From assembly GCA_013375495.1 (NCBI GenBank), contig JABXKC010000012.1, positions 21,057 to 85,056 on the forward strand: a stretch of 64,000 bases of DNA, written 5' to 3'. The stretch is from Promethearchaeota archaeon. GTDB lineage: Archaea; Asgardarchaeota; Lokiarchaeia; Sigynarchaeales; SOKP01. How positions within the stretch are numbered: position 1 is the stretch's first letter; every line of letters starts with the position of its first letter. The notes below the pieces were generated by a model. That model ran no database searches and was not told where the DNA came from. It saw nothing but the letters and a program-made list of their open reading frames with translations. Both the position numbers and the translations under genes were made by a program. Of this stretch, positions 1 to 64,000 are shown piece by piece.

Positions 1-493
1 ATGTGCTTTTATTGGGGCACTAATAGTGTTAATTTGGTTTATAGGATCATCTCCTATTGGAGCTTACGGTGAAGCATTCATTGGTGACTGGAACCTGGAT
101 TGGATGGTTGGATTTATTATTCTCATTATCGGATGGGAATTGTTATTTGTGGGGATTCCAGCCGGATTATTTTTTGGTTTAGGAGGATATCTCTGGTGGC
201 GTAGATTACCAGCTGAGGAAAAACAGGAATTTAAAGACAGAGAAAAGAAAAATAAACATAGAAAACGAAATACAGGAGGAGGTGGTGGTGGTAGCCTCTT
301 TATGTTTATTGCATATTGTATTTATATTGGAATACAAGGAAATTACTATACACCATTTGGAGCTTTACCATATACCTATTGGCTTTATGCATGCTTCTTT
401 ACAGTAATGTGGATTTTGATTATATTTGGAATCCCTGCGGGAATCATTCTAATTATTGTATACTTTACATACTGGCGTAAAAAATCAGAATAA
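1..493 (+). CDS. Membrane protein, 5' end outside the window
   Basis: The frame is open to the first base of the window, so the gene probably starts upstream; the first in-window start is a GTG at 26 that falls inside a hydrophobic stretch. The visible part holds about four hydrophobic segments arranged as two similar halves, each ending in a Phe/Ile/Gly-Ile-Pro-Ala-Gly stretch followed by Tyr/Trp and a short basic tail. The halves are joined by a highly charged Lys/Arg/Glu linker and a run of six glycines (about residues 84-89 counted from the GTG). The internal repeat suggests an ancient duplication of a two-helix unit. No family recognised and no function proposed. It is convergent with the next gene. 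Confidence 0.6.
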   Translation, partial: CAFIGALIVLIWFIGSSPIGAYGEAFIGDWNLDWMVGFIILIIGWELLFVGIPAGLFFGLGGYLWWRRLPAEEKQEFKDREKKNKHRKRNTGGGGGGSLFMFIAYCIYIGIQGNYYTPFGALPYTYWLYACFFTVMWILIIFGIPAGIILIIVYFTYWRKKSE

Positions 494-504
494 ACAAATA
501 TAAC

Positions 505-515
505 TTTTTTTTTTT
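505..515 (+). terminator. T-tract terminator after the first gene
   Basis: An uninterrupted run of eleven T lies 12 bases after the stop codon at 493. Archaeal RNA polymerase terminates at U-rich tracts without needing a hairpin, so this is a good candidate for the 3' end of the upstream gene. Confidence 0.5.
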
Positions 516-545
516 ACATTAAAGAACTAGAAGTATCTTTGAAAA

Positions 546-2834
546 TCATTTTTCTGTTGGTTGAAATATTCCCTTCTCAATCAAGTTAAAAATTGTCTGA
601 TAATCTTTAGGAGTACAGGCATTTTCTGGCATTAAATAAAGCGAATAGAAATAGTTGAAATTATTTTCCTTCATAAAGGTTCGGGCTTTACCAATCATTT
701 CTTTCTCAGACATATTTAACTTGACCTTAGGATTTTCTACAATTTTTAGGCGGTAAAGAAACGATGTATTCAAATGTTTATCGATTAATATTTCCATACT
801 ATGGAAGGGCTTTAAAATTCCCGTAAACTTGTCTATCTCTGCCCCGTAGTGTTTATAGATATCGTACGCTAAGTCTTCCATAATAAATTTAAAATTTGCA
901 GAGGGATTTTCTTTCAATGTCACTATTAGTTTTAAATTAACAAATTCAGTTTGCATGACTATTGAATCCTTGTATTCTATAGTCAATGTACGAGATTCCT
1001 TTGCGGCTTCGGAAATCGTCATTCCAAAGTTGCTGATGGCTTGCATGAATCCTGAAATTAGGCTAGTATCTAGTTTTTGCCCACCAAACGATTCCGAAAA
1101 AACATCGATTCCTGATTTCGTGTCAATGACGATAATATTATTAATATTTGAGATATCTGTACACTTACTCAAGAATTTCTCAAGTTTAGTTCTTTGATGG
1201 GAGTGTATCCTTTTATATGCTATATACGATATTAATGCCAGTGTAGCCGCCCCGAGTACAATTATAAAAATTATTAAAGGAAAGGGAAAATCAGGCGGTC
1301 GTGTAGGTGGTTGGTTAAGAGAAACCTCAAATATTTGAGATTGTACACCCGCATCTGTTCCACTATCACTAAACCAGAACACATAGGCGTTATAAGTACC
1401 GTCAAGATCAGATAAACTAAGATTATACGAAAAGAGAGTTTCTGAAGGGTATGTTATTGTTTGATTCTGCACAGGATTGCCCGCGGAATTGAGTAATATA
1501 AAAGTATATGTTCCAGGCAAGAAGGATGTACCCCCAAGTAAGAATTGTATCTCTTGACCTAATATATATTCAATTCTTTGAACATTTAATTCAAACTCAA
1601 CGTTAGGAGAAAAAGCAATAATCTCCCAATCTGCTCCATCGGATATTGAATCGTTTAGAATAATAATTTTGTGACCTGTAGTATCTACAATGAATCCTGA
1701 AGTAATATTAACATCGTCTCTCAATACGCTTATATTCTCCCAGTTACTGGGATAATTAAATAACACGCTATAATTAGTGGGTTGTCTCACGATTGTCGGA
1801 GTTACGCTCCACTTATTTGTTGTGCCTTCTTGGACTACAACGGAACCTGGAGAATCAAGATAATTAGAAAGAGTTACGGAATAACTAACGTTAAAAAGTA
1901 AACTTTCTGAAGCTTTGTTGTTTACGACAATTTGGTAATTGTCACTATTAGGTAAGAAGTTGACTACAGTTTTTTCTAAATATCCCTTTCCTTCGCTTGT
2001 ACTATTAGATATCGCATACAACTGATTATTAATATTGACAGTCATATTAATTTCTTCTGGATAAACCGGAGTTTCTCCTTTCTGAATCAATTTATGTAGA
2101 TATGTATAATTCTGTATTCCTGTGCTCCATTGATCGTTTTCATCGTAATACGACGCGTATAAACTCGGATCACTAGAATTGATGTTATTATAATACCAAT
2201 AATATCTTAAATCATTAACATCATCAATATTAGAACCATTTAGTACTATAAAGTAATTTCCCTCAGACAATAAAGTTGAATTGGGAAAAGTTTGTCTGTG
2301 CCATCCTTCAGTATCGGACATATTAATTTCCACTGTTGAGTAAACAGTATTGTTTGGTTTATTATTTAACGCATCATACCCCCTTATTTGAACACTACTA
2401 TTCGTTGGGTTAGTTTTGTATTTATATCCATATAGATCAACACCGTAAATAGTAGTAGGTTCAGTTAATTTGAGTTGTATCCCCAAACCTCTATCGTAAT
2501 CGTTGTTTTGTTGATAATAAATTTCATCACGAATACCAGTGTAATTTTGTTCCTCAATAATTATTAATTCTTTCCCAAATTTTATATCAGTAAAATTTAG
2601 CTCTACATCTTGAATAGACCACGAAGATGATGGTAATGTGATATTAATAGAATTTACGTTTTGATCAGTTTCATTAAATTTGGAATATTCGTTCAAATCG
2701 AAAGTATTATTAAAGGTTAATGATGGTCCAACTCCATTCGCGTGAATAAAATCTATTTTTGAAAATAGGATTAAGAACATAAGTAGGGCAATCGATACCA
2801 ACCCAATTCGATTTGACATTCTTGTCTTTTTCAT
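546..2834 (-). CDS. Large surface protein with one TM and a longin/roadblock-like cytosolic tail (paralogue 1)
   Basis: 762 residues. A basic start and hydrophobic segment (about residues 8-31) form a signal peptide or N-terminal anchor. A large extracellular part follows, very rich in Asn-X-Ser/Thr sequons, as expected for an S-layer-exposed glycoprotein. A second TM (about 519-542) follows a Pro-rich stretch and leads to a basic stop-transfer and a cytosolic domain of about 215 residues. That domain contains a pattern of the type I-V-I-D-x-K-S-G followed by a Leu/Ile-S-G-F-M-x-A-I helix, which resembles longin/roadblock sensor folds common in Asgard genomes (inference, no search run). The protein at 10617-12860 shares the same layout and many positions. 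It is divergent from the MBL gene, and a TATA-like element lies in the 95-base gap. Possible role: a surface receptor or scaffold linked to the cytosolic GTPase machinery. Confidence 0.75.
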   Translation of the reverse strand: MKKTRMSNRIGLVSIALLMFLILFSKIDFIHANGVGPSLTFNNTFDLNEYSKFNETDQNVNSINITLPSSSWSIQDVELNFTDIKFGKELIIIEEQNYTGIRDEIYYQQNNDYDRGLGIQLKLTEPTTIYGVDLYGYKYKTNPTNSSVQIRGYDALNNKPNNTVYSTVEINMSDTEGWHRQTFPNSTLLSEGNYFIVLNGSNIDDVNDLRYYWYYNNINSSDPSLYASYYDENDQWSTGIQNYTYLHKLIQKGETPVYPEEINMTVNINNQLYAISNSTSEGKGYLEKTVVNFLPNSDNYQIVVNNKASESLLFNVSYSVTLSNYLDSPGSVVVQEGTTNKWSVTPTIVRQPTNYSVLFNYPSNWENISVLRDDVNITSGFIVDTTGHKIIILNDSISDGADWEIIAFSPNVEFELNVQRIEYILGQEIQFLLGGTSFLPGTYTFILLNSAGNPVQNQTITYPSETLFSYNLSLSDLDGTYNAYVFWFSDSGTDAGVQSQIFEVSLNQPPTRPPDFPFPLIIFIIVLGAATLALISYIAYKRIHSHQRTKLEKFLSKCTDISNINNIIVIDTKSGIDVFSESFGGQKLDTSLISGFMQAISNFGMTISEAAKESRTLTIEYKDSIVMQTEFVNLKLIVTLKENPSANFKFIMEDLAYDIYKHYGAEIDKFTGILKPFHSMEILIDKHLNTSFLYRLKIVENPKVKLNMSEKEMIGKARTFMKENNFNYFYSLYLMPENACTPKDYQTIFNLIEKGIFQPTEK

Positions 2835-2929
2835 AAGATTATTAATATTATATAAATCTTGATAAATAAGTTTTGGTTATGATCTATAATACGGATATCA
2901 TAAATATTGGTAGGGAAAAGAGATTAATT

Positions 2930-4219
2930 ATGGTAAGAAAAGTATCCGATGGAATGAGTAAGTTTTTTGGGTGGTTCCCAGCAGCCACTTTTGAAAATAA
3001 CACGTGTATATTTGCCTCTAACTTCGCAAATACTTGCGCTTTTGATACAAAGGACGGTTTAGTGATCTTCGATGTTCCAATACGGCAATTTGGCCAAAAA
3101 ACTTTCGATGAAATTAGGAAAATTACTACTAAACCCGTTAAATACATAATTTTTTCACACGGGCATTTTGATCACGCTTTTGGCTATAAACCTTTTTTAG
3201 AAGAAATAAGAAAAAAAGGTTGGGACATGCCTGAAGTAATCGCTCATGAAAATTGCGTTAGGAGATTTGAGAAGTACGAGATTCTCGACAAATATCACGA
3301 TTGGATAAATAAGCAGCAATTTTCCTCGGTGTTTAAAGGAGAAGAGGATTCCGTCGTTTCTGCACACGAGATACTGGATCCTACAATTCTTCTTAAAGAT
3401 AATCAATCCTTTTATTCATTTAAATTAGGTGGAGTGAATTTCGAAATTTTCCATGATAGAGGTGAAACTGACGATTCAATATGGTTATGGGTCCCTGAAA
3501 AAAAGACTATTTGTGCTGGGGATTTAATGATTTCCTCCTTCCCAAATGTTGGGAACCCATTCAAGGTTCAAAGATATCCGAAAGATTGGGCTTTAGCAAT
3601 GGAAAGAATGAGAGACAAGGAAGCAGAATACCTAGTACCTGGTCATGGAAGACTTATTGAAGGCAGTGAAAATGTGAGAGACGTATTATCAATAACAGCG
3701 GAAGTTCTGCATTTTGTTCACGAGGAAGTGGTGAAAAGATTAAACGAAGGAAAGTGGTTTGAACAGATTTACCACGAGATGCTAGATATTTACCCTGAAA
3801 AATTCAAGAAGCATAAGATTTTACGGGATACATATGGAAGTTATCGTTTTGCTATACATGCAGTTTATAGGCTTTACCATGGGTGGTACGATAGTGGAAA
3901 TCCTACGGATCTTTTTCCATCCAAAACGGTGGATATTGCTCGAGAACTTTTAAAGTTGAATAGTGAAACTAAATACCTAGAGCATGCAAATTCGCTTTTT
4001 TCGGAAGGCAAATTACAGCTGGTATTACATATTCTTGATATTATAATAATAGGAACGGATGAACGAAATGTAGAGGTCCTAAATGAAGCCTTAAAGTTAA
4101 AACTAATCATTTTGAAAATTAAAATAAAAGCAGAGCCAGCTTTCATTGCAAATAACATCTTGGACAATGGAGCTCATCAGATAAAAGCAAGGCTAAAGCG
4201 GTTACAGAATTCTATATAA
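2930..4219 (+). CDS. Alkylsulfatase-like metallo-beta-lactamase-fold hydrolase
   Basis: The N-terminal MBL domain has the H-G-H-F-D-H metal motif (about residues 77-82), a later Gly-Asp in an A-G-D-L-M context and the terminal P-G-H-G histidine. The C-terminal half has the G-W-Y-D-x-G-N-P-x-x-L pattern typical of the alkylsulfatase dimerisation domain, so this belongs to the SdsA/BDS1-like branch rather than to glyoxalases. At 430 residues it lacks the C-terminal SCP2-like domain of the roughly 650-residue sulfatases. The ATG at 2930 is preferred because family similarity begins just after it and a G-rich stretch precedes it; a TTG at 2873 and an ATG at 2879 are in frame. Likely reaction: Zn-dependent hydrolysis of an alkyl sulfate or related ester. 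Its neighbours (sulfite/sulfonate exporter, Cys-type sulfatase) agree. Confidence 0.8.
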   Translation: MVRKVSDGMSKFFGWFPAATFENNTCIFASNFANTCAFDTKDGLVIFDVPIRQFGQKTFDEIRKITTKPVKYIIFSHGHFDHAFGYKPFLEEIRKKGWDMPEVIAHENCVRRFEKYEILDKYHDWINKQQFSSVFKGEEDSVVSAHEILDPTILLKDNQSFYSFKLGGVNFEIFHDRGETDDSIWLWVPEKKTICAGDLMISSFPNVGNPFKVQRYPKDWALAMERMRDKEAEYLVPGHGRLIEGSENVRDVLSITAEVLHFVHEEVVKRLNEGKWFEQIYHEMLDIYPEKFKKHKILRDTYGSYRFAIHAVYRLYHGWYDSGNPTDLFPSKTVDIARELLKLNSETKYLEHANSLFSEGKLQLVLHILDIIIIGTDERNVEVLNEALKLKLIILKIKIKAEPAFIANNILDNGAHQIKARLKRLQNSI

Positions 4220-4241
4220 AGGCAATTTTCTGATTCATAAT

Positions 4242-5165
4242 TTATGTTATAAAATAAAATGTTAATGAAAGACTGCCCAAGACGAAAATCACAAGTCCAA
4301 CAATACGACCCATTGTTTTAGCAGGTAATTTTTGTATGTAAATAGATGCAATTATTCCAGTTGTTATCGAACCGATTGCAAGATAAAATGTAATTTCGAT
4401 ATTGAAATAGAATTCTCCTTTAATCGTAAAGCCAAATAGTTGATAGAACATGAAAGTACAAAAGCTAATAATCATGCTTAAAATTAGAGCTGTTCCAACT
4501 CCTTTTTTGAGAGGATATCCGTAAATTATTACTAGTGCTAACACAAAAACTAGACCAGAACTTGCTCCAAATAATCCTGAATTGACACCAACAAAAAGAC
4601 CGAATCCAATCGCTAAAATGTAGTATAACCGTGAGCCCCGCGATATGAATCCTTGAATAGAATCTGCTTCCGAAACTAACAGCTCTTCGAATTTTTTATC
4701 TAACTCAACAAATTTCTCCTCACTTGTTGTTTTCTTCACAGTTTTGCGTGCAATATTTTGTGCCATTTTTTTTACCGATTCGTATGTGGGAAACCCCCTT
4801 TTAAGAAAGACAAGACCTAAGCACATGATGAATATTGGAACAAACCACCCATAAATAGAACCTAGTGGGGTTATCATTAAAATATATACGCCAAAAAAAG
4901 TAGATACTACGCCAATGATGATGATTATGAAGATATCTAACCTTATTTTGAATTGTTTTTTCCTAAGATAACCTATTGATACTGTGGCAGATGTAATCAA
5001 GTCGTTTAGTAAATTTACGGCAATAGCTAAAAACACATCTCCCGTGAATAAAAGTACAATAGGGAGCACAATTCCCAGCCCCGTTTGACCAATAAAGCTT
5101 ATACTTATTCCAACGAGCGCACCGATTGAAATTAAGATAACAATCTGATAGATTTCCAATCCCAT
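4242..5165 (-). CDS. TauE/SafE-family (DUF81) anion exporter
   Basis: 307 residues, with two sets of hydrophobic helices and a hydrophilic middle segment (about 125-175). Each half contains a Gly/Phe-rich N-terminal helix with the G-x-x-x-G-x-x-x-S-F-I-G-Q-x-G-x-G or G-V-N-S-G-L-F-G-A-S-S-G pattern characteristic of TauE/SafE permeases. The family exports sulfite, sulfoacetate or other organosulfur anions. It lies between an alkylsulfatase-like hydrolase (convergent, 22 bases away) and a sulfatase (same strand, upstream), so export of sulfur oxyanions released from sulfate esters is a reasonable inference. Substrate cannot be read from the sequence. The middle hydrophilic loop is longer than in minimal family members. 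Confidence 0.8.
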   Translation of the reverse strand: MGLEIYQIVILISIGALVGISISFIGQTGLGIVLPIVLLFTGDVFLAIAVNLLNDLITSATVSIGYLRKKQFKIRLDIFIIIIIGVVSTFFGVYILMITPLGSIYGWFVPIFIMCLGLVFLKRGFPTYESVKKMAQNIARKTVKKTTSEEKFVELDKKFEELLVSEADSIQGFISRGSRLYYILAIGFGLFVGVNSGLFGASSGLVFVLALVIIYGYPLKKGVGTALILSMIISFCTFMFYQLFGFTIKGEFYFNIEITFYLAIGSITTGIIASIYIQKLPAKTMGRIVGLVIFVLGSLSLTFYFIT

Positions 5166-5224
5166 AATATGTTCACGCTATTAGTCTTTGCTAATAATTA
5201 TTATTTAATTTGGTCTTATTTAAA

Positions 5225-6748
5225 TTAGGTAGCGGCAATTCTTTTTGGAAGTTTCGTTTGAGCTTTCAAATTTTCCTGTAAAAGTTTATTTACTAGATTG
5301 AATCTTATATCTCGGAAATTAATGTCATTCCATAAATTATTTAATTCTTGGGGATCATTTTTACGATCGTAGATATCGCCAAAGTTATCTACTCCTTCGT
5401 ATATTGTTAATTTAAAATCTTCAGTAATCAAATGCCTTAATCGGGAATCTAGAGGCCCAACCTCTTCATCGTTTTCGATTAAAACACAGTCTCTAATCTT
5501 TTTATAAGGATCTTCTAAAAGTTGGGAGATGTCATATCCTTGCATACCTGGAGGGTGATGGCGTTCCTTTATATTTAATAAGTTTAGAATTGTCTTTGGA
5601 AGATCGATGGTGCTTACCAATGCATTCGATACGCTAGGACTAGTTAATCCTGGCACCTTCCAAATTAGGGGAATATTTAAAACTCCGTTAAAGGGGCAAG
5701 GTCCTTTAAAAAGAAGTCCATGATCGCCCATTAGGTCTCCATGATCACTTGTAAAAATAATCATTGTGTTTTCTGAATAACCTAGTTTTTCTAAAGATGC
5801 TAAAATTTCACCGATACTATAATCAACGTAACTAATTGCGGCGTATGTTAAAGCCGTGAGTTTTCGGACTTCTTCCTCTGTTGATTCTCTTATAAAAGCT
5901 CTTTTAAATGGAGGATTCTTTAAATGATTCCCTAAATATTGGTGATTATATAAATTCTTTATATCTTGAAAACTTGAAGGGAGTTCTATATCTTCTGGTT
6001 TATACATATTTTGAAATCTTTTTGGTGGGTAAAGAGGATAATGAGGATCTGGAAAAGAACAGTGTAAATAAAACGGTTTTTCACTATATTTTCCTTGTCT
6101 ATATCTCTCAAGGAAAGATATCGTTCGTTCCTTCACATAAGTAGTATTATAGAGATCACCTGGAATCTCGTCACAAAACAAGCTAAAAAGTTTATCGTAG
6201 TTTTGAACTCTTTTTTTCATTTCCTCAGCGATCTTAGGTGCTCTCTCTTCCAACCATTCTGTATAATGCCCAGCACACACCGTACCGTTTCCAGAAACTA
6301 GTTCCACTTCGTTATAGCCGTAATAAGGGAGAGGGAAATTCTTACCTACAGGATCGTTTTTTCCCTTGTCAACAGCCCAACTAATTAAACTCTCAGAGGA
6401 TTTAGTTCTATGTTTAAATGGACCTAACCAAAACTGATGGTGTACTTTCCCAACTGCAGCAGTATACCACCCTCTTTCTCGCAGGACTTTTGTAATTGTA
6501 GGAAGGTTTTCGTTTAAATTTATGCCATTACTTCTTACTCCATGTGCGTTTGGATATAAACCTGTAAGTAAGGTTGCTCTATTCGGCATGCAAATAGGAT
6601 TAGTGCAATAATAGTTAGAAAAACGCACGCTCTCTTTTGCTAGACTATCAATGTTAGGTGTTTTTACATGAGGATTTCCTGCACACCCTAAATGATCCGC
6701 CCGCTGAGCGTCTGTAATAATAAATAATACATTCATTTTATCTTTCAT
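5225..6748 (-). CDS. Cys-type sulfatase (arylsulfatase/alkaline phosphatase superfamily)
   Basis: 507 residues, full length. The start N-V-L-F-I-I-T-D-x-Q-R-x-D carries the first metal-binding aspartates. The C53-M-P55-N-R57-A-T-L-L-T-G segment is the sulfatase signature in which Cys is converted to formylglycine. T-S-D-H-G-D-L-M-G-D-H at about 333-343 supplies further metal ligands. No signal peptide is visible, so the enzyme is cytosolic. Activity requires a formylglycine-generating system, either FGE or the radical-SAM anaerobic maturase; neither is in this window. The internal ATG at residue 5 is an equally good start. It may be co-transcribed with the TauE/SafE gene 59 bases downstream. 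Choline-, sugar- or aryl-sulfate specificity cannot be decided. Confidence 0.88.
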   Translation of the reverse strand: MKDKMNVLFIITDAQRADHLGCAGNPHVKTPNIDSLAKESVRFSNYYCTNPICMPNRATLLTGLYPNAHGVRSNGINLNENLPTITKVLRERGWYTAAVGKVHHQFWLGPFKHRTKSSESLISWAVDKGKNDPVGKNFPLPYYGYNEVELVSGNGTVCAGHYTEWLEERAPKIAEEMKKRVQNYDKLFSLFCDEIPGDLYNTTYVKERTISFLERYRQGKYSEKPFYLHCSFPDPHYPLYPPKRFQNMYKPEDIELPSSFQDIKNLYNHQYLGNHLKNPPFKRAFIRESTEEEVRKLTALTYAAISYVDYSIGEILASLEKLGYSENTMIIFTSDHGDLMGDHGLLFKGPCPFNGVLNIPLIWKVPGLTSPSVSNALVSTIDLPKTILNLLNIKERHHPPGMQGYDISQLLEDPYKKIRDCVLIENDEEVGPLDSRLRHLITEDFKLTIYEGVDNFGDIYDRKNDPQELNNLWNDINFRDIRFNLVNKLLQENLKAQTKLPKRIAAT

Positions 6749-6875
6749 AATTATTAAAAAGAATTATTCCTTATTTAACGGTTAAAATTATCGTCTAATA
6801 TCTGATTTCATTATTGATGTTAGAAAATATAAAGTTTCATGTTAAATCAATACTACTACTTAAATCTTATAGAAA

Positions 6876-6885
6876 ATTTTATAAG
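6876..6885 (+). promoter_or_regulatory. Candidate TATA box of the leucine leader transcript
   Basis: The A+T-rich element ATTTTATAAG lies about 50-60 bases before the leader ORF start. Archaeal initiation about 25 bases downstream would place the RNA start near 6905 and put the whole leader ORF in the transcript. Confidence 0.4.
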
Positions 6886-6935
6886 TGTCCTTTTATTTCC
6901 ATTTTAATAGATAATTGAAAAGGGATTCATAAGTA

Positions 6936-7037
6936 ATGCTGTTTCAAAAAACAACTAAAACTGAATCTAGGAATTCATTTCTGAAATTTAATCCCTTTTT
7001 ATTGTTATTATTAAATCTTCTCTTATTATTACTGTAA
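6936..7037 (+). CDS. leuL-like: Leucine-rich leader peptide upstream of leuA (candidate attenuator leader)
   Basis: 33 codons, ATG to TAA, too short for ordinary gene calling. A purine-rich AAGGGAT (about 10 bases before the ATG) can serve as ribosome-binding site. The peptide ends F-L-L-L-L-L-N-L-L-L-L-L-L: 11 of its last 12 residues are Leu. These 11 use five different Leu codons (seven TTA, one each TTG, CTT, CTC, CTG), which argues that the amino acid is being selected and that this is not simply a TTA repeat. The stop is followed within 3 bases by the first arm of overlapping hairpins, then a U-rich tract and leuA. This is the arrangement of bacterial leuL leaders, where scarcity of charged tRNA-Leu stalls the ribosome. 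Function is inferred; the reading frame and codon content are seen directly. Confidence 0.75.
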   Translation: MLFQKTTKTESRNSFLKFNPFLLLLLNLLLLLL

Positions 7038-7039
7038 TT

Positions 7040-7089
7040 ACCCCTCTCTTCCGTTTTATGGAAAGGGAATTCTTTTTCTTTAGAGGGGT
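7040..7089 (+). promoter_or_regulatory. Competing RNA hairpins and U-rich tract between leader peptide and leuA
   Basis: ACCCCTCT (7040-7047) pairs perfectly over 8 bp with AGAGGGGT (7082-7089). The first arm also overlaps a second hairpin: the CCCT (7042-7045) and TTCC (7049-7052) segments pair with AGGG (7064-7067) and GGAA (7060-7063) around a 7-base loop. A pyrimidine tract (7070-7081, mostly T) follows that inner hairpin as in a terminator. The segment AAAGGGA (7062-7068) can also pair with TCCCTTT inside the leader ORF (6992-6998). The alternatives are at least partly exclusive. Which form lets transcription through cannot be told from sequence. A TATA-like GTATATAA at 7093-7100 just downstream might be an internal promoter for leuA. 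Confidence 0.6.
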
Positions 7090-7125
7090 TGTGTATATAA
7101 ATTAATTAAAGATAGGTAAGGAAAA

Positions 7126-8745
7126 ATGGAAAAAAACAACAATGTAAGTGTTTCGCAAATAATGGAGGAAATAAGAGATACGCTAATTCTTCCAGATAAA
7201 GCATATTTTTTCGATACGACGCTCCGCGACGGTGAACAAACCCCGGGCATAAGTTTTACTCACAAAGAGAAATTGTCAATCGCGCAAGCACTAAATGAGA
7301 TGAAAATGGATGTAATTGAAGCAGGATTTCCAGTTACTTCTATAGGAGACTTTGAAGCATGTAGAGATATAGCTAAATTGGGTTTAAATTCTGAAGTAAT
7401 GGGATTAGCAAGAATGGCGAAACTTGATATTGATAGAGTTATCGAAGCGGACATGGATAGCATTCACCTTTTTATTGCAACCTCGGATATCCATCTTAAG
7501 TCAAAACTTCAGATGAGCCGAGAGGAAGTAATAGAACAAATTCAGAAATATATTTCTTATGCAAAAGAGCATTACTCTACGATTTTATTTTCAGCCGAAG
7601 ATGCAACTCGATCCGATCTAAGTTTCTTGATTAGAGCGAATCTTACCGCAATTGAAAGTGGAGCAACAAGAATAAACATTCCTGACACTGTAGGCACAAT
7701 TTCACCAAAAGCGTATGGGTATATGGTAAAAAATGTATACAAAGCGATTCCAAAAAAAATTAGAATAGCAGTACACTGCCATAACGATTTTGGCTTAGCT
7801 GTTGCAAACACCATCGCGGGATTCGAAAATGGCGCCTCTGAAGCACAAACAACTATAATGGGATTAGGCGAACGAGCAGGTAACGCCTCTTTCGAGGAAA
7901 CAGCAATGTCACTCTATGCACTATACCAACTACCAATGAATATCATAACCAAAAAGATTTTTCCTACTGCTAAACTTATTGAGAGTTATTGTGGTGGAAA
8001 GGTTAAAATAGGACGACTTCAACCGCTAATCGGGCAAAATGCATTTACTCACGAAGCGGGCATCCATGCTCACGCGATGATAAAAAATGCGCGAACTTAC
8101 GAGCCAATTACTCCACAGTTAATTGGAATAAGCAGATCAGACGATGTTATGGATATTATTAAGCAATCCATTAAATTTGGGAAACACAGCGGAGGTCACG
8201 CACTAAAAGCAAAATTAGGAGACTTAGGGATTAATACCGACGAACAACAATTCGGCAAAATTATGACCCATATTAAAGAATTTGGCGACAAAGGACACGA
8301 AGTTTCGGAAGAAGATTTTTTAGCAATCGTTAAGGATGTAATGGGAGAAATTCCCGAAGAAGAACAATTCGTAATACTTGAAGAACTTACCGTTCTTACG
8401 GGTTCTATAACACCTACTTCAACTGTGCGCTTGAAAATAAGAAACGGCGATTTTATAGAAAAAGTTGCTTCCTCGGTAGGAGTAGGTCCTGTCGATGCTT
8501 CAGTAAATGCCATAGTTAAATGTTTTAAACCTATGAGCAATATTAAGCTATTAAATTTCCAAATTGACGCCATCACGGGAGGAACTGAATCATTAGGACA
8601 TGTAACAATTGAAATCTTAGATATCGAAAGTAAAATAATTGTTAAAACTAGCGCCACTCACGAAGATATAGTAATGTGCTCCGTTTTAGCTCTTATAAAA
8701 GGCTTAAACTTAATAGTCAAGAAAAAAAGTTCCGAAATGGAGTAA
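7126..8745 (+). CDS. leuA: 2-isopropylmalate synthase
   Basis: 539 residues. The catalytic TIM-barrel begins with F-D-T-T-L-R-D-G-E-Q-T-P-G (about 29-41), where the Arg, Asp and Glu bind metal and substrate. H-C-H-N-D-F-G-L-A with the metal-binding His pair follows at about 218-226, and G-I-H-A-H closes the barrel. The last 130 residues form the C-terminal LeuA regulatory domain, so allosteric feedback inhibition is likely. The enzyme condenses acetyl-CoA with 2-oxoisovalerate. Citramalate and homocitrate synthases are close relatives, but the leuCD partners and the Leu-codon leader favour leucine synthesis. The ATG is preceded by AGGTAAGG five bases upstream. Confidence 0.9.
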   Translation: MEKNNNVSVSQIMEEIRDTLILPDKAYFFDTTLRDGEQTPGISFTHKEKLSIAQALNEMKMDVIEAGFPVTSIGDFEACRDIAKLGLNSEVMGLARMAKLDIDRVIEADMDSIHLFIATSDIHLKSKLQMSREEVIEQIQKYISYAKEHYSTILFSAEDATRSDLSFLIRANLTAIESGATRINIPDTVGTISPKAYGYMVKNVYKAIPKKIRIAVHCHNDFGLAVANTIAGFENGASEAQTTIMGLGERAGNASFEETAMSLYALYQLPMNIITKKIFPTAKLIESYCGGKVKIGRLQPLIGQNAFTHEAGIHAHAMIKNARTYEPITPQLIGISRSDDVMDIIKQSIKFGKHSGGHALKAKLGDLGINTDEQQFGKIMTHIKEFGDKGHEVSEEDFLAIVKDVMGEIPEEEQFVILEELTVLTGSITPTSTVRLKIRNGDFIEKVASSVGVGPVDASVNAIVKCFKPMSNIKLLNFQIDAITGGTESLGHVTIEILDIESKIIVKTSATHEDIVMCSVLALIKGLNLIVKKKSSEME

Positions 8746-8776
8746 AAGTATTCAAAGAAGTTAAATGATCTAAATT

Positions 8777-10051
8777 ATGGGTTTAACAATCACAGAGAAA
8801 ATTCTTAGAGAACACTGTCAGAATAAAAGTGCTACTGCCGGTGATTTTATTATGGTAGATATTGATAAGTGTTTAGCAAATGACATCACCGCCCCTATTG
8901 CCATTGAAGTATTTAATGAAGTTATAACTGGAAAGAATGTAGATGTTTTTGATCCTAAAAAAATAATTTTAATCCCAGATCATTTTACTCCAAATAAAGA
9001 TATAGCTTCTGCTGCTCAGAGTAAAATTCTTAGGGATTTTGCTATGAAATACAACATTAATAACTATTTTGAAGTCGGTAGGGGCGGCATTGAGCATTGT
9101 CTCATACCTGAAAAAGGACTAGTGTCTCCTGGAGATGTCTTTATTGGAGCGGATTCACATACATGCACATATGGCGCACTTGGAGCTTTTGCAACTGGTG
9201 TTGGATCTACAGATTTAGGTGTTGCGATGGTATCAGGAAAATGTTGGCTAAAAATTCCAGAGTCAATTAAATTCATATTTTCGGGTAAGTTAAGAGAATG
9301 GGTTTCCGGAAAAGATTTGATTTTGTATACAATAGGAAAGATTGGTGTAGACGGAGCTTCATATAAAGCTATGGAATTAAGCGGAGAAGTTATTGGTAAA
9401 TTATCCATGGCTAATAGGTTCACAATTTGCAACATGGTAATAGAAGCGGGAGCTAAAAATGGAATCATTACTCCAGACAAGGTGACAAATTCCTACTTAG
9501 AATCAAGTGGCTTTACTTTAGGAAAGAGTCATCAAAGTGATAAAGATGCAGAATATATCGACACAGTAGAAATCAATTGCGATAAGATTGAACCTCAAGT
9601 AGCTTTACCCCATTCACCCGCAAATGTTAAACCAATAACAGAAGTTAACGATATGAACATAGAAATAGATCAAGTAGTTATCGGGTCATGTACGAATGGT
9701 CGAATTGAAGATTTAAGAATAACAGCAAAGATTTTAAAAAATAAAAAAATAAAGCCTAATTTAAGATGTATTATTATACCAGGGACTCAGGAAACGTATC
9801 TTAGAGCTATAAAAGAGGGTTTAATTGAAATATTAGTTAATGCTGGAGCCATTATCTCTACACCGACTTGTGGTCCTTGTTTAGGAGGTCATATGGGAAT
9901 TTTAGGAGAAGGGGAAAAAGTTTTATCTACAACAAACAGGAATTTTAAAGGAAGAATGGGGCATATTTCAAGTGAAATATATTTAACAAGCCCCGCGGTG
10001 GCAGCATTTTCTGCAATTAAGGGACGCATTACATCTCCTCAATTTAATTAA
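8777..10051 (+). CDS. leuC: 3-isopropylmalate dehydratase large subunit, archaeal LeuC/HacA type
   Basis: 424 residues, the usual size of the short archaeal/thermophile large subunit. The 4Fe-4S ligands are visible: one Cys in G-S-C-T-N-G-R (about 309) and two in T-P-T-C-G-P-C-L-G-G-H (about 367-370). The G-A-D-S-H-T-C-T-Y-G-A-L-G-A-F substrate loop is present near residue 125. With the small subunit it isomerises 2- to 3-isopropylmalate by dehydration and rehydration. It lies 31 bases after leuA and before leuD, so the three are probably one transcript. Homoaconitase specificity cannot be excluded from sequence alone. Confidence 0.9.
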   Translation: MGLTITEKILREHCQNKSATAGDFIMVDIDKCLANDITAPIAIEVFNEVITGKNVDVFDPKKIILIPDHFTPNKDIASAAQSKILRDFAMKYNINNYFEVGRGGIEHCLIPEKGLVSPGDVFIGADSHTCTYGALGAFATGVGSTDLGVAMVSGKCWLKIPESIKFIFSGKLREWVSGKDLILYTIGKIGVDGASYKAMELSGEVIGKLSMANRFTICNMVIEAGAKNGIITPDKVTNSYLESSGFTLGKSHQSDKDAEYIDTVEINCDKIEPQVALPHSPANVKPITEVNDMNIEIDQVVIGSCTNGRIEDLRITAKILKNKKIKPNLRCIIIPGTQETYLRAIKEGLIEILVNAGAIISTPTCGPCLGGHMGILGEGEKVLSTTNRNFKGRMGHISSEIYLTSPAVAAFSAIKGRITSPQFN

Positions 10052-10069
10052 TTAAAAAAATTGAATAAA

Positions 10070-10570
10070 ATGAAAATGAATGGAAAAGTAATCAAATATC
10101 ACCAGAAAAATATCGATACCGATCTGATTATTCCGGCAAGGTATTTAGTGAATGCTGAACCAAAATTTTTAGCAAGTCATTGTATGGAGGATTTAGATAT
10201 AGATTTTGTAAAGAAAGCTAATGATAACAATTATTCTATCTTAGTTGCGGGTTCGAATTTTGGGTGTGGATCAAGTAGGGAACAAGCTCCTTTAGCTCTT
10301 AAAGCTTGTGGTATAAAATGTATTATCGCACCATCATTTGCTAGGATATTTTTTAGAAATGCAATAAACATAGGATTACAAATAGTAGAATTATCTAATA
10401 TTGATGACATAAACACTGGAGATCTACTAGAGATTAATTTAAAAGCAGGTGAAATATACAATACAACCTCATTACACAATTACGAAGTTAAAAAACAACC
10501 AGTCTTCCTCCAGGAAATAATTTCCGACGGAGGTTTAGTCAACTTTGCGAAAAAGAGATTGATTAGTTAA
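10070..10570 (+). CDS. leuD: 3-isopropylmalate dehydratase small subunit
   Basis: About 166 residues. The N-terminal N-I-D-T-D-L-I-I-P-A-R-Y-L motif and the swivelling-domain G-S-N-F-G-C-G-S-S-R-E-Q-A-P motif (the substrate-binding loop with Ser-Arg) are both intact. It partners with the large subunit 18 bases upstream. ATG at 10070 or 10076 is preferred over the in-frame TTG at 10061 because the family normally starts a few residues before the K-Y/V-x-x-x-N-I-D-T-D motif. No leuB is found in the window, so 3-isopropylmalate dehydrogenase must be encoded elsewhere. Confidence 0.9.
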   Translation: MKMNGKVIKYHQKNIDTDLIIPARYLVNAEPKFLASHCMEDLDIDFVKKANDNNYSILVAGSNFGCGSSREQAPLALKACGIKCIIAPSFARIFFRNAINIGLQIVELSNIDDINTGDLLEINLKAGEIYNTTSLHNYEVKKQPVFLQEIISDGGLVNFAKKRLIS

Positions 10571-10604
10571 TCAATTCATTTTCAGAGTTTAGAGTTATAG
10601 AGTG

Positions 10605-10612
10605 AAAAAAAA
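10605..10612 (-). terminator. T-tract terminator for the minus-strand surface protein gene
   Basis: On the minus strand a run of eight T lies a few bases after the stop codon at 10617, as expected for archaeal U-tract termination. Confidence 0.4.
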
Positions 10613-10616
10613 GAAA

Positions 10617-12860
10617 TTATAGAATAAACGGATTAAAAATTCTTTTTATTATCAGTGAATATAAAGCCTCTATTTCCTTCGAATCAAAAGTAATCTCTCT
10701 AATTAATTGGGTTACATAAAAATAATCTAACCTGTTTTTTTTCATTATAGTTATCGCTTTGTTTATTAAGGATTTTTCTGTTGGAGCAATTTTCATCTTA
10801 CCCGTTCCAGTTAACTTAAGAGGATATAAGAAAGTTGTGCCCATATGAGTTCTCAATAAACTTTCAATACCTTCAAATGGTTGAAGATTACCCTTGAATT
10901 CTTTCAAATAAATTCCATATTTCTCCTCAATCTCTAATGATAGATCGTCAATTATTTCGTAAAATTGTGGAGAAGGCAAATCTTTCATAATAAATATGAG
11001 TCTGAAATGCTTAAAGTCTGACATTAAGATTTTTGAGTTTTGATATTCAAGTTTAATTGTTTGTGAATGTTCCTCTGAGGTTGATATATCTAACCCAAAA
11101 GATCGAATCGCCTCCAAGAATCCTGAAACGAGCGTTGAATTGAATTTTTTCTCTGTAAAAGCCTGATCATATATGTTTAGAGAGGACTTCTTTTCGATGA
11201 TAATCACATAATTCAAATTCAGGATATCCATAAATTTGTTCATAATTTTTTCTTTTGCAGCAATTTTCTTTTTCTTATTTCTTTTAGCAAGCACAACTGA
11301 TGATACCGTTACCGCAGAACTTAATCCCACTATAATTACGATACCAATTATCATTGCCCAGTCAATTACTTCTGGTAAAATTACTGTGAAAACTTGAGTT
11401 ACTATGCCCGCATCAGTGCCGTTTAACCAATAAACAAACACTTTGTATGAACCATCCAATGCGTTTGAAGGAAATGTGTAAGCAAAACTGTTTGATTCGG
11501 GAGGTATTAATTTTGTTGTTATATTAATTTGTGTTTCATAAGTATCAGTTAAAACGAAAGTATAATTCCCCTCCAAAACAGGGGTGGCGATGAAAAATTT
11601 TAACTCTTGACCAGGATAAAACTCTGTCCTACTTACATCGAGATTAAAATCTTTTTTTGATGAACTGGCGGTTATTTCCCATGAATCGCCTTCGGAAATA
11701 AAACTATTAGAGATGTAGATATAATTTTCAACATGATTAACATCGACTAAACCAGTGATATTAACTTCATTTCTTAATAGACTTACATCAAACCATTTAC
11801 TGGGAAAATTAAATTTCACAGAATAATTGTTAAACTCTGGGGCGAGTATAGGAGTAACGCTCCAGTAGTTATCATGGGTTTCTGCTATCTCTATTGTTCC
11901 TGGAGAAGTGAAGTGATTTTCTAATTTGAGATCGTAACTAACATTAAACATCAATTCAATCGTTCTATTATGATAAACCGGGAAAACCACATCAGTTTGA
12001 TTCAGAGGTATATTAACATTAGATATTTGCACTTTTCCACTTCCTGGTGAACTGTTATTTATAGTGTAAATAGTATCATCGACTTTTATCGTCATATTGA
12101 TTGCTTCTGGATCAAATGATTGATCGGTTCTTTGTATCAATTTATGTGAAAAAGGTTCACCCATAACATCATCGAGCCAAACACCAGAAATGTATTTTGA
12201 GGTATAGAGGTTTGTATGAATTGAACCAGACGCATTATAAGCCCAGTTGTGATCGGAATTATCATATGATTTATATTCTGAACCATTAACTACTAAATAA
12301 TAGTAGCCTTTCGAAAGAGAGATTGGTTCTGGAAATTTTTGAACGTACCAACCGGGAGTAGTTGAAATATTAATAGGGCCGGGGTTCCCATATATGGTGG
12401 CATTTGGTCTATGATTTACCTGGTTGTACCCGTTAATTTGTACATAAACAGAACTATATGTAGTCCCAAATAAATACCCAAAAATCTGAACTCCTATGAG
12501 GGTAATATCTTCTGTGATGTTAAGTTGAACACCATAACCCCTCACACCTTTATATACTGATTTAAAGCTTTTGTCTGCTTCTTCAATTGATTTTACTTCT
12601 TCTCCTAATTTAATATCGGTAATATTCAGTTCTAAATTTGTAACATTCCATTTCGAACCAGGGAGACTTATTTTTATGTGATTAGTATTAAATTGTGTTG
12701 TTGAAAAGTTCGAGAATTCTTGAAACCTATAATTAACATCAGCAGTTAAAGAATCCCCATTTGATTGGGCGTAAACTATATTGGGTTGATTACTACACGC
12801 AATTAATATGCTTAAAATTAGTAGATTTATTGAAATAAATGTTTTAATTTTACTTCTCAT
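10617..12860 (-). CDS. Large surface protein with one TM and a longin/roadblock-like cytosolic tail (paralogue 2)
   Basis: 747 residues, same architecture as the protein at 546-2834: N-terminal hydrophobic segment, sequon-rich exterior, one TM near residues 497-520 followed by a Lys-rich stop-transfer, and a cytosolic domain of about 220 residues with the V-I-I-I-E-K-K-S-S-L...L-V-S-G-F-L-E-A-I pattern. Here the leader ends I-L-I-A-C, which fits a lipobox, so a lipid-anchored N-terminus is possible; cleavage after V-Y-A is the alternative. Both paralogues share blocks such as the L-N-x-T-D-I-K-x-G-E segment and the H-K-L-I-Q-(K/R) segment, so the exterior also aligns and not only the tail. 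A TATA-like element (minus strand, about 12911-12922) lies upstream. Confidence 0.75.
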   Translation of the reverse strand: MRSKIKTFISINLLILSILIACSNQPNIVYAQSNGDSLTADVNYRFQEFSNFSTTQFNTNHIKISLPGSKWNVTNLELNITDIKLGEEVKSIEEADKSFKSVYKGVRGYGVQLNITEDITLIGVQIFGYLFGTTYSSVYVQINGYNQVNHRPNATIYGNPGPINISTTPGWYVQKFPEPISLSKGYYYLVVNGSEYKSYDNSDHNWAYNASGSIHTNLYTSKYISGVWLDDVMGEPFSHKLIQRTDQSFDPEAINMTIKVDDTIYTINNSSPGSGKVQISNVNIPLNQTDVVFPVYHNRTIELMFNVSYDLKLENHFTSPGTIEIAETHDNYWSVTPILAPEFNNYSVKFNFPSKWFDVSLLRNEVNITGLVDVNHVENYIYISNSFISEGDSWEITASSSKKDFNLDVSRTEFYPGQELKFFIATPVLEGNYTFVLTDTYETQINITTKLIPPESNSFAYTFPSNALDGSYKVFVYWLNGTDAGIVTQVFTVILPEVIDWAMIIGIVIIVGLSSAVTVSSVVLAKRNKKKKIAAKEKIMNKFMDILNLNYVIIIEKKSSLNIYDQAFTEKKFNSTLVSGFLEAIRSFGLDISTSEEHSQTIKLEYQNSKILMSDFKHFRLIFIMKDLPSPQFYEIIDDLSLEIEEKYGIYLKEFKGNLQPFEGIESLLRTHMGTTFLYPLKLTGTGKMKIAPTEKSLINKAITIMKKNRLDYFYVTQLIREITFDSKEIEALYSLIIKRIFNPFIL

Positions 12861-12996
12861 GATTCACATAACCTATTTTGTTACTATACTAAAATCCCCT
12901 TATTTGTAATATCTTATAAAATGGGCTTTAGCGTATTTTAGACAATTATGAAAGAATCTTTTGTTTAATAATTCATAAAACTCAATATTTTTAAAC

Positions 12997-13010
12997 TTTT
13001 ATATATAAAG
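12997..13010 (+). promoter_or_regulatory. Strong TATA box for the U32-family gene
   Basis: TTTTATATATAAAG is one of the clearest TATA-like elements in the window. Initiation near 13032 would give a leader of about 115 bases. That leader starts beside a T-run and G-run (13027-13048), which can form weak wobble-rich pairing. Confidence 0.5.
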
Positions 13011-13131
13011 AAATATTCCAAATTCCTTTTTTTCTCGGAAAGGGGGGGAAAATTAATAATCGATAATGTTATACAATTTTAATATTAAAGATGATATTGT
13101 TAGATCAGTGGATTACAAATCATAATACAAA

Positions 13132-13138
13132 AAGGAAG
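13132..13138 (+). promoter_or_regulatory. Shine-Dalgarno-like site that supports an ATT start
   Basis: AAGGAAG ends 8 bases before the ATT at 13147. No ATG, GTG or TTG exists between the upstream in-frame stop (13123-13125) and the conserved N-terminus of the U32 protein. Confidence 0.5.
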
Positions 13139-13146
13139 AAATAACT

Positions 13147-14382
13147 ATTATTAAACCTGAATTATTAGTACCCGCTCAAAATTGGGATTCATTAGTTAAT
13201 ATTGGTAGTTTAGCGGACGCAATTTATTTTGGTGTTACAGATTATAATATGAGAGCGAAAGCTAAAAATTTCAATCGAGACGAAATAGATAATGTTGTAA
13301 GGTTCTGTCATAAACTAAACCCACCAATAAAAGCATATTTAGCTACAAATATTTTGATATACGATAACGAGTTAGAGGATTTGGAAAATTTGATTTCTTT
13401 AGCAAAAAAAGCTAACATCGACGCTATAATTGCCCACGATTTGGCAGTGATAAGATTTGCGAAACAAAAGGGAGTTAAATTTCATATTTCAACTCAAGCT
13501 AATGTTTCAAACGTCGAAAGCGCTAAATTTTACGAAGGTTTGGGAGCAGAAAGAATAATTCTAGCAAGAGAATTATCGCTCGAACAAATAAAGCTTATAA
13601 AACACCACCTAAATAAAACTAAAATTGAGTGTTTTGTTCATGGCTCGATGTGCACTTCGATTTCTGGTCGATGCTATTTATCTGCAACGATTTGTGATTC
13701 TGAAGAAGCATCAGCAAATCGAGGAAAATGCGTTCAACCATGTAGGAGAGAGTGGAGGGTAATTGACGACGAAAAGAATGAGTTGTTATACGACGGTAAA
13801 ATGTTCCTGAACGCAAAAGACATTTGCATGATTGAATATATTCCAGATTTAATTGAAGCAAATATTGATGCTTTCAAAATCGAAGGTAGGATGAAAGATC
13901 CAATTTATATTGAAACGGTAGCTAGCTGTTATCGGGAAGCAATTGATAGTTATCTTGAAAATACATTTACAAAAGAAAAGGTTCAAGATTGGTTAAAAAG
14001 ATTAAATCAAGTTTATAATCGCGGATTTCATACTGGATTTTACTTTCAGAGACCAACAATTGAAGATGTTGAGTTAGAAATAAGAGGAAATGTATCTCCA
14101 TTTAAAAAGCATTACCTTGGGAGGATACTTTCTTTTGATAAAAACAGTATGACTGCGAATATTTTAATTGAAATCAAGGAATTTAACTTGAAGATTGGTG
14201 ATGATATAATCATTGTGGGTGATGATACTTACCATCATCAGAAAATTAAGCACATGGTCTTCAAAGGAGAAAAAATTAAAAATATCTATAAAAAGCAATA
14301 CGATAACCCATTTAAAGTAAATATGCGGCTAAGTAAGGAGGTAAAGAAAGATTATAAAATATATATCGTATACCAAACATAA
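13147..14382 (+). CDS. Peptidase U32-family protein (TrhP/RlhA-like), apparent non-AUG start
   Basis: The first ATG (13249) begins inside the conserved fold: the codons before it encode K-P-E-L-L-V-P-A-Q-N-W-D-S-L and A-D-A-I-Y-F-G-V, which match the standard U32 N-terminus (E-L-L-x-P-A-G-x-W-x-S-L...A-D-A-V-Y-F-G). The frame is closed by a stop at 13123, and only ATA (13141) and ATT (13147, 13150) lie at the expected start. The U32 signature E-C-F-V-H-G-S-M-C...S-G-R-C-Y-L-S...G-K-C-V-Q-P-C-R is intact, with its Cys residues. Family members named TrhP or RlhA act in RNA hydroxylation, often using prephenate-derived chemistry; the exact target here is unknown. A sequencing error upstream is the main alternative. 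Confidence 0.8.
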   Translation: MIKPELLVPAQNWDSLVNIGSLADAIYFGVTDYNMRAKAKNFNRDEIDNVVRFCHKLNPPIKAYLATNILIYDNELEDLENLISLAKKANIDAIIAHDLAVIRFAKQKGVKFHISTQANVSNVESAKFYEGLGAERIILARELSLEQIKLIKHHLNKTKIECFVHGSMCTSISGRCYLSATICDSEEASANRGKCVQPCRREWRVIDDEKNELLYDGKMFLNAKDICMIEYIPDLIEANIDAFKIEGRMKDPIYIETVASCYREAIDSYLENTFTKEKVQDWLKRLNQVYNRGFHTGFYFQRPTIEDVELEIRGNVSPFKKHYLGRILSFDKNSMTANILIEIKEFNLKIGDDIIIVGDDTYHHQKIKHMVFKGEKIKNIYKKQYDNPFKVNMRLSKEVKKDYKIYIVYQT

Positions 14383-14440
14383 ATTAAATGGTGAAAATTA
14401 AGAACCTAACTATACCAGCATTTTTTAAAGGAGATAGTAA

Positions 14441-15112
14441 ATGGATTACGCAGAAAAGAGGAAAAAATTGGTAGAGAGCCTTAAAAATCGAGATTTTTTA
14501 ACTAAAACAGATGTAATTAAGGCAATGCTAAAGGTTCCTCGTCATGAATTTTTACCTAAAGATGCTCAATCTTCTGCTTATATAGATTCTCCACTTTCAA
14601 TAGGCTTAGGGCAAACAATAAGTGCCCCCCACATGAACGCTATGATGTGTGAATTGTTGGAATTAAAAGAAGGAGATAAAGTTCTAGAGGTTGGAACGGG
14701 TTCTGGATATCACGCTGCATTATGCGCTGAAATCGTAGCTCCAGAAGATTCTCGAAATCCCGGACATGTGTATACATTAGAAAGACACTTAAAATTAGCA
14801 GATTCAGCTAGGAAAAGCCTTATTAACGCAGGTTATGGTGATTCTGTAACAGTTATTCATGGAGATGGTACTCTTGGCTACCCCAGAGAAGCACCATACG
14901 ATAAAATTTTAGTAACCGCATCATCACCTAAAAAAGTGCCTCCTCCACTAAAAAAACAATTAAAGGACGGAGGTATCCTATGTATTCCGGCAGGTTCAAA
15001 AGAATGGGGTCAAGATCTTTATATTGTAACGAAAAAGGAAAATAATTTCGATTCTAAAAGAATTACCGGCGTTAGGTTTGTTCCATTAATCGGTAAATAT
15101 GGATTTGATTAA
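14441..15112 (+). CDS. pcm: Protein-L-isoaspartate O-methyltransferase
   Basis: 223 residues, standard family length. Motifs in order: V-P-R-H-E-F-L-P near residue 27, the Q-T-I-S-A-P-H-M loop typical of PCMT, the SAM-binding V-L-E-V-G-T-G-S-G-Y-H-A-A-L motif near 85, and the P-Y-D-K-I-L-V-T-A post-motif. The enzyme methylates L-isoaspartyl residues in aged proteins to start their repair. It follows the U32 gene by 58 bases and its stop codon overlaps the convergent gene by 4 bases. GGAGATAG lies just upstream of the ATG. Confidence 0.92.
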   Translation: MDYAEKRKKLVESLKNRDFLTKTDVIKAMLKVPRHEFLPKDAQSSAYIDSPLSIGLGQTISAPHMNAMMCELLELKEGDKVLEVGTGSGYHAALCAEIVAPEDSRNPGHVYTLERHLKLADSARKSLINAGYGDSVTVIHGDGTLGYPREAPYDKILVTASSPKKVPPPLKKQLKDGGILCIPAGSKEWGQDLYIVTKKENNFDSKRITGVRFVPLIGKYGFD

Positions 15113-15774
15113 TTTTCTGATTCCTTTCTTTTTCTGCTAGGTGGATTTTGAAGATATTCCAAAAATTTCTCATCCCTTTCTAAATCCTCCTTAGTAAATC
15201 TTAATCCGAATACAGGTTTAAATATCCAAATTAAGACAACTGGAACAATAATATAGAGGAGGAAGTGACTGGGAAATAAAAAATCAATCAATAAATCATA
15301 ACTCGAAAAATCTCCTAATCCTAAAGGAATAATATAGGTCAATTGAAAATTGATTGTATCGTTCATAGGAACTCCTCCCGTTTCAAGAGACATTTCAATC
15401 GTTCCATAACAAGTCAAATTATCATGTTTGGCGAGCTTGAGAGGAATGTTATTCACGGGATAGGTGCTACTTGGAGCGCCAAATTGGACAGATCTTGCAA
15501 ATACAGGATCATTATTTTTTAAGCAATAAATAATAATCGATAAAAGTCCATAATTAACAACATTTCCTGTTGAGATCGATTCAATGACAGTATTAATAAC
15601 ATAACTCTCATATGATCCATGATTTATATTTAGATGCAGATTAATACCCGCAGTACCATCGGTATATGAGCTACTATAATCATCCTCTATATCGTAAATC
15701 CCAATACGAAAAATATCTCTAAAGTTAAACATAATTGGTGTGAGGATGATTAAAACTATAAAAGATATAATCAA
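15109..15774 (-). CDS. Two-TM membrane protein of unknown function
   Basis: 221 residues from a TTG. There is an N-terminal TM (about 2-20), an exported domain of about 130 residues rich in Asn, Ser and Tyr, a second TM (about 170-190), and a charged cytosolic tail ending in Arg/Lys/Glu. The frame stays open for 18 codons upstream of the TTG and would add a Lys/Arg-rich N-terminus, the usual topology signal before a first TM, but with no ATG, GTG or TTG; an ATA at 15822 sits 5 bases after a purine-rich stretch. The start is therefore uncertain. No family recognised. Confidence 0.55.
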   Translation of the reverse strand: MIISFIVLIILTPIMFNFRDIFRIGIYDIEDDYSSSYTDGTAGINLHLNINHGSYESYVINTVIESISTGNVVNYGLLSIIIYCLKNNDPVFARSVQFGAPSSTYPVNNIPLKLAKHDNLTCYGTIEMSLETGGVPMNDTINFQLTYIIPLGLGDFSSYDLLIDFLFPSHFLLYIIVPVVLIWIFKPVFGLRFTKEDLERDEKFLEYLQNPPSRKRKESEN

Positions 15775-15997
15775 ACTGATCGTAAAGTTCCTATTTCTTC
15801 TTTTTATAGCTTTTAATTTTATTTTAACTCATCTCAGCAAATTGTAATACAAATCTAAATTACTTATGTATCTTAATAAACTTTATCAAAAACATATTAA
15901 CGATCATTTGCAAAGCGAAAGATTAAATTAAACTTTTTCTATTTTAATCCTTAGTTACTTACAATTTTTAGAATTCAGAGTATTAGAGAGAATAATT

Positions 15998-16138
15998 CTA
16001 AGAAAACCGTTCTTTTAATCTCTTTTCCATTAGTTTTTTACGGGTATTTTTAACAAATTCATTAATATCAATTTCTTTCTTTAAAGATCCATTTGAATAG
16101 GTATAGCCATTTTTTTTCCCATTTTTATAATATCCCAT
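15998..16138 (-). CDS. Small basic protein, 46 residues
   Basis: ATG to TAG on the minus strand in an otherwise empty 480-base gap. The product is hydrophilic and Lys/Asn/Tyr-rich, begins M-G-Y-Y-K-N-G-K-K-N-G-Y, and its second half looks like a basic amphipathic helix. A TATA-like element (minus strand, 16190-16204) about 60 bases upstream would give a 30-base leader. No TM, no Cys. It could bind nucleic acid, but only on charge grounds. The rest of the gap (15832-15997 and 16205-16255) shows nothing further. Confidence 0.4.
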   Translation of the reverse strand: MGYYKNGKKNGYTYSNGSLKKEIDINEFVKNTRKKLMEKRLKERFS

Positions 16139-16189
16139 AAAATTCAGAACCAGAGTAAAGATTATGAACAATATTTGATATTAGGGTAT

Positions 16190-16204
16190 TAATATATTTA
16201 AAAC
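16190..16204 (-). promoter_or_regulatory. Candidate TATA box of the 46-residue protein gene
   Basis: On the minus strand the element reads TTTTAAATATATTAA, about 60 bases before the ATG at 16138. Confidence 0.35.
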
Positions 16205-16255
16205 TTACATTTTCATAGGTCGTTATACAGATCTGTGGATATATAAAGAAAGAGT

Positions 16256-18442
16256 TTAATTGATGTTAAGAACAATTTCATATTCAAAATTTTTCTTAAG
16301 TTTAAATTGAGTAAGAAGGTTCATCCCTTGGTATATCTTTTTATAACCCTCATCAGTGAACGCGTATGCAACAATCGGAAATTTATATATTTTTATGGAA
16401 CCTGTATCTGCTTTACTTTGACTAGATAATGAGAGTTCAAAGTTCAACTTATAAGACTCGTCGTAAGCTTTAAAGTGGTGACCGGAGTATTCGAATGGTT
16501 TTAGTAGTGGATTTTTTTTCTCTTCTAGAAACAACACTTGGTTACTTTCCCACTCAAATTTATTGGGATCACCGTTAAAAAAGAAAGGAAGGTCTACGCC
16601 TAAATCTAATTTTTCTAGTATCCTTTTTAACACTTCCTCTTCTCCAGATATTATTTGAAAATTCCCTTTTATTGTAATAATAATCTGATTTTCCTCAACC
16701 TTGATTAGCTTAAGGATCGTACAAGGGTAGCGCTCACTTGATTCTGGATCTTTTACCGTTCCAAAGTGTTCTAGTTCTAATATGGCAGATTTCTCATCTT
16801 TTTCATTTCTTATAACTTTAAATTCCCCATCAATATATGTTCCAAATTCGTAGTATTGGTCAATTTCAAGTTGTTTAAACGAAGTTTCCTTCTGAAAAAA
16901 TCGCAATCGTAACATATTTCTTTTATATCGATCAACCATTATCTCTTCTTCCTCAATATCCTCGTTATCGTGATAAGCTTCTGGCCATCGGGTTAATGTA
17001 TTTAGGAGATTATAAGATTTTGGTTTATAATCTAGTTCAAATATAGTCCCTCCATCTGAAGGGTTTATATATACATTCAAAATATCTGATTCGATTAGAA
17101 CATCCATTCTGCTATCCTTATTGAAGTCTAAAGGTGTTATTGAAATGAATGCATTTTCATTAGAATGGAATTCAGCATTCAATTTATCAATAATTTTTTC
17201 AGCGTTGATCAGATGAGAATACACGGAAAATCGCAAAAACTGTAAATACACACCTCCAAATAATCCATGCCAGTAGCTATCGTTGCATTGTGATTTATAT
17301 ATCTCCTTCCAAGCTTCAGCAATCTTTGTTTGTGTTTCGTTTCTTTTTTTTTCACTTTCCAATTTACCTACGAGTTTTTCAATTTGAATCAGTTTTTCTC
17401 GAACATAGAGCATTTTTTTATGCATATTATTTGATTCTGGATATTTTACTAAATAATATCTCCAAAATCCTCCTTTTAAAAATAAATATTCTTGATGTTT
17501 TTCCGGATCCTCTTTAAGATTTTTTCTAATCTTCTCAAAAATTTTTCTTTCTTTAGTTGGTAATACCCACTCTTCCATTTTGTCATAACTTGCCGTTGGT
17601 AGATATATTAAACTTTTTGCAGGATGAGTATCCATATATTCTGAAAGAGTAATCGATTTTATCCACTTATTCTTTATTATTTGTTCGAAAAAAGCAGGGA
17701 TAAAGGGTTTACCTTCGTCTCCTTCTACATGGCCCTGCCCTTCTATGTAACAAATTTCGTGAGTAGTGCCCCAAACACCCATTTTTTCAGCGTCAGACAT
17801 AAATAAAACGCATCTATCACCTTTCTCATTCGCAACTTTTTTCAAATATTCAATTGACATATATGTAGGTTTCCATGGGGCTAAGTACCTTAATTCTTCG
17901 TTAATTGGGAAGATTCTAAGTGTTTTTCCTTCGTCTTCTGTAACGTAAGAATAAAGTGTGTCTATCTCCGTTATACCTGTGGATCTAAAATGGTTATCGT
18001 CAACAATTACATATTTTAGCCTAACTTTACTTAAAAAAGAAGGATAATTTGGCTCCCAAACTCTCTCAGATAGCCATGCTCCTTTTACTTCTAATCCAAA
18101 TTCATTTTCTATTAGATTTGATAATAGATTCATTTGGGCAATTTTGTCTCTATCAGGAATAATCGCAAAAATAGGTTCATAATGGCCACCACCAATTATT
18201 TCGATCTGGCCCCTTTTAGCCATTTTCTTTAACAATTTTATAAAATCTGGTTTCTTATCTAAGAACCACTCCAATAAATTGCCTGAAAAGTGGAGAGTAA
18301 ACTTGATTTCTGGACATTTAAAGATATTCTCAATTAAAGGGCTGTATGCCTTATTATAGACATCTTCAATGACAGTATCGTAATTGTCGACTGGTTGATG
18401 AAAGTGGAATACAATTGGTAGGTAAATCTCTTTTTCACTCAT
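16256..18442 (-). CDS. GH57 4-alpha-glucanotransferase/alpha-amylase
   Basis: Numbered from the ATG at 18442 (728 residues); an upstream in-frame start at 18508 adds 22 hydrophobic residues with no family similarity. The GH57 barrel starts P-I-V-F-H-F-H-Q-P. The nucleophile is E126 in W-L-S-E-R-V-W-E-P and the acid/base D217 in M-S-D-A-E-K-M-G-V-W-G, close to the positions known for the Thermococcus litoralis 4-alpha-glucanotransferase (E123 and D214). The C-terminal half is the beta-rich DUF1925/1926-type region of that subfamily. No secretion signal, so it probably acts on cytosolic alpha-glucan. It is divergent from the maltokinase-like gene across a 160-base intergenic region, suggesting coordinated control. 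Confidence 0.85.
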   Translation of the reverse strand: MSEKEIYLPIVFHFHQPVDNYDTVIEDVYNKAYSPLIENIFKCPEIKFTLHFSGNLLEWFLDKKPDFIKLLKKMAKRGQIEIIGGGHYEPIFAIIPDRDKIAQMNLLSNLIENEFGLEVKGAWLSERVWEPNYPSFLSKVRLKYVIVDDNHFRSTGITEIDTLYSYVTEDEGKTLRIFPINEELRYLAPWKPTYMSIEYLKKVANEKGDRCVLFMSDAEKMGVWGTTHEICYIEGQGHVEGDEGKPFIPAFFEQIIKNKWIKSITLSEYMDTHPAKSLIYLPTASYDKMEEWVLPTKERKIFEKIRKNLKEDPEKHQEYLFLKGGFWRYYLVKYPESNNMHKKMLYVREKLIQIEKLVGKLESEKKRNETQTKIAEAWKEIYKSQCNDSYWHGLFGGVYLQFLRFSVYSHLINAEKIIDKLNAEFHSNENAFISITPLDFNKDSRMDVLIESDILNVYINPSDGGTIFELDYKPKSYNLLNTLTRWPEAYHDNEDIEEEEIMVDRYKRNMLRLRFFQKETSFKQLEIDQYYEFGTYIDGEFKVIRNEKDEKSAILELEHFGTVKDPESSERYPCTILKLIKVEENQIIITIKGNFQIISGEEEVLKRILEKLDLGVDLPFFFNGDPNKFEWESNQVLFLEEKKNPLLKPFEYSGHHFKAYDESYKLNFELSLSSQSKADTGSIKIYKFPIVAYAFTDEGYKKIYQGMNLLTQFKLKKNFEYEIVLNIN

Positions 18443-18603
18443 AATTAGGTAATAGAAATTTTTTATTATAAAAAAATTAAGTTTTAATGAATTTAAATTT
18501 CTTTGCAATTACTTTATTGATAAAAAGGAAACCTTTATTCAGATGGTTTTAAACTGTTTGATTTGGTAAAATCTTTAATTATAATTATAACTTAAAGATA
18601 TTT

Positions 18604-20340
18604 ATGAGAAATTATTTTGATAAAAATTTATTACAACAGGTTTTTAACTCTAACGAATTTAAAGGATGGCTCCTCTCAAGAAGATGGTTTGGAGATAAAT
18701 CTCTGTTATCAAACTTATCGTTTGAAGTTTCAATAACATATTTCAACTCAATTTCAGAAACCATTTTCTTAACGATTATTGAGATCACCTCACAAGATTA
18801 TGCTAAATTATATTTCTTTCCTATAATAATCTATGAGAAAATTCAAGATATTCTTGAACCAAAAGAAAACACGAGGACAAATGTTGTTAAATTAACTGAG
18901 AATACATTTAGCAAAATTGTTGCCTTAAGTGTCCATGACAATCAAAAAGAAAAAATACTTTATCTTAACCTAATCGAAGCAGAATATTGCGCTTTGTTTT
19001 GGAAAAAGATGCTTTTTGATAAAACAATTACAGAAACCTTTCCCAACATGTCTATGGACCTTACGCTATATTCTGAACAATTTGAAGACGAAATTAACAT
19101 GTCAAAGGTTCGTAATCTTATTGAAGCCAGTTTATATCCTGAGAGGTACGAATATGGGTTAGAACAACTAGGCGGTGGAAATACAACTAACTTATTATTT
19201 CTATTACATATATCAAATAAAAAAAAACCTCAGCAAAAGTCCAATTCATACGTTTTAAAATCATACAAAGAGTATTCAGGGAGTTTAGAACCAAGGAAAT
19301 TGTTTGTTTTAGTAAAAAATAATTTTCCTAACGCTCCAAAAATCTATGGAACTATAAAAATTCAGGAGAGAGAAACAATTGGTGTTCTCGAAGATGTTCC
19401 AAACATGGGAAACCTAGGAGATATTTATTGGAAAGAGCTTAATCACATGATTATTTCCGTTTTCAACAAAGTAAGTGACGATTTGTCCTCGCTTGAGAAT
19501 AAAGATAAGATGTCTGCGTACATAAAGGAATATTGCGCCGATTCTTTAAAAGTTTCTGAGTCGATAGGGTTCCAGATTAAGCAACTACACGAAGCTTTAA
19601 TAATACAAAACGACCCACTTTATTCGAAGGAGAAGGTTTTTAGTAAAGATTACTTGAAGAATTATTCAGATAAATTAAATTACATGGTAAATAGAATCCA
19701 AAATAACATGAGTAAAGGTTCCGAAGGCGCTTTTTATAAGTCACCTAAGATAACCTCAATACTTATTGATATTAAAGACATAATCGAAAAATTTCTTTCT
19801 GAATTCGATGTTGATCAGATCATAATACAACCGGTTCATCAAGATCTCCACTTTCAACAAATTCTCTACAACGAAATCAATGGGGATTATACATTCTATT
19901 TTATCGATTTTGAAGGTGACCCTCAACTTTCTGATGAACAAAAAAAGCAAAAATTCCCTGTTGAAAAAGATTTAGGCAGTTTTTTGAGATCGTTAAGTTA
20001 TATTAAATTTAATACGTTACTCAATTTCATTGAGAGATATTTTGTTGATAAAGAGAAATTCGAAGTTCCTGCAGAATTCCTCTACAATCTTTACTTTAGA
20101 AAATCTTCGAAAATTTCTCAAAGACATAAAAAACTAGAAATTGCGTTGAAACTCCTTAATTTATGGGAAAATAAGTTAATGAGTAAAATACTCGAGAAAA
20201 GTCTTAACCTTCATTTTACATTAATTAATTACTTTACTATTGAAAGAGTATTACACGAATTAGCCTATGAACTACTCTTCAGACCACAAAATATAATAAT
20301 TCCAATACTTGGTCTTAAAGAAATAATTGACAAATATTAG
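18604..20340 (+). CDS. Maltokinase-like sugar kinase (aminoglycoside phosphotransferase fold)
   Basis: 578 residues. The N-terminus W-L-L-S-R-R-W-F-G-D-K-S (about 22-33) is the signature of the maltokinase N-terminal cap domain. The kinase domain includes G-G-G-N-T-T-N (about 191-197), the catalytic H412-Q-D414-L-H-F-Q-Q segment and the metal-binding D-F-E-G-D-P motif near 436. The usual catalytic loop is H-G-D; here it is H-Q-D, but the Asp is kept. Maltokinases phosphorylate maltose (to maltose 1-phosphate) with ATP. Together with the divergent GH57 gene and the GH13 at 37-40 kb, a role in alpha-glucan or trehalose conversion is likely. A GlgE or trehalose synthase partner is not proven here. 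Confidence 0.75.
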   Translation: MRNYFDKNLLQQVFNSNEFKGWLLSRRWFGDKSLLSNLSFEVSITYFNSISETIFLTIIEITSQDYAKLYFFPIIIYEKIQDILEPKENTRTNVVKLTENTFSKIVALSVHDNQKEKILYLNLIEAEYCALFWKKMLFDKTITETFPNMSMDLTLYSEQFEDEINMSKVRNLIEASLYPERYEYGLEQLGGGNTTNLLFLLHISNKKKPQQKSNSYVLKSYKEYSGSLEPRKLFVLVKNNFPNAPKIYGTIKIQERETIGVLEDVPNMGNLGDIYWKELNHMIISVFNKVSDDLSSLENKDKMSAYIKEYCADSLKVSESIGFQIKQLHEALIIQNDPLYSKEKVFSKDYLKNYSDKLNYMVNRIQNNMSKGSEGAFYKSPKITSILIDIKDIIEKFLSEFDVDQIIIQPVHQDLHFQQILYNEINGDYTFYFIDFEGDPQLSDEQKKQKFPVEKDLGSFLRSLSYIKFNTLLNFIERYFVDKEKFEVPAEFLYNLYFRKSSKISQRHKKLEIALKLLNLWENKLMSKILEKSLNLHFTLINYFTIERVLHELAYELLFRPQNIIIPILGLKEIIDKY

Positions 20341-20348
20341 GTATTTTT

Positions 20349-20963
20349 CTACTCTTCATTATTTTCTGGAATTTTAGCAAATTCATATGAATAATGGGAG
20401 GATGAGATATCTAGCTCTTTGATCTGATTTTTATATTTTTGGCGTAAACTTTTATTTCCTTTCATTTCTTCCTCGATATAGTTAGGATTTAGCTCTTTTT
20501 GCTCGAATAAGCGCCATAAAAAGGCTTCAACAAACTTTTTCGGTCCAAATTTTTTTACAACTAAAAGATTGTTATTATCATCAAGAATACTACTAAAAAA
20601 ACCTAAATTATCGCAAAAATCAACTTTGTAATGTATATCTTCTTGCTTTCCATAAATTCTAGCAATATCATTTATGAATACTCCCAATTTATCTCCAAAG
20701 TTTAATTGTTCGCTTTCATCCAATCGTTCAATTAGATTTCGTAAGAAACTTCGCTTTACAACGACTAAATCGCGATCATTTAACGATTGAAGTGCTGATT
20801 TCTGTTTTATCACATATTTTGAAAGCTCTAAATAATTTTTAATTAGACTAGTTTTGGTAGTTCCTATCCTTTCGTTCATTTTATCTAAATATTCGTTCAG
20901 TTCTTCATCAATTCTTATCGTTATAACCTTGGTTGGTTTTTTTGGTGCAATATTCTTACTCAA
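20349..20963 (-). CDS. Ribbon-helix-helix protein with C-terminal domain of unknown function
   Basis: 204 residues. After a Lys/Pro-rich start, T-K-V-I-T-I-R-I-D-E-E-L-N-E-Y-L-D (about 12-28) forms the beta strand and first helix of an RHH domain, followed by the second helix T-K-T-S-L-I-K-N-Y-L. The remaining 150 residues have no recognised family; they include an acidic region and could sense a ligand or dimerise. Likely a DNA-binding regulator. Start is TTG; convergent with the maltokinase gene, 8 bases apart. The long gap upstream (20964-21579) may contain its operator. Confidence 0.6.
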   Translation of the reverse strand: MSKNIAPKKPTKVITIRIDEELNEYLDKMNERIGTTKTSLIKNYLELSKYVIKQKSALQSLNDRDLVVVKRSFLRNLIERLDESEQLNFGDKLGVFINDIARIYGKQEDIHYKVDFCDNLGFFSSILDDNNNLLVVKKFGPKKFVEAFLWRLFEQKELNPNYIEEEMKGNKSLRQKYKNQIKELDISSSHYSYEFAKIPENNEE

Positions 20964-21579
20964 TTAAGATCAACTCTTATTTAATTTATTGTAGAATTTG
21001 TATGCATTTAATTATATATGTTACTATTGTAATCAAAGTATTTTAATTATTATATTTTTAAGAAAATATAATGGGAAATTTATGTGAATTTATTAGCTTT
21101 TATTTCTTTCCTCTTGGTGTAAAAAAACTATAATCTAATGTATGAGACAATTATGATAAGCTCAGAATCTCAAGTAATTTAAGCATACTTAACTAATTTG
21201 TCTTATTATTTTTGCATTAATGAAAAAAAAAATATTTCTAAAATTCGTTTTAAAGTATTACTTTTTAAATAGACAACTTTTTGATTAAAAAAGGTGATAA
21301 GTTAATTAGAATAATTTTAGCATCACTTTATCATAAAAGTAAACTAAAGAATCTAAGAAAGATTTCAAGTCGTTTGACTATAGATTTAGAAGTCAGACTA
21401 TTTCGGAAATATTTTTCGCGTCTATTTTTACTTGTATTAATTGTAGGAGAATGTAACATATGTAGTAAAATGTTATCGAATGAATATTGAATTACACTTA
21501 AAAGTATGAATAAACTTTGTAATTATGTATCCCAAGATAAAAGATCACTTAAATTTTTGTGTAGGGTTAGATTATATTT
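20964..21579. other. 616-base intergenic region without a convincing gene
   Basis: Very A+T-rich. It separates two divergent regulator genes (RHH, minus; ArsR-like, plus). An imperfect inverted repeat, AGACAA near 21146 with TTGTCT near 21199, could form a stem in RNA. A 69-codon frame (21281-21490) starts at TTG without a ribosome-binding site and has no coding character. Several TATA-like stretches exist, but none can be assigned with confidence. Confidence 0.4.
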
Positions 21580-21966
21580 ATGGAGTTGAGTGAAACTAAT
21601 ATATCAAATTCTGAATTGACAGATTCAGAATTAAAAAAAACAGAAGTGAATGAAGTATTAGAATTAGATCTGTATAAAGAAAATCATGGTCCCAACATGA
21701 ATAACTCTGACAAACAAATCGAAGACATAGCTAAAGCACTCACGTCAGGAACAAGACGCTCGATCCTTCGCCTAATTCAAAAAACAAATGAGGCGATGGA
21801 TGTTTCTAACATTGCTTCAATTTTAAACATGACAGAAGCCAATATATCAGCTCAAATTAAAAAACTTCAAGAAGCAGGGTTAATCTATTGCGACTATTGC
21901 TCGGGAAATCACGGTGTTAGAAAAATAAGTAAAGTGAAATTTAATAAAGTAATCATAAATATCTGA
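21580..21966 (+). CDS. ArsR-like winged-helix transcription regulator
   Basis: 128 residues. An acidic, Ser/Thr/Asn-rich N-terminal extension (about 1-45) precedes a compact winged helix: I-A-K-A-L-T-S-G-T-R-R-S-I-L-R-L-I (helix 1), V-S-N-I-A-S-I-L-N-M-T-E-A-N-I-S-A-Q-I-K-K-L (recognition helix) and a wing containing C-D-Y-C. That C-x2-C (about 105-108) could bind a metal or sense redox, but this is speculative. The N-terminal extension is unusual for the family. Confidence 0.7.
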   Translation: MELSETNISNSELTDSELKKTEVNEVLELDLYKENHGPNMNNSDKQIEDIAKALTSGTRRSILRLIQKTNEAMDVSNIASILNMTEANISAQIKKLQEAGLIYCDYCSGNHGVRKISKVKFNKVIINI

Positions 21967-22008
21967 GAAAACACTTTTTTTACCGTGAGAGTTTTAGAAT
22001 ATTTGTAC

Positions 22009-23154
22009 CTAGTTCTCGCGGAAATTAGAAATTAACACATTTTTGATCTTTTCAAAGTGTCCTAAATTTACTGATAGGAGGTCTTCTAGGGCGTCATTTA
22101 AACCTGTTTTTTCAATTTTCTCAATTATTTTATAGTATGGACTTTTTTTGAGAGTTTTTACGAGTGCTTTATTTTCTTCGAGTTTATTTAACAAATAATC
22201 GCTACATTTTATTCCTTCGATACTTAAAATTTTTTGAATAATTGATAACAGCATTGTGTCAAAAGTAACTCTTAAGATGATTTCTCTATCGAAATCTTTT
22301 TTAGTGTGAAAAAGATAGTCTTTAAGTAGTGATATTGATTCTTTGAATAGTTTGATAGAATCGAGTCCAAGACTTTCAATTCTATCATTAAATTCTACAT
22401 TCCTTGTAGCTGTTAAGCATATCGCTGAAAATGTTTGATATTCAGCTACAAAATGAATGAATCTGGCCTTGGCGTTTAACACTGTATTTTTAGATTCTGC
22501 ATCTTTTAATAAATCTTCAAGGTTATCTAGCGATTTTTTAAAATATGTAGAAATAGTATAAAATTTCTCTGCAGCGGCTTCGAATTCTTTATTAATAAGT
22601 AAAGAGTGGGCGTTTTTTTCTTCTTGCTTATAAAGTTCGTCGAATTCATTTAAGATCATAACTGCTTTTAAAATCAATTGCTTTCCTGTATCTTTTGTTA
22701 ACTGGGATCGTTCAAACGATTGACCCGCTTCTAATAGGAGAATAGAAGCTAGATTTTTATATTCTTCTGGATCTGATTCTAGTAAATAATCCGAAGCTTT
22801 TTTCCAACTTTCCCCTGCAGTTTCCCAATCTTTCATCCTAAAAGAAATATTTCCTAATTGAATTAGCAATTTTGCTGATATTTCGTATAGTTTTAATTCT
22901 TCAGTTTTTCGAATGATTGATTTTAATCTGTACGTTGCGTGAATGTTGTTCCTAAATTGAGAAATTATGTGAGTAATTCTGATATATAATTCATCTAATT
23001 TAATATAACCGCCTAAATCGAGGTATATTTGTGCTGCTTTCTCATATTCTCTTATTGATTCTTCTCCTTTCCCTTCATCGGCTAACATTTCAGCAGAATC
23101 AATTAGTTTGATCGCTTCAACTTCTCTTTCTTCTTTATCGTCGTTGTTATACAT
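22009..23154 (-). CDS. TPR-like helical repeat protein
   Basis: 381 residues, all alpha-helical in appearance, with no TM or signal. The first 160 residues contain TPR-like units such as A-E-M-L-A-D-E-G-K-G-E-E-S-I-R-E-Y-E-K-A-A-Q-I-Y-L-D-L-G and W-E-T-A-G-E-S-W-K-K-A-S-D-Y-L, reminiscent of the SNAP/TPR superhelix. The C-terminal half is less regular. Helical solenoids of this kind act as protein-interaction scaffolds and are frequent in Asgard genomes near GTPases. It is followed upstream by the MtrH-like and VWA genes on the same strand, separated by 150 bases. Confidence 0.6.
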   Translation of the reverse strand: MYNNDDKEEREVEAIKLIDSAEMLADEGKGEESIREYEKAAQIYLDLGGYIKLDELYIRITHIISQFRNNIHATYRLKSIIRKTEELKLYEISAKLLIQLGNISFRMKDWETAGESWKKASDYLLESDPEEYKNLASILLLEAGQSFERSQLTKDTGKQLILKAVMILNEFDELYKQEEKNAHSLLINKEFEAAAEKFYTISTYFKKSLDNLEDLLKDAESKNTVLNAKARFIHFVAEYQTFSAICLTATRNVEFNDRIESLGLDSIKLFKESISLLKDYLFHTKKDFDREIILRVTFDTMLLSIIQKILSIEGIKCSDYLLNKLEENKALVKTLKKSPYYKIIEKIEKTGLNDALEDLLSVNLGHFEKIKNVLISNFREN

Positions 23155-23304
23155 GATCAGGATAACACTTTTAATTAGAGTTTAATGTGATCTCAGTAAT
23201 TAGGAATCCTAATTAAGTAATCTATAAGCTATATTACTTAAGTAATTGTATGCAATTAACCTTATTTAAATTTTGATACTAAATAATTTTCTTATTTTTT
23301 ACGA

Positions 23305-24258
23305 TTATAAATTATCAAACAGCCTAATATTGTTGTTTTTCATCACGCTTTTTAACTCTATAGCTTGATAAACAGACGCAAAACATTCTTTTGCATCTTC
23401 GATTGCTCCATAAAATATAAAGTTAGAGTACCAGGACGCTATAAACATAACACTTGCTTTACGATACTTAGTGTGAAATTTAAGATTTAATCTGGGTGAA
23501 GAATATTTAAAAAGAAAAAGTGTAGGTGCCGTGCCCACAGGGAGTCTAAGAGATTTACTAACTATCTGTTGTGTATCAAGGATGTGAGAAAAGCTTTCAA
23601 TATCAATTACACCCCCATCGATCCAGATTTTTTCTATGCTCAATTCTTTCAATCCATCTATAATACTAAGATCACCCGGTTGATTCTTTTCTGTAATATA
23701 GGCATACCTCTGCGTTGAACTCATGTTACTGGCTCCAAGGATTAAAACTACAACCGATGATATTCTGTTCTTCTTTATGAGTTCAAGTTCTTTTTTATTC
23801 TTGAGGTTTGATATCGAGTTATATATATACTCGTCCGATTTGATACCTTCTTCATTTAAATATTCAATCCCAGCAATTTTTGCATCAAAACTACCACCTA
23901 AAACAAACGGGGGATCATAGGCGTCTAAATAAAATTCTAGATATTTGACCATAGCTTCAGGTGTAACAGCAGATATTTCAACTAAATCTGGAAGTTTATA
24001 CTGATTTGCTAAACTTTTTTGCATATCAATTCTTTTTTTTGCCCTATTCACATCAAACTGAAGATCGTCCTTCCTGTCAATAAGCGTTTGACCCTGATAA
24101 AACATGGTACCTATTAAAATTGGGGGTAACTCAAAATTACCATACCCTAATTTCGTACTACCATATAAAAAATAATCTTCCATCATACCTAGTCCGTTAA
24201 TTAAATTGGTTGATAAGATAAAATATCTTTCATCTATATTTATAGATAATATTTGCAC
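23305..24258 (-). CDS. MtrH-like methyl-tetrahydropterin/corrinoid methyltransferase subunit
   Basis: 317 residues. It matches the MtrH layout: P-P-I-L-I-G-T-M-F-Y-Q-G-Q (about 45-57), the P-D-L-V-E-I-S-A-V-T-P-E-A-M-V-K-Y-L segment, P-P-F-V-L-G-G-S-F-D-A-K-I-A-G, and L-P-V-G-T-A-P-T near the C-terminus. MtrH-family proteins move methyl groups between tetrahydromethanopterin (or tetrahydrofolate) and a corrinoid protein. No MtrA-G or corrinoid-protein gene is in the window, so this is a stand-alone MtrH-like gene, as used in some methylotrophic systems. It follows the VWA gene by only 20 bases, an unexpected pairing. The first 35 residues are longer than usual, and a start at one of the Met residues near position 25 is possible. 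Confidence 0.7.
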   Translation of the reverse strand: MQILSINIDERYFILSTNLINGLGMMEDYFLYGSTKLGYGNFELPPILIGTMFYQGQTLIDRKDDLQFDVNRAKKRIDMQKSLANQYKLPDLVEISAVTPEAMVKYLEFYLDAYDPPFVLGGSFDAKIAGIEYLNEEGIKSDEYIYNSISNLKNKKELELIKKNRISSVVVLILGASNMSSTQRYAYITEKNQPGDLSIIDGLKELSIEKIWIDGGVIDIESFSHILDTQQIVSKSLRLPVGTAPTLFLFKYSSPRLNLKFHTKYRKASVMFIASWYSNFIFYGAIEDAKECFASVYQAIELKSVMKNNNIRLFDNL

Positions 24259-24278
24259 GAATGTTTTAAAAAGGAAGA

Positions 24279-25478
24279 TTAATATTGATGCAGTTTAACA
24301 CCGCAGTTTTTGCATCTACTTTTTTGTAAATCTTTAAAACATTTTTCATGGTACAAAGTATCGCAGTTTTGGCACTTTAAGATATTTTGCCCTTCTTCAA
24401 AAATAAAATTACACACAGGACAAGAACCAAACATTGCGTCCGAATCCAAGTCGCTGAATTTAATTGATTCTACATGAGAACGCTCGGGTCTTGCCGGGCC
24501 CTTTTTTTTTTTAATTATTGGTTTCGCTAGAGATGTGAGTTTTTGAGCTTGGGATACTTCAGTTGGAATTTTTAATAAATAGTAACAATGAGGGCATCGC
24601 ACCGCTCCAGCTTGTTTCATTTTTCTCTCTTTTTGGGAATTAGCCCAAGAGGATAAACAATGCACATGATAAGGCGCTTGGCAGTTAGGACAATATCTAC
24701 CGCTAATGTAGAACGAACTTTTCGTATAAGGATTTACATCAGAAAAACAGATTGAACACTTTTTATAATCTGCTAAGCCCCTAATCTGTAATAAACGCTG
24801 CTCTTGGTCTTTAGTTAAATCTTGAACTCTTAAAAGATCAGCAGCAATTTTTCTGAGAAAAGCAGGATTTTCAATATAAGAAGTAGCCCCATCACCATAA
24901 GTTTTTATATTTGAGATTGCTAAGTCGTGTGCTGCTTGTAATAAGGATTGCTCGTCGTTATTGTAATAATAATTGCCCCCCGTGAGATCACTCATCCTTT
25001 TTAAGGTATTAAGAGGAGATAGTTCGCCTAGACGAAATGAATCTATTTTTATATTTAAACCTTGAGCCAAGCGCGCCATTTTCAATGGATCAATAGACAT
25101 CTTAGTGAAGTTTCCGTCAGAAATCACAAGAATACGAGGAATTTTAGCCTCGATTTTCCGTAATTCTGAGATAATCAATTTAATTGAAAGTCCTAAAGCC
25201 TCTCCCATTGCAGACTTCCCTGAGACTTCTAGAGAGTCTAGGGCTTCGAAAATATTACTTGCGTTATTTGTAAAATCCAGTTTTTTTTTTGGTTTATCAG
25301 AAAAATTAACCACCGCAAAGGCACTTGAGTTATCTTCTGCAAATCTTTCATTTATTAATTTTTTCACAGCATCTACGCTGCTTTTCATGCGATTTGGTTT
25401 ATAATCTGCTCGGTACATAGACCTAGATGTGTCAATACAGATAACTATATTTTCTGGGTGCCGTTCAGCCAAGATCAA
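24279..25478 (-). CDS. VWA protein with two C4HC3 RING/PHD-like zinc modules
   Basis: 399 residues. The VWA domain (about 8-195) has an intact MIDAS D16-T-S18-R-S20 and the later I-S-D-G motif. Two cross-brace zinc modules follow with the same ligand order: C241, C244, C263, C266, H271, C274, C295, C298; then, after a Lys/Pro linker, C353, C356, C369, C372, H377, C380, C389, C392. The order VWA, zinc module, RING-like module is that of eukaryotic TFIIH p44/Ssl1, and RING-type modules also serve as ubiquitin ligases, which some Asgard archaea encode. Both are inferences from architecture. Start TTG. It probably shares a transcript with the MtrH-like gene. Confidence 0.7.
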   Translation of the reverse strand: MILAERHPENIVICIDTSRSMYRADYKPNRMKSSVDAVKKLINERFAEDNSSAFAVVNFSDKPKKKLDFTNNASNIFEALDSLEVSGKSAMGEALGLSIKLIISELRKIEAKIPRILVISDGNFTKMSIDPLKMARLAQGLNIKIDSFRLGELSPLNTLKRMSDLTGGNYYYNNDEQSLLQAAHDLAISNIKTYGDGATSYIENPAFLRKIAADLLRVQDLTKDQEQRLLQIRGLADYKKCSICFSDVNPYTKSSFYISGRYCPNCQAPYHVHCLSSWANSQKERKMKQAGAVRCPHCYYLLKIPTEVSQAQKLTSLAKPIIKKKKGPARPERSHVESIKFSDLDSDAMFGSCPVCNFIFEEGQNILKCQNCDTLYHEKCFKDLQKSRCKNCGVKLHQY

Positions 25479-25650
25479 ATACCCTTTATGCTTTTACAAA
25501 AGCCCTTATTTATTTCTAAAATTTATATGATACAATAAGAATAAATAATTATGTTTTTCCACAAAACTAAAATTTTATTAATTAGATATTTTACTATAAA
25601 ATAAAGTTACACTATAAATTAACTTAAATTGATATTAAATCCGATGTAGC

Positions 25651-26859
25651 ATGTCTGAAGAGGATACAAAGAACATTGTGATTAAAGATTTTTTCAAACG
25701 TTCAGTCATTCTTAACGAATTAGATGAAGCATTAAAATTCAAGCCAGATACTCTAATTGGGATAGATCAAATTTCTTCTGAAAAATTATTTGAGAATAAT
25801 GTTAAAAGTATAGAGGAGTTAGCACATCTCTCTTTAGAGAGTCTTCCTAATATTAAAGAAATACCTATTAATGTACTTATGAAATGGGTTAAGATCGCTC
25901 AAGTATTAGAAAGAGCAATAAAGGAAAAAATAAAAACTCATAAAAAAATATTAATGATTGGATTAGATAATGGGGGAAAAACTAGTATCTTAGCTGTTCT
26001 TCAAGATAAATTCTCAATAATCAAGTCTCTTCTACCAACCAGGGGAGTAAAACGTGAAAAATTAGATTTTTTTGGGTATCCAATACTTTCTTGGGATTTA
26101 GGGGGACAAGTTCAATATAGGGAAAAACTTTACTTTAACAGACCTGAATTATTTTTTACTGAAGCGGATTTAGTTTTATATGTTATTGATACACAAGATA
26201 GTGATAGATTCGCAGAAGCAGCGAACTATTTCCGTCAAGTTTTGACTGTATTAAGGGATTTAAACGAGTTTCCTCCAATTTTAGTGGTGTTATCGAAAAG
26301 TGATCAGGACATTCGTACATCTCTCGAGTGGCAGAATAATGTATCTGCGATAAAAAACAAGTTTAATAGTATAGTAAGAGAACATGAAAATACTTCAATC
26401 GGTTATTCCGATACAACAATATATCAAAAAGAAACTATAATGCAGATGTTTAGCGAAGCGTTAAAATTAATATCCGAAACATCTGAAATTATAGAAAATA
26501 TCCTTGAAGATTTTACATCTACGATAGAAGGAAAAGCTACAAGTTTAATTTCTATGGATGGTTTAATATTTGGAAGTTATACGAGTTCAGATATAGATGA
26601 GGCACTATTAAATAACACTGCTTTGATCATGCAAACGCTTTCAAACTTTCATAATTCAATCGGGTTAATAAGAGAACCTTCTATGACGCTTGATTTTCCT
26701 CTAAATGGATTTGCTATTCGAGGAGAAAAATTATTTGAATACTCGGAACTGAAAATTCCTGTCTATTTATGGCTTTTATCAGATAATGTAGATTTAATTT
26801 ATGAAAAAATCGACTATTTCAAACAGCAACTACTACCTTTGATTAATTTATTTCTTTAA
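25651..26859 (+). CDS. Multidomain Arf-like GTPase with N-terminal HhH-like domain
   Basis: 402 residues. Residues about 33-85 resemble a helix-hairpin-helix unit (G-I-D-Q-I-S-S-E-K-L...S-I-E-E-L-A-H-L-S-L-E-S-L), similar in pattern to the RadA N-terminus in this window. An Arf/SRbeta-type GTPase domain follows: G1 G-L-D-N-G-G-K-T (104-111), G2 Thr130, G3 W-D-L-G-G-Q (148-153) and G4 S-K-S-D (215-218, Ser in place of the usual Asn). The C-terminal 120 residues contain S-L-I-S-M-D-G-L-I-F-G-S-Y, typical of a longin/roadblock-like domain that could bind a GTPase partner in cis or trans. No lipidation site or TM. Neighbours are other eukaryote-like genes. Confidence 0.8.
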   Translation: MSEEDTKNIVIKDFFKRSVILNELDEALKFKPDTLIGIDQISSEKLFENNVKSIEELAHLSLESLPNIKEIPINVLMKWVKIAQVLERAIKEKIKTHKKILMIGLDNGGKTSILAVLQDKFSIIKSLLPTRGVKREKLDFFGYPILSWDLGGQVQYREKLYFNRPELFFTEADLVLYVIDTQDSDRFAEAANYFRQVLTVLRDLNEFPPILVVLSKSDQDIRTSLEWQNNVSAIKNKFNSIVREHENTSIGYSDTTIYQKETIMQMFSEALKLISETSEIIENILEDFTSTIEGKATSLISMDGLIFGSYTSSDIDEALLNNTALIMQTLSNFHNSIGLIREPSMTLDFPLNGFAIRGEKLFEYSELKIPVYLWLLSDNVDLIYEKIDYFKQQLLPLINLFL

Positions 26860-27009
26860 TCAAACATTTTTTCGTAAGTTTAATTTAGTCCTAATACGCT
26901 CAAATCTTCTTTTGTTGAGAGAAATACTATTTTTCTTCGAGAAGATTTCAAATTTATAAATAAAAGATATATAGAAATAAAAATTTGCTATTACGACTCT
27001 TTGCCCTTT

Positions 27010-27681
27010 TTATATCCTATCTGTCATAAACATATTCCTTGCTCCTATGACATTCACAATTTCCTTTTTAATTCTAAAGATCATTTCTCTACTTAAAGAA
27101 TCTAATTGTTCAGAATAAAGTATCTCTTTTATACGATTTCTAACCCTCTTTCGGAGGTCTCGAGGCAGATATACTTTTATTAGTTGGCTCTCTTCTAATA
27201 AAACCAGCAAAGAAATAATATTTGTACTAGGTTCTTTATTGTTATTAACCACGTTTTGGATTTCCTCTAATAGCTGTGATTTTATTTCTGGTTTCTGTAA
27301 AAAGTAGAGTTTCCTTTTTAATTGTTGGTTGATTTCACTCTTTAAAATGCCTTGTTGTTCCATAAGATCGAAATATAAATAATAATATTCATATTTCTTT
27401 GAAAGTTCATCAATCCATTTCATTAAACTTCGTTTCTTCTCTGATTTTCCTATAATTTCAAGTATTTGATCTAAAAATTCGTCTTCCGTTGAACTTGAAT
27501 TAATAATTTCAATGCTTTTTTCTGTAATATTTATTTTTCCTTGAAGAAATAGATCCATTAATAATGCTCCTGCAAAACCTAAACTCTCGAAGCCCTTAGA
27601 ATCGCAAACCCCCTTTTGCTCGTTTAAAACCACTAGTAAATAACTTTTTGATATAAGAATTTTGATATCTCCTCCATTCAT
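27010..27681 (-). CDS. GPP34/GOLPH3-family protein
   Basis: 223 residues, all helical. The family pattern is clear: L-L-V-V-L-N-E-Q-K-G (about 16-25), G-F-A-G-A-L-L-M-D-L-F-L-Q-G-K-I (about 35-50), then a hydrophilic segment with an I-I-G-K-S-E-K-K-R-S-L-M-K-W-I-D-E-L block. In eukaryotes GOLPH3/Vps74 binds PI4P at the Golgi and retains glycosyltransferases; prokaryotic members also associate with membranes. The lipid headgroup bound by an archaeal version is unknown. It lies in a set of GTPase and V4R genes, which supports a membrane-associated role. Start ATG. Confidence 0.75.
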   Translation of the reverse strand: MNGGDIKILISKSYLLVVLNEQKGVCDSKGFESLGFAGALLMDLFLQGKINITEKSIEIINSSSTEDEFLDQILEIIGKSEKKRSLMKWIDELSKKYEYYYLYFDLMEQQGILKSEINQQLKRKLYFLQKPEIKSQLLEEIQNVVNNNKEPSTNIISLLVLLEESQLIKVYLPRDLRKRVRNRIKEILYSEQLDSLSREMIFRIKKEIVNVIGARNMFMTDRI

Positions 27682-27866
27682 TATATAAAAAATAATTGTT
27701 TTAAATTCTTTATTTATAAAAATATAGAATTCTTTAGGTATTTAAGTTATTAGAAAAACAAATTCACAATCTGAGAATTGATCAGATAAGGGAGTTATAT
27801 ATGTTTTATTATATTTATTAAATTGAGAATGTTATATTTGAAATCGTAAAAAAGAGAAATACTACC

Positions 27867-28412
27867 ATGGTGAAGCGTAGAAAAACGGGAGCATATGAAC
27901 ATTTTTGTGTTCTTATTTTCGCACAAGGAATTTGGAAAGAAACTGATAGGGATAGTGTGAGAAATTTGATAAAAGAAAAATTGAAAAGCATGAAAGAGGC
28001 TTCTTATAATATTTTCTTTAAATTGACCCATCGGGAACAGATGCCTATTTATGCAGATTGTCATTTATGCCAACCCATCTATAAAATGTTTGAGGAATTT
28101 AAGGGGAGTAATGATGGGATTCTGTATCAAGGTCACCATTATCTTATTCCTGAAGATGATTTTGATGATATGAAATCTCTTGCACACTTGATTATTTCTC
28201 ATAATAATGTTAAGAAATTTTATTTATTATACCTTGACGGCTTAGGAGAGATTAAGAGAACTATTTTAGACAATATGAATTTAGAAGAATTTAAAGAAAA
28301 ATTAAATTTCAAAAAATGTAACATTACTGAATTTATCTCCATAATAGATAGTAATAAATTTAAGAACAGAACAGTCTATGAAATAACTAAAAGTAGAGGT
28401 GCGTATAATTGA
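27867..28412 (+). CDS. Uncharacterised protein, 181 residues
   Basis: Cytosolic, mixed alpha/beta in appearance. It has a C-H-L-C pair (about residues 70-73, in A-D-C-H-L-C-Q-P-I-Y) and several His residues (G-H-H-Y-L-I-P-E-D-D). These could bind a metal, but no known zinc-finger spacing is completed. No family recognised. The stop codon overlaps the start of the next small gene, so the two are translationally coupled. It stands divergent from the GPP34-like gene. Confidence 0.6.
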   Translation: MVKRRKTGAYEHFCVLIFAQGIWKETDRDSVRNLIKEKLKSMKEASYNIFFKLTHREQMPIYADCHLCQPIYKMFEEFKGSNDGILYQGHHYLIPEDDFDDMKSLAHLIISHNNVKKFYLLYLDGLGEIKRTILDNMNLEEFKEKLNFKKCNITEFISIIDSNKFKNRTVYEITKSRGAYN

Positions 28413-28600
28413 GTGAAGAGGAACATCAAGAAAAAAAGAATCAACGGGCAAAAGAAGTAGCTGCAGCAATGGTTGAAAATATAAAAAAGAATATGGAAGA
28501 ACCTGATTTTTTTGATAAAAGAGAAAAAATACTACAAGAAGTTACGGATAAAGTTCTTAAAAAACGGGAAGACAGGCATAAAATACTTGAAGAGGAATGA
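28409..28600 (+). CDS. Small highly charged helical protein, 63 residues
   Basis: It starts at a TTG overlapping the previous stop codon (TTGA), with GAGGTG seven bases upstream as ribosome-binding site. Nearly half the residues are Glu or Lys, and the sequence is predicted to be helical throughout (E-K-K-N-Q-R-A-K-E-V-A-A-A-M-V-E-N-I-K-K). The overlap and the good ribosome-binding site argue for a real gene coupled to the 181-residue protein. It may be a small partner or antitoxin-like subunit; this is not testable from sequence. Confidence 0.6.
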   Translation: MSEEEHQEKKNQRAKEVAAAMVENIKKNMEEPDFFDKREKILQEVTDKVLKKREDRHKILEEE

Positions 28601-28655
28601 AATATCAATTGAATTACTCGTTCTTAAAAATCTCGTAAATTAACTTAAATTCAAC

Positions 28656-28865
28656 TTACATCTCTAGATCTTTTCTTGCTGAAAGTAGAAATTCGGTGCT
28701 TCTATCCATCATCTCAATTGCTTTATTAATTTTTTCTACCACAGAATTTAAACCATTATCCTTTGCAATATCTCTCCATTTTATATAGCTTTCTTTGTGT
28801 GAATTGTTGTGTGCCGCCCAATGTTCGCATAATTTGGAGAGCTTTAATATTTGTTTTTCTACCAT
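28656..28865 (-). CDS. Small helical protein with H-W-x2-H-N motif (DUF8180-like)
   Basis: 69 residues. The pattern L-C-E-H-W-A-A-H-N-N-S-H-K-E-S-Y-I-K-W (about 12-30), followed by two helices, resembles small H-W-x2-H-N-x2-H proteins that occur alone or next to CooT-like proteins in archaea and bacteria. The clustered histidines suggest metal binding. Family assignment is from memory of the motif and is tentative. It is 89 bases downstream of the V4R gene on the same strand. Confidence 0.55.
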   Translation of the reverse strand: MVEKQILKLSKLCEHWAAHNNSHKESYIKWRDIAKDNGLNSVVEKINKAIEMMDRSTEFLLSARKDLEM

Positions 28866-28954
28866 TTTAATCAGTATTTGTATTTATTGAGTGTTAAAAT
28901 CGATAATTTCCTTAAAATAAAATAAGGAAAAATGGGAAGAATATAATCCATTTA

Positions 28955-29551
28955 TTACAAAGAGGCTAAGAAACCCGATACTGCTAAATCAGACATTTCA
29001 TCATCGAGTAAGTTATCTTCCATTTCGTCTACGAGTAGATCAAATTTATACGAGCACTTATCTCCTCCTGTTAGGATACATTCTACTTCTTCACTGTCCA
29101 CATCAATACCTAACACATCAAAAGCACTGTTGAATATACCGAGATATAGTAAACACAAGTTTTTAGCCATGATATTTGCTTTTTCTTGGGTTGCTAAGGA
29201 TTCGTATACATTTATAATAATGTGATCTTTTTTGAATGTTCCAGTAAGTACACCATACCCCATTAGCATCATAACCTCGAGTGTGCCCAATAGAACTTCC
29301 TTTTTAGTAGCCATAGACTCACTACTCCAGTCTTTATTATAAAAAAACTTTTCCATAAATATTTTACCGAGAGATTTTCCCACCCATATAAGGATATCTT
29401 CGGCATTTGTTCCAGCGAATTCACAAAATTCCATGATCTCATTAGGACGAAGCATAATAAGCCTCATTTCTTTATCTTTTTCACCTAGAAATAGTTGTCC
29501 TTCCTTTTCTTCAACATTTATTTGTAGTTCTTTTTTTAATCGTTTGATCAT
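28955..29551 (-). CDS. V4R-domain (Bet3/TRAPP-like fold) protein
   Basis: 198 residues. The C-terminal segment E-C-I-L-T-G-G-D-K-C-S-Y-K-F (about 158-171) is the end of a V4R domain, whose hallmark is C-x-x-x-G-x-x-x-C-x-F; the preceding 100 residues have the expected helix and strand pattern with a G-Y-G-V-L strand. V4R shares its fold with Bet3 subunits of the eukaryotic TRAPP complex, an exchange factor for Rab GTPases. Being next to an Arf-like GTPase gene, a regulatory link is plausible but unproven; ligand-binding V4R sensors are the alternative. Confidence 0.65.
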   Translation of the reverse strand: MIKRLKKELQINVEEKEGQLFLGEKDKEMRLIMLRPNEIMEFCEFAGTNAEDILIWVGKSLGKIFMEKFFYNKDWSSESMATKKEVLLGTLEVMMLMGYGVLTGTFKKDHIIINVYESLATQEKANIMAKNLCLLYLGIFNSAFDVLGIDVDSEEVECILTGGDKCSYKFDLLVDEMEDNLLDDEMSDLAVSGFLASL

Positions 29552-29675
29552 GATTTTACCTTGTCTAATAATGATAAATCTTAACTAACATTATTTTTGA
29601 AAGTATTTAATATAATAGAAATTTAAACTGCTAGGCTTATAAATTTATTGACAAACCAATATTTATATAGATTTT

Positions 29676-30707
29676 CTACGCTGAGACTAAAGTAAAAATC
29701 GTGTTTAATACTTTTTCAATATTAAAGCTAGTTTTAACTGATGTGAAAATAAATTTCCAATTGTTATGCTGTAGAATATCAAATTCAAAGAATCTATGAA
29801 TTTCTTTTTCTGTTCTTATTAATTGTTCAACATTATTGTTATGATTAATTAAATCAGTCTTATTACCAATGATTAAAAGAGGTATATCTTTTAGATCGTT
29901 TTCGTTGTATATTCTCCAAAACTCAGCTTTTGATTCGTCAAAGCGTAATTGGTTGGCAACATCAATCATATATATAATTATATTCGAATCCTGAAGCCCA
30001 AGTAGCCATCTTTCCCTGAAAGAGCTTTGACCGGGAGAATCCCAAATCGATAGAAGCCCATCTTCTCTTTGGATATACTCAATGTTAAATCTCTTGTTTG
30101 GCGTAAAAAAGTTATCTTTATATTGACCAGTTTTAATCCTTCTAGTTAAGGAAGTCTTTCCAACATTGTCAATTCCAAATAAAAATACTTTTGTAAATAA
30201 TCCTGAGGGTTGAAAAGAAACTTCTGGGGCTGTTTCAAGGGTTTCGTCTCCGAATCTTTTTATATCAATAAATAAGGTTATTAATAAGTTCTCTATCTCC
30301 ATTTCGTCTTTAAAAGAACAGCATTTTTCTGTATTTAGCAATTCATTGGATAAATCTTCAAAAATTTCTTTATAATCGAGGGGATTATCTTCTTTTTCAA
30401 ATATTAATCCAATAAGCATTTCATAATTAACGCATATAGTAAATATGTTTTGGTCTCCAATAACTTGCGAAATGGGGCTACTAATTACGAAAGGGGTTGT
30501 ATCTCTCTTTTTTTCATTTAAACTACTTGAATTTTTCGTGTTTTCAAAACGTGGATCTACTAGAGATCCATGATCATGACCGTGAATGATTTTTAAAACT
30601 ATCTCATTATTCTCTTTTTTATCTATATCTTCGGGATAACTATAGATATCAAGATTGTTTAGATCGTGTGAATTTTTGCGTTTTAACAAAAATATTTTTA
30701 ATAACAC
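29676..30707 (-). CDS. Arf/Sar-like GTPase with N-terminal longin-like domain
   Basis: 343 residues. The GTPase domain occupies about 170-343: G1 G-I-D-N-V-G-K-T (178-185), a switch-I Thr near 202, G3 W-D-S-P-G-Q (222-227), G4 N-K-T-D (282-285) and a T-S-V-K G5. The first 155 residues start L-L-K-I-F-L-L-K-R and contain strand-rich segments such as F-T-I-C-V-N-Y-E-M-L-I-G-L-I-F, compatible with a longin-type domain interrupted by a disordered Asp/Lys-rich loop (about 25-75). All GTP-binding motifs are intact, so it should cycle. Start GTG. It forms a minus-strand group with the V4R and H-W-x2-H-N genes. Confidence 0.8.
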   Translation of the reverse strand: MLLKIFLLKRKNSHDLNNLDIYSYPEDIDKKENNEIVLKIIHGHDHGSLVDPRFENTKNSSSLNEKKRDTTPFVISSPISQVIGDQNIFTICVNYEMLIGLIFEKEDNPLDYKEIFEDLSNELLNTEKCCSFKDEMEIENLLITLFIDIKRFGDETLETAPEVSFQPSGLFTKVFLFGIDNVGKTSLTRRIKTGQYKDNFFTPNKRFNIEYIQREDGLLSIWDSPGQSSFRERWLLGLQDSNIIIYMIDVANQLRFDESKAEFWRIYNENDLKDIPLLIIGNKTDLINHNNNVEQLIRTEKEIHRFFEFDILQHNNWKFIFTSVKTSFNIEKVLNTIFTLVSA

Positions 30708-30874
30708 AGAATTTACCTGATCATTTATTCCCTTAAGGATGTAAATAAAAAATGCTTAAAAAAAGTTTGGAATTGGACGAAGAACCTCTCTTATAAACTT
30801 TATGCTATTGAGTCATTAATAAACAAGCAGAAAAATAATAAAACTTAGAAACTTAAGAGTTTTTGAAAAAAGCT

Positions 30875-32287
30875 TCATGAATCTGTTTCTTCTTTCCTTT
30901 CATCTTGTTCTTCTATAATCTCATCTTGTTCTTCTATAATCTCATCTTGTTCTTCTTCAGAGGGTTCTTTTGGCTCTTCTTTTACTTCTTCAGACGGTTT
31001 TTCTCCAATAGGAGTATCACACACAGGACACTTCGTCCAACCAGGTCTTAAACTATATCCGCAGCTAGAACATTCAGACATATCTTGATCAGGTTGCCAT
31101 TCAGGAATATTCAATCCTCCTCTTCTTCTTTTCTCCGCTAAATCTTGCAGTTCTTCTTCCTTCCAAACTTCCATTCCTTCAGGTATACCTGAGCCACGCT
31201 CTTCAGCGAATTTCGTTAAATCTTCTTCGCTCCAAGTTGGAAGATCTGGTTGTGCTGCCAATCTTTTTTGAGCTTCACTAGCGAGTTCTTCAGGAGTCCA
31301 AGTTTTCAATTCCTGACCCCCAGGGGTTCTGACACCCCCGCCAGTTGGTCCTGAAACAGGTATACCCTGAGTAGGTATTTGTTGACTCTGTGAAGGCGCT
31401 TGACAATACGAAGCGGATAATCTTAATAAAGCTTCAAAACAGTTTCCATATTGAGAATCTCCTTGACTCTCGTCAGCGATTAAAACAATACTTTTTTTAT
31501 CGGATGGCAAAGGCACGGCTATACTACACACGGCAATATCTGATGTAATTCTTCCAGATTCTAAGGCAGTAGTAACCTTTTTCATAGAATTAACTAAATC
31601 ATCATCCTTCATCAAAAAATCGCAGATAGGGTCACCATGTCTTTGAAATTCTTCGTGATATTTTGCTAATTGATTTTTAGTTATTGCCGAATCTAGCGAA
31701 TCTATGAGGGCGCTAACATATGGGAATATATGAGATTTTGGTTCTTTTTGAGTAGCATCTATTTTGTAATCCCCCAGATCTAAATTTCCTGTAAAAGGCG
31801 CAAACAAAGGTTCTTGATCCTTGATCTTCCCATATAATGTTGTTCTACCAATGAAACATTTAATTTCTCCGTAGTAGGCAATAGAGTCATCCAAAAGCTC
31901 TACTTTATCGTTGTATGTTATCCGCGGAATAGTTCGAAAGACCACATCAACCCAGGGCATTTCTTTTACAGGAATTATTGCTACACAAGTTTTAATTATT
32001 AATTCTGATAGTTTTTTAAGGTATTCTTTCAGTTTTTTCTTGATTTCTTTATACTTGTCTTTTTCAAGTTCGGTTTCAGCTTTATTCATAAACTCCTTGA
32101 ATTTTTCCTCATTTTTTTTCACCGAACCCCCAAAACTTTTTACTTCTCCTACAATGTTATCTTTTAGAATGAATGTAGCGTCGTTTATGATATCTTTTTG
32201 TAGTTCTGTGAGTTCTTCCACCAAGTATTCGCTTACTTCAAAATTTAGACTATTTATAAAGATTTCAAACAGTTTCGCTTCTGACAT
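30875..32287 (-). CDS. Uncharacterised protein with tryptophan repeats, zinc ribbon and acidic tail
   Basis: 470 residues. The N-terminal 295 residues form a folded mostly helical domain of unknown family. A Gln/Pro/Gly-rich linker leads to three repeats W-x-x-E-E/D-L-x3-A-x2-R with Trp at 330, 352 and 375, and a partial fourth at W397. A C-x2-C-x10-C-x2-C zinc ribbon (C406, C409, C420, C423) follows, then an acidic tail of direct repeats (E-E-Q-D-E-I-I). The modular tail looks like a set of short binding motifs on a flexible arm. It sits beside GTPase genes and may be a scaffold or effector; no function is assigned. Confidence 0.7.
   Translation of the reverse strand: MSEAKLFEIFINSLNFEVSEYLVEELTELQKDIINDATFILKDNIVGEVKSFGGSVKKNEEKFKEFMNKAETELEKDKYKEIKKKLKEYLKKLSELIIKTCVAIIPVKEMPWVDVVFRTIPRITYNDKVELLDDSIAYYGEIKCFIGRTTLYGKIKDQEPLFAPFTGNLDLGDYKIDATQKEPKSHIFPYVSALIDSLDSAITKNQLAKYHEEFQRHGDPICDFLMKDDDLVNSMKKVTTALESGRITSDIAVCSIAVPLPSDKKSIVLIADESQGDSQYGNCFEALLRLSASYCQAPSQSQQIPTQGIPVSGPTGGGVRTPGGQELKTWTPEELASEAQKRLAAQPDLPTWSEEDLTKFAEERGSGIPEGMEVWKEEELQDLAEKRRRGGLNIPEWQPDQDMSECSSCGYSLRPGWTKCPVCDTPIGEKPSEEVKEEPKEPSEEEQDEIIEEQDEIIEEQDERKEETDS
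30901..30957 (-). repeat. 21-base tandem repeat, about 2.7 copies
   Basis: Two identical 21-base units (30901-30921 and 30922-30942) and a partial third encode the repeated acidic heptad in the tail of the 470-residue protein. In-frame length makes copy-number change tolerable. Confidence 0.85.
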
Positions 32288-32423
32288 TTTCTAAACCTTA
32301 TTCTATCGATTAATTTCTTTTTATAAATATAGCAACGAAATGAATATAAAAATTTATTTAAAACATAGTCATTTCACTAGTAGTTATTAAACATCGAATT
32401 TTTAAGATTAGTGTGAAGAATAA

Positions 32424-33449
32424 ATGAATGTAAACAATATCACAGTCTGTTTTATTTCTACAGTTTCAAAAGATGTCCAAAATTACTTAATAGAAAACCT
32501 TAAAAACCTTTCAAATGTAAAGATTATTTTTCCAGAAGATACTTCTGAAGAATCTTTATTAAAAATAGTTCCTAATGCTGATATATTAATTGGATGGAGA
32601 CCCTCAAAAACCATTTTAGACCGAGCATCTAAACTGAAATTATTTATTAATCCGGGTGCTGGTGTAAATCATCTTTTAAAATTATTTACTAGGCTAAATA
32701 AGAAACGAAAAGTTTTGCTAGTTAACGGACACGGTAATTCTTATTTCGTAGCTCAGCATGTTGTAGCCTTACTTTTAACCCTTATGAATAAAACTATTCC
32801 TCATCATATCTGGATGAAAGAAGGAAGGTGGCGTACTGGAGACGATGATGCGGAGTCAATTCCTTTGCGTTCACGAAAAATTGGACTTCTAGGGTATGGC
32901 GCAATTAACCAAAAAGTTCATCAATTTCTTTCGGGATTTGAAGTAAAATTCCACATATTAAGAGTTAATTGGAACAAACAGAAGGACGAATTACCGACTC
33001 CAGCTAAAAAATATAATTTCAACCAACTTCATGACTTCTTAAAAGAAATTGATGTTTTAATTATAGGAATTCCAGTTACTTCGTTAACATCAGGACTAAT
33101 AAAATCAGAAGAGATTAGCTTATTAGGATCAAATGGACTAATTGTCAATGTATCTAGAGGAGAGATCATAAACCAAGAAGATCTTTACAAAGCTTTGAAA
33201 AATAAAATAATTTTGGGTGCAGCTATAGATGTCTGGTATGATTATCATCCACATCGAGATAAAAACGGTGTTAAACGGCCCTATAAATTCCCTTTTCATA
33301 CGCTTGATAATATCATTTTATCTCCGCATAGGGGATATTCTCCTTTCAGGGATCTGTTAAGGTGGAATGAAGTAGTGGAAAATATTACCCGTATGGCAAT
33401 GAATCAGGGAAACCTAATTAATGTTGTTAATCTTGAAGAGGAATATTAA
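32424..33449 (+). CDS. D-2-hydroxyacid dehydrogenase family, NAD-binding
   Basis: 341 residues. The catalytic and nucleotide-binding domains are arranged as in the family. The NAD loop is L-L-G-Y-G-A-I-N (about 153-160), with Asn where the third Gly is common. V-N-V-S-R-G-E-I carries the substrate-binding Arg, and L-S-P-H-R-G-Y-S the catalytic His. The mid-protein segment G-A-A-I-D-V-W matches the family, with Tyr rather than Glu after it. The substrate cannot be told (phosphoglycerate, glyoxylate or other 2-oxoacids). It stands alone between two intergenic regions. Confidence 0.82.
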   Translation: MNVNNITVCFISTVSKDVQNYLIENLKNLSNVKIIFPEDTSEESLLKIVPNADILIGWRPSKTILDRASKLKLFINPGAGVNHLLKLFTRLNKKRKVLLVNGHGNSYFVAQHVVALLLTLMNKTIPHHIWMKEGRWRTGDDDAESIPLRSRKIGLLGYGAINQKVHQFLSGFEVKFHILRVNWNKQKDELPTPAKKYNFNQLHDFLKEIDVLIIGIPVTSLTSGLIKSEEISLLGSNGLIVNVSRGEIINQEDLYKALKNKIILGAAIDVWYDYHPHRDKNGVKRPYKFPFHTLDNIILSPHRGYSPFRDLLRWNEVVENITRMAMNQGNLINVVNLEEEY

Positions 33450-33999
33450 CTTCATAGTTATTTAAAGATTAAATATGTTTGTTTATTCTCCTAAGCATTA
33501 ATAAATTGTTTCTAATATTTAGGATTATGAAAATTATTATCTTTTGGAGCTTTTTATCATAATACGTGAAATACTGAATATTTGAAAAAAAAATCTAATT
33601 AATTATCTGTTCATTTAGATATTTGTTTATAGAATTACAATATTTGATTATTTCCGAATTTTCTCGCGAAAATCGCGACATATAATTTTTTTTTCCAAAC
33701 TTAAAAGTCCGACATTATTTCTAAATAAGAATTTTTAATTTTTATAAAAAAATTTTACCTACTTTAAAAAATTTTCAAAAATATTTTCATGAATAACTTT
33801 AAAAACGATATTTATTAACTTACTTCTATTTCTATAACTAAAATGAAGTGGGGGATGTGAAAATTGCCATATTAAGAATTTGGGTAAATTATATTTTAAA
33901 AAAATATATTAACCCACTAAAAAACAATGTTTATATATTATTTTTGTATAAATAATTATATATAGAATAATCAAAAAAAAATATGGTTAAGGCGATTGG
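33450..33999. other. 550-base A+T-rich intergenic region upstream of an RHH regulator
   Basis: No gene-like frame. It holds two copies of the palindrome TCGCGA (33664-33669, 33673-33678) separated by three A, which stand out in such A+T-rich DNA; an inverted repeat at 33881-33916; and TATA-like stretches from 33930 to 33964. A 6-codon ATG frame (33983-34003) ends over the start of the regulator gene and may be chance. Confidence 0.5.
33881..33916 (+). repeat. Inverted repeat upstream of RHH regulator
   Basis: TGGGT (33881-33885) pairs with ACCCA (33912-33916), and the A+T-rich inner arms continue pairing with two bulges to a 4-base loop. It lies about 85 bases before the regulator start, so it could be its operator or a terminator-like RNA stem. 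Confidence 0.4.
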
Positions 34000-34290
34000 A
34001 TGAAGATTGTTACCGTTAACGTACCTGAAAGTTATATAGATGCTATAAATAAATTAATAGGACAAGAAGGATTGTATCCCAGTCGATCTGAATTAATAAG
34101 ATGTGCAGTCCGGGAGTTCCTTATAAAAGAACTCAAACTAGCTAATAATATGGCAAAATATAATGAAGTAGAGATAGAAGATTTTGACGATAAAAATTTT
34201 GTAAGAGTACCAGTTGAAGGAGTAAATGAAAACTCCGAACCAGTGCGAGAATTTAAAACATACAAAATTTTAAAGAGGTTAGAACATTAA
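34000..34290 (+). CDS. CopG/NikR-type ribbon-helix-helix regulator
   Basis: 96 residues. M-K-I-V-T-V-N-V-P-E-S-Y-I-D-A-I-N-K-L-I forms the ribbon and first helix, and Y-P-S-R-S-E-L-I-R-C-A-V-R-E-F-L the second helix, a textbook archaeal RHH domain. The C-terminal 45 residues are acidic and of unknown fold. It forms dimers that bind palindromic operators in the family. Candidate operators are the repeats in the upstream 550-base gap, suggesting autoregulation. Confidence 0.78.
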   Translation: MKIVTVNVPESYIDAINKLIGQEGLYPSRSELIRCAVREFLIKELKLANNMAKYNEVEIEDFDDKNFVRVPVEGVNENSEPVREFKTYKILKRLEH

Positions 34291-34347
34291 ATCCTGTTAT
34301 AAACGCATTTAGATATATTTTGTGATCAGATTATTAGAAATATTGAG

Positions 34348-34376
34348 TTTTTTATTCTCTTTTCTTTTTTTCTTTC
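34348..34376 (+). terminator. Pyrimidine-rich terminator after the RHH gene
   Basis: A 29-base stretch with T-runs of six, four and seven, broken only by C and one A, lies 58 bases after the RHH stop codon and fits archaeal U-tract termination. The rest of the 34291-34629 gap is A+T-rich and shows nothing else beyond TATA-like stretches. Confidence 0.45.
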
Positions 34377-34629
34377 TAAATTCTCAAGAAAACTAAGTGA
34401 ATTAGCTTTTCCGATATTTTTGTAAGATTGAACAAATTTTTATTTTTAGTTATTATCCTAAAAAATTTTATATTTTAACTAGATATTTCTTTAAGTATTA
34501 TGAGATGGTTGAATACGATATAAAAATAGTATTATATTGATGATTGTCTAAGTTAAATATTTAATAGTGGTATTTTCTATTACAATACTATCGCAAATTA
34601 AAGGGTGTAATATAATTTCGAGTAAAAAA

Positions 34630-35889
34630 ATGATTCCCGATTTTATGGAATGGGGAATTATAAACAAGGAAAATTTCAAAGGTAAAACATCATATGATGT
34701 TCCGATTAAGAGATGGGATCCCTTATCGACAGTATGCATAACATCAGAGGAGTTTGGTCTAAGAGAGGATCGCAAAAGATATTATGGTCACTTTGCTTAT
34801 ATATCTCCAATCAGAAGTGCAAGACCAAAAGGATTTAAGACTAACGAAGAGGAAAAGCAATTCTTTGACTGTTCAAAGAGAGTCGCGCTAAAGCATAAAG
34901 ATGTGTTTACATCGGTTACAGAAGGAAAGCCAATTTACGATGATTGGGGAAAACAATTAGGGGACGGTTTTACAATGATAATTACTGAAGACGAGAAAAA
35001 AAAAGAAAATCCTTTCCTAGAAATGCCATATCAAAACCAAAGAATATCAGATGATTGTAAAGCCTTGACACTAATTAATAGGTATCCTTCGATGGCTCGG
35101 GTTATCGATCCTGATGTTGAAAAATTAATAACTGATAAATTACCTTCAAATTTAAAACTCTCGAGGGGTATAAATTTAGTTACAATCTCAAGGAAATTTT
35201 ATCCATCCTTGTGTTTTAATTTAATTCCAGAAGATATTTTAGCGAGTATTTTCTTATCAATGAAAGCTGCAATTCTTTATTGCGTTGAAGAAGCGATTGG
35301 GAGAGATTTTTACGATATTCCGATATCACCCTTTTTCAATATAGGTCTTAAAGTTGGAGGCTCGCAGCCTCGAATACATAGCCAAGTCTATATCGATTTA
35401 AATATGGACGGTCATGGAAGCCGATTAGAAGGACATCTTGAAGCATTTAAAGAAATGGGGGATAAATGTCATCTATGCCAGACATCTCATGGAGAGAGTG
35501 ATCGAGTTATCATAAAGACGAAATTTTGGACATTTTATACCACAGGGAGTCCTGTGAGGAATTATCACATTCGATTTCATCCAAATGAACATTTGCGTAG
35601 GTTTTCTCAGTTAAAAGTCAATCAAATAAACGATCTTGCTAGAACATTAAAGGCTATCTTCCAAGGTTTGGATGATATTTCAATCGATAAAAATCGAAAT
35701 ATACTATTTAACTGTTGTCCTTTCCACTACGATGCAAATTTCCATTTATTTGGAGACATCATTCCTCACGAGATTATAGGTGGGGCTGAAATGGTCGATG
35801 ATATGAGAGTTGCGAGAAAATTACCACATATAGCTGCTAGCGAAATCCAAAAATCGATTGAAAAATATGTTAACGAGATAGAATGGTAA
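34630..35889 (+). CDS. GalT-like nucleotidyltransferase (HIT superfamily)
   Basis: Numbered from the ATG at 34630 (419 residues); an in-frame GTG at 34567 is possible, but the extra 21 residues show no similarity. The protein has two HIT-like repeats: G-S-Q-P-R-I-H-S-Q-V-Y and F-H-Y-D-A-N-F-H-L-F-G-D-I-I-P. A C-x2-C-x2-S-H-G-E zinc-type segment lies between them (C-H-L-C-Q-T-S-H-G-E-S-D-R). GalT-type enzymes transfer UMP or AMP between sugar phosphates. The canonical H-P-H active triad is not obvious, so a phosphorylase or hydrolase role is also possible. It lies 58 bases before an NDP-sugar pyrophosphorylase gene. Confidence 0.65.
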   Translation: MIPDFMEWGIINKENFKGKTSYDVPIKRWDPLSTVCITSEEFGLREDRKRYYGHFAYISPIRSARPKGFKTNEEEKQFFDCSKRVALKHKDVFTSVTEGKPIYDDWGKQLGDGFTMIITEDEKKKENPFLEMPYQNQRISDDCKALTLINRYPSMARVIDPDVEKLITDKLPSNLKLSRGINLVTISRKFYPSLCFNLIPEDILASIFLSMKAAILYCVEEAIGRDFYDIPISPFFNIGLKVGGSQPRIHSQVYIDLNMDGHGSRLEGHLEAFKEMGDKCHLCQTSHGESDRVIIKTKFWTFYTTGSPVRNYHIRFHPNEHLRRFSQLKVNQINDLARTLKAIFQGLDDISIDKNRNILFNCCPFHYDANFHLFGDIIPHEIIGGAEMVDDMRVARKLPHIAASEIQKSIEKYVNEIEW

Positions 35890-35947
35890 TAGATTTATAT
35901 TTATTATTCACGATATAAATAATGTAAAATTTTTTGAGAGGTTCAAT

Positions 35948-37096
35948 TTGAAAGAATGGTCTGCTATAATACTCGCCGGAGGTAGAGGAAAAAGACTCTT
36001 ACCTTTAACTTCGCTTATCCCTAAACCATTAGTGAAGGTAACAAATAAAGCAATGGTAGATTATTCAATAGCTCACCTTATTTTTGCTGATATCAAGCAT
36101 ATTATTCTTGCTTTGGCTTATCAGGGAAAAGAATTAAAAGAATATATAGAAAAAACATGGACACCTGACAAATTAGGTGATGTTGAGTTAGAGTGTGTCG
36201 TTCAAGAGAGTAGAGGTACCGCAGATGCATACAGATTATTAGACGATAGATTAGATTCTGAGAATATTGTTGTGAGTATGGCAGACATCGTTACGAACCT
36301 CCCAATGAGAAGTTTTATGGACTTTCATTTAGAGAAAGGTGGAATTAGCACTATTTCTATGAAAACCAGTGAAAGTCATACAAGCCAGTACGGAGTTGTT
36401 CTTTTAGATAATAATAGAAAAATTTATCTATTTTTAGAAAAACCTGCTCCCATGGAACTATATTTAAGTAGCATGGCTCAAAGAACAGATTTATTTTTAC
36501 ATACAAACATAATAAATACAGGAATTTATTGTTTTAAAAAAGAAATTGATAAAATGTTACAAGAAACTGGTTTAATGGACTTCGGCAGCGAAGTTTTCCC
36601 TTACCTCCTCGAGAATTATTATGATTTATATGGATTTGTAAAGAATTATTATTGGCTTGACTGTGGTAATTCCCAGACTTATTTGTGGGCAAACTGGGAT
36701 TTGTTACGAAAATATTCTTGGCCTATTACTCCCAATGGTGAAGAATACGATGGAGTTTTTCTCATGGGAATTATCAATTCTGGTCAAAATGTAAGTATTG
36801 AAAAACCTACTTGTTTTGGGGAATTTGTTGAACTTTTTAATCGAGTAAAGATTAAACCACTTAGCTCTATTGGAAACCGCGTCAAAATCGGTGAAGATAC
36901 ATTAATAGAAAAGAGTGTTATTTGGGACGATGTAGATATTGGAGCAGGGTGTCATATTGATAGTTCTATAGTTTGTAATAACTGCGAAATTGGGGACAAT
37001 GTCGTTTTGCATAATGCAATAGTTGCACCAAATAGTAAAATCAGCAGTGATACTCAAATAAGAGATAAAACGCTGGAACTTGGCACTAATATTTAA
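35948..37096 (+). CDS. NDP-sugar pyrophosphorylase with C-terminal left-handed beta-helix
   Basis: 382 residues. The nucleotidyltransferase domain begins A-I-I-L-A-G-G-R-G-K-R-L-L-P-L-T with the family signature G-G-x-G-x-R-L-x-P-L-T and I-P-K-P-L-V, and has the metal Asp in M-A-D-I-V. The last 90 residues carry hexapeptide-type repeats (I-G-N-R-V-K-I-G-E-D-T, I-G-A-G-C-H-I, C-E-I-G-D-N-V-V). It makes an NDP-sugar (glucose or mannose type) from a sugar 1-phosphate. TTG start with GAGAGGTTC before it. With the phosphohexomutase-like gene at 40680 it corresponds to the two halves of the fused GMPP-PMM proteins of actinobacteria and cyanobacteria. Confidence 0.82.
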   Translation: MKEWSAIILAGGRGKRLLPLTSLIPKPLVKVTNKAMVDYSIAHLIFADIKHIILALAYQGKELKEYIEKTWTPDKLGDVELECVVQESRGTADAYRLLDDRLDSENIVVSMADIVTNLPMRSFMDFHLEKGGISTISMKTSESHTSQYGVVLLDNNRKIYLFLEKPAPMELYLSSMAQRTDLFLHTNIINTGIYCFKKEIDKMLQETGLMDFGSEVFPYLLENYYDLYGFVKNYYWLDCGNSQTYLWANWDLLRKYSWPITPNGEEYDGVFLMGIINSGQNVSIEKPTCFGEFVELFNRVKIKPLSSIGNRVKIGEDTLIEKSVIWDDVDIGAGCHIDSSIVCNNCEIGDNVVLHNAIVAPNSKISSDTQIRDKTLELGTNI

Positions 37097-37121
37097 GAAT
37101 CTTTTTAGATGGGAGTTTGGT

Positions 37122-40100
37122 TTAAACTAGAGTGCGCAAATCTTCTAAAAATTGATTGACTTGAAATTTTGAAGTTTTCGCTATTTTAGTAATTTTTTGA
37201 AAATAAATTAGCAATTCTTCTAGCTCATTACTTATCCTATTATTAGATTTTGCTATTTTATCAATTATAGCAGTTAACCAAATCCACCTTGTGAAATTGG
37301 CAAATTCTTCTGCATTATACCATAGATAACTATGATATCTATTTACTTGTAAATATGCTTGTATTTCAGGGTCTCTAAAGAAAGATTGAAAGATCGCAAA
37401 AAAGTCTTTTTCAGCATATTCTATTGAATTAGACCAGTTTTGGAGAGAAACCATTAGTTTTATAATTGACCCAACATCTAGATTTTTCGCATCCTCTTTT
37501 AGTGATAATTCTCTCAATGTATTTCTTATATACTTTGATAATCGCCACTCATCAAACAAACTTCGGCTTTTCAGTTCATAATTTTTTTCTGAAATTACTC
37601 TTCCTAATTGATGAATAAATAACCAAGAAACTAATATCCCCCATTCAAATTCCGACTTAGGAAGAATTTTGGCTAAAGCGTTCTTCAAATTAGTAGAAAT
37701 GTCTAAATGAGTCAAACCCTTATGTAATTGTAAAGTTACAATTAATTTCGAATGAATTTCTTTTTCTATTTCGGTCACATCCTTATTACTCGAAGAATAC
37801 TTCTTCACTTCAAATAAAAATGAATTTAATTTTGTAGTTATACCCTCTACAATTAATTCCGTTTTCTGTGTTTCCAATAGATTTTTAAAATTATTAATAT
37901 TGACTATTTTCCTAAAGGATTCGAGTAATGGTTGGTATATTATTTCATGGAGAGTCTCTTTAATGTTGTGTACACCTCTTCCCCCTAGAAGATCGTACAA
38001 TTGAGCGTAGTGGAAGAATTCATTATCATTAACTATCTGGAAATCCATAAATAAAAAGCATTGAAATGCTTGGAGTTCTAAATATAAACCTTGATCGTGA
38101 AGATCTTGATTTCGTCTTATATATTCTAATCCAGTTAAATAATCTTTAAAGATGCAGTATCCTTCTTTCGGTAATTTTAACCCCTCATTTAACGTTTTTT
38201 GGGTTTGAACTTTATCATCTTCTTGTTTAACAGTAAAACCAACAGAATTTTTAATAAAACCTTTTGTTTCGGTATATTTATTATGATAAATAATCAAAGC
38301 TCGTTCATTATTAACTCTATTTGAATACGCAAATACATCTTCATTAACCGTATTTCCACTCCAAAAATCATAGAGTAAAAAATTATTCGCATTAGCAAAT
38401 AAATAGCGTTTCTTCATTATAGGAAATATTATTTTTTCATGCTGTTGAAGCAAGCCCAAATTGATTTTTTCATCCCAATAAGCACGTCTATATTCCATAC
38501 CGTATTTTTCGTGAAAACCCTCTATTTGACCGTGGCCAAACATAGGTAAACCAGGCATAGTTATCATCATTAAACAAACACCAAAATATTTCCCGCCATC
38601 CCCAAATTGTTTAATAGCAGTTTCTTCATCAGGATTATTCATGAAATTAACAAATCGTTTAAGGATTTCAGGGTCGAATTGTAAAGTATTTTTTAAAACT
38701 AATCGATACATAGCGTTATCTTCGTCTCGGAGCATATTCATAAAGGCTGAATTATATACGCGATGCATTCCTAAAGTTCTTACGAAAAATCCCTCGAGTA
38801 ACCAGAAGGCTTCCGCTAGCAATAAAGTATCAGGGTTTTCTTCATTGATTCTATCTACAACTTCACGCCAGAACTCTTGTGGCATTAGTTTATAAAACTC
38901 ATCTTTTGAAATACCATGTTCTGCTCTTGACGGAATAGCACCTCCAGTTCCAGGTTCAGGAAACCATAGGCGTTGAAAATGTTTTCTCGTTAGAGTCATA
39001 GCGGCATCAAAACGAATAATGGGGAACATCTTAGAAACATGTACTATGGTTTGTATAACTTCTTCTCGAACATCAGGATTTAGAAAATTTAATTGAGCGG
39101 TGTCGTTCCAAGGAAAACTTGTTCCATCGTTTCCGTGGTAGATATATTTTTGGTTTCCTGATCGAAAATCCACATGTTTAAATGTAACAGCTGCATCGGT
39201 TCTCGAAAAATACTTATCTTCTAAATAAATTCCTACCTTTGGATCACCTGATAAATTATCTCCTGAAAAAGTATACGAGGGAAAGGGGGAATATGGTAGG
39301 GATATATACCAATCGGGATGCTCCATCACCCATTTTGAAACAATTCCTGTATGATTAGGGACCATATCGCAGGCGAGACGAATTCCTCTAGCTATTGCTC
39401 TCTCCTGCAAATTCTTATAAGCTTCATACCCTCCCAAGTCATAAGCGATATTATAATCGTACGTTGAATAAGCACTTGCTTCCGCTTCTGGATTTCCACA
39501 CCATCTTTTAATAGTTTTTGATGCTTGACTTCTCTCCCATAAACCAATAAGCCACAATCCAGTAAAGCCCCATTCTTTTAGTTGTTCTAATTCTTCATCA
39601 GGTATTTCGTTTAATTTGGAGATAACTCTCTTATATTTTACAGATAATTGATTCATCCATACATATACATTTTTAGCTATCATCACAACTTTAGGCATCC
39701 ATTCTTTATCGAGAGTGTAATTTTCAAGTTCTAATGCGTCATAATCATAAGCCTCTGACTTTCCTGGGCCTAACCCTCTTAATCTTTCTTCTTCTCTTAT
39801 GATATCAATAGCAACTAAGATCTTGAATAGGTATTTTCTGACTAACTCCCCCCAGTTTTCATGAATATATTCTAATTGCTCACGAATTGAATGGGGATAT
39901 TTAATAGCGGGTTCATTTAGCATTTCTATTAAATTTAGATTATTTGGACCGAATCTAGCTTTTTCATCGAAAAAATTTGTAATTTCATCGATAATTTCCC
40001 TATAAGCAGTCCTTTTTTCAAGGGATTCATCATCAAATAGTTCAATAAAAGGAGAATAAGAAGGATTACTATTTCCAAACCAAATGGTTATGAATTCATC

Positions 40101-40529
40101 GAGAAAATGGATTTTGTTTCCAACTCCTTGAACTTCTTCTATCAAAAATTCTTCGATATTAACTTCTTCTTGGTATACTTTTTCAGGAGGAAATTCTTCT
40201 ATCAAAGAAAATATGGCCTCGTTTAGCCTTATATCTCCAATCTTATCTTTTAAATATTCAAAAAGTTCAACGGTTAGAAATTCATTTTTAGTTTCCTGTC
40301 TGTACAAATCTAGTAGATATTTTTTTATTTCATACATTAGTGCCATTCCATTGAATTCACCTATTCGAATAGCTATTTCAGGGTAGTTGATTAAGTCTCT
40401 CTTTTGATTTAATTTCTGTACGAATAATCTAACTAAATGCGTATCACCGTCAAATTCTATATCTCCTCTTTCAGTAAATTTGAAGTCATTTAATTCATAC
40501 TTATTTCTTGCATCTCTCGAAATTTTCAT
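37122..40529 (-). CDS. Very large GH13-family alpha-glucan enzyme
   Basis: 1135 residues, about twice the usual GH13 length. An N-terminal region of about 270 residues and a C-terminal region of about 330 residues, both mostly helical and without recognised domains, flank a GH13 barrel. Barrel motifs in order: G-L-W-L-I-G-L-W, D-M-V-P-N-H-T (region I), I-I-R-F-D-A-A (nucleophile Asp near 505), L-L-A-E-A-F-W (acid/base Glu near 573) and F-M-N-N-P-D-E (region IV near 633, Pro where His is usual). No signal peptide. Large cytosolic GH13 proteins include amylases and glucosyltransferases; specificity is undetermined. Convergent with the pyrophosphorylase gene, divergent from the mutase-like gene. 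Confidence 0.78.
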   Translation of the reverse strand: MKISRDARNKYELNDFKFTERGDIEFDGDTHLVRLFVQKLNQKRDLINYPEIAIRIGEFNGMALMYEIKKYLLDLYRQETKNEFLTVELFEYLKDKIGDIRLNEAIFSLIEEFPPEKVYQEEVNIEEFLIEEVQGVGNKIHFLDEFITIWFGNSNPSYSPFIELFDDESLEKRTAYREIIDEITNFFDEKARFGPNNLNLIEMLNEPAIKYPHSIREQLEYIHENWGELVRKYLFKILVAIDIIREEERLRGLGPGKSEAYDYDALELENYTLDKEWMPKVVMIAKNVYVWMNQLSVKYKRVISKLNEIPDEELEQLKEWGFTGLWLIGLWERSQASKTIKRWCGNPEAEASAYSTYDYNIAYDLGGYEAYKNLQERAIARGIRLACDMVPNHTGIVSKWVMEHPDWYISLPYSPFPSYTFSGDNLSGDPKVGIYLEDKYFSRTDAAVTFKHVDFRSGNQKYIYHGNDGTSFPWNDTAQLNFLNPDVREEVIQTIVHVSKMFPIIRFDAAMTLTRKHFQRLWFPEPGTGGAIPSRAEHGISKDEFYKLMPQEFWREVVDRINEENPDTLLLAEAFWLLEGFFVRTLGMHRVYNSAFMNMLRDEDNAMYRLVLKNTLQFDPEILKRFVNFMNNPDEETAIKQFGDGGKYFGVCLMMITMPGLPMFGHGQIEGFHEKYGMEYRRAYWDEKINLGLLQQHEKIIFPIMKKRYLFANANNFLLYDFWSGNTVNEDVFAYSNRVNNERALIIYHNKYTETKGFIKNSVGFTVKQEDDKVQTQKTLNEGLKLPKEGYCIFKDYLTGLEYIRRNQDLHDQGLYLELQAFQCFLFMDFQIVNDNEFFHYAQLYDLLGGRGVHNIKETLHEIIYQPLLESFRKIVNINNFKNLLETQKTELIVEGITTKLNSFLFEVKKYSSSNKDVTEIEKEIHSKLIVTLQLHKGLTHLDISTNLKNALAKILPKSEFEWGILVSWLFIHQLGRVISEKNYELKSRSLFDEWRLSKYIRNTLRELSLKEDAKNLDVGSIIKLMVSLQNWSNSIEYAEKDFFAIFQSFFRDPEIQAYLQVNRYHSYLWYNAEEFANFTRWIWLTAIIDKIAKSNNRISNELEELLIYFQKITKIAKTSKFQVNQFLEDLRTLV

Positions 40530-40679
40530 AAGGAATTCACTACCTAGTATATAATCTTATATTTTATTATACCCGATTTATTATTTGTTGATTGTTTTTT
40601 TAACTAAAGTTATTAATGTAAAACAAGCTATAATAATTATATTTTACAATTCGAAAATTCCAAATTTAAATGGTTTAAA

Positions 40680-42065
40680 TTGTTCCAGCGTGCTCAAAAT
40701 TTAGATGAACTTAATAAAAACGGTCGAATAGTAGGAAGGGCAAATTATATTTTTACACCTGAGATTGCAAGTTCAATTGGTTCTATTCATGGAAGTTCAT
40801 TTAAACTGGATGAAACTGTTGTTATTGGTCGTGATTACCATAACGATAGTCGCATGTTAAAGAGAGGATATACCTCAGGAATAATGAGCACCGGAATAAA
40901 TGTTTTAAATCTCGCAGAATGCACTTTTCCATTATTAGAATTTACTATTAGACGATTTGGGGCAAGTGGAGGTGCTTATTTTTCTGGAGGTCATCTTTAT
41001 AGCGAAGATGTAGGAGTACGATTTGCTGATGCAGGAGGAATTGAACTATCTCCCTTAAAAATAGAAAAAATCATTCAATCGCTTAATACTTATCCAGCAC
41101 AGATTAGACGCGTTGATCCAAGAATGATAGGACGAATAATTGCTATCCCTCAAACTCAAGACGTATATATTAAATCCTTAGAACAGTTCGTAAATAAGAA
41201 GCAGATCAGAGATGCTAACTTAAAAATAGTAATAGATTGTTCATTTAGTCCAACGGGAAGAATAACTCCACTATTAGTTAACGAAATAGGTGTGGAGGTT
41301 ATCGCCCTCAATACTCACTATCGAGAAAGATCAAAAATACCCGTACCGAGTGTTAATACAATTAAAAATACTGCGGATATTGTGAAAGCGTCAAATAGTC
41401 ATTTAGGAGTATGTTTTGATGTCGACGGATCACGGATATTAGTTTTAGATGAAAATGGTTTAGAAATTAGTTTTGAGGATTTATTAATGTTATTCATTGC
41501 TTACGATCAACGAATTAAAAATTCTAAAAATAGTCCGGTCATAATAACACCATCATTCTCTCCCGTCGTCAAAAATTTCATCAAAGAAAGTGGGTACCAA
41601 ATTAAACTCGTAGATAATTATCCTGGAGAACTTTCGCGACAAATAAGACAGGAAAGAGCGTGTTTTGCTGCTGCAGATTCTCTAAAATTCTATTTTCCTA
41701 ATTATGCACCTTTTAGCGATGGAAATTACATTCTACTAAAAATTTTGGAAATAATGTCTGCTCAAAAAGATTTAATTAGCTCTCTTATTAAAGGATTCCC
41801 TAAGGGTATAAAGGTTAATAAAACTATACCAGTCTCGGCTGATGTTATGGAAGGAATGCATAATAGATTAATTGAATTTGCTGATCAACATGAATTGAAG
41901 TACCAAGACATTATAAATGAATTAAAAATAATAGATGATGATGTGTACGTAAATATTAAAGTCGCCTTAAATAGAAATGCAATATTGTTATCTGCGGAAT
42001 CAAGTGATAAGAATAAGTCAGAGAAAATGATACTAAATTTATCTAAAATTATTTCGAAATTATAA
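40680..42065 (+). CDS. Phosphohexomutase-like protein with degenerate active site
   Basis: 461 residues with the four-domain alpha-D-phosphohexomutase outline. The phosphoserine loop, normally T-A-S-H-N-P, reads F-S102-G-G104-H105-L, so the catalytic Ser position is Gly. The metal loop, normally D-x-D-x-D-R, reads D247-V-D249-G-S251-R252, losing the third Asp. The same S/A-G-G-x-H change is, from memory, typical of the mutase half of fused GMPP-PMM proteins. This suggests a non-catalytic or altered partner for the pyrophosphorylase at 35948. TTG start; upstream is a 150-base divergent gap shared with the GH13 gene. Confidence 0.72.
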   Translation: MFQRAQNLDELNKNGRIVGRANYIFTPEIASSIGSIHGSSFKLDETVVIGRDYHNDSRMLKRGYTSGIMSTGINVLNLAECTFPLLEFTIRRFGASGGAYFSGGHLYSEDVGVRFADAGGIELSPLKIEKIIQSLNTYPAQIRRVDPRMIGRIIAIPQTQDVYIKSLEQFVNKKQIRDANLKIVIDCSFSPTGRITPLLVNEIGVEVIALNTHYRERSKIPVPSVNTIKNTADIVKASNSHLGVCFDVDGSRILVLDENGLEISFEDLLMLFIAYDQRIKNSKNSPVIITPSFSPVVKNFIKESGYQIKLVDNYPGELSRQIRQERACFAAADSLKFYFPNYAPFSDGNYILLKILEIMSAQKDLISSLIKGFPKGIKVNKTIPVSADVMEGMHNRLIEFADQHELKYQDIINELKIIDDDVYVNIKVALNRNAILLSAESSDKNKSEKMILNLSKIISKL

Positions 42066-42246
42066 TTATTATAGCTAGTAGAAAATATTTACTCTTAAAA
42101 TCAAATTATTTATAATTTTTTGGTGCTAATATAAATTCTCAGAAGCTAAATTAATAACGGTCTGGTATTAATTTAAAATAACATGTTGTTATATTATATA
42201 TAATTATTAACAAAATTAAAAATAATAATTAAAGGAAGGTTTTATA

Positions 42247-42939
42247 GTGGCTATGTTTGACATAAATTCTATTATCATTACTGGAACTTTATTTGTAATA
42301 TTTGGTGTCTTTTTGTTCTTCGATCTTTTCAAAAGGAACGAACGTTATGGCTATATAGCATATATTGTTGCTCTGATTCCAATAAATTTCTTATGGTTTC
42401 TTCAATTTGATGTTCTTGGGGTATATTTAATTTTATTTATACTCTGGAACTTGTGTTTATTACGGGATTTGTTTGGTGTTGTAAGAAAAGAAGATCCAAA
42501 AGAAATTAACGACATCGTTTTATATTTAGCTTTGGGTATTGTAGTACAGGCTATTATTACGGCGATTTTGCCAGTTTCTATTCCCACGATGCAGACCAAT
42601 ACCATCCCGTACTGGTTTTTCTATTTTCCTGACATTTACACAGGTGCTTATGGAATTGAAGCATGGGTAAATCTCACAATTTTATTGTCGTTTAGGGTTA
42701 TGGCTACAATATTAATTGGATTGGTAATTGTACCACTACTCGTAGATCTTAGGGACGAAGAAGTACCTCTACCCGTTTTTATCATCATAATTGGTCTGTT
42801 TATTTTACCTTTTCTCTACTTGAGCTACATATGGTTACCTGAAGCAATGGGAGTATTAACTTTTCTTATGAGCGTAATATTATTCATTGTTCTGTTAATT
42901 ATCACTCGGAGCGGAAAAGAAGTCAAGAAAAAGAAGTAA
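42247..42939 (+). CDS. Polytopic membrane protein of unknown function
   Basis: 230 residues with six or seven hydrophobic helices and a short Lys tail. AAGGAAGG lies 6 bases before the GTG at 42247, which fixes that start over the ATG two codons later. There are few charged residues inside helices and no recognised family motif. A T-rich terminator follows, so it is monocistronic. Confidence 0.65.
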   Translation: MAMFDINSIIITGTLFVIFGVFLFFDLFKRNERYGYIAYIVALIPINFLWFLQFDVLGVYLILFILWNLCLLRDLFGVVRKEDPKEINDIVLYLALGIVVQAIITAILPVSIPTMQTNTIPYWFFYFPDIYTGAYGIEAWVNLTILLSFRVMATILIGLVIVPLLVDLRDEEVPLPVFIIIIGLFILPFLYLSYIWLPEAMGVLTFLMSVILFIVLLIITRSGKEVKKKK

Positions 42940-42940
42940 C

Positions 42941-42972
42941 ATTTTAATTTTTATTTTTTTGTTATTATTTTT
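42941..42972 (+). terminator. T-rich terminator after the 230-residue membrane protein
   Basis: Consecutive T-runs (up to seven T, 42954-42960) begin two bases after the stop codon and continue for about 30 bases. Confidence 0.5.
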
Positions 42973-43040
42973 AAATATAAAAGATTATTGTCATTATTTT
43001 TATATATAAATGATAATAAACTATCGAAATTACATATAAC

Positions 43041-43050
43041 CTATTTATAA
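43041..43050 (+). promoter_or_regulatory. Candidate TATA box of radA
   Basis: CTATTTATAA lies about 35 bases before the TTG start. Initiation 25 bases downstream would give a very short leader with no ribosome-binding site, as for a near-leaderless mRNA. Confidence 0.4.
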
Positions 43051-43080
43051 TCGTATTTACTATTATATTAGTGATAAGAT

Positions 43081-44079
43081 TTGGCAAAAAAAAATGAGGA
43101 TTTAGAGGAAACAAATGATAAAGGTTCGATAAAGACTGAAGTAGAATATGATTTAAAGGCAATTTCTGGTGTAGGAGACACCACCGTAAAAAAATTGCAA
43201 GAAGCAGGGATTGTGTCAATCAGAACTCTTGCTGTTTACCCCATTACTAAATTAATGGATGAAGCAGGTATTGGGGAAAAAACTGCTCAAAAAATAATTA
43301 AAGCCGCTCAAGACATTGAAAATATGGGATTTAAAAGTGCTGATATCATTTGGGAAAAAAGAAGAAAACTAAACCGCTTGACGACTAATAGCTCGACTCT
43401 AGATGAAATCTTAGCAGGGGGTATTGAACCCGGTTCTGTTACTGAGTTTTATGGAGAATATAGAACAGGTAAGACTCAAATTGCTCATCAACTCTGCGTT
43501 AACGTTCAATTACCTTATGAAGAAGGAGGTTTGGAAGGGAATGCTCTTTACATCGACACAGAAGCAACTTTTAGACCTGAAAGAATAATTCAAATGGCAG
43601 AAGCGAAAGATTTAGATTATAACAAAACCTTGAGAAATATTGTTGTTGGGCGCGCTTATAATAGCGATCATCAAGTACTTTTAATCAGAGAAGCATCAAA
43701 AATAGTAAAAGAAAAGAATATTAAATTAATAGTCGTGGATTCGATAATAGGTCATTTTCGAAGCGAATATGTGGGAAGGGGCACTTTAGCAAATAGACAA
43801 CAAATTCTTAACGGCCATATTCACGATTTATTACGATTAACAGAGGTATTTGACGAGTTAGCTGTAATGTTTACTAACCAAGTTTCTTCGAAACCTGATG
43901 TATTCTATGGAAATCCAACAGTGGCTACGGGTGGCCACATTCTCGCCCATGGTGCTACGGTGAGGATATATTTAAGAAAAGGAAAGGGAGAACAGAGGGT
44001 AGCCAAAATGATTGACGCACCACATTTAGCAGAAGCTGAAGCTGTATTTTCAATAACAGAGGATGGTATAAAAGATTAA
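43081..44079 (+). CDS. radA: DNA repair and recombination protein RadA
   Basis: 332 residues, standard archaeal length. An N-terminal helix-hairpin-helix domain (about 25-75, L-K-A-I-S-G-V-G-D-T-T-V-K-K-L) precedes the RecA-fold core. Walker A is G-E-Y-R-T-G-K-T (125-132) and Walker B I-K-L-I-V-V-D-S-I (about 218-226). The L2/C-terminal G-G-H-I-L-A-H-G-A-T-V-R-I segment is conserved. RadA forms the strand-exchange filament on ssDNA. TTG start; no intein insertion. Stands between a membrane protein gene and an OsmC-family gene. Confidence 0.95.
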   Translation: MAKKNEDLEETNDKGSIKTEVEYDLKAISGVGDTTVKKLQEAGIVSIRTLAVYPITKLMDEAGIGEKTAQKIIKAAQDIENMGFKSADIIWEKRRKLNRLTTNSSTLDEILAGGIEPGSVTEFYGEYRTGKTQIAHQLCVNVQLPYEEGGLEGNALYIDTEATFRPERIIQMAEAKDLDYNKTLRNIVVGRAYNSDHQVLLIREASKIVKEKNIKLIVVDSIIGHFRSEYVGRGTLANRQQILNGHIHDLLRLTEVFDELAVMFTNQVSSKPDVFYGNPTVATGGHILAHGATVRIYLRKGKGEQRVAKMIDAPHLAEAEAVFSITEDGIKD

Positions 44080-44118
44080 GTTATTTAGGTTAACCAAATA
44101 AAGAAAATATTAAAAATA

Positions 44119-44556
44119 CTAATAATTAAGATTTACTTCGACATCAATACCTTCTCTTACGGCTTGAGTGACTACACAGTATTGCTCGAACATCTTTTTA
44201 CATTGGTCTGCCCTTTTACGCGTAACTGGATCACTAATTTTAATATTAATATCGACATCTACTTTCATTACTCTCAGAAATCCCTTTTTATTACGAGCTA
44301 TTGTTAATTCTGCTTCTGCATTTAAGTCGTCAAGAGTGAGATTTTTCTTTTTCAAACAAAATATGAAACTGGCACTCAAGCAACCTAATAACGCTAATCC
44401 TAACATTCTAGAAGGGTTAGGTCCTAGCATATCTAATTCATTTTTATGAGTATCATCAATATAGCAATCTTTTACTTTCATATCACCAAGGTCGCACTTG
44501 AATACCATATTTTCTTCCAGTGTTATTCCTACTTTTGGTTTCATCCCTTCAACCAT
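44119..44556 (-). CDS. OsmC/Ohr-family protein
   Basis: 145 residues. The segment P-S-R-M-L-G-L-A-L-L-G-C-L-S-A-S-F-I-F-C-L-K-K (about 47-69) is the central OsmC helix with its first Cys; the second family Cys is expected in the last third, where C112 or C120 lies within C-K-K-M-F-E-Q-Y-C. A later strand pattern (V-M-K-V-D-V-D-I-N-I-K-I) agrees. Family members reduce organic hydroperoxides using Cys pairs; spacing here differs from classical OsmC, so activity is uncertain. Convergent with radA. Confidence 0.75.
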   Translation of the reverse strand: MVEGMKPKVGITLEENMVFKCDLGDMKVKDCYIDDTHKNELDMLGPNPSRMLGLALLGCLSASFIFCLKKKNLTLDDLNAEAELTIARNKKGFLRVMKVDVDINIKISDPVTRKRADQCKKMFEQYCVVTQAVREGIDVEVNLNY

Positions 44557-44665
44557 TATTTTTCACTTCAATTCCAATCATTATTGAATATTAATAAGAT
44601 AGTATGATGTAAAACGATCAATTTACTCTTAAATCTTTTTCCTTTTAATTATAGAGCATCTACTT

Positions 44666-45253
44666 TTATATTTCTAATTTTTTTAGGATGAAATGTCGAG
44701 ATAAATGAAAATACAAGCCCAAAAAATAGAATAAAGAGATTAGAACAAATTCAAAAGCAAAAATAATAATAAAGGCCATCATAATTATGAAGAGTATTAC
44801 TTCAATTCCTAAACTTATTCTACTGCTGTAATATTTTGTATCAAAAAAGGATTCTGCTCTTTTATATTTAGATAAATATTCGGGTAAATTATCAAATTCG
44901 TCTTTTGTTATGAGTAACTTTAATCCAACTTGCTTTTTTTGAAAATACAAGAAGTTAGTTCCCCAATCAAAAGTGTCTATGATAATGTGTATAGAATAAG
45001 CTATACCACTAAACGTTAATATTGGCCAATTAATGATAATTCCAAGCACTAGTATTAGAAAACCTGGAATTATTGAATGAGAAATTAGCATTCTGTGATT
45101 GTGATTTGTAGCAAATTTAGCAAATAATACATCAAAATCACAAATAAAAGAAAATAAGACGATAAAAACGAAATCAAGTAAATTAAAGCTGTAAAAATAG
45201 TTTAAAATTGAAGCAAATATTATACCTACGGCAAAGTGACTGTTAATATGCAT
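44666..45253 (-). CDS. YdjM/DUF457-like membrane-bound hydrolase homologue
   Basis: 195 residues, four or five TM helices. The His/Asp motifs of the LexA-binding/metal-dependent hydrolase family are visible: M-H-I-N-S-H at the start, C-D-F-D-V-L-F near 38, H-N-H-R-M-L-I-S-H-S near 50-59 and Y-S-I-H-I-I-I-D-T-F-D-W-G near 86-98. These would form an intramembrane metal site. Biological role unknown for the family. It is 20 bases downstream of the PfkB gene, probably in one operon. Confidence 0.7.
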   Translation of the reverse strand: MHINSHFAVGIIFASILNYFYSFNLLDFVFIVLFSFICDFDVLFAKFATNHNHRMLISHSIIPGFLILVLGIIINWPILTFSGIAYSIHIIIDTFDWGTNFLYFQKKQVGLKLLITKDEFDNLPEYLSKYKRAESFFDTKYYSSRISLGIEVILFIIMMAFIIIFAFEFVLISLFYFLGLYFHLSRHFILKKLEI

Positions 45254-45273
45254 GTTATTGTCCTTAAAATGTT

Positions 45274-46263
45274 TTAAACGATATAATTCTTATTTCTAAC
45301 TCTTTTCATTACTTTAGTTTTAGTTTCAAATCCCTTAGGACCTTTTTTTTCAACTAAAAAAGATGCTGATGCTGAAGCGATATACGCTATTTCCTCTATC
45401 TTTTTCCAAGACATATCAGAATTTATTAATTCATATAAAAAAATAGCTAAATAAACATCCCCTGGACCAGTTTCATCTACAACTCTCTTAGGTTTATACG
45501 CAGGGATTTTTATGACAGCTTCTCCACATTTCATTATCATTGAACCTGCCTCTCCCATTGTCATTATGTATATCGCGTTATTATCAAAAATCTTACACCA
45601 ATCCATTATTTTTTTTGGGTCTTCTAGATTTGATAACAGCTTCATTTCAATTTCAGAACCTTTAAGAATTAATTTATCGCCTATCAGTCTAATTATTTTT
45701 TTTATATTTGTTAAAATAGATTCTTCTCTAATATATGATACTTTTCCAGCCTCATCAATGTTTCTAATAAACCCTTGTAAATCTATTCCAATATAAGCCT
45801 TTGGAAAATTTTCTAGTATTTTAAAAACATATTCATAAGAGATTTCATTACATAATGGAGCTAATACGATAATTTGGGGGGGATTTGAAAAAAAGAATTC
45901 AGGAATGTCCTCAAATATAAGATTTGGACTCCTAGATTTGAGCGTTAGCGTTCTAGAATGATCTAAATACTCAAGGATAAATTTTGTATTGGCAACCTCT
46001 AGCGATTTAATCCCTCTAAGATCGATATTGTTGTTATCAAATTTCTTTAGGAGGGATTTATCGAAGTTACGAGTTCCTAAATTTGATATAATCCTTATCT
46101 TCGCCGTCTTTTCATATTTTTTTAGAGATAAAGAACCAAAAGTAACACTTCCACCCAAAGATGGTTTTCTTATTTCCTTAAATCTAACAATGCTATCAAC
46201 TGCTAAGTGTCCGATAAAACAAATGTTGACATTTGATGTTGTATTTTTCTCGTGATTACCCAT
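45274..46263 (-). CDS. PfkB-family carbohydrate or nucleoside kinase
   Basis: 329 residues. The start has the I-C-F-I-G-H-L-A-V-D and G-G-S-V-T-F-G segments of the family, and D-E-T-G-P-G-D-V-Y-L-A (about 264-274) the anion-hole and catalytic Asp motif (Pro in place of Ala in G-A-G-D). Substrates of the family include ribose, adenosine, fructose 6-phosphate and inositol; none can be chosen here. Upstream of the YdjM-like gene on the same strand. Confidence 0.82.
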   Translation of the reverse strand: MGNHEKNTTSNVNICFIGHLAVDSIVRFKEIRKPSLGGSVTFGSLSLKKYEKTAKIRIISNLGTRNFDKSLLKKFDNNNIDLRGIKSLEVANTKFILEYLDHSRTLTLKSRSPNLIFEDIPEFFFSNPPQIIVLAPLCNEISYEYVFKILENFPKAYIGIDLQGFIRNIDEAGKVSYIREESILTNIKKIIRLIGDKLILKGSEIEMKLLSNLEDPKKIMDWCKIFDNNAIYIMTMGEAGSMIMKCGEAVIKIPAYKPKRVVDETGPGDVYLAIFLYELINSDMSWKKIEEIAYIASASASFLVEKKGPKGFETKTKVMKRVRNKNYIV

Positions 46264-46400
46264 GTTTTCTTCTTTTAATCTCTTATTATTGAAAAAACTT
46301 ATTTATTCATAATATTTGAAAATTTAAAATAGTCTTAGTATGAGAAGAGAAAATCGTTAAAATAATGGAGTAATTATTAAATTTTTATAAATTCTTTTAA

Positions 46401-47480
46401 TTAGGCTTGAGAAATTCTTTTATTTAACTCTAAAATTTTTTTATCTTTTTCATTTATCGTAGATTTTAATTTATTAATATTCTTTTGCAAATTTTCAACT
46501 AATTCTGCCATAGGGTTTCCCGAAATTTCAGTTGGTGAAATTGCTGATAATTTTAAATCCGCTATGAAGCGATCTTTTTCTCTTAGTTTGTTTTCGAGAT
46601 TTGTAATTTGTAATTCAAACTGACTAGTATCATCCTGTACTGCTTCCTTCTTCCCCGAACTGAGAGATTTTTGCATATTTTCTAGATCCTTTTTAAGCGT
46701 CTCATTCTCTTTTTTCAGCTCCTCTAAATCATTCTCGCTAAATTGATAACCCTGTCCTTCTAAGGCGCTTTTAAGTTCTGTTTTTTCCTGCTTTAACTTA
46801 TCAATTATTCGTTTATACTTTGTTAAATCCGATTGTAAGTCCTGGCACAATATTTCAAGTGGTTTTGAAGATGATTCTACAGGTAGAGGTTTAATGACTG
46901 AAGGTTCTGGTTGGGATACATCTACTACAAAATCCACAGGTTTAGTTCTTAATTTTTCAACCATTTCTTCATTTAACATCTCTATTTCTTTTGTTAAATC
47001 TGAAACTTTTATCTCCATATTTTGTATTATAGAATTTTTGTCTATAATTTGAGTTCTTAATTCGTCTACTAAGGCATTATTTAAAGAAGAGTCTGCTTGT
47101 ATTGGAGATCCTGCTGTTGCTTGTAAATTAGAAATTAATTTATCTTTAGCTTTAATTTCTCCGTCTTTTTCTAATAATAATTTTATCATACTTTTTACTT
47201 TACTTTCTAACTCGGTATTTTCCTGTGTTAATTCGCTCATTTTTATGTTTATTTCTGTTACTGCCTCATCTTTTTCTATTCTTAATTTTTCTTTTTCCTC
47301 GACAGCTTTTTTTAGTACATCCTCAGACTTCGTAATCAGCTCAATATTTTCAGTAATTTTACTCCGTAAAAGTTCGTTTTCTTTTTGTATATCTCCAATT
47401 ACCGAGGGAGTGTTTTCTGTTGACAATTTTTTTTTCCAAAGACTTATAAAATCCTCAACCTTCTCATTTTCCTCTGGCAT
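46401..47480 (-). CDS. Long coiled-coil protein
   Basis: About 359 residues, almost entirely heptad-patterned (Glu/Lys-rich, Leu/Ile at a/d positions) with two Pro/Ser-rich interruptions near 125 and 195-210. ATG at 47480 preferred over TTG at 47489. There is no TM or signal; it could be a cytoskeletal or scaffold protein. Low-complexity composition limits homology statements. A conserved A-G-S-P/A-I-S-P break is repeated at about 125 and 330. Confidence 0.6.
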   Translation of the reverse strand: MPEENEKVEDFISLWKKKLSTENTPSVIGDIQKENELLRSKITENIELITKSEDVLKKAVEEKEKLRIEKDEAVTEINIKMSELTQENTELESKVKSMIKLLLEKDGEIKAKDKLISNLQATAGSPIQADSSLNNALVDELRTQIIDKNSIIQNMEIKVSDLTKEIEMLNEEMVEKLRTKPVDFVVDVSQPEPSVIKPLPVESSSKPLEILCQDLQSDLTKYKRIIDKLKQEKTELKSALEGQGYQFSENDLEELKKENETLKKDLENMQKSLSSGKKEAVQDDTSQFELQITNLENKLREKDRFIADLKLSAISPTEISGNPMAELVENLQKNINKLKSTINEKDKKILELNKRISQA

Positions 47481-47524
47481 ATTTCTCAAAATTTTTTCTT
47501 TAATTTTAGTTTTTTTATTTTAAG

Positions 47525-48406
47525 TTATTTCATTAATATTCCGGAAAAATATCCAACGCAATATCCATATTCTCCTCTGACATCGGTACTAGTATAGTAC
47601 TTCAATAATTTGCCATTGCTGCAATTTAAATTCTTGCAAATCAATATTAATGTCGTTATCGTCTGTGCTCCACACACGGTTGTTTTGGAAGCAGCCAAAA
47701 GAGTTTTTTTTGAATCCAATTCTACAAAAGCATCAATAACGTCATGATCTATTTTTTTAAATTGATCTAGCTGCTCTCTATTAGACACATTTTTATGGGA
47801 CATATCTGATGAAGCTACTATGACAACATCTTTATTCAGAGCCTTAATTGATGTTGCTATATCATCTGCTAATGTTTCAAATACAGGGTAATCCTTTTTA
47901 CCCCCCATTTTTATAGTTACTATTTTTACATCTTTATTTTTCGCGCAATATTTAATGAAAGGTAGTTGTATTTCTATATTATGTTCTTGCTCCATAAATC
48001 CGGTAAATGCGGAAGAATCATCAACAATAATATCGCTAGTCCCAAGAATCTTCTGAGATAACTCGACATCGATCTCCAAGTTTCCTATTGGTGTTTCCCA
48101 AGCCCCATCTCCTAAAAGAGCGACTCCTCCATAACCTACATGATCTGTTCCTAATACTATAACTGTGTCTGGGATTTTCTCTTTAAATAAATGTAAATAG
48201 GTAAAGGCAGCACATCTTCCCGAGAAAGCATATCCCGCATGAGGAGATATTGCCCCAATTATTGATCTCGTTTCCTTATTTAGTGATTCAGGCAATTTAC
48301 CAGGTCCGAATTTGCTATCGTAAAAAGAAGACTCTAGGTCTTTTATTAGAACTTCTTTTCTACTAGGATACCAACTTCCCGCGTGTGATGCTTTTCTAAT
48401 AACCAT
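47525..48406 (-). CDS. MEMO1-family protein (AmmeMemoRadiSam system protein B)
   Basis: 293 residues, full length. The start R-K-A-S-H-A-G-S-W-Y-P, then I-S-P-H-A-G-Y-A-F-S-G, L-G-T-D-H-V, Q-E-H-N-I-E-I-Q-L-P-F and S-S-D-M-S-H are all the family's conserved motifs, including the His/Cys-like metal positions. The family has a dioxygenase-like fold; archaeal members often sit with a radical-SAM protein and an AMMECR1 protein, neither of which is here. GGGAAGGAGAT lies 4 bases before the ATG, one of the strongest ribosome-binding sites in the window, downstream of a TATA-like element (minus strand, 48440-48452). Confidence 0.9.
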   Translation of the reverse strand: MVIRKASHAGSWYPSRKEVLIKDLESSFYDSKFGPGKLPESLNKETRSIIGAISPHAGYAFSGRCAAFTYLHLFKEKIPDTVIVLGTDHVGYGGVALLGDGAWETPIGNLEIDVELSQKILGTSDIIVDDSSAFTGFMEQEHNIEIQLPFIKYCAKNKDVKIVTIKMGGKKDYPVFETLADDIATSIKALNKDVVIVASSDMSHKNVSNREQLDQFKKIDHDVIDAFVELDSKKTLLAASKTTVCGAQTITTLILICKNLNCSNGKLLKYYTSTDVRGEYGYCVGYFSGILMK

Positions 48407-48513
48407 ATTTATCTCCTTCCCATAAATAACATTTATTGAGAAATATATATACTTTCATCTGTTATTTTCTTAATTAAAAGAATTATTAAATTATTTTTAA
48501 TACATCTTATTAG

Positions 48514-49116
48514 ATGACTGACGAAAAAGAATCTCCTATTTCACTGGAGGATATAGACGAAAAAGACATCCCAGAAAAAATTCCAGCTAAATTTATCAAT
48601 AATCGCGTAATAGTTTTTAATCCTCTCTTTGCTTCGTATTTATATGTAAAACAAAAGTTTTTTGGGTCTCCTGTTGGGATAAGCAAACCTCGATTAGAAT
48701 ACTTTTCTAAACCTTCGGAACTCTCCTTAATAGAAGCGTTCTATTTGTTAAAAAACGATAAAATTACTATTTTCGACCCTAAATTAGATAAGTACTACTC
48801 ACATGATGAATTTTACGAAATAAGTAAAAAAAACCACCATAAATTTGAAGAAAAATTTGTTATTTATCAAGATTTAAGAAAAAAAGGGTACATCCCGCGT
48901 CCCGGTTTAAAGTTTGGTGCTGATTTTGTAGTATACAAAAAAGGACCGGGATTAGAGCACTCCCCGTTTATAGCTCATGTTTTGCCTCATGACGCAAAAA
49001 TAACCGCTATTGATATGGTTCGTGCAGGACGTTTGGCTACATCAGTAAGGAAGAAGTTCGTTATTGCTAATCCTCTAACTATGAGTTATTACTTCTTTGA
49101 ATGGTTCAAACCCTAA
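48514..49116 (+). CDS. endA: tRNA-splicing endonuclease
   Basis: 200 residues, the homotetramer-type length. The catalytic triad is visible: Tyr in L-R-K-K-G-Y-I-P-R-P-G-L-K-F-G-A-D-F-V-V-Y (about 130), His in H-S-P-F-I-A-H-V-L, and Lys in S-V-R-K-K-F-V-I-A near 185. It cuts the bulge-helix-bulge of intron-containing precursor tRNA. The N-terminal 25 residues are acidic and extra. Divergent from the MEMO gene by 107 bases and convergent with the second ATPase A subunit. Confidence 0.9.
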   Translation: MTDEKESPISLEDIDEKDIPEKIPAKFINNRVIVFNPLFASYLYVKQKFFGSPVGISKPRLEYFSKPSELSLIEAFYLLKNDKITIFDPKLDKYYSHDEFYEISKKNHHKFEEKFVIYQDLRKKGYIPRPGLKFGADFVVYKKGPGLEHSPFIAHVLPHDAKITAIDMVRAGRLATSVRKKFVIANPLTMSYYFFEWFKP

Positions 49117-49148
49117 ACCAGATAAAAAGAACAATTATTATAATTCTA

Positions 49149-50978
49149 CTACTTTTTTTGAGTTGTATAAACCAAACTCACTGAATCATTACTGATGTTC
49201 TTCTTTAGCTTTTCAATTGGCTTAAAATCTTCGTTTAGAACATAATGGCTAATTTGCATGATCTCATTGAGGACTTCGTTACATTTTCTATCGTTGAGTA
49301 TAAAACCTCGTTTTATAAGCGATTTGCTTTTATTATACAAGAGAAGAATGACCTTGATGAGACCTAGCATTTTTTTACTACTCGTAAAATTATCGATCTC
49401 GTTGAAAGCGTTTTGTATAAAAAAGGCATTTCTAATAAGATCTGCTATAAATAGTTCTAACTTTTGATCTTCAGCTAAATTTTTCTGCCCTAGCAGTTGA
49501 GTAATGTATTTTAAATCATTTTCTTTTGCTAATATCTCATTTACCTGCTTTCTACACTCAAACCAATCTAGTTTTATATCAAACCAATTTTCATCTGTTT
49601 TCTCCCACCAATCTACTAAGTATTCAGGATAATTTGAATAAGAATTAATCCAACTAATCGCGGGATAATGTTTCAGATAAGCTAATTTGGAATCTAGAGC
49701 CCATATTCCCTGAACAACGCGTTTCGTAGCAGATGTAACTGGCTCACTGAAATCGCCAGCAGGAGGTGATATAGAACCTATAATGGTTATGGACCCCTTT
49801 CTTCTTTTTCCGTTAGGATCGTGCCCTTGGGTCGTAAAAACACCAGCTCGTTCATAAAAACTTGATAATTTTGAGGGTAAATAAGCCGGATAGCCTTCTT
49901 CGGCAGGCATTTCCTCTAATAACCCCGATATCTCTCTTAAAGATTCTGCCCATCTTGAGATACTATCTGCAATAACCGCGACATCGTATCCCATATCTCT
50001 GTAATATTCTGCGATTGTTATACCTGAGAAAAGGCTTGCTTCTCGAGCAGACACGGGCATATTTGAAGTATTTACAATAAGAACGATGCGATCCAGTAAC
50101 GGTCTTCCAGTATCAGGATCAATCGTTTCAGTGAACTGTTTAAGGAAGTTGGCTATCTCATTCCCAGGTTCACCACACCCTATGAATACAATTAAATCTG
50201 CACTACAATACTTAGCAATGTTTTGTTGGATAATTGTTTTGCCTGTTCCAAATCCTCCTGGAACAGCAAATGTACCCCCTTTAGCTATGGGAAATAATAA
50301 ATCTATGATCCGCACACCAGTCAACAAAGGCTCGTTAGGTTGTTCTTTTTCGCTAAAAGGCTTTCTCTTTGTAACTGGCCATTTTTGTAGCATGCAAAAA
50401 GTTTCCGTTTTGTTATCGATTTTCAAACTATATATATCGTCAATAATGGTATAATCCCCTTCTTCTGCAATAAAAGACAATATGCCTGATTTTCCAGGTG
50501 GCACCATTATTTTATGGTATAAAGAAGAAGTTTCTTGAACCGTTCCAATCTCGTCACCACCAGACACGAAATCAGTTATTTTTCTGGTTGGAACAAATTG
50601 CCATTCTTTCGTTCTTGAAAGAGATGGGAATTCAAGTCCTTTATTTAATCTTCCTTCTTGAAAAAAATCGAAAGTAAGGTCTAGAGGTCGTTGTATTCCA
50701 TCAAAAACATTTGCTATTAACCCCGGGCCTAATTCCATAGACAAAGGCTCTTGTAGGTTAACAACCTTTTCGTTCAATTTAATACTGTTAGTGTTTTCAA
50801 AAGATTGAGCAATAATACGGTCCGAGTAGATTTGGATTACTTGACATAAGAAATTATGATTGCTTATTTTAATTAAATCATTAAGTCTGACAGCACTCTC
50901 CAATCCTTTTATTTCCACTAATGATCCGTTAACCGCAGAGATAAAACCCTCCTTGGATTCGTTAATAGCTACAACCAT
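49149..50978 (-). CDS. Second A-type ATPase A subunit (A2), altered GER motif
   Basis: 609 residues, colinear with the A subunit at 55963-57804. The P-loop G-G-F-G-T-G-K-T (241-248) is intact, but the catalytic G-C-G-E270-R-G-N-E motif reads G-C-G-E270-P271-G-N-E; in the F1 beta subunit the equivalent Arg contacts the gamma phosphate. A second change is D-S-I-S-R-W where D-S-T-S-R-W is normal (338-343). The rest, including the bulge domain and the [10 protein letters not shown] segment, is conserved, so the gene is not decaying. It is the last gene of the operon, after the small zinc-ribbon gene. It could form mixed A/A2 hexamers or a separate complex. Confidence 0.85.
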   Translation of the reverse strand: MVVAINESKEGFISAVNGSLVEIKGLESAVRLNDLIKISNHNFLCQVIQIYSDRIIAQSFENTNSIKLNEKVVNLQEPLSMELGPGLIANVFDGIQRPLDLTFDFFQEGRLNKGLEFPSLSRTKEWQFVPTRKITDFVSGGDEIGTVQETSSLYHKIMVPPGKSGILSFIAEEGDYTIIDDIYSLKIDNKTETFCMLQKWPVTKRKPFSEKEQPNEPLLTGVRIIDLLFPIAKGGTFAVPGGFGTGKTIIQQNIAKYCSADLIVFIGCGEPGNEIANFLKQFTETIDPDTGRPLLDRIVLIVNTSNMPVSAREASLFSGITIAEYYRDMGYDVAVIADSISRWAESLREISGLLEEMPAEEGYPAYLPSKLSSFYERAGVFTTQGHDPNGKRRKGSITIIGSISPPAGDFSEPVTSATKRVVQGIWALDSKLAYLKHYPAISWINSYSNYPEYLVDWWEKTDENWFDIKLDWFECRKQVNEILAKENDLKYITQLLGQKNLAEDQKLELFIADLIRNAFFIQNAFNEIDNFTSSKKMLGLIKVILLLYNKSKSLIKRGFILNDRKCNEVLNEIMQISHYVLNEDFKPIEKLKKNISNDSVSLVYTTQKK

Positions 50979-51012
50979 TTTTATATTCTCAATTTTTTTA
51001 CTATTTTAAAAA

Positions 51013-51552
51013 TTATAATGTTCGCGTTCCGCAGATTGGGCATTTTTTTATAGATTTGGGAATCGTCATCCCACAGGTTTTACATTTCTTGATTACTTCT
51101 TTTAATTCAAAATCCTTACCACATGTAGGGCACTTTTTCTTGTAACCAGTTATCATCATTCCGCAATTTTCGCATTTATTGATAAGAGATTTACGATACC
51201 TAAAATTTAGGTCCACATTTCTTAACTTTTTTTGCACTAATTCCTCAGAATCTGTTTCAATGTTCAATTCTAACTTTCTAGGAGGACGTTGATTTTTATT
51301 TCGTTTTTTATCAGGATATAGTTCTGAATAAATGGTTTTTGTTTTTGTTTTTCTAAAGATAGATCCAAGAACAATTGAAGACATACAAAAGAGGAGTAAT
51401 ATTGTAATAAAAGGATTAATCCCAATTATAGATAAAATGTAAAAGAGGAATACAACAAAAACTAAATAAATGATTAGAATTAATATTCTTACAAGTTTTC
51501 CTCTTTGGCGTACTGGTTTTTCCTTATAATCTCCCTTATTCTCGTTTTTCAT
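51013..51552 (-). CDS. Two-TM protein with two zinc ribbons, in the ATPase operon
   Basis: 179 residues. A basic start is followed by two closely spaced TM helices (about 21-65) and a basic linker. Two C-terminal zinc ribbons, C-x2-C-x10-C-x2-C each (C-E-N-C-G...C-P-T-C-G and C-K-T-C-G...C-P-I-C-G), are near copies, suggesting internal duplication. It lies 35 bases after the I-subunit gene and 34 bases before the A2 gene, so it belongs to the operon. It could be an assembly factor or a regulator of the enzyme; no family recognised. Confidence 0.7.
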   Translation of the reverse strand: MKNENKGDYKEKPVRQRGKLVRILILIIYLVFVVFLFYILSIIGINPFITILLLFCMSSIVLGSIFRKTKTKTIYSELYPDKKRNKNQRPPRKLELNIETDSEELVQKKLRNVDLNFRYRKSLINKCENCGMMITGYKKKCPTCGKDFELKEVIKKCKTCGMTIPKSIKKCPICGTRTL

Positions 51553-51587
51553 TGTATAATTTCCTACTTGAAAATCAAAATTATTAG

Positions 51588-53912
51588 TTACATATATTTT
51601 TTAGATACTAGTTTTTCTGCTTCAATTATGTCCTTTTGAGTTATTTTTGACTCGATTTCTTTGTCTATTTCTTCGGATATTACATCTTTAATGCTACTTA
51701 TCTTGAAATCTATTACTGAATATATATCGTCTGAATAGAACGGAATGTAGTTTAGACCACTACCTTGATAAAATTTAAAGAAAAATTCATAGAAATGAAG
51801 TCTGATAGCATTTATAAAGACTAATAATCCTTCTAGCAGAATTACAATCATATTCCCAAATACAGAACCTACGATATTAATAATATCGTTAACTATACCC
51901 TCACCTTGAACCAAATTACCCATTGCTGTGATTGCAACCATTAATGATATGTGTGCTAGGGCTAACGCTAGTAATCTTATATAAGACGCTATGTTACTCA
52001 TAATTGATAGGAGCGTTTCAAAAGTCTCCATTGTACCCTCTCCAATAAGGCCACCAAAAGATTCTTCACTCAAATAAGATATATGTAATATTTTACCTAA
52101 TGGTTTTAACACTATTAACAATAAACCGGGAATTAACGGTAACAAAATAGGGTAGGTAATAAATATAAAGTAACCAAACTGGAATATAACTTGAGGTTCT
52201 AACCAAGAATAAATATCAAATCCAAAAGTAAAAATTAGAATGGTTCCTCCAGTTAATAACAATATTTTCATTAAGGAATCAGTAAAACCTAAAAATTTTC
52301 TATTTTGTTTCCAATAATTTAAAAATTGAACGAACCAGCCCAAATTAATGTGAAACACTCCAACCAAGACAGCAAACTTAAAAACTGACATTATATTATC
52401 TAAAGGATTGTACAAAGTAATATTCAATATAGGAATCGTCATAGGCTCTAAATGCATGTAAACGGTACTAAATAACTTAATTTCATGCATTCCAAAAAAT
52501 TCCCCGTAGAGAAAACCAATTATTACTGCCCCAACACCACAATATAGAATGATCCAGCAAAAATTTAAAAAATCCTTTCCTTTTTTGTTTCTATAAACTA
52601 TCGCACCAACTAAACCTGCAATAATTAAGACAAGACCATGTCCAATATCTCCAAACATTATCCCAAACAAAATCGGAAATGTTATCGCAATAATAGGGGT
52701 AGGATCAATTTCTGAATACGCAGGAACCCCATACATTTTAGTAACTGTTTCAAAAGGTCTAACAAAGAAATTATTCCTCATGATAGTAGGAGCTGTATTT
52801 CTTAAATCTTTTTTTACTTTTTCCTTTTCTTTCACTGATGTTTCTTCTTTTGAAATTGTTCCTTCTTTTGCGTCTTTAGACTTCCCAGAAGGTACGTGAT
52901 CCTTATCTTCTTTCAGACTTACAAATTTACTTTTTGTAATATTGATTGAATCGATTGTAATTTTATCTTTAAATTTTTCAATTAACCCTTGTTGTATTTC
53001 TTTCTCTTTCCCTTTAGGTAGGTAAAAACTCAAACTTAATCGATTTAAGGATAGTTCTTCAAATTGATGTGAAACCCAGTTATATTCTTCTAAATTTTTC
53101 ACTATCTCATAGGCGGCAGCAAACAGAAGGAGGTGATCGTCTCTTATTCTATCTAATTCTATTTGATTTTTATTTAAAGATGTAATTACAAACTTGATTT
53201 CTTTTGCTATACGGGGAAAGTTTATACCATCAGAGAGTAAATACTTTTTTAGAATCGGTACCTCTTCAGCGTGAATTAGCCGTATCCTATCTCGAAATTC
53301 TTCCTCGTTTTCCTTAGGATGGATTATAAAAAACGCTATTCTATCATTACTTAAATAATCGTAATGAAGAAAATTTGGGAAATGTGAGAACTCAAAGATA
53401 TTTTCAATATTTTCTAAATTCTTTGCAAATGTTGTAAAGGCTTTAAACTCCAAAACTTTGAATTTCATTAATTTATCTCGCGTTAACTTGTATTTCTCCA
53501 AAAAGAGATAACTTCCATGGATTGTATTAATTTTTTCTAGCTCAATTTCAATAGAAGTGCGACTTTTTTTTAACTCGTTAATACGATTTGAATAGTAATT
53601 GATTTCATTTACGAGTTGGTTTATTAAATCGTTAATATCTTTCACTTCAAATTTTTTCCTCTCATCAGGTTCAATACTTAATTTCTGGAAATCAGATTCT
53701 GTAATATCAAGACTTTTAAATAAAGATTCTAAACTCTGACTTAATTTATTAATTCTCTCAAATAAAGCATCATTCTTTTCAAATTTCGCACTTTCTTCAG
53801 GTCTAGTTTTAATGTGAACTAAACTGAGTTGAGATAGATATTGTAGGAGGATATCCCTGTAATTTTGATTAATATTAACCCTAAATAATACCATTGCACT
53901 TTTTTCTGTCAT
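51588..53912 (-). CDS. atpI: A-type ATP synthase subunit I (a subunit)
   Basis: 774 residues. The N-terminal 360 residues are the cytosolic stator part with coiled coils; a charged linker (about 325-365) leads to seven or eight TM helices. The essential Arg lies in S-Y-I-R-L-L-A-L-A-L-A-H-I-S-L (about 645-659), at the rotor interface. The linker is unusually Lys/Glu-rich. It anchors the peripheral stalk formed by E and H and carries the ion half-channels. The D gene is 17 bases upstream, and the zinc-ribbon gene follows. Confidence 0.9.
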   Translation of the reverse strand: MTEKSAMVLFRVNINQNYRDILLQYLSQLSLVHIKTRPEESAKFEKNDALFERINKLSQSLESLFKSLDITESDFQKLSIEPDERKKFEVKDINDLINQLVNEINYYSNRINELKKSRTSIEIELEKINTIHGSYLFLEKYKLTRDKLMKFKVLEFKAFTTFAKNLENIENIFEFSHFPNFLHYDYLSNDRIAFFIIHPKENEEEFRDRIRLIHAEEVPILKKYLLSDGINFPRIAKEIKFVITSLNKNQIELDRIRDDHLLLFAAAYEIVKNLEEYNWVSHQFEELSLNRLSLSFYLPKGKEKEIQQGLIEKFKDKITIDSINITKSKFVSLKEDKDHVPSGKSKDAKEGTISKEETSVKEKEKVKKDLRNTAPTIMRNNFFVRPFETVTKMYGVPAYSEIDPTPIIAITFPILFGIMFGDIGHGLVLIIAGLVGAIVYRNKKGKDFLNFCWIILYCGVGAVIIGFLYGEFFGMHEIKLFSTVYMHLEPMTIPILNITLYNPLDNIMSVFKFAVLVGVFHINLGWFVQFLNYWKQNRKFLGFTDSLMKILLLTGGTILIFTFGFDIYSWLEPQVIFQFGYFIFITYPILLPLIPGLLLIVLKPLGKILHISYLSEESFGGLIGEGTMETFETLLSIMSNIASYIRLLALALAHISLMVAITAMGNLVQGEGIVNDIINIVGSVFGNMIVILLEGLLVFINAIRLHFYEFFFKFYQGSGLNYIPFYSDDIYSVIDFKISSIKDVISEEIDKEIESKITQKDIIEAEKLVSKKYM

Positions 53913-53929
53913 TTTTTAATCACTTCGAA

Positions 53930-54574
53930 TTAAATTACTTTTTTTATCAAGGCTTTTGTATTCTTTAAACGAACGTAGTTTTCTCTTTCGTTTTCTTCTA
54001 ATATCTCTTTAATTTTTTTAATTTCGAGTTGTAACTCAGGAATTATTACATTCTTTAATCCTTTAATTCTCCTGTTTATTTTCTTGTAAGATAGAGATAT
54101 TTTTAACATTATATCTTCTAATCTTGCATAGACAATGAGATGTTCAAAAAATTCCTCTAAAACTATTATTAAATCATCAAGGTAATGACTTGAATTTTCA
54201 AAGGAATATGCAGGAAGTAATTCCTCCTTTATCAATTCATATTCTATTACAGGTATTAACGATCCAATCTTTTTAAAATACTTTACATCTATCGTAGGTT
54301 TGTACTGGAGTTTACTCAACTTACTGATTAAGCTAAAATCTCTTTTTCCCATTTCTTTATAAGTTTGATGAAGCTTAATCATAGTTTCTTTGTATAAATC
54401 GATGAAGGTTTCACGACTCCTTAAATAACTATCCCAATTTTCTTTAATCTCAAACATTAGTTGCTCTAATTTAAATTTTAAAAAGTTTTCACCTTTAACC
54501 GCAAAAGTTAATCTCTTCTGCAACGAGAGTAGATTAGTTTTTGTGGGCCGGAGTTCACGAAAGGACGCTTTTAA
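53930..54574 (-). CDS. atpD: A-type ATP synthase subunit D; start codon unclear
   Basis: The rotor-shaft subunit: two long coiled-coil helices and a V-I-P-E-L-x-x-x-I-K-K-I-x-E-x-L-E-E-N-E-R-E-N segment near the end, as in the family. The first standard start is a TTG at 54523, but the preceding 17 codons are open and encode L-R-P-T-K-T-N-L-L-S-L, the family's conserved N-terminus (P-T-(R/K)-x-x-L-L-x-L). These codons begin directly after, and in frame with, the TAA stop of subunit B, and none is ATG/GTG/TTG/ATT; GGAGAGGTG precedes them. Either a non-standard codon near 54568-54574 is used, or B-stop readthrough occurs, or there is a sequence error. Confidence 0.85.
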   Translation of the reverse strand, partial: LKASFRELRPTKTNLLSLQKRLTFAVKGENFLKFKLEQLMFEIKENWDSYLRSRETFIDLYKETMIKLHQTYKEMGKRDFSLISKLSKLQYKPTIDVKYFKKIGSLIPVIEYELIKEELLPAYSFENSSHYLDDLIIVLEEFFEHLIVYARLEDIMLKISLSYKKINRRIKGLKNVIIPELQLEIKKIKEILEENERENYVRLKNTKALIKKVI

Positions 54575-55966
54575 TTACACCTCTCCAACATAATATTTAT
54601 CGATTAATTGTTGGTGGATTCTAAATAATTGGTGCCTTGGCATATGAGATAAAGCTTTCCAAGCAATATCTAGCGTTGAATTGATATCTCTTTCTTCAGA
54701 ATAACTTTGATTTAAAAAAGTTTGCTCGAAGACTTCTCCAAATTTCAATAAAGCCTTCTGATTATAATTTAATCCATCTTCTCCGACAATCGAAATAAGA
54801 TCTCTAACTTCAAGAGTAGCGGAGTAAGAAGATAATAATTGAGAGCTAACATCCGCATGGTCTTCTCTGGTAGTATCTTTACCAATCGCATCTTTCATTA
54901 ACCGGGAAATAGAAGCTAAAACCTCAAGCGGAGGATAAATTCCTTTTTTATCTAAATTGCGATTTAGAACTAATTGCCCTTCGGTAATATATCCAGTAGT
55001 ATCCGGAATAGGGTGGGCTATATCTCCACCTGGCATTGTCAGAATCGGTATTTGTGTTATAGTACCCTTTTTACCCTTAATTTTTCCAGTTCTTTCATAA
55101 AGGGAAGCAAAATCAGTATATAAATATCCGGGGTATCCCTTCCTGCTAGGAATCTCTTCTTTAGCAGAGCTAAGCTCCCTTAAAGCTTCCGCATAATTGG
55201 TCATGTCAATTAATATTACGAGAACGTGCATATCTTTTTCAAACGCAAAATATTCTGCCGTTGATAAAGCTACACGAGGAACTATTAATCTTTCCATTAT
55301 TGGATCGTCAGCAAAATTGATAAAAGAAATAATATTCTGAATATTTCCACTCTCTTGAAAACGTTTCATGAAAAAAATCGCTTCATCCTGGATGATTCCT
55401 ATCCCACAAAAAATTATTAAGAAAGGTTCTTCGGTCAATACTTTGGCTTGAGTAACAATTTGAGCTGCTAATAAATTATGGGGCATTCCTTGATCGCTAA
55501 AAATGGGGAGTTTTTGTCCTCTAATTAATGTAAAAAGGCCATCTATCACAGAGATCCCTGTTTGGATAACTTCTGAAGGATATTCTCGAGCGAATGGATT
55601 AATTGGTAAACCGTTTATATCTCTTTCTATTTCAGTTAATATTTCAGATTGTAATACTTGTTTAGTATTAATATCAATCGGCTTTCCTAAGGAGTTAAAT
55701 ACTCTTCCAAACATATCACTAGATATTTTTATTTTGAATGAATCTTCAGTGAAGATAATTATAGAATTTTCTGAAGAAAGTCCAGCTGTATCTTCAAATA
55801 CTTCGATAGTTATCGTACTTTGGTCCATTTTCACTACTTGACCCGTACGTTCTTTTCCATCGTTTGTTTGAATTTTGACGATCTCACCATATTGTACATC
55901 GTGTTTATTATCTAAAAACACTAAAGGTCCAATAATTTTTTTGATCTTTCGATAAATTACGCTCAT
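54575..55966 (-). CDS. atpB: A-type ATP synthase subunit B
   Basis: 463 residues. It is the non-catalytic partner of the A subunit: the P-loop region reads F-S-D-Q-G-M-P-H-N (about 168-176) instead of a Walker A. The segment E-E-I-P-S-R-K-G-Y-P-G-Y-L-Y-T-D-F-A-S-L-Y-E-R and the C-terminal helix bundle are standard. Its ATG overlaps the A stop (ATGA), so translation is coupled. Intact and full length. Confidence 0.95.
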   Translation of the reverse strand: MSVIYRKIKKIIGPLVFLDNKHDVQYGEIVKIQTNDGKERTGQVVKMDQSTITIEVFEDTAGLSSENSIIIFTEDSFKIKISSDMFGRVFNSLGKPIDINTKQVLQSEILTEIERDINGLPINPFAREYPSEVIQTGISVIDGLFTLIRGQKLPIFSDQGMPHNLLAAQIVTQAKVLTEEPFLIIFCGIGIIQDEAIFFMKRFQESGNIQNIISFINFADDPIMERLIVPRVALSTAEYFAFEKDMHVLVILIDMTNYAEALRELSSAKEEIPSRKGYPGYLYTDFASLYERTGKIKGKKGTITQIPILTMPGGDIAHPIPDTTGYITEGQLVLNRNLDKKGIYPPLEVLASISRLMKDAIGKDTTREDHADVSSQLLSSYSATLEVRDLISIVGEDGLNYNQKALLKFGEVFEQTFLNQSYSEERDINSTLDIAWKALSHMPRHQLFRIHQQLIDKYYVGEV

Positions 55967-57804
55967 TTTTTCTTAAAAACACCGTGTAATAATTTTAAAG
56001 ATTCTATTTCATTAATCAGTTTACTTCTTAAGTTTTCTAAGTTTTTAAAGTCATTATTTGAAACTGAACGACCAATTCTAAGGATCTCATTTACAACCTT
56101 AAGTTCTTTGATTTCTTCGATTAAATATCCTTGATTTATTAACTGATTACCTTCGTTATACAATAATAATATGAGTTTTACAAACCCAATTAATTTTCTA
56201 ATCCCTGTAAAGCAGTCAATCGAATCAAATGCATTTTGAATTAGAAAGCTATTTCTAGTTATTCTAGCAATAAAAAGGATAAATTGTTGATTTTCAGGTA
56301 AATTTTCTTCACCTACTAACTGGACAATATTTTTAAGTTCATTCTCTTGAGATAGCAAGCTATTTATTTTTTTTCGACACTCATACCAATCTATGTCTAT
56401 CTCAGGCCAATAAATATCTCTTTCATACCACCAATCAGAGATGAATTCAGGGTATTTTGAATATGAGTTTAGCCAATTTATTGCGGGGTAGTGCTTGGAG
56501 TATGCTAGATTTGCGTCTAATGCCCAAAATGCTTGAACAAAACGCTTAGTTGTTGAAGTTACGGGCTCACTGAAATCTCCTGAAGGAGGAGACACTGAAC
56601 CGATAATAGTTAAAGAACCATAATTCTCTTTTCCTAAATCTTCATCCCCAAAAAGATTAACGAAGCCGGCTCTTTCATAAAAACTAGAAATCTTAGAAGG
56701 TAAATACGCAGGATATCCTTCTTCAGCGGGCATTTCTTCTAATAATCCAGAAATTTCTCTCAAGGATTCTGCCCACCTTGAGGTACTATCAGCTAAAACG
56801 GCTACGTCGAAGCCCATATCTCTATAATACTCTCCAATAGTAACTCCAGAGAAAATACTGGCCTCTCGAGCAGATACAGGCATATTTGAAGTATTCGCAA
56901 TGATAACAATTCGTTCCAGTAATGAGTGACCGGTAGTTGGGTCAGTGATTTCAGAGAATTGTTTTAGAACATCTGCTATTTCATTTCCGCGTTCTCCACA
57001 TCCAACAAAAATTATAACATCTGCGTTGCTCCATTTTGCTAAAGATTGTTGAATTACGGTTTTACCCGTTCCAAAACCACCAGGAACCGCTACTGTGCCT
57101 CCTTTTACTATTGGAAATAATAAATCAATTACCCTCATTCCGGTTATTAGTGGTTCTTGAGGATAACTTCGTTCTTTATATGGTCTATGCTTTGTAATTG
57201 GCCATTTCTGAATCATATTAAAGGATTTTTCTTGTGATCCTCTTTTTAAACGATAGATATCATCAATTACCGTATACTCCCCTTCCTCTGCTATATAAGT
57301 AATTTTTCCAAAAACGCCTACCGGAACCATTATTTTATGCTCAATAAGTTGAGTCTCTTGAACAACTCCAATAACATATCCCGTACTTACAAAATCATCA
57401 ACCTTCCGTAATGGCTTAAACACCCATTTTTTCTCCCTTGATAGGGATGGATTATCTGCGCCTCTCTCTAAAAAACCGCCCTCTTCAGATTTTAAAAAAA
57501 TTGCTTCTAGAGGTCTCTGAATACCATCAAATATTTTACCTAATAATCCCGGACCTAATTCCATGGATAACGGTTCTTGTAAACTTATAACTTCTTCATT
57601 TAGTTTTAAATTATTAGTATTTTCAAATACTTTTGCGATCACATGATCGGGATAAATTTGAATGACTTCACCTAAAATTTTATGCTTAGACTCCCTAATT
57701 AAATCATTTAAGCGTACTTGGTCTTCTAAGCCCTTAATCTCTATTAAGGCTCCATTTATGGATGAAATGTATCCAGATTTAATTTTTTCTTGTGTTTCAT
57801 TCAT
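55963..57804 (-). CDS. atpA: A-type ATP synthase catalytic subunit A (A1)
   Basis: 613 residues. The P-loop is G-G-F-G-T-G-K-T (242-249; the usual archaeal form is G-x-F-G-x-G-K-T), followed by the intact G-C-G-E271-R272-G-N-E motif and D-S-T-S-R-W-A-E. The non-homologous bulge domain (about 110-190) typical of A/V subunits is present. It hydrolyses or makes ATP at the interface with B. The start overlaps the E stop by 8 bases. Clear paralogue of the protein at 49149-50978, sharing long identical stretches such as [16 protein letters not shown]. Confidence 0.95.
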
Positions 57805-58519
57805 AATCCTTTAAGTAATTATCTAAAGCTAATTTTTGATTTTGAATAAATTGAACATAATCATTTTCAAGCTTTTGAATATCTGATTCCGAATCTGAAA
57901 AAATTTTTGAAAACTCAATCTCTATAATTGAAGTGTGCTTTTTTAATTCATTTTCAATTGTATAATTATAAGAAATATTTCCTGCTAACACGACGCAAAT
58001 AAAACCTCCTGTGAAATCTTTTTCTGATTTCTTTAACTTGACTTTGTTCTTAAAAATTTTTTCTATTTGTTCATTATTATTACTAAAAAAGGCGTAGTCT
58101 CTTGAATTTAAGGTAATAATAATCTCTGGCGGCTTATCAACAATATATTTAATAGTTTCAAGAGTTTTTATTATAAACTTAGCGTAATTGGGATAGTTGT
58201 TTTTTATTTTATTGTTTATTAAAGCTGTTAAGTCAGAAATCAGCTCTAACATTAACATATTTTTAGATTTCAATACTTCTTCTTTAATTTTTAAAAGAGT
58301 TGAAGAGAGAGAACTATTTAATAATTTGTTAAATGTTTCATTAAAGTGCGCTTTCATCTTTAAAGAACTTTCTCTTGTTCTCTCCTTATTTTTCTTCTTA
58401 GCTTCTGCTATTTGAAAGAGAGTTTGTTGATTGATGCTTTTTATGTCAATTTCTGCTTGCCTTATTAAATACAACCCCAATTTCCCAAACCTTTCCTTTA
58501 TTTCATGTCCTTCACTAAT
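57797..58519 (-). CDS. atpE: A-type ATP synthase subunit E, apparent ATT start
   Basis: Using the ATT at 58519 gives a 240-residue protein beginning (M)-S-E-G-H-E-I-K-E-R-F-G-K-L-G. The first conventional start, TTG at 58480, would remove 13 residues that continue smoothly into the helix and leave a 55-base gap. With ATT the gap to F is 16 bases and AAGGTGG lies 6 bases upstream, an ideal ribosome-binding site. No ATG/GTG/TTG exists between the upstream in-frame TGA and 58480. The protein has the long N-terminal helix and C-terminal globular domain of peripheral-stalk E subunits. Confidence 0.85.
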   Translation of the reverse strand: MSEGHEIKERFGKLGLYLIRQAEIDIKSINQQTLFQIAEAKKKNKERTRESSLKMKAHFNETFNKLLNSSLSSTLLKIKEEVLKSKNMLMLELISDLTALINNKIKNNYPNYAKFIIKTLETIKYIVDKPPEIIITLNSRDYAFFSNNNEQIEKIFKNKVKLKKSEKDFTGGFICVVLAGNISYNYTIENELKKHTSIIEIEFSKIFSDSESDIQKLENDYVQFIQNQKLALDNYLKDYE

Positions 58520-58525
58520 GGCTGA

Positions 58526-58532
58526 CCACCTT
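58526..58532 (-). promoter_or_regulatory. Shine-Dalgarno site supporting the atpE ATT start
   Basis: AAGGTGG on the minus strand ends 6 bases before the ATT at 58519, the usual spacing for initiation. Confidence 0.6.
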
Positions 58533-58535
58533 CAA

Positions 58536-58853
58536 TTATATAATATCCGCTATTAATTCATGAATCTTATCAAATATCTTATCGCGATTTTTAATATCTG
58601 GTTGAAAAATATCTGGTAAAAGATATACAAAAGGAATCCTATTATTAGTCTTAAAATCCATAATATATTCAAGAAGTTCGTCTGGTAACTCCATATTTAT
58701 TATTATCATGGCTATTGATGACCTTTTTATTAAATTCTCGAATATTTTGATAAATTCTTCTTTATTATCGACGGCAGTCCCTTCAATACCTAGGAGTCCA
58801 AATAAGGAGACTATTTCGTCATAACCAATAACATGAATTTTTTCATCGGGCAT
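58536..58853 (-). CDS. atpF: A-type ATP synthase subunit F
   Basis: 105 residues, normal size. The start K-I-H-V-I-G-Y-D-E-I-V-S-L-F-G-L-L-G-I-E-G matches the family's G-D-x-x-x-x-x-G-F-x-L-x-G-I-x pattern with G-Y-D in place of G-D; the later P-F-V-Y-L-L-P strand is also typical. It binds the central shaft D. Its ATG shares one base with the stop of the H-type gene (TAATG). Confidence 0.82.
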   Translation of the reverse strand: MPDEKIHVIGYDEIVSLFGLLGIEGTAVDNKEEFIKIFENLIKRSSIAMIIINMELPDELLEYIMDFKTNNRIPFVYLLPDIFQPDIKNRDKIFDKIHELIADII

Positions 58854-59164
58854 TAAAAATCAAATCCTAATTTTTCAAATAGTAAACTAGTTAATCCTTC
58901 TTTATTTTCTTGGTAATATTTTACGATATTATTACATAAATTCGTCAATAATTCTTCAAAATTTACAGATTTCTCATTTATTTTGGTAGAAACTTTAGCT
59001 AACGCAGTGTTAATAATTTCTTGATTTTTATAAATTGTATTTTCCATTTCCTTTTCTTGAGAATTCCTAGCATTTCGAATATCTTCTAAACTTTCTTTTT
59101 TAGCTTTCTCAGTTAAATCATCATAAATTTTTTCGATTTCTTCAACCCATTTAAAAATTTCCAT
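58853..59164 (-). CDS. atpH: A-type ATP synthase subunit H (peripheral stalk coiled coil)
   Basis: 103 residues, one long heptad-patterned helix rich in Glu/Lys. Length, composition and position before F match the H/G stalk subunit that pairs with E. The last 30 residues are more hydrophobic. Identity comes mainly from position because coiled coils carry little family signal. Confidence 0.7.
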   Translation of the reverse strand: MEIFKWVEEIEKIYDDLTEKAKKESLEDIRNARNSQEKEMENTIYKNQEIINTALAKVSTKINEKSVNFEELLTNLCNNIVKYYQENKEGLTSLLFEKLGFDF

Positions 59165-59217
59165 TATTTTAAAACCTAACTTACTATTTTTTATTTATTA
59201 AATGATTAATTTCATAT

Positions 59218-60261
59218 CTATAACTTTTTTAATACTTTAAACTTCTTATGAATAATTTTAATTACTCTTGGTAGGATATCAAACTTGATCTCTTTTTCTT
59301 TTTTTATTAAAACTTCTAATATCTTAAATATTGTGAAAAAGTCAATATCGTCGATTTTAATTTTAAATTTTTTGAAATAATAATCAATGTAAAATTGTTC
59401 TATTGACCTAATTATATGTTTAGTGTCAATTTTTAATTTAATGAAAATCTGATCTGTTTTTATTACATTCCTAAGAAATGCTTCCACGCTTAAGAGAAAA
59501 TCGTCAGTAGTCTTAAGATTTAACAAATAGCTGAGTTTATCCTCATTTAAAAATAAATAATTATCCACTAAAAATTGTGATAATAATTTTCTATCGATTT
59601 TATTTTTAATTCCTCTATAAATCACATTTAAGTTATAAATCTCAGTTTTATACTTCACAAATAACGAGATCATTATTTTTTCTTTTTTATTTAAATTCTT
59701 TACTTGCTCTCTGAGATGATTAAAATATAATTGATCCAAAAATGCCTCCAATACAAAAATCTCTTTATTTTTCTTAAAATAAAGAATCCCTTCTCTAATA
59801 GGAATATTATATAAAGTTTTTTTAAGAAATATTTGAATTTCATCTAAAGTAGTGAGTTTAAGCAAATCTTCAATGAATTCTGTGTTATCTAAATATATTT
59901 CAACTAAAAAGTTAATATTTTTTCTCCTTTCCTCTTGTTTCATCCCAATTATTAAACTGATGATTATCTGTTTGAGATTTTGAATTTCGTACTTCAATAG
60001 GTAGTTTTTTAGAAATTTTCTCATATTTAGAGGAGAAAATTGTTGGATTTTTCCGATTAGTTTAATATAATTATTCATTAAAGCGCCTTCGATTTCTTCT
60101 ATAGTATAATCCTTTACCTCAATATTTGGATAAAAAGGTTGAATGAGGTCTATAAAAGTTTCAATGTCGTAGACTGTTTTCAATCTTCTTAAGGTATCAT
60201 CATCAATAATTAAATTTTGATAAATTGATAATTTGATAAATGTATACGCATAAGATGGAAT
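59218..60261 (-). CDS. atpC: A-type ATP synthase subunit C, apparent ATT start
   Basis: All-helical subunit linking the c ring to the shaft. The first conventional start (TTG, 60183) leaves out 26 codons encoding P-S-Y-A-Y-T-F-I-K-L-S...D-D-D-T-L-R-R-L, which match the family's P-S-K-Y-A-Y-x-N-A-R-V...L-L-S-x-E-D-L-x-R-L start. Only ATT (60261, 60264) and ATA (60267) stand at the expected position; AGGTGA is 12-18 bases before them. Total 347 residues. The first half is more diverged than usual. Confidence 0.82.
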   Translation of the reverse strand: MPSYAYTFIKLSIYQNLIIDDDTLRRLKTVYDIETFIDLIQPFYPNIEVKDYTIEEIEGALMNNYIKLIGKIQQFSPLNMRKFLKNYLLKYEIQNLKQIIISLIIGMKQEERRKNINFLVEIYLDNTEFIEDLLKLTTLDEIQIFLKKTLYNIPIREGILYFKKNKEIFVLEAFLDQLYFNHLREQVKNLNKKEKIMISLFVKYKTEIYNLNVIYRGIKNKIDRKLLSQFLVDNYLFLNEDKLSYLLNLKTTDDFLLSVEAFLRNVIKTDQIFIKLKIDTKHIIRSIEQFYIDYYFKKFKIKIDDIDFFTIFKILEVLIKKEKEIKFDILPRVIKIIHKKFKVLKKL

Positions 60262-60313
60262 AATTATACTCGTGTAAAATCACCTAACTATAGAATTAAA
60301 ATAATAAACGAAA

Positions 60314-60685
60314 TTAAATCGGGTTAGGAATTTTTGTCCAGAGTAAGATTGCTACAATTAAACCATACACGGCTAACGCTTCGCACAATGCTACAATCAA
60401 AAATGCTTTAAAAAAACTTTCTTCTCTCTCGGATAAGGACGATATAGCTGCTGTACCTACCGTTCTTATAGCCATAGCACTACCTAATACTGACGCAGCG
60501 AGTGCTATTGCTGCTGAAATAGCTAATATTGCAGCTGTTGGTGAGTTATAATAATCAAAACTCTCTGTTTGTGCCGCTACCATCGTTATAACGCCATCTA
60601 CACTTAGAAATACAAATAGCACAAGCACTAACTGAAATAACCCGAGTAAAAGATAAAATTTCTTCTTTCCATTCATAGAATTCAC
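60314..60685 (-). CDS. atpK: A-type ATP synthase subunit K (c ring)
   Basis: 123 residues. An N-terminal hydrophobic segment (about 9-38), possibly a cleaved leader, precedes one c-type hairpin: a small-residue helix A-I-L-A-I-S-A-A-I-A-L-A-A-S-V-L-G-S-A-M-A, a polar loop, and F-F-K-A-F-L-I-V-A-L-C-E-A-L-A-V-Y-G-L-I-V-A-I-L-L with the ion-binding Glu (about 102). Ala follows the Glu instead of the Ser/Thr common in sodium-binding rings, so proton use is more likely, but this is weak evidence. A TATA-like element lies on the minus strand near 60700-60711, so this may be the first gene of the operon. Confidence 0.88.
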   Translation of the reverse strand: MNSMNGKKKFYLLLGLFQLVLVLFVFLSVDGVITMVAAQTESFDYYNSPTAAILAISAAIALAASVLGSAMAIRTVGTAAISSLSEREESFFKAFLIVALCEALAVYGLIVAILLWTKIPNPI

Positions 60686-60699
60686 AACTTTTACTTGTT

Positions 60700-60711
60700 T
60701 TTATAAATATT
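60700..60711 (-). promoter_or_regulatory. Candidate TATA box of the ATPase operon
   Basis: On the minus strand ATTTATAAAAAC lies about 21 bases before the first ATG (60685) and about 30 before the second (60676), compatible with a leaderless transcript starting at the second ATG. Confidence 0.4.
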
Positions 60712-60840
60712 ATTTTAAAATAAAATAGTAAAAGTATGTGTATAAATTTTTCTAATTATTCCTATAAATTCGAAATTTGTCTAAAAATCAACAAACTGCT
60801 TCATGGATAGGAAGGAATATAATATATAGGGATTTAATGA

Positions 60841-61485
60841 TTATTGGTATAACAACACCCTCATTAGATCCGCAATATCGTGAACTCGATCTGCCATCTG
60901 TTCTAAAAGAACTATGCTATCTCTAACCCTCAACAGAGTTCTGATATCTTCAACATTAGAGTATATGAACTCAAGAAATTGCCTGTAAGTTCTGTCGATC
61001 TCGGATTCACGTTCATGAATAGTTGTAGTATTTCCAAAAACCATATCTGGTTTGTCTCTTAAGTTCTTTATGGCAGTTTTTAAAATGTCAACCATTTCCA
61101 TAACTTGGTTTAATAGCTTATGATATTTCTTTTTAATTTCTTTTGCAATCTTTCCATCTAATTTAATTTTAGCCAGCATATCAACAAATTCAAGAGGATA
61201 ATTAATGATGTTATCCATTCTCAGCACTAAATTTACGTAAGCCCCAAGATTAAAGGCTTCTGCTTCTGAAAAATTTCGTATTAATCGTATTTTTAACTCG
61301 TCAGCTTCCTCTTCAGATAATTGCATTTTACTCTTCTTCTTTTCTAGATTTTTTTTATTAGATTCAAAATCTTCTGCCCAAGCGGAGTAGTATACTCCCA
61401 TATCACTAGTTACACTATAAATTATTCTAGAATGCTCTATGAGAAGCGTAATGATTTCTTCTTTAACCTTTCTATTAGATGACAT
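60841..61485 (-). CDS. DUF47/PhoU-like phosphate-transport regulator
   Basis: About 214 residues from the ATG at 61485 (an in-frame TTG at 61497 adds four). A helical-bundle protein with the DUF47 pattern: an N-terminal block, an E-A-D-E-L-K-I-R-L-I segment and a C-terminal A-D-R-V-H-D-I-A-D-L-M-R (about 198-209), where Asp/His/Glu residues bind metal in the family. Usually paired with a Pit phosphate transporter, which is absent here. Same strand as the ATPase operon but separated from K by 155 bases. Confidence 0.72.
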   Translation of the reverse strand: MSSNRKVKEEIITLLIEHSRIIYSVTSDMGVYYSAWAEDFESNKKNLEKKKSKMQLSEEEADELKIRLIRNFSEAEAFNLGAYVNLVLRMDNIINYPLEFVDMLAKIKLDGKIAKEIKKKYHKLLNQVMEMVDILKTAIKNLRDKPDMVFGNTTTIHERESEIDRTYRQFLEFIYSNVEDIRTLLRVRDSIVLLEQMADRVHDIADLMRVLLYQ

Positions 61486-61665
61486 TTTTAGAATCACTAA
61501 ATTATAAATATTCTATGAATATAATATGATTAAATAAATAAAAATCATCAGTTTTTAAAGGAATCTAATTAAAAAAGATTAATAGTATCTGTTATTTATA
61601 AGAATTATAATGGATTTTGAATCATTTCTATTTAAATCTATTATTTATAGAATACGCGAATAAGG

Positions 61666-62466
61666 GTGTATTTAGCTAAAATGGGATTAAAGTCGAAAAT
61701 GAAAGATTGGCGCAAATATTCTGAAATGTCTAATTTAGGGATTATAGCTCGCCGAAAATTTTTTAACAACGCCTTTGACGGAGCTCTAACTTGTGCGGGT
61801 ATAGTGAGTGGAAGCTTTATAATATTCCTATCAAATCCGGGTCAAAATTTAAGCTCAACTATTATTGTGATAACAGGATTTTCCACAGCTTTAGCAATTG
61901 GTATAAGTGGCCTATGGGGGGCGTTTCTCTCTGAAGAAGCCGAACGAAAGAAAAAAATGTTTGACTTAAAAAAAGAAATGGTAATTTTTAAAGAAGAAAC
62001 TGGCGAAAGTGATGAAAGTAAAGAGATAACTAAAAAAAAACATACTAAGAAAGTGAATTTAGAGAAAATTGAGATTCAAAAAGCAATGATCACTCCCATT
62101 AATATAGAGCACCCAGATCAATATGGTAAAGATTTTCTAAACAATAAGAAGGATAAAAATAATGAGAATAAATCATTAATAGAGCAATCAGAAAGATTTG
62201 CAACCATAGTTGCATCCTTAGTAGACGGAGGTGCTCCTGTTCTGGGATCAGTCCTCCCACTATTACCTTTTTTCTTTGGTACAGTTTTATCGTTGTTTCA
62301 TTTTATCATATCTTACGCTGTATTGGTCGGTATATTAGTTTATTTAGGGATTTTCCTCGGAAATATTTCTGGCGGAGGCCGTTTAAAATATACTTTACAC
62401 CTTGTTACAGCGGGTATCACTACTTTAATCGTATCCCTACTGCTTGAATTAGCCATCTCACCTTAA
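61666..62466 (+). CDS. VIT/CCC1-like metal transporter, paralogue 1
   Basis: 266 residues (GTG start; ATG at 61681 is also plausible). TM1-2 contain A-F-D-G-A-L-T-C-A-G-I-V-S-G-S and G-I-S-G-L-W-G-A-F-L-S-E-E-A-E, the pattern of vacuolar iron transporter family helices with metal-binding Asp/Glu. A 75-residue highly charged cytosolic segment follows, then D-G-G-A-P-V-L-G-S and three further TMs. The inserted segment corresponds to the metal-binding domain of plant VIT1 in position. Probable Fe(II)/Mn(II) export or storage. Confidence 0.7.
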   Translation: MYLAKMGLKSKMKDWRKYSEMSNLGIIARRKFFNNAFDGALTCAGIVSGSFIIFLSNPGQNLSSTIIVITGFSTALAIGISGLWGAFLSEEAERKKKMFDLKKEMVIFKEETGESDESKEITKKKHTKKVNLEKIEIQKAMITPINIEHPDQYGKDFLNNKKDKNNENKSLIEQSERFATIVASLVDGGAPVLGSVLPLLPFFFGTVLSLFHFIISYAVLVGILVYLGIFLGNISGGGRLKYTLHLVTAGITTLIVSLLLELAISP

Positions 62467-62639
62467 TTTAAATTTTAACTGTAATTTAATTTAGTATTTC
62501 TCAAACATTATGTATATAAGTGATAATAACCAAATAGGAATAAAGAGCAATTAGAATCTCAGTTTTATTTTAAAACAAACCAATTTAGAATAATAAAGAT
62601 CATTAAAAAGTAATGTGATCCCTGTAAAAATAGTTTAAA

Positions 62640-63359
62640 ATGATTGATAAGGTTAAAACCTACGCCAATATTACCGATTTTTTATCCATTGCCCGTCGTT
62701 ATTTTGTAAATAACTTTTACGACGGTATATTGACTGTTTTAGGTATTATTCTTGGTTTTTTTATTTCAATACTGAGAGGAAATCAACTAACTATAAATAG
62801 TTATCTTGTTCTATTAACAGGTTTTGCGACTTCTATTTCAATGTTAGTATCTGGGTTGAGTGGGTCATATATTTCGGAAAAAGCAGAACTAAGAAAATTA
62901 AAATTAGAATTAGACAAAGCGATGGTGCTAGTAGAGGAGGAACAAAAAAATGAAGAAGATATTAAAGTTGAAAACGAAGAAATCGAGAAAGCTATGATAA
63001 CTATAAATCTAAATCGTAAAAATGAGAGAAAGAAAAGAGGAGTTAAGAATCCAAAAAGCAAGAAGAAAAAAGTAAAAACTATACAGGAAAAAGCAGAACG
63101 ATTCGCATCCATAGTGGTTTCACTTGTAAATGGTTGTGCTCCTTTTTTAGGAGGGATTATTCCACTAATTCCTTTCTTTTTAACAGAAAATTCAGGTTTT
63201 GACACTTTCATTTATTCCTTTTTAATAATCTTTGTTTGTATTGTTCTACTCGGTAGTTTTGTAGGTTTTATTTCGCAAGAATCAATATTAAAAAACATCC
63301 TTCAAATGTTAGCTGCTTTTGGAATAACTATGTTAATATCTATTTTATTGTTAAATTAA
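62640..63359 (+). CDS. VIT/CCC1-like metal transporter, paralogue 2
   Basis: 239 residues, tandem paralogue of the previous gene with the same order: basic start, F-Y-D-G-I-L-T-V-L-G-I-I-L-G, G-L-S-G-S-Y-I-S-E-K-A-E, Lys/Glu-rich segment, V-N-G-C-A-P-F-L-G-G and closing TMs. Gly and Asp/Glu positions are kept in both. The charged segments share little sequence apart from E-I-x-K-A-M-I-T and the E-R-F-A-(T/S)-I-V block. Two different copies could form a heterodimer or differ in metal. Confidence 0.7.
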   Translation: MIDKVKTYANITDFLSIARRYFVNNFYDGILTVLGIILGFFISILRGNQLTINSYLVLLTGFATSISMLVSGLSGSYISEKAELRKLKLELDKAMVLVEEEQKNEEDIKVENEEIEKAMITINLNRKNERKKRGVKNPKSKKKKVKTIQEKAERFASIVVSLVNGCAPFLGGIIPLIPFFLTENSGFDTFIYSFLIIFVCIVLLGSFVGFISQESILKNILQMLAAFGITMLISILLLN

Positions 63360-63440
63360 GATAAAATTAGATTTTATCGAAAAATTAAAATTTTTAAGAT
63401 AATTTCTTTACAAAAATTAATTCATTTTAACTGATTAAAA

Positions 63441-64000
63441 TTGAAAAATTTCATAGGGATTGATATAGGTTCTTTAGCAACAAAGATTGCACTTATAAGC
63501 GAGGGCAAATTAATTGATCACCGAACAGAAAGATCCACATACGATTTTAAAAGAATAGGGCATAATTTGTTTGATGATTTACTGAAAAAAAATAATTTAA
63601 ACAAGGATGAGGTATTTTTGATGAGTACTGGCTACGGAAGAAACACAATAGATATAGCAGATGACCGAGTAACCGAAATTACTGCCCATGCAAAAGGTAC
63701 GCAATTTTTCTTTCCAGAAGTCCACTCGGTTATAGATATTGGAGGCCAAGATAGTAAAGCAATTGTAATATCTAAGAAAACTGGAAATGTCGTAGACTTT
63801 CAAATGAACGATAAATGTGCTGCAGGAACGGGTAGGTTCTTAGAAGTCATGGCTCACGCTTTAGAGGTGCCTATTGATCAATTTGGAAATTTAGCTTTAA
63901 AATCTAACAAATCTGCTTCAATTAGTTCCACATGTACTGTGTTTGCGGAAAGTGAAGTAATTAGCTTATTTGCAAGAGGCGCTTCCAAGGAAGAAATAGC
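63441..64000 (+). CDS. BcrA/HgdC-type ATPase activating 2-hydroxyacyl-CoA dehydratases or similar enzymes, truncated
   Basis: TTG start at 63441 (a stop lies two codons upstream); the frame runs past the window end, leaving 186 codons. The ASKHA fold signature is F-I-G-I-D-I-G-S-L-A-T-K, then V-I-D-I-G-G-Q-D-S-K-A-I. The two 4Fe-4S ligands are in F-Q-M-N-D-K-C-A-A-G-T-G and S-S-T-C-T-V-F-A-E-S-E-V. In this family a dimer holds one cluster and drives ATP-dependent low-potential electron transfer to a dehydratase or reductase. Requires anaerobic conditions, which suits the organism. The partner gene probably lies downstream. Confidence 0.85.
   Translation, partial: MKNFIGIDIGSLATKIALISEGKLIDHRTERSTYDFKRIGHNLFDDLLKKNNLNKDEVFLMSTGYGRNTIDIADDRVTEITAHAKGTQFFFPEVHSVIDIGGQDSKAIVISKKTGNVVDFQMNDKCAAGTGRFLEVMAHALEVPIDQFGNLALKSNKSASISSTCTVFAESEVISLFARGASKEEI

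Follow-up and report, generated by a model that had tools for sequence, protein, structure and literature searches.

Upstream of the leuA operon of a Promethearchaeota archaeon lies a short open reading frame with a run of leucine codons at its end; a predicted hairpin comes directly after it. The region lies in a contig stretch of 64,000 nucleotides, hereafter the window. The Leu-codon leader frame is real and far from chance, and two predicted stems, P0 between the ribosome-binding region of the frame and the segment ahead of its Leu run, and P1 just after its stop codon, coevolve across 30 non-redundant leaders. The leader likely senses leucine: a starved ribosome would hold P1 open and leuA expression would go up; a leucine-replete ribosome would leave and P1 would close.

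A leucine-codon leader in front of leuA

The elements of the leuA region of the window are:

6878..6885, + strand: candidate leader promoter, TATA-like TTTATAAG, found in upstream sequences of the window clade where these can be aligned
6918..6927, + strand: P0 5′ arm AAAAGGGATT, overlapping the Shine-Dalgarno-like sequence of the leader; perfect 10-bp complement of 6990-6999
6936..7037, + strand: leader ORF upstream of leuA, ATG to TAA, 33 codons, MLFQKTTKTESRNSFLKFNPFLLLLLNLLLLLL
6990..6999, + strand: P0 3′ arm AATCCCTTTT, immediately 5′ of the Leu run
6999..7034, + strand: Leu run, 11 of 12 codons Leu (TTA, TTG, CTT, CTC, CTG)
7040..7047, + strand: P1 5′ arm ACCCCTCT, separated from the leader stop codon by 2 nt
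7042..7067, + strand: imperfect hairpin of the window clade overlapping P1, partly present in the predicted fold of the window
7070..7081, + strand: U-rich tract TTCTTTTTCTTT, within P1 and 5′ of its 3′ arm
7082..7089, + strand: P1 3′ arm AGAGGGGT, forming a perfect 8-bp stem with 7040-7047
7092-7099: TATA-like octamer between P1 and leuA
7114..7121, + strand: Shine-Dalgarno-like sequence of leuA, AGGTAAGG
7126..8745, + strand: leuA, 2-isopropylmalate synthase with a LeuA_dimer allosteric domain (Pfam PF00682, PF08502)
8777..10051, + strand: leuC, isopropylmalate dehydratase large subunit (Pfam PF00330 and operon position)
10061..10570, + strand: leuD, isopropylmalate dehydratase small subunit (Pfam PF00694 and operon position)

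The original prediction, made from the sequence of the window, had described a 33-codon ATG-to-TAA frame with 11 Leu written in five different codons among its last 12 residues, a perfect 8-bp stem and a U-rich tract. All of these are present, and the stem, our P1, covaries in relatives. The leader promoter is listed as a candidate because the TATA score of its region (6.93, against 6.91 for shuffled sequence) does not separate it from the AT-rich background.

We searched LeuA orthologues in 83 genomes of the class of the window, taken as Lokiarchaeia, and retained 45 genomes, with identities of at least 49%. In a separate comparison with named records, all of them metagenome-assembled genomes (MAGs), the window LeuA is 95% identical to that of a Lokiarchaeota MAG, which marks the host as a Lokiarchaeon; the phylum is taken as the Asgard archaea. 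A Leu-rich leader frame was found upstream of leuA at 35 of the 45 related loci as well as in the window, with its stop codon located 87-132 nt before leuA. Two automatically picked frames that are not Leu-rich leaders (G079, G081) were excluded from the counts. The original prediction had set relatives lacking the frame against the proposed mechanism. Such relatives exist, since 10 of the 45 loci in the class and all 11 LeuA loci recovered elsewhere in the phylum (227 genomes, E ≤1e-130, leuA starts set roughly) have no Leu leader; their distribution follows LeuA divergence, the leader being present at 35 of 35 loci where LeuA identity is at least 67% and at 0 of 10 where it is at most 63%. 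The Leu leader is therefore confined to one part of the class. The LeuA gene of G019 is split across two contigs (68% and 61% identity), and the G033 match (L033) carries one in-frame TAA, which is either an assembly error or the mark of a broken gene.

Conservation of the leader peptide is concentrated in its Leu run, the N-terminal halves being poorly conserved. Leu occupies codons -4, -3, -2 and -1 before the stop in 35, 35, 32 and 32 of 36 leaders, respectively, and codons -13 to -7 in 17-25 of 35 or 36 leaders, i.e. about half to two thirds. Within the window clade (nine sequences), changes in the Leu codons are almost all synonymous; the exceptions are a Leu-to-Arg replacement at -1 and two cases of Phe at -12, a position at which one of the sequences is truncated. 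The chance expectation was estimated from 11,508 mechanically called ORFs with lengths of 15-80 codons, drawn from the window and the loci (817 kb in total). At least 8 Leu in the last 12 residues, a level reached by 28 of the 36 leaders, were found in 27 distinct C-terminal tails, 22 of which belong to leuA leaders and 5 to other ORFs.

The DNA pattern of the end of the run is by itself a weak marker. It produced 17 matches in 16 of the 83 genomes, against 7 for a reversed control pattern, and only three of the 17 are located before leuA (L069, L070, L083). Among the other 14, 12 have no in-frame start codon, another (L074) forms the end of a long gene, and the last (L080) is a 16-codon frame with five terminal Leu upstream of a GTPase gene. 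Several genomes of the class carry the AT-rich pattern CTTTTATTATTATTATAA up to about 110 nt upstream of genes for small Ras-like GTPases (L075, L076, L078-L082), where it is perhaps a promoter-like element.

Four distant relatives without a Leu run (L052/G010, L056/G012, L059/G011 and L060/G013) have a different conserved tiny frame upstream of leuA. These frames (MRDSVLKVR*, MGYRVLNN*, VWDCVLCPGSTK*) share a conserved Val-Leu (GTT CTC) and are preceded by a GGTGA-like signal, as judged by eye; in G010 a strong stem lies 3′ of the frame.

The stems P0 and P1

Stems were analysed in 30 non-redundant leaders, five near-duplicates being omitted together with G005, whose leader is cut by a contig end. 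P1 is predicted to start 1-6 nt after the leader stop codon in all 30, and its 3′ arm extends to 49-61 nt past the stop, without reaching the leuA start codon. Compared to dinucleotide shuffles, the P1 fold has a z-score of -2.3 in the window and a mean of -3.5 over the 30 leaders (25 at -2 or below, all 30 at -1 or below); control windows gave means of -0.3 and +0.2 in the same test.

Coevolution was assessed by exchanging the arms between leaders. Native pairings were better than swapped ones for P1 (z -10.3) and for P0, which pairs the ribosome-binding region of the leader with the segment preceding the Leu codons (z -8.6), with none of 20,000 permutations as good in either case; the own partner was the single best one for just 9 (P1) and 5 (P0) of the 30 leaders. 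Five control pairings, among them that of the Leu codons with the P1 3′ arm and that of the P1 5′ arm with the leuA Shine-Dalgarno, ranged from -0.2 to +1.7. An unbiased scan of 407 pairs of 20-nt windows produced eight pairs below z -4, corresponding to P1 (four), P0 (three) and one self-overlapping window pair. The original prediction, which featured two hairpins, did not include P0, the second conserved stem over the ribosome-binding region of the leader.

The P1 alignment contains 37 doubly changed paired cells, compared to 18.2 after shuffling (0 of 500 shuffles reach this value), and 78.7% pairing, compared to 51-62% in slid versions; since the structure was read off individual folds, these figures lean towards pairing, and the shuffled and slid controls are to be read with them. 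The number of P1 pairs with any double change (11) shows no excess over shuffled (9.1, reached by 94 of 500) or slid (8-12) alignments. In a biased sample of 17 sequences, picked for the visibility of the inner P0 stem in many of them, this stem reaches 86.6% pairing, compared to 24-56% in slid versions; the arm-swap test is the unbiased one for P0. RNAalifold predicted 0 pairs for the whole P1 alignment, probably because P1 varies in length and register from clade to clade. At gathering score, none of the 4227 families of Rfam 15 matched the 64-kb window, and at E values up to 10 the only two matches in 6850-7140 (E 1.8 and 3) were on the opposite strand.

We then looked for the elements of a bacterial-type switch. 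The hairpin at 7042-7067, proposed as an alternative to P1, is present in imperfect form; a competing-hairpin switch built on it was rejected, as the region pair reaches a z of just -2.0 (30 leaders, windows 0 and +20) and is unconserved beyond the window clade. The alignment of regions upstream of leuA, suggested as a check of the original prediction, thus recovered the Leu run in 35 of 45 relatives and covariation in P1, and none in this second hairpin. Nor were mutually exclusive terminator and antiterminator stems detected, the 407-pair scan giving P0 and P1 alone. In arm-swap tests on the 30 leaders, no coevolving pairing linked the leuA Shine-Dalgarno sequence to the P1 5′ arm (z 0.4) or to the Leu codons (z 1.7), and the pre-Leu segment did not pair with the P1 3′ arm (z -0.2). 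Sequestration of the leuA Shine-Dalgarno was rejected on this lack of coevolution. The idea that the Leu-codon segment is an antiterminator pairing with the P1 3′ arm, suggested by visual inspection of two genomes, was discarded with an overall z of 0.1.

Intrinsic terminators were not apparent either, since in most of the 30 leaders P1 is followed by an A-rich sequence without a U-tract. Eight of the 30 contain a run of at least four T at or beyond +50, and 11 a run of at least five T between the leader stop and leuA. In predicted folds, masking the stop codon and the 9 nt that follow had little effect on the mean unpaired probability of the U-tract (0.47 to 0.40) or of the Shine-Dalgarno (0.75 to 0.64); in the window itself, masking of the 5′ arm lowered that of the U-rich part of P1 from 0.84 to 0.28. 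P1 as a general switch exposing or hiding a U-tract for the termination factor FttA was rejected, as predicted folds gave no consistent change. The layout of a bacterial terminator/antiterminator is therefore not reproduced: there is no conserved competing hairpin, mostly no U-tract and no coevolution with the Shine-Dalgarno. Together with the position of the Leu codons, which abut the stop, this contradicts the original statement that the region has the exact layout of bacterial leu leaders.

Trp and His leaders at other biosynthetic operons

Of 37 genomes inspected, 17 (14 of the class and three from outside it) have a Trp-rich leader at a trp operon. TrpD loci were 20 picked by score among the matches listed, paralogues included. 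In the class, these leaders sit upstream of trpE, trpD or trpA. Seven have TWFWxWRWHA-like ends (G028, G029, G030, G035, G036, G037, G076) and three FRWxWxWRA (G008, G039, G045); the others read SWTIWAWRL (G014), WRWQWSWWRWQ (G026), VWAWWRA (G074) and EWPWCWRN (G013), the last in a frame overlapping the called trpD start. For the three outside the class, WFCWLFWYW (G179), WRSWWWI (G227) and PWWHWF (G178), the distance to the called trpD start is 49-85 nt. The Trp leader of G028 is separated from trpD by a 99-codon frame. G037 has two Trp-rich leaders at separate loci (L196, L120), upstream of trpE and of trpD, respectively.

In 16 of the 20 genomes without a Trp leader the inspected trp gene follows another gene, and in five of these 16 (G022, G079, G080, G082, G083) the sequence falls short of the operon start. 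No Trp leader was seen in G010, G031 and G032, where one could be expected; G012 shows, by eye, a Trp cluster (FWSWSWHY) without a standard in-frame start. At least three Trp in the last 10 residues were found in 25 of 12,288 distinct short ORFs, a count made before the last trp loci were added, and 12 of the 25 are the leaders described here. In trp leaders, a hairpin could form across the last Trp codon and the stop, with arms GCACG/CGTGC in one group and GCGCG/CGCGC in another; the window over the stop folds no better than shuffles in the 12 trp leaders tested (z -1.9 to +0.9).

His-rich leaders, with clusters such as HHWLHHE, precede 6 of 30 his loci (G008, G009, G041, G045, G059, G062). 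The distance from their stop codon to the first his gene is 86-87 nt in five and 83 nt to the aligned ATG in G062. A predicted hairpin is located directly 3′ of all six (z -1.5 to -6.9), and a P0-like repeat was recognized by eye in five. At least four His in the last 10 residues occur in 10 of the 12,288 ORFs, seven of which are His leaders (one counted twice, as a truncated copy). The his operons of the window clade have no His leader, and none was found beside hisG because this gene is internal to the his operon. The leaders at L136-L140 show a second hairpin, which immediately precedes the G-rich Shine-Dalgarno sequence in front of the first his gene. Its arms are AAACTGAA..TTCAGTTT, or CAAACTAAA..TTTTAGTTTG in G008, with a compensatory change.

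Two further pathways yielded no convincing leaders. By threshold, none of the 12 best ilvC loci has a frame rich in branched-chain residues, no upstream gene being seen in four of them (L093-L096). No convincing leader was found at pheA (25 loci, from 55 genomes above the cut-off); a gene lies directly upstream at most of these loci. A 14-codon frame rich in Phe and Tyr in G031 (L200), MDYFFFYYNYLKKD, about 35 nt before pheA, lies in poly-T and was not counted; a Phe/Tyr leader at this position is possible but unconvincing.

In the leaders found, the final cognate codon is always among the three that precede the stop, at -1 or -2 for Leu and for His and at -1 to -3 for Trp. The match between codon and pathway in three operons makes ribosome sensing of aminoacyl-tRNA supply the best reading. 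These pathway-matched codons are our strongest argument, and would be hard to explain except by such sensing. That leu, trp and his operons form an Asgard regulon, each sensing its own tRNA charge by means of a cognate-codon leader and a single stop-proximal hairpin, appears somewhat more probable than the contrary.

A model for leucine sensing and its alternatives

The following steps can be proposed from the sequence comparisons. The leader frame would be translated, and a ribosome short of charged Leu-tRNA would stall at the Leu codons beside the stop, keeping the predicted hairpin P1 open, with a likely rise in leuA expression. With ample leucine, the ribosome would finish and depart, P1 would close and expression would fall. 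P0 may close over the ribosome-binding region of the leader behind the translating ribosome, so that the position of a single ribosome would decide the outcome. A stall at the end of the frame is favoured because the last cognate codons are near the stop and because the 5′ arm of the leu and his hairpins lies within the cover of a ribosome stalled there, given the size of the ribosome footprint. We favour an action of P1 on transcription, for example through FttA, since no coevolution links P1 to the leuA Shine-Dalgarno.

The polarity could be the reverse. An early stall would then free P1, whose folded form would shield the nascent RNA from termination and be the ON state, a ribosome at the stop corresponding to OFF. 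Strongly starved ribosomes would already halt on the earliest Leu codons, as far as 36 nt 5′ of the stop and short of P1, which favours this polarity; a long Leu run offers many chances of stalling upstream of P1 and so fits it better. It also agrees with the lack of a conserved terminator hairpin in the 407-pair scan: according to the consulted sections of a study of FttA, this factor has a preference for U-rich RNA located some 30-36 nt behind the 3′ end of the RNA (PMC11616081), which would make such a hairpin unnecessary. However, Leu is also highly conserved at -2 and -1, where a stall masks P1, and in predicted folds masking of the 5′ arm fails to expose the U-rich part of P1, which in the window even becomes less accessible. 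We regard the reversed polarity as possible and rather improbable. Control could also be exerted at translation, with translation of the leader altering leuA initiation on the same mRNA by coupling or masking, without transcription attenuation. The proximity of the elements is compatible with it, as the leuA Shine-Dalgarno ends the region that begins with the leader, whose stop is 87-132 nt before leuA, and P0 covers the ribosome-binding region of the leader itself. Yet the leuA Shine-Dalgarno has no coevolving pairing to P1 or to the Leu codons (z 0.4 and 1.7), and the P1 3′ arm, at 49-61 nt after the stop, does not reach the start codon. This explanation seems unlikely to us.

Two further readings would dispense with sensing. 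The peptide could function as a small hydrophobic membrane peptide with the Leu run as transmembrane segment, the last 20 residues having a GRAVY of 2.0 in the window. Hydrophobicity is not conserved, however, and we rejected a small membrane protein on this ground: G036, G049, G054, G055 and G077 keep Leu although 4-5 of their last 14 residues are charged or amides, and the G054 peptide, FFSLELCLNESDLDLLLL, keeps Leu and loses hydrophobicity. The N-terminal halves are poorly conserved, and the Trp- and His-rich counterparts do not resemble hydrophobic segments of the Leu type, making such a function very improbable. Finally, AT-rich sequence with TTA repeats and an incidental inverted repeat could have arisen by chance, leuA being transcribed from an internal promoter near 7093. 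The genomes are indeed AT-rich, TATA-like matches between P1 and leuA score slightly above shuffled sequence (mean 6.50 against 5.90 of 8), and the run-end DNA pattern is unspecific, 14 of its 17 matches in the 83 genomes lying elsewhere than before leuA. Against this stand the conserved frame, the synonymous codon changes, the compensatory stems and the cognate trp and his leaders, which leave hardly any room for chance. Given the conserved frame, the covarying P1 and the Trp and His counterparts, the peptide-dependent control put forward in the original prediction is the most convincing reading by a wide margin, and a leucine-sensing leader with P1 held open by a stalled ribosome is its likely form; the proposed terminator/antiterminator architecture was not found.

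Ribosome-mediated attenuation is a textbook mechanism of Bacteria. The archaeal leaders share with the attenuators of E. coli (trpL, hisL, pheL, leuL) a frame rich in codons for the amino acid concerned before the first gene, with stems in and after it. They have a short frame with a ribosome-binding signal (35 of 45 relatives and the window) and a codon cluster for their own pathway. In most archaeal trp leaders the potential hairpin over the last Trp codon and stop, judged by eye and from predicted folds, resembles the 1:2 stem of E. coli trpL. They differ in their archaeal host, in the absence of a conserved antiterminator/terminator pair, mostly in the absence of a U-tract, and in having Leu codons that abut the stop, whereas those of E. 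coli leuL are located well upstream of it. One hairpin beside the leader stop, with a fold that would hinge on the position of a single ribosome, is also found in leaders of the pyrBI and ermC types. The signal here would be tRNA charging, instead of UTP (pyrBI type) or a drug (ermC type); unlike pyrBI, the archaeal leader has no intrinsic terminator and, unlike ermC, its P1 leaves the leuA Shine-Dalgarno free. By analogy, the function would be that of bacterial leader-peptide attenuation, two of whose defining features, the terminator/antiterminator pair and the U-tract terminator, are missing.

Attenuation was presented in the original prediction as not established in Archaea. This agrees with a 2021 paper according to which, in the part consulted, neither transcription attenuation nor antitermination is known in archaea (PMC8448881), and we found no prior report of an archaeal leader-peptide attenuator in the open-access literature searched. 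Plausible output machinery may be provided by post-initiation control, described as promoter-proximal elongation in Saccharolobus (PMC8448881) and as termination by FttA/aCPSF1 (PMC11616081); in the sections consulted, neither involves a leader peptide, unlike the proposed Lokiarchaeal system. The FttA source also discusses termination and a possible competition with coupled ribosomes (PMC11616081). Methanosarcina uORFs have been reported from ribosome profiling, without such a mechanism in the portion of the article considered (PMC11456600).

If the model is correct, this would be the first peptide-dependent attenuation in Archaea, operating without bacterial terminators on a eukaryote-like archaeal polymerase. 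The single-hairpin design suggests an output step unlike the bacterial terminator switch. Cognate leaders at three pathways would show that coupled translation and gene expression serve amino-acid sensing in Asgard archaea, taken to be the closest known prokaryotic relatives of eukaryotes, and the leaders could be used as compact codon-specific reporters for probing archaeal transcription-translation coupling.

Two other arrangements were noticed by eye in the window. The sulfatase-leu region is flanked by genes for two similar predicted secreted or membrane proteins (546-2834 and 10617-12860, - strand). A V/A-type ATPase cluster (49149-57804, - strand) contains two similar A-subunit-like genes (49149-50978 and 55963-57804) with a B-subunit-like gene between them.
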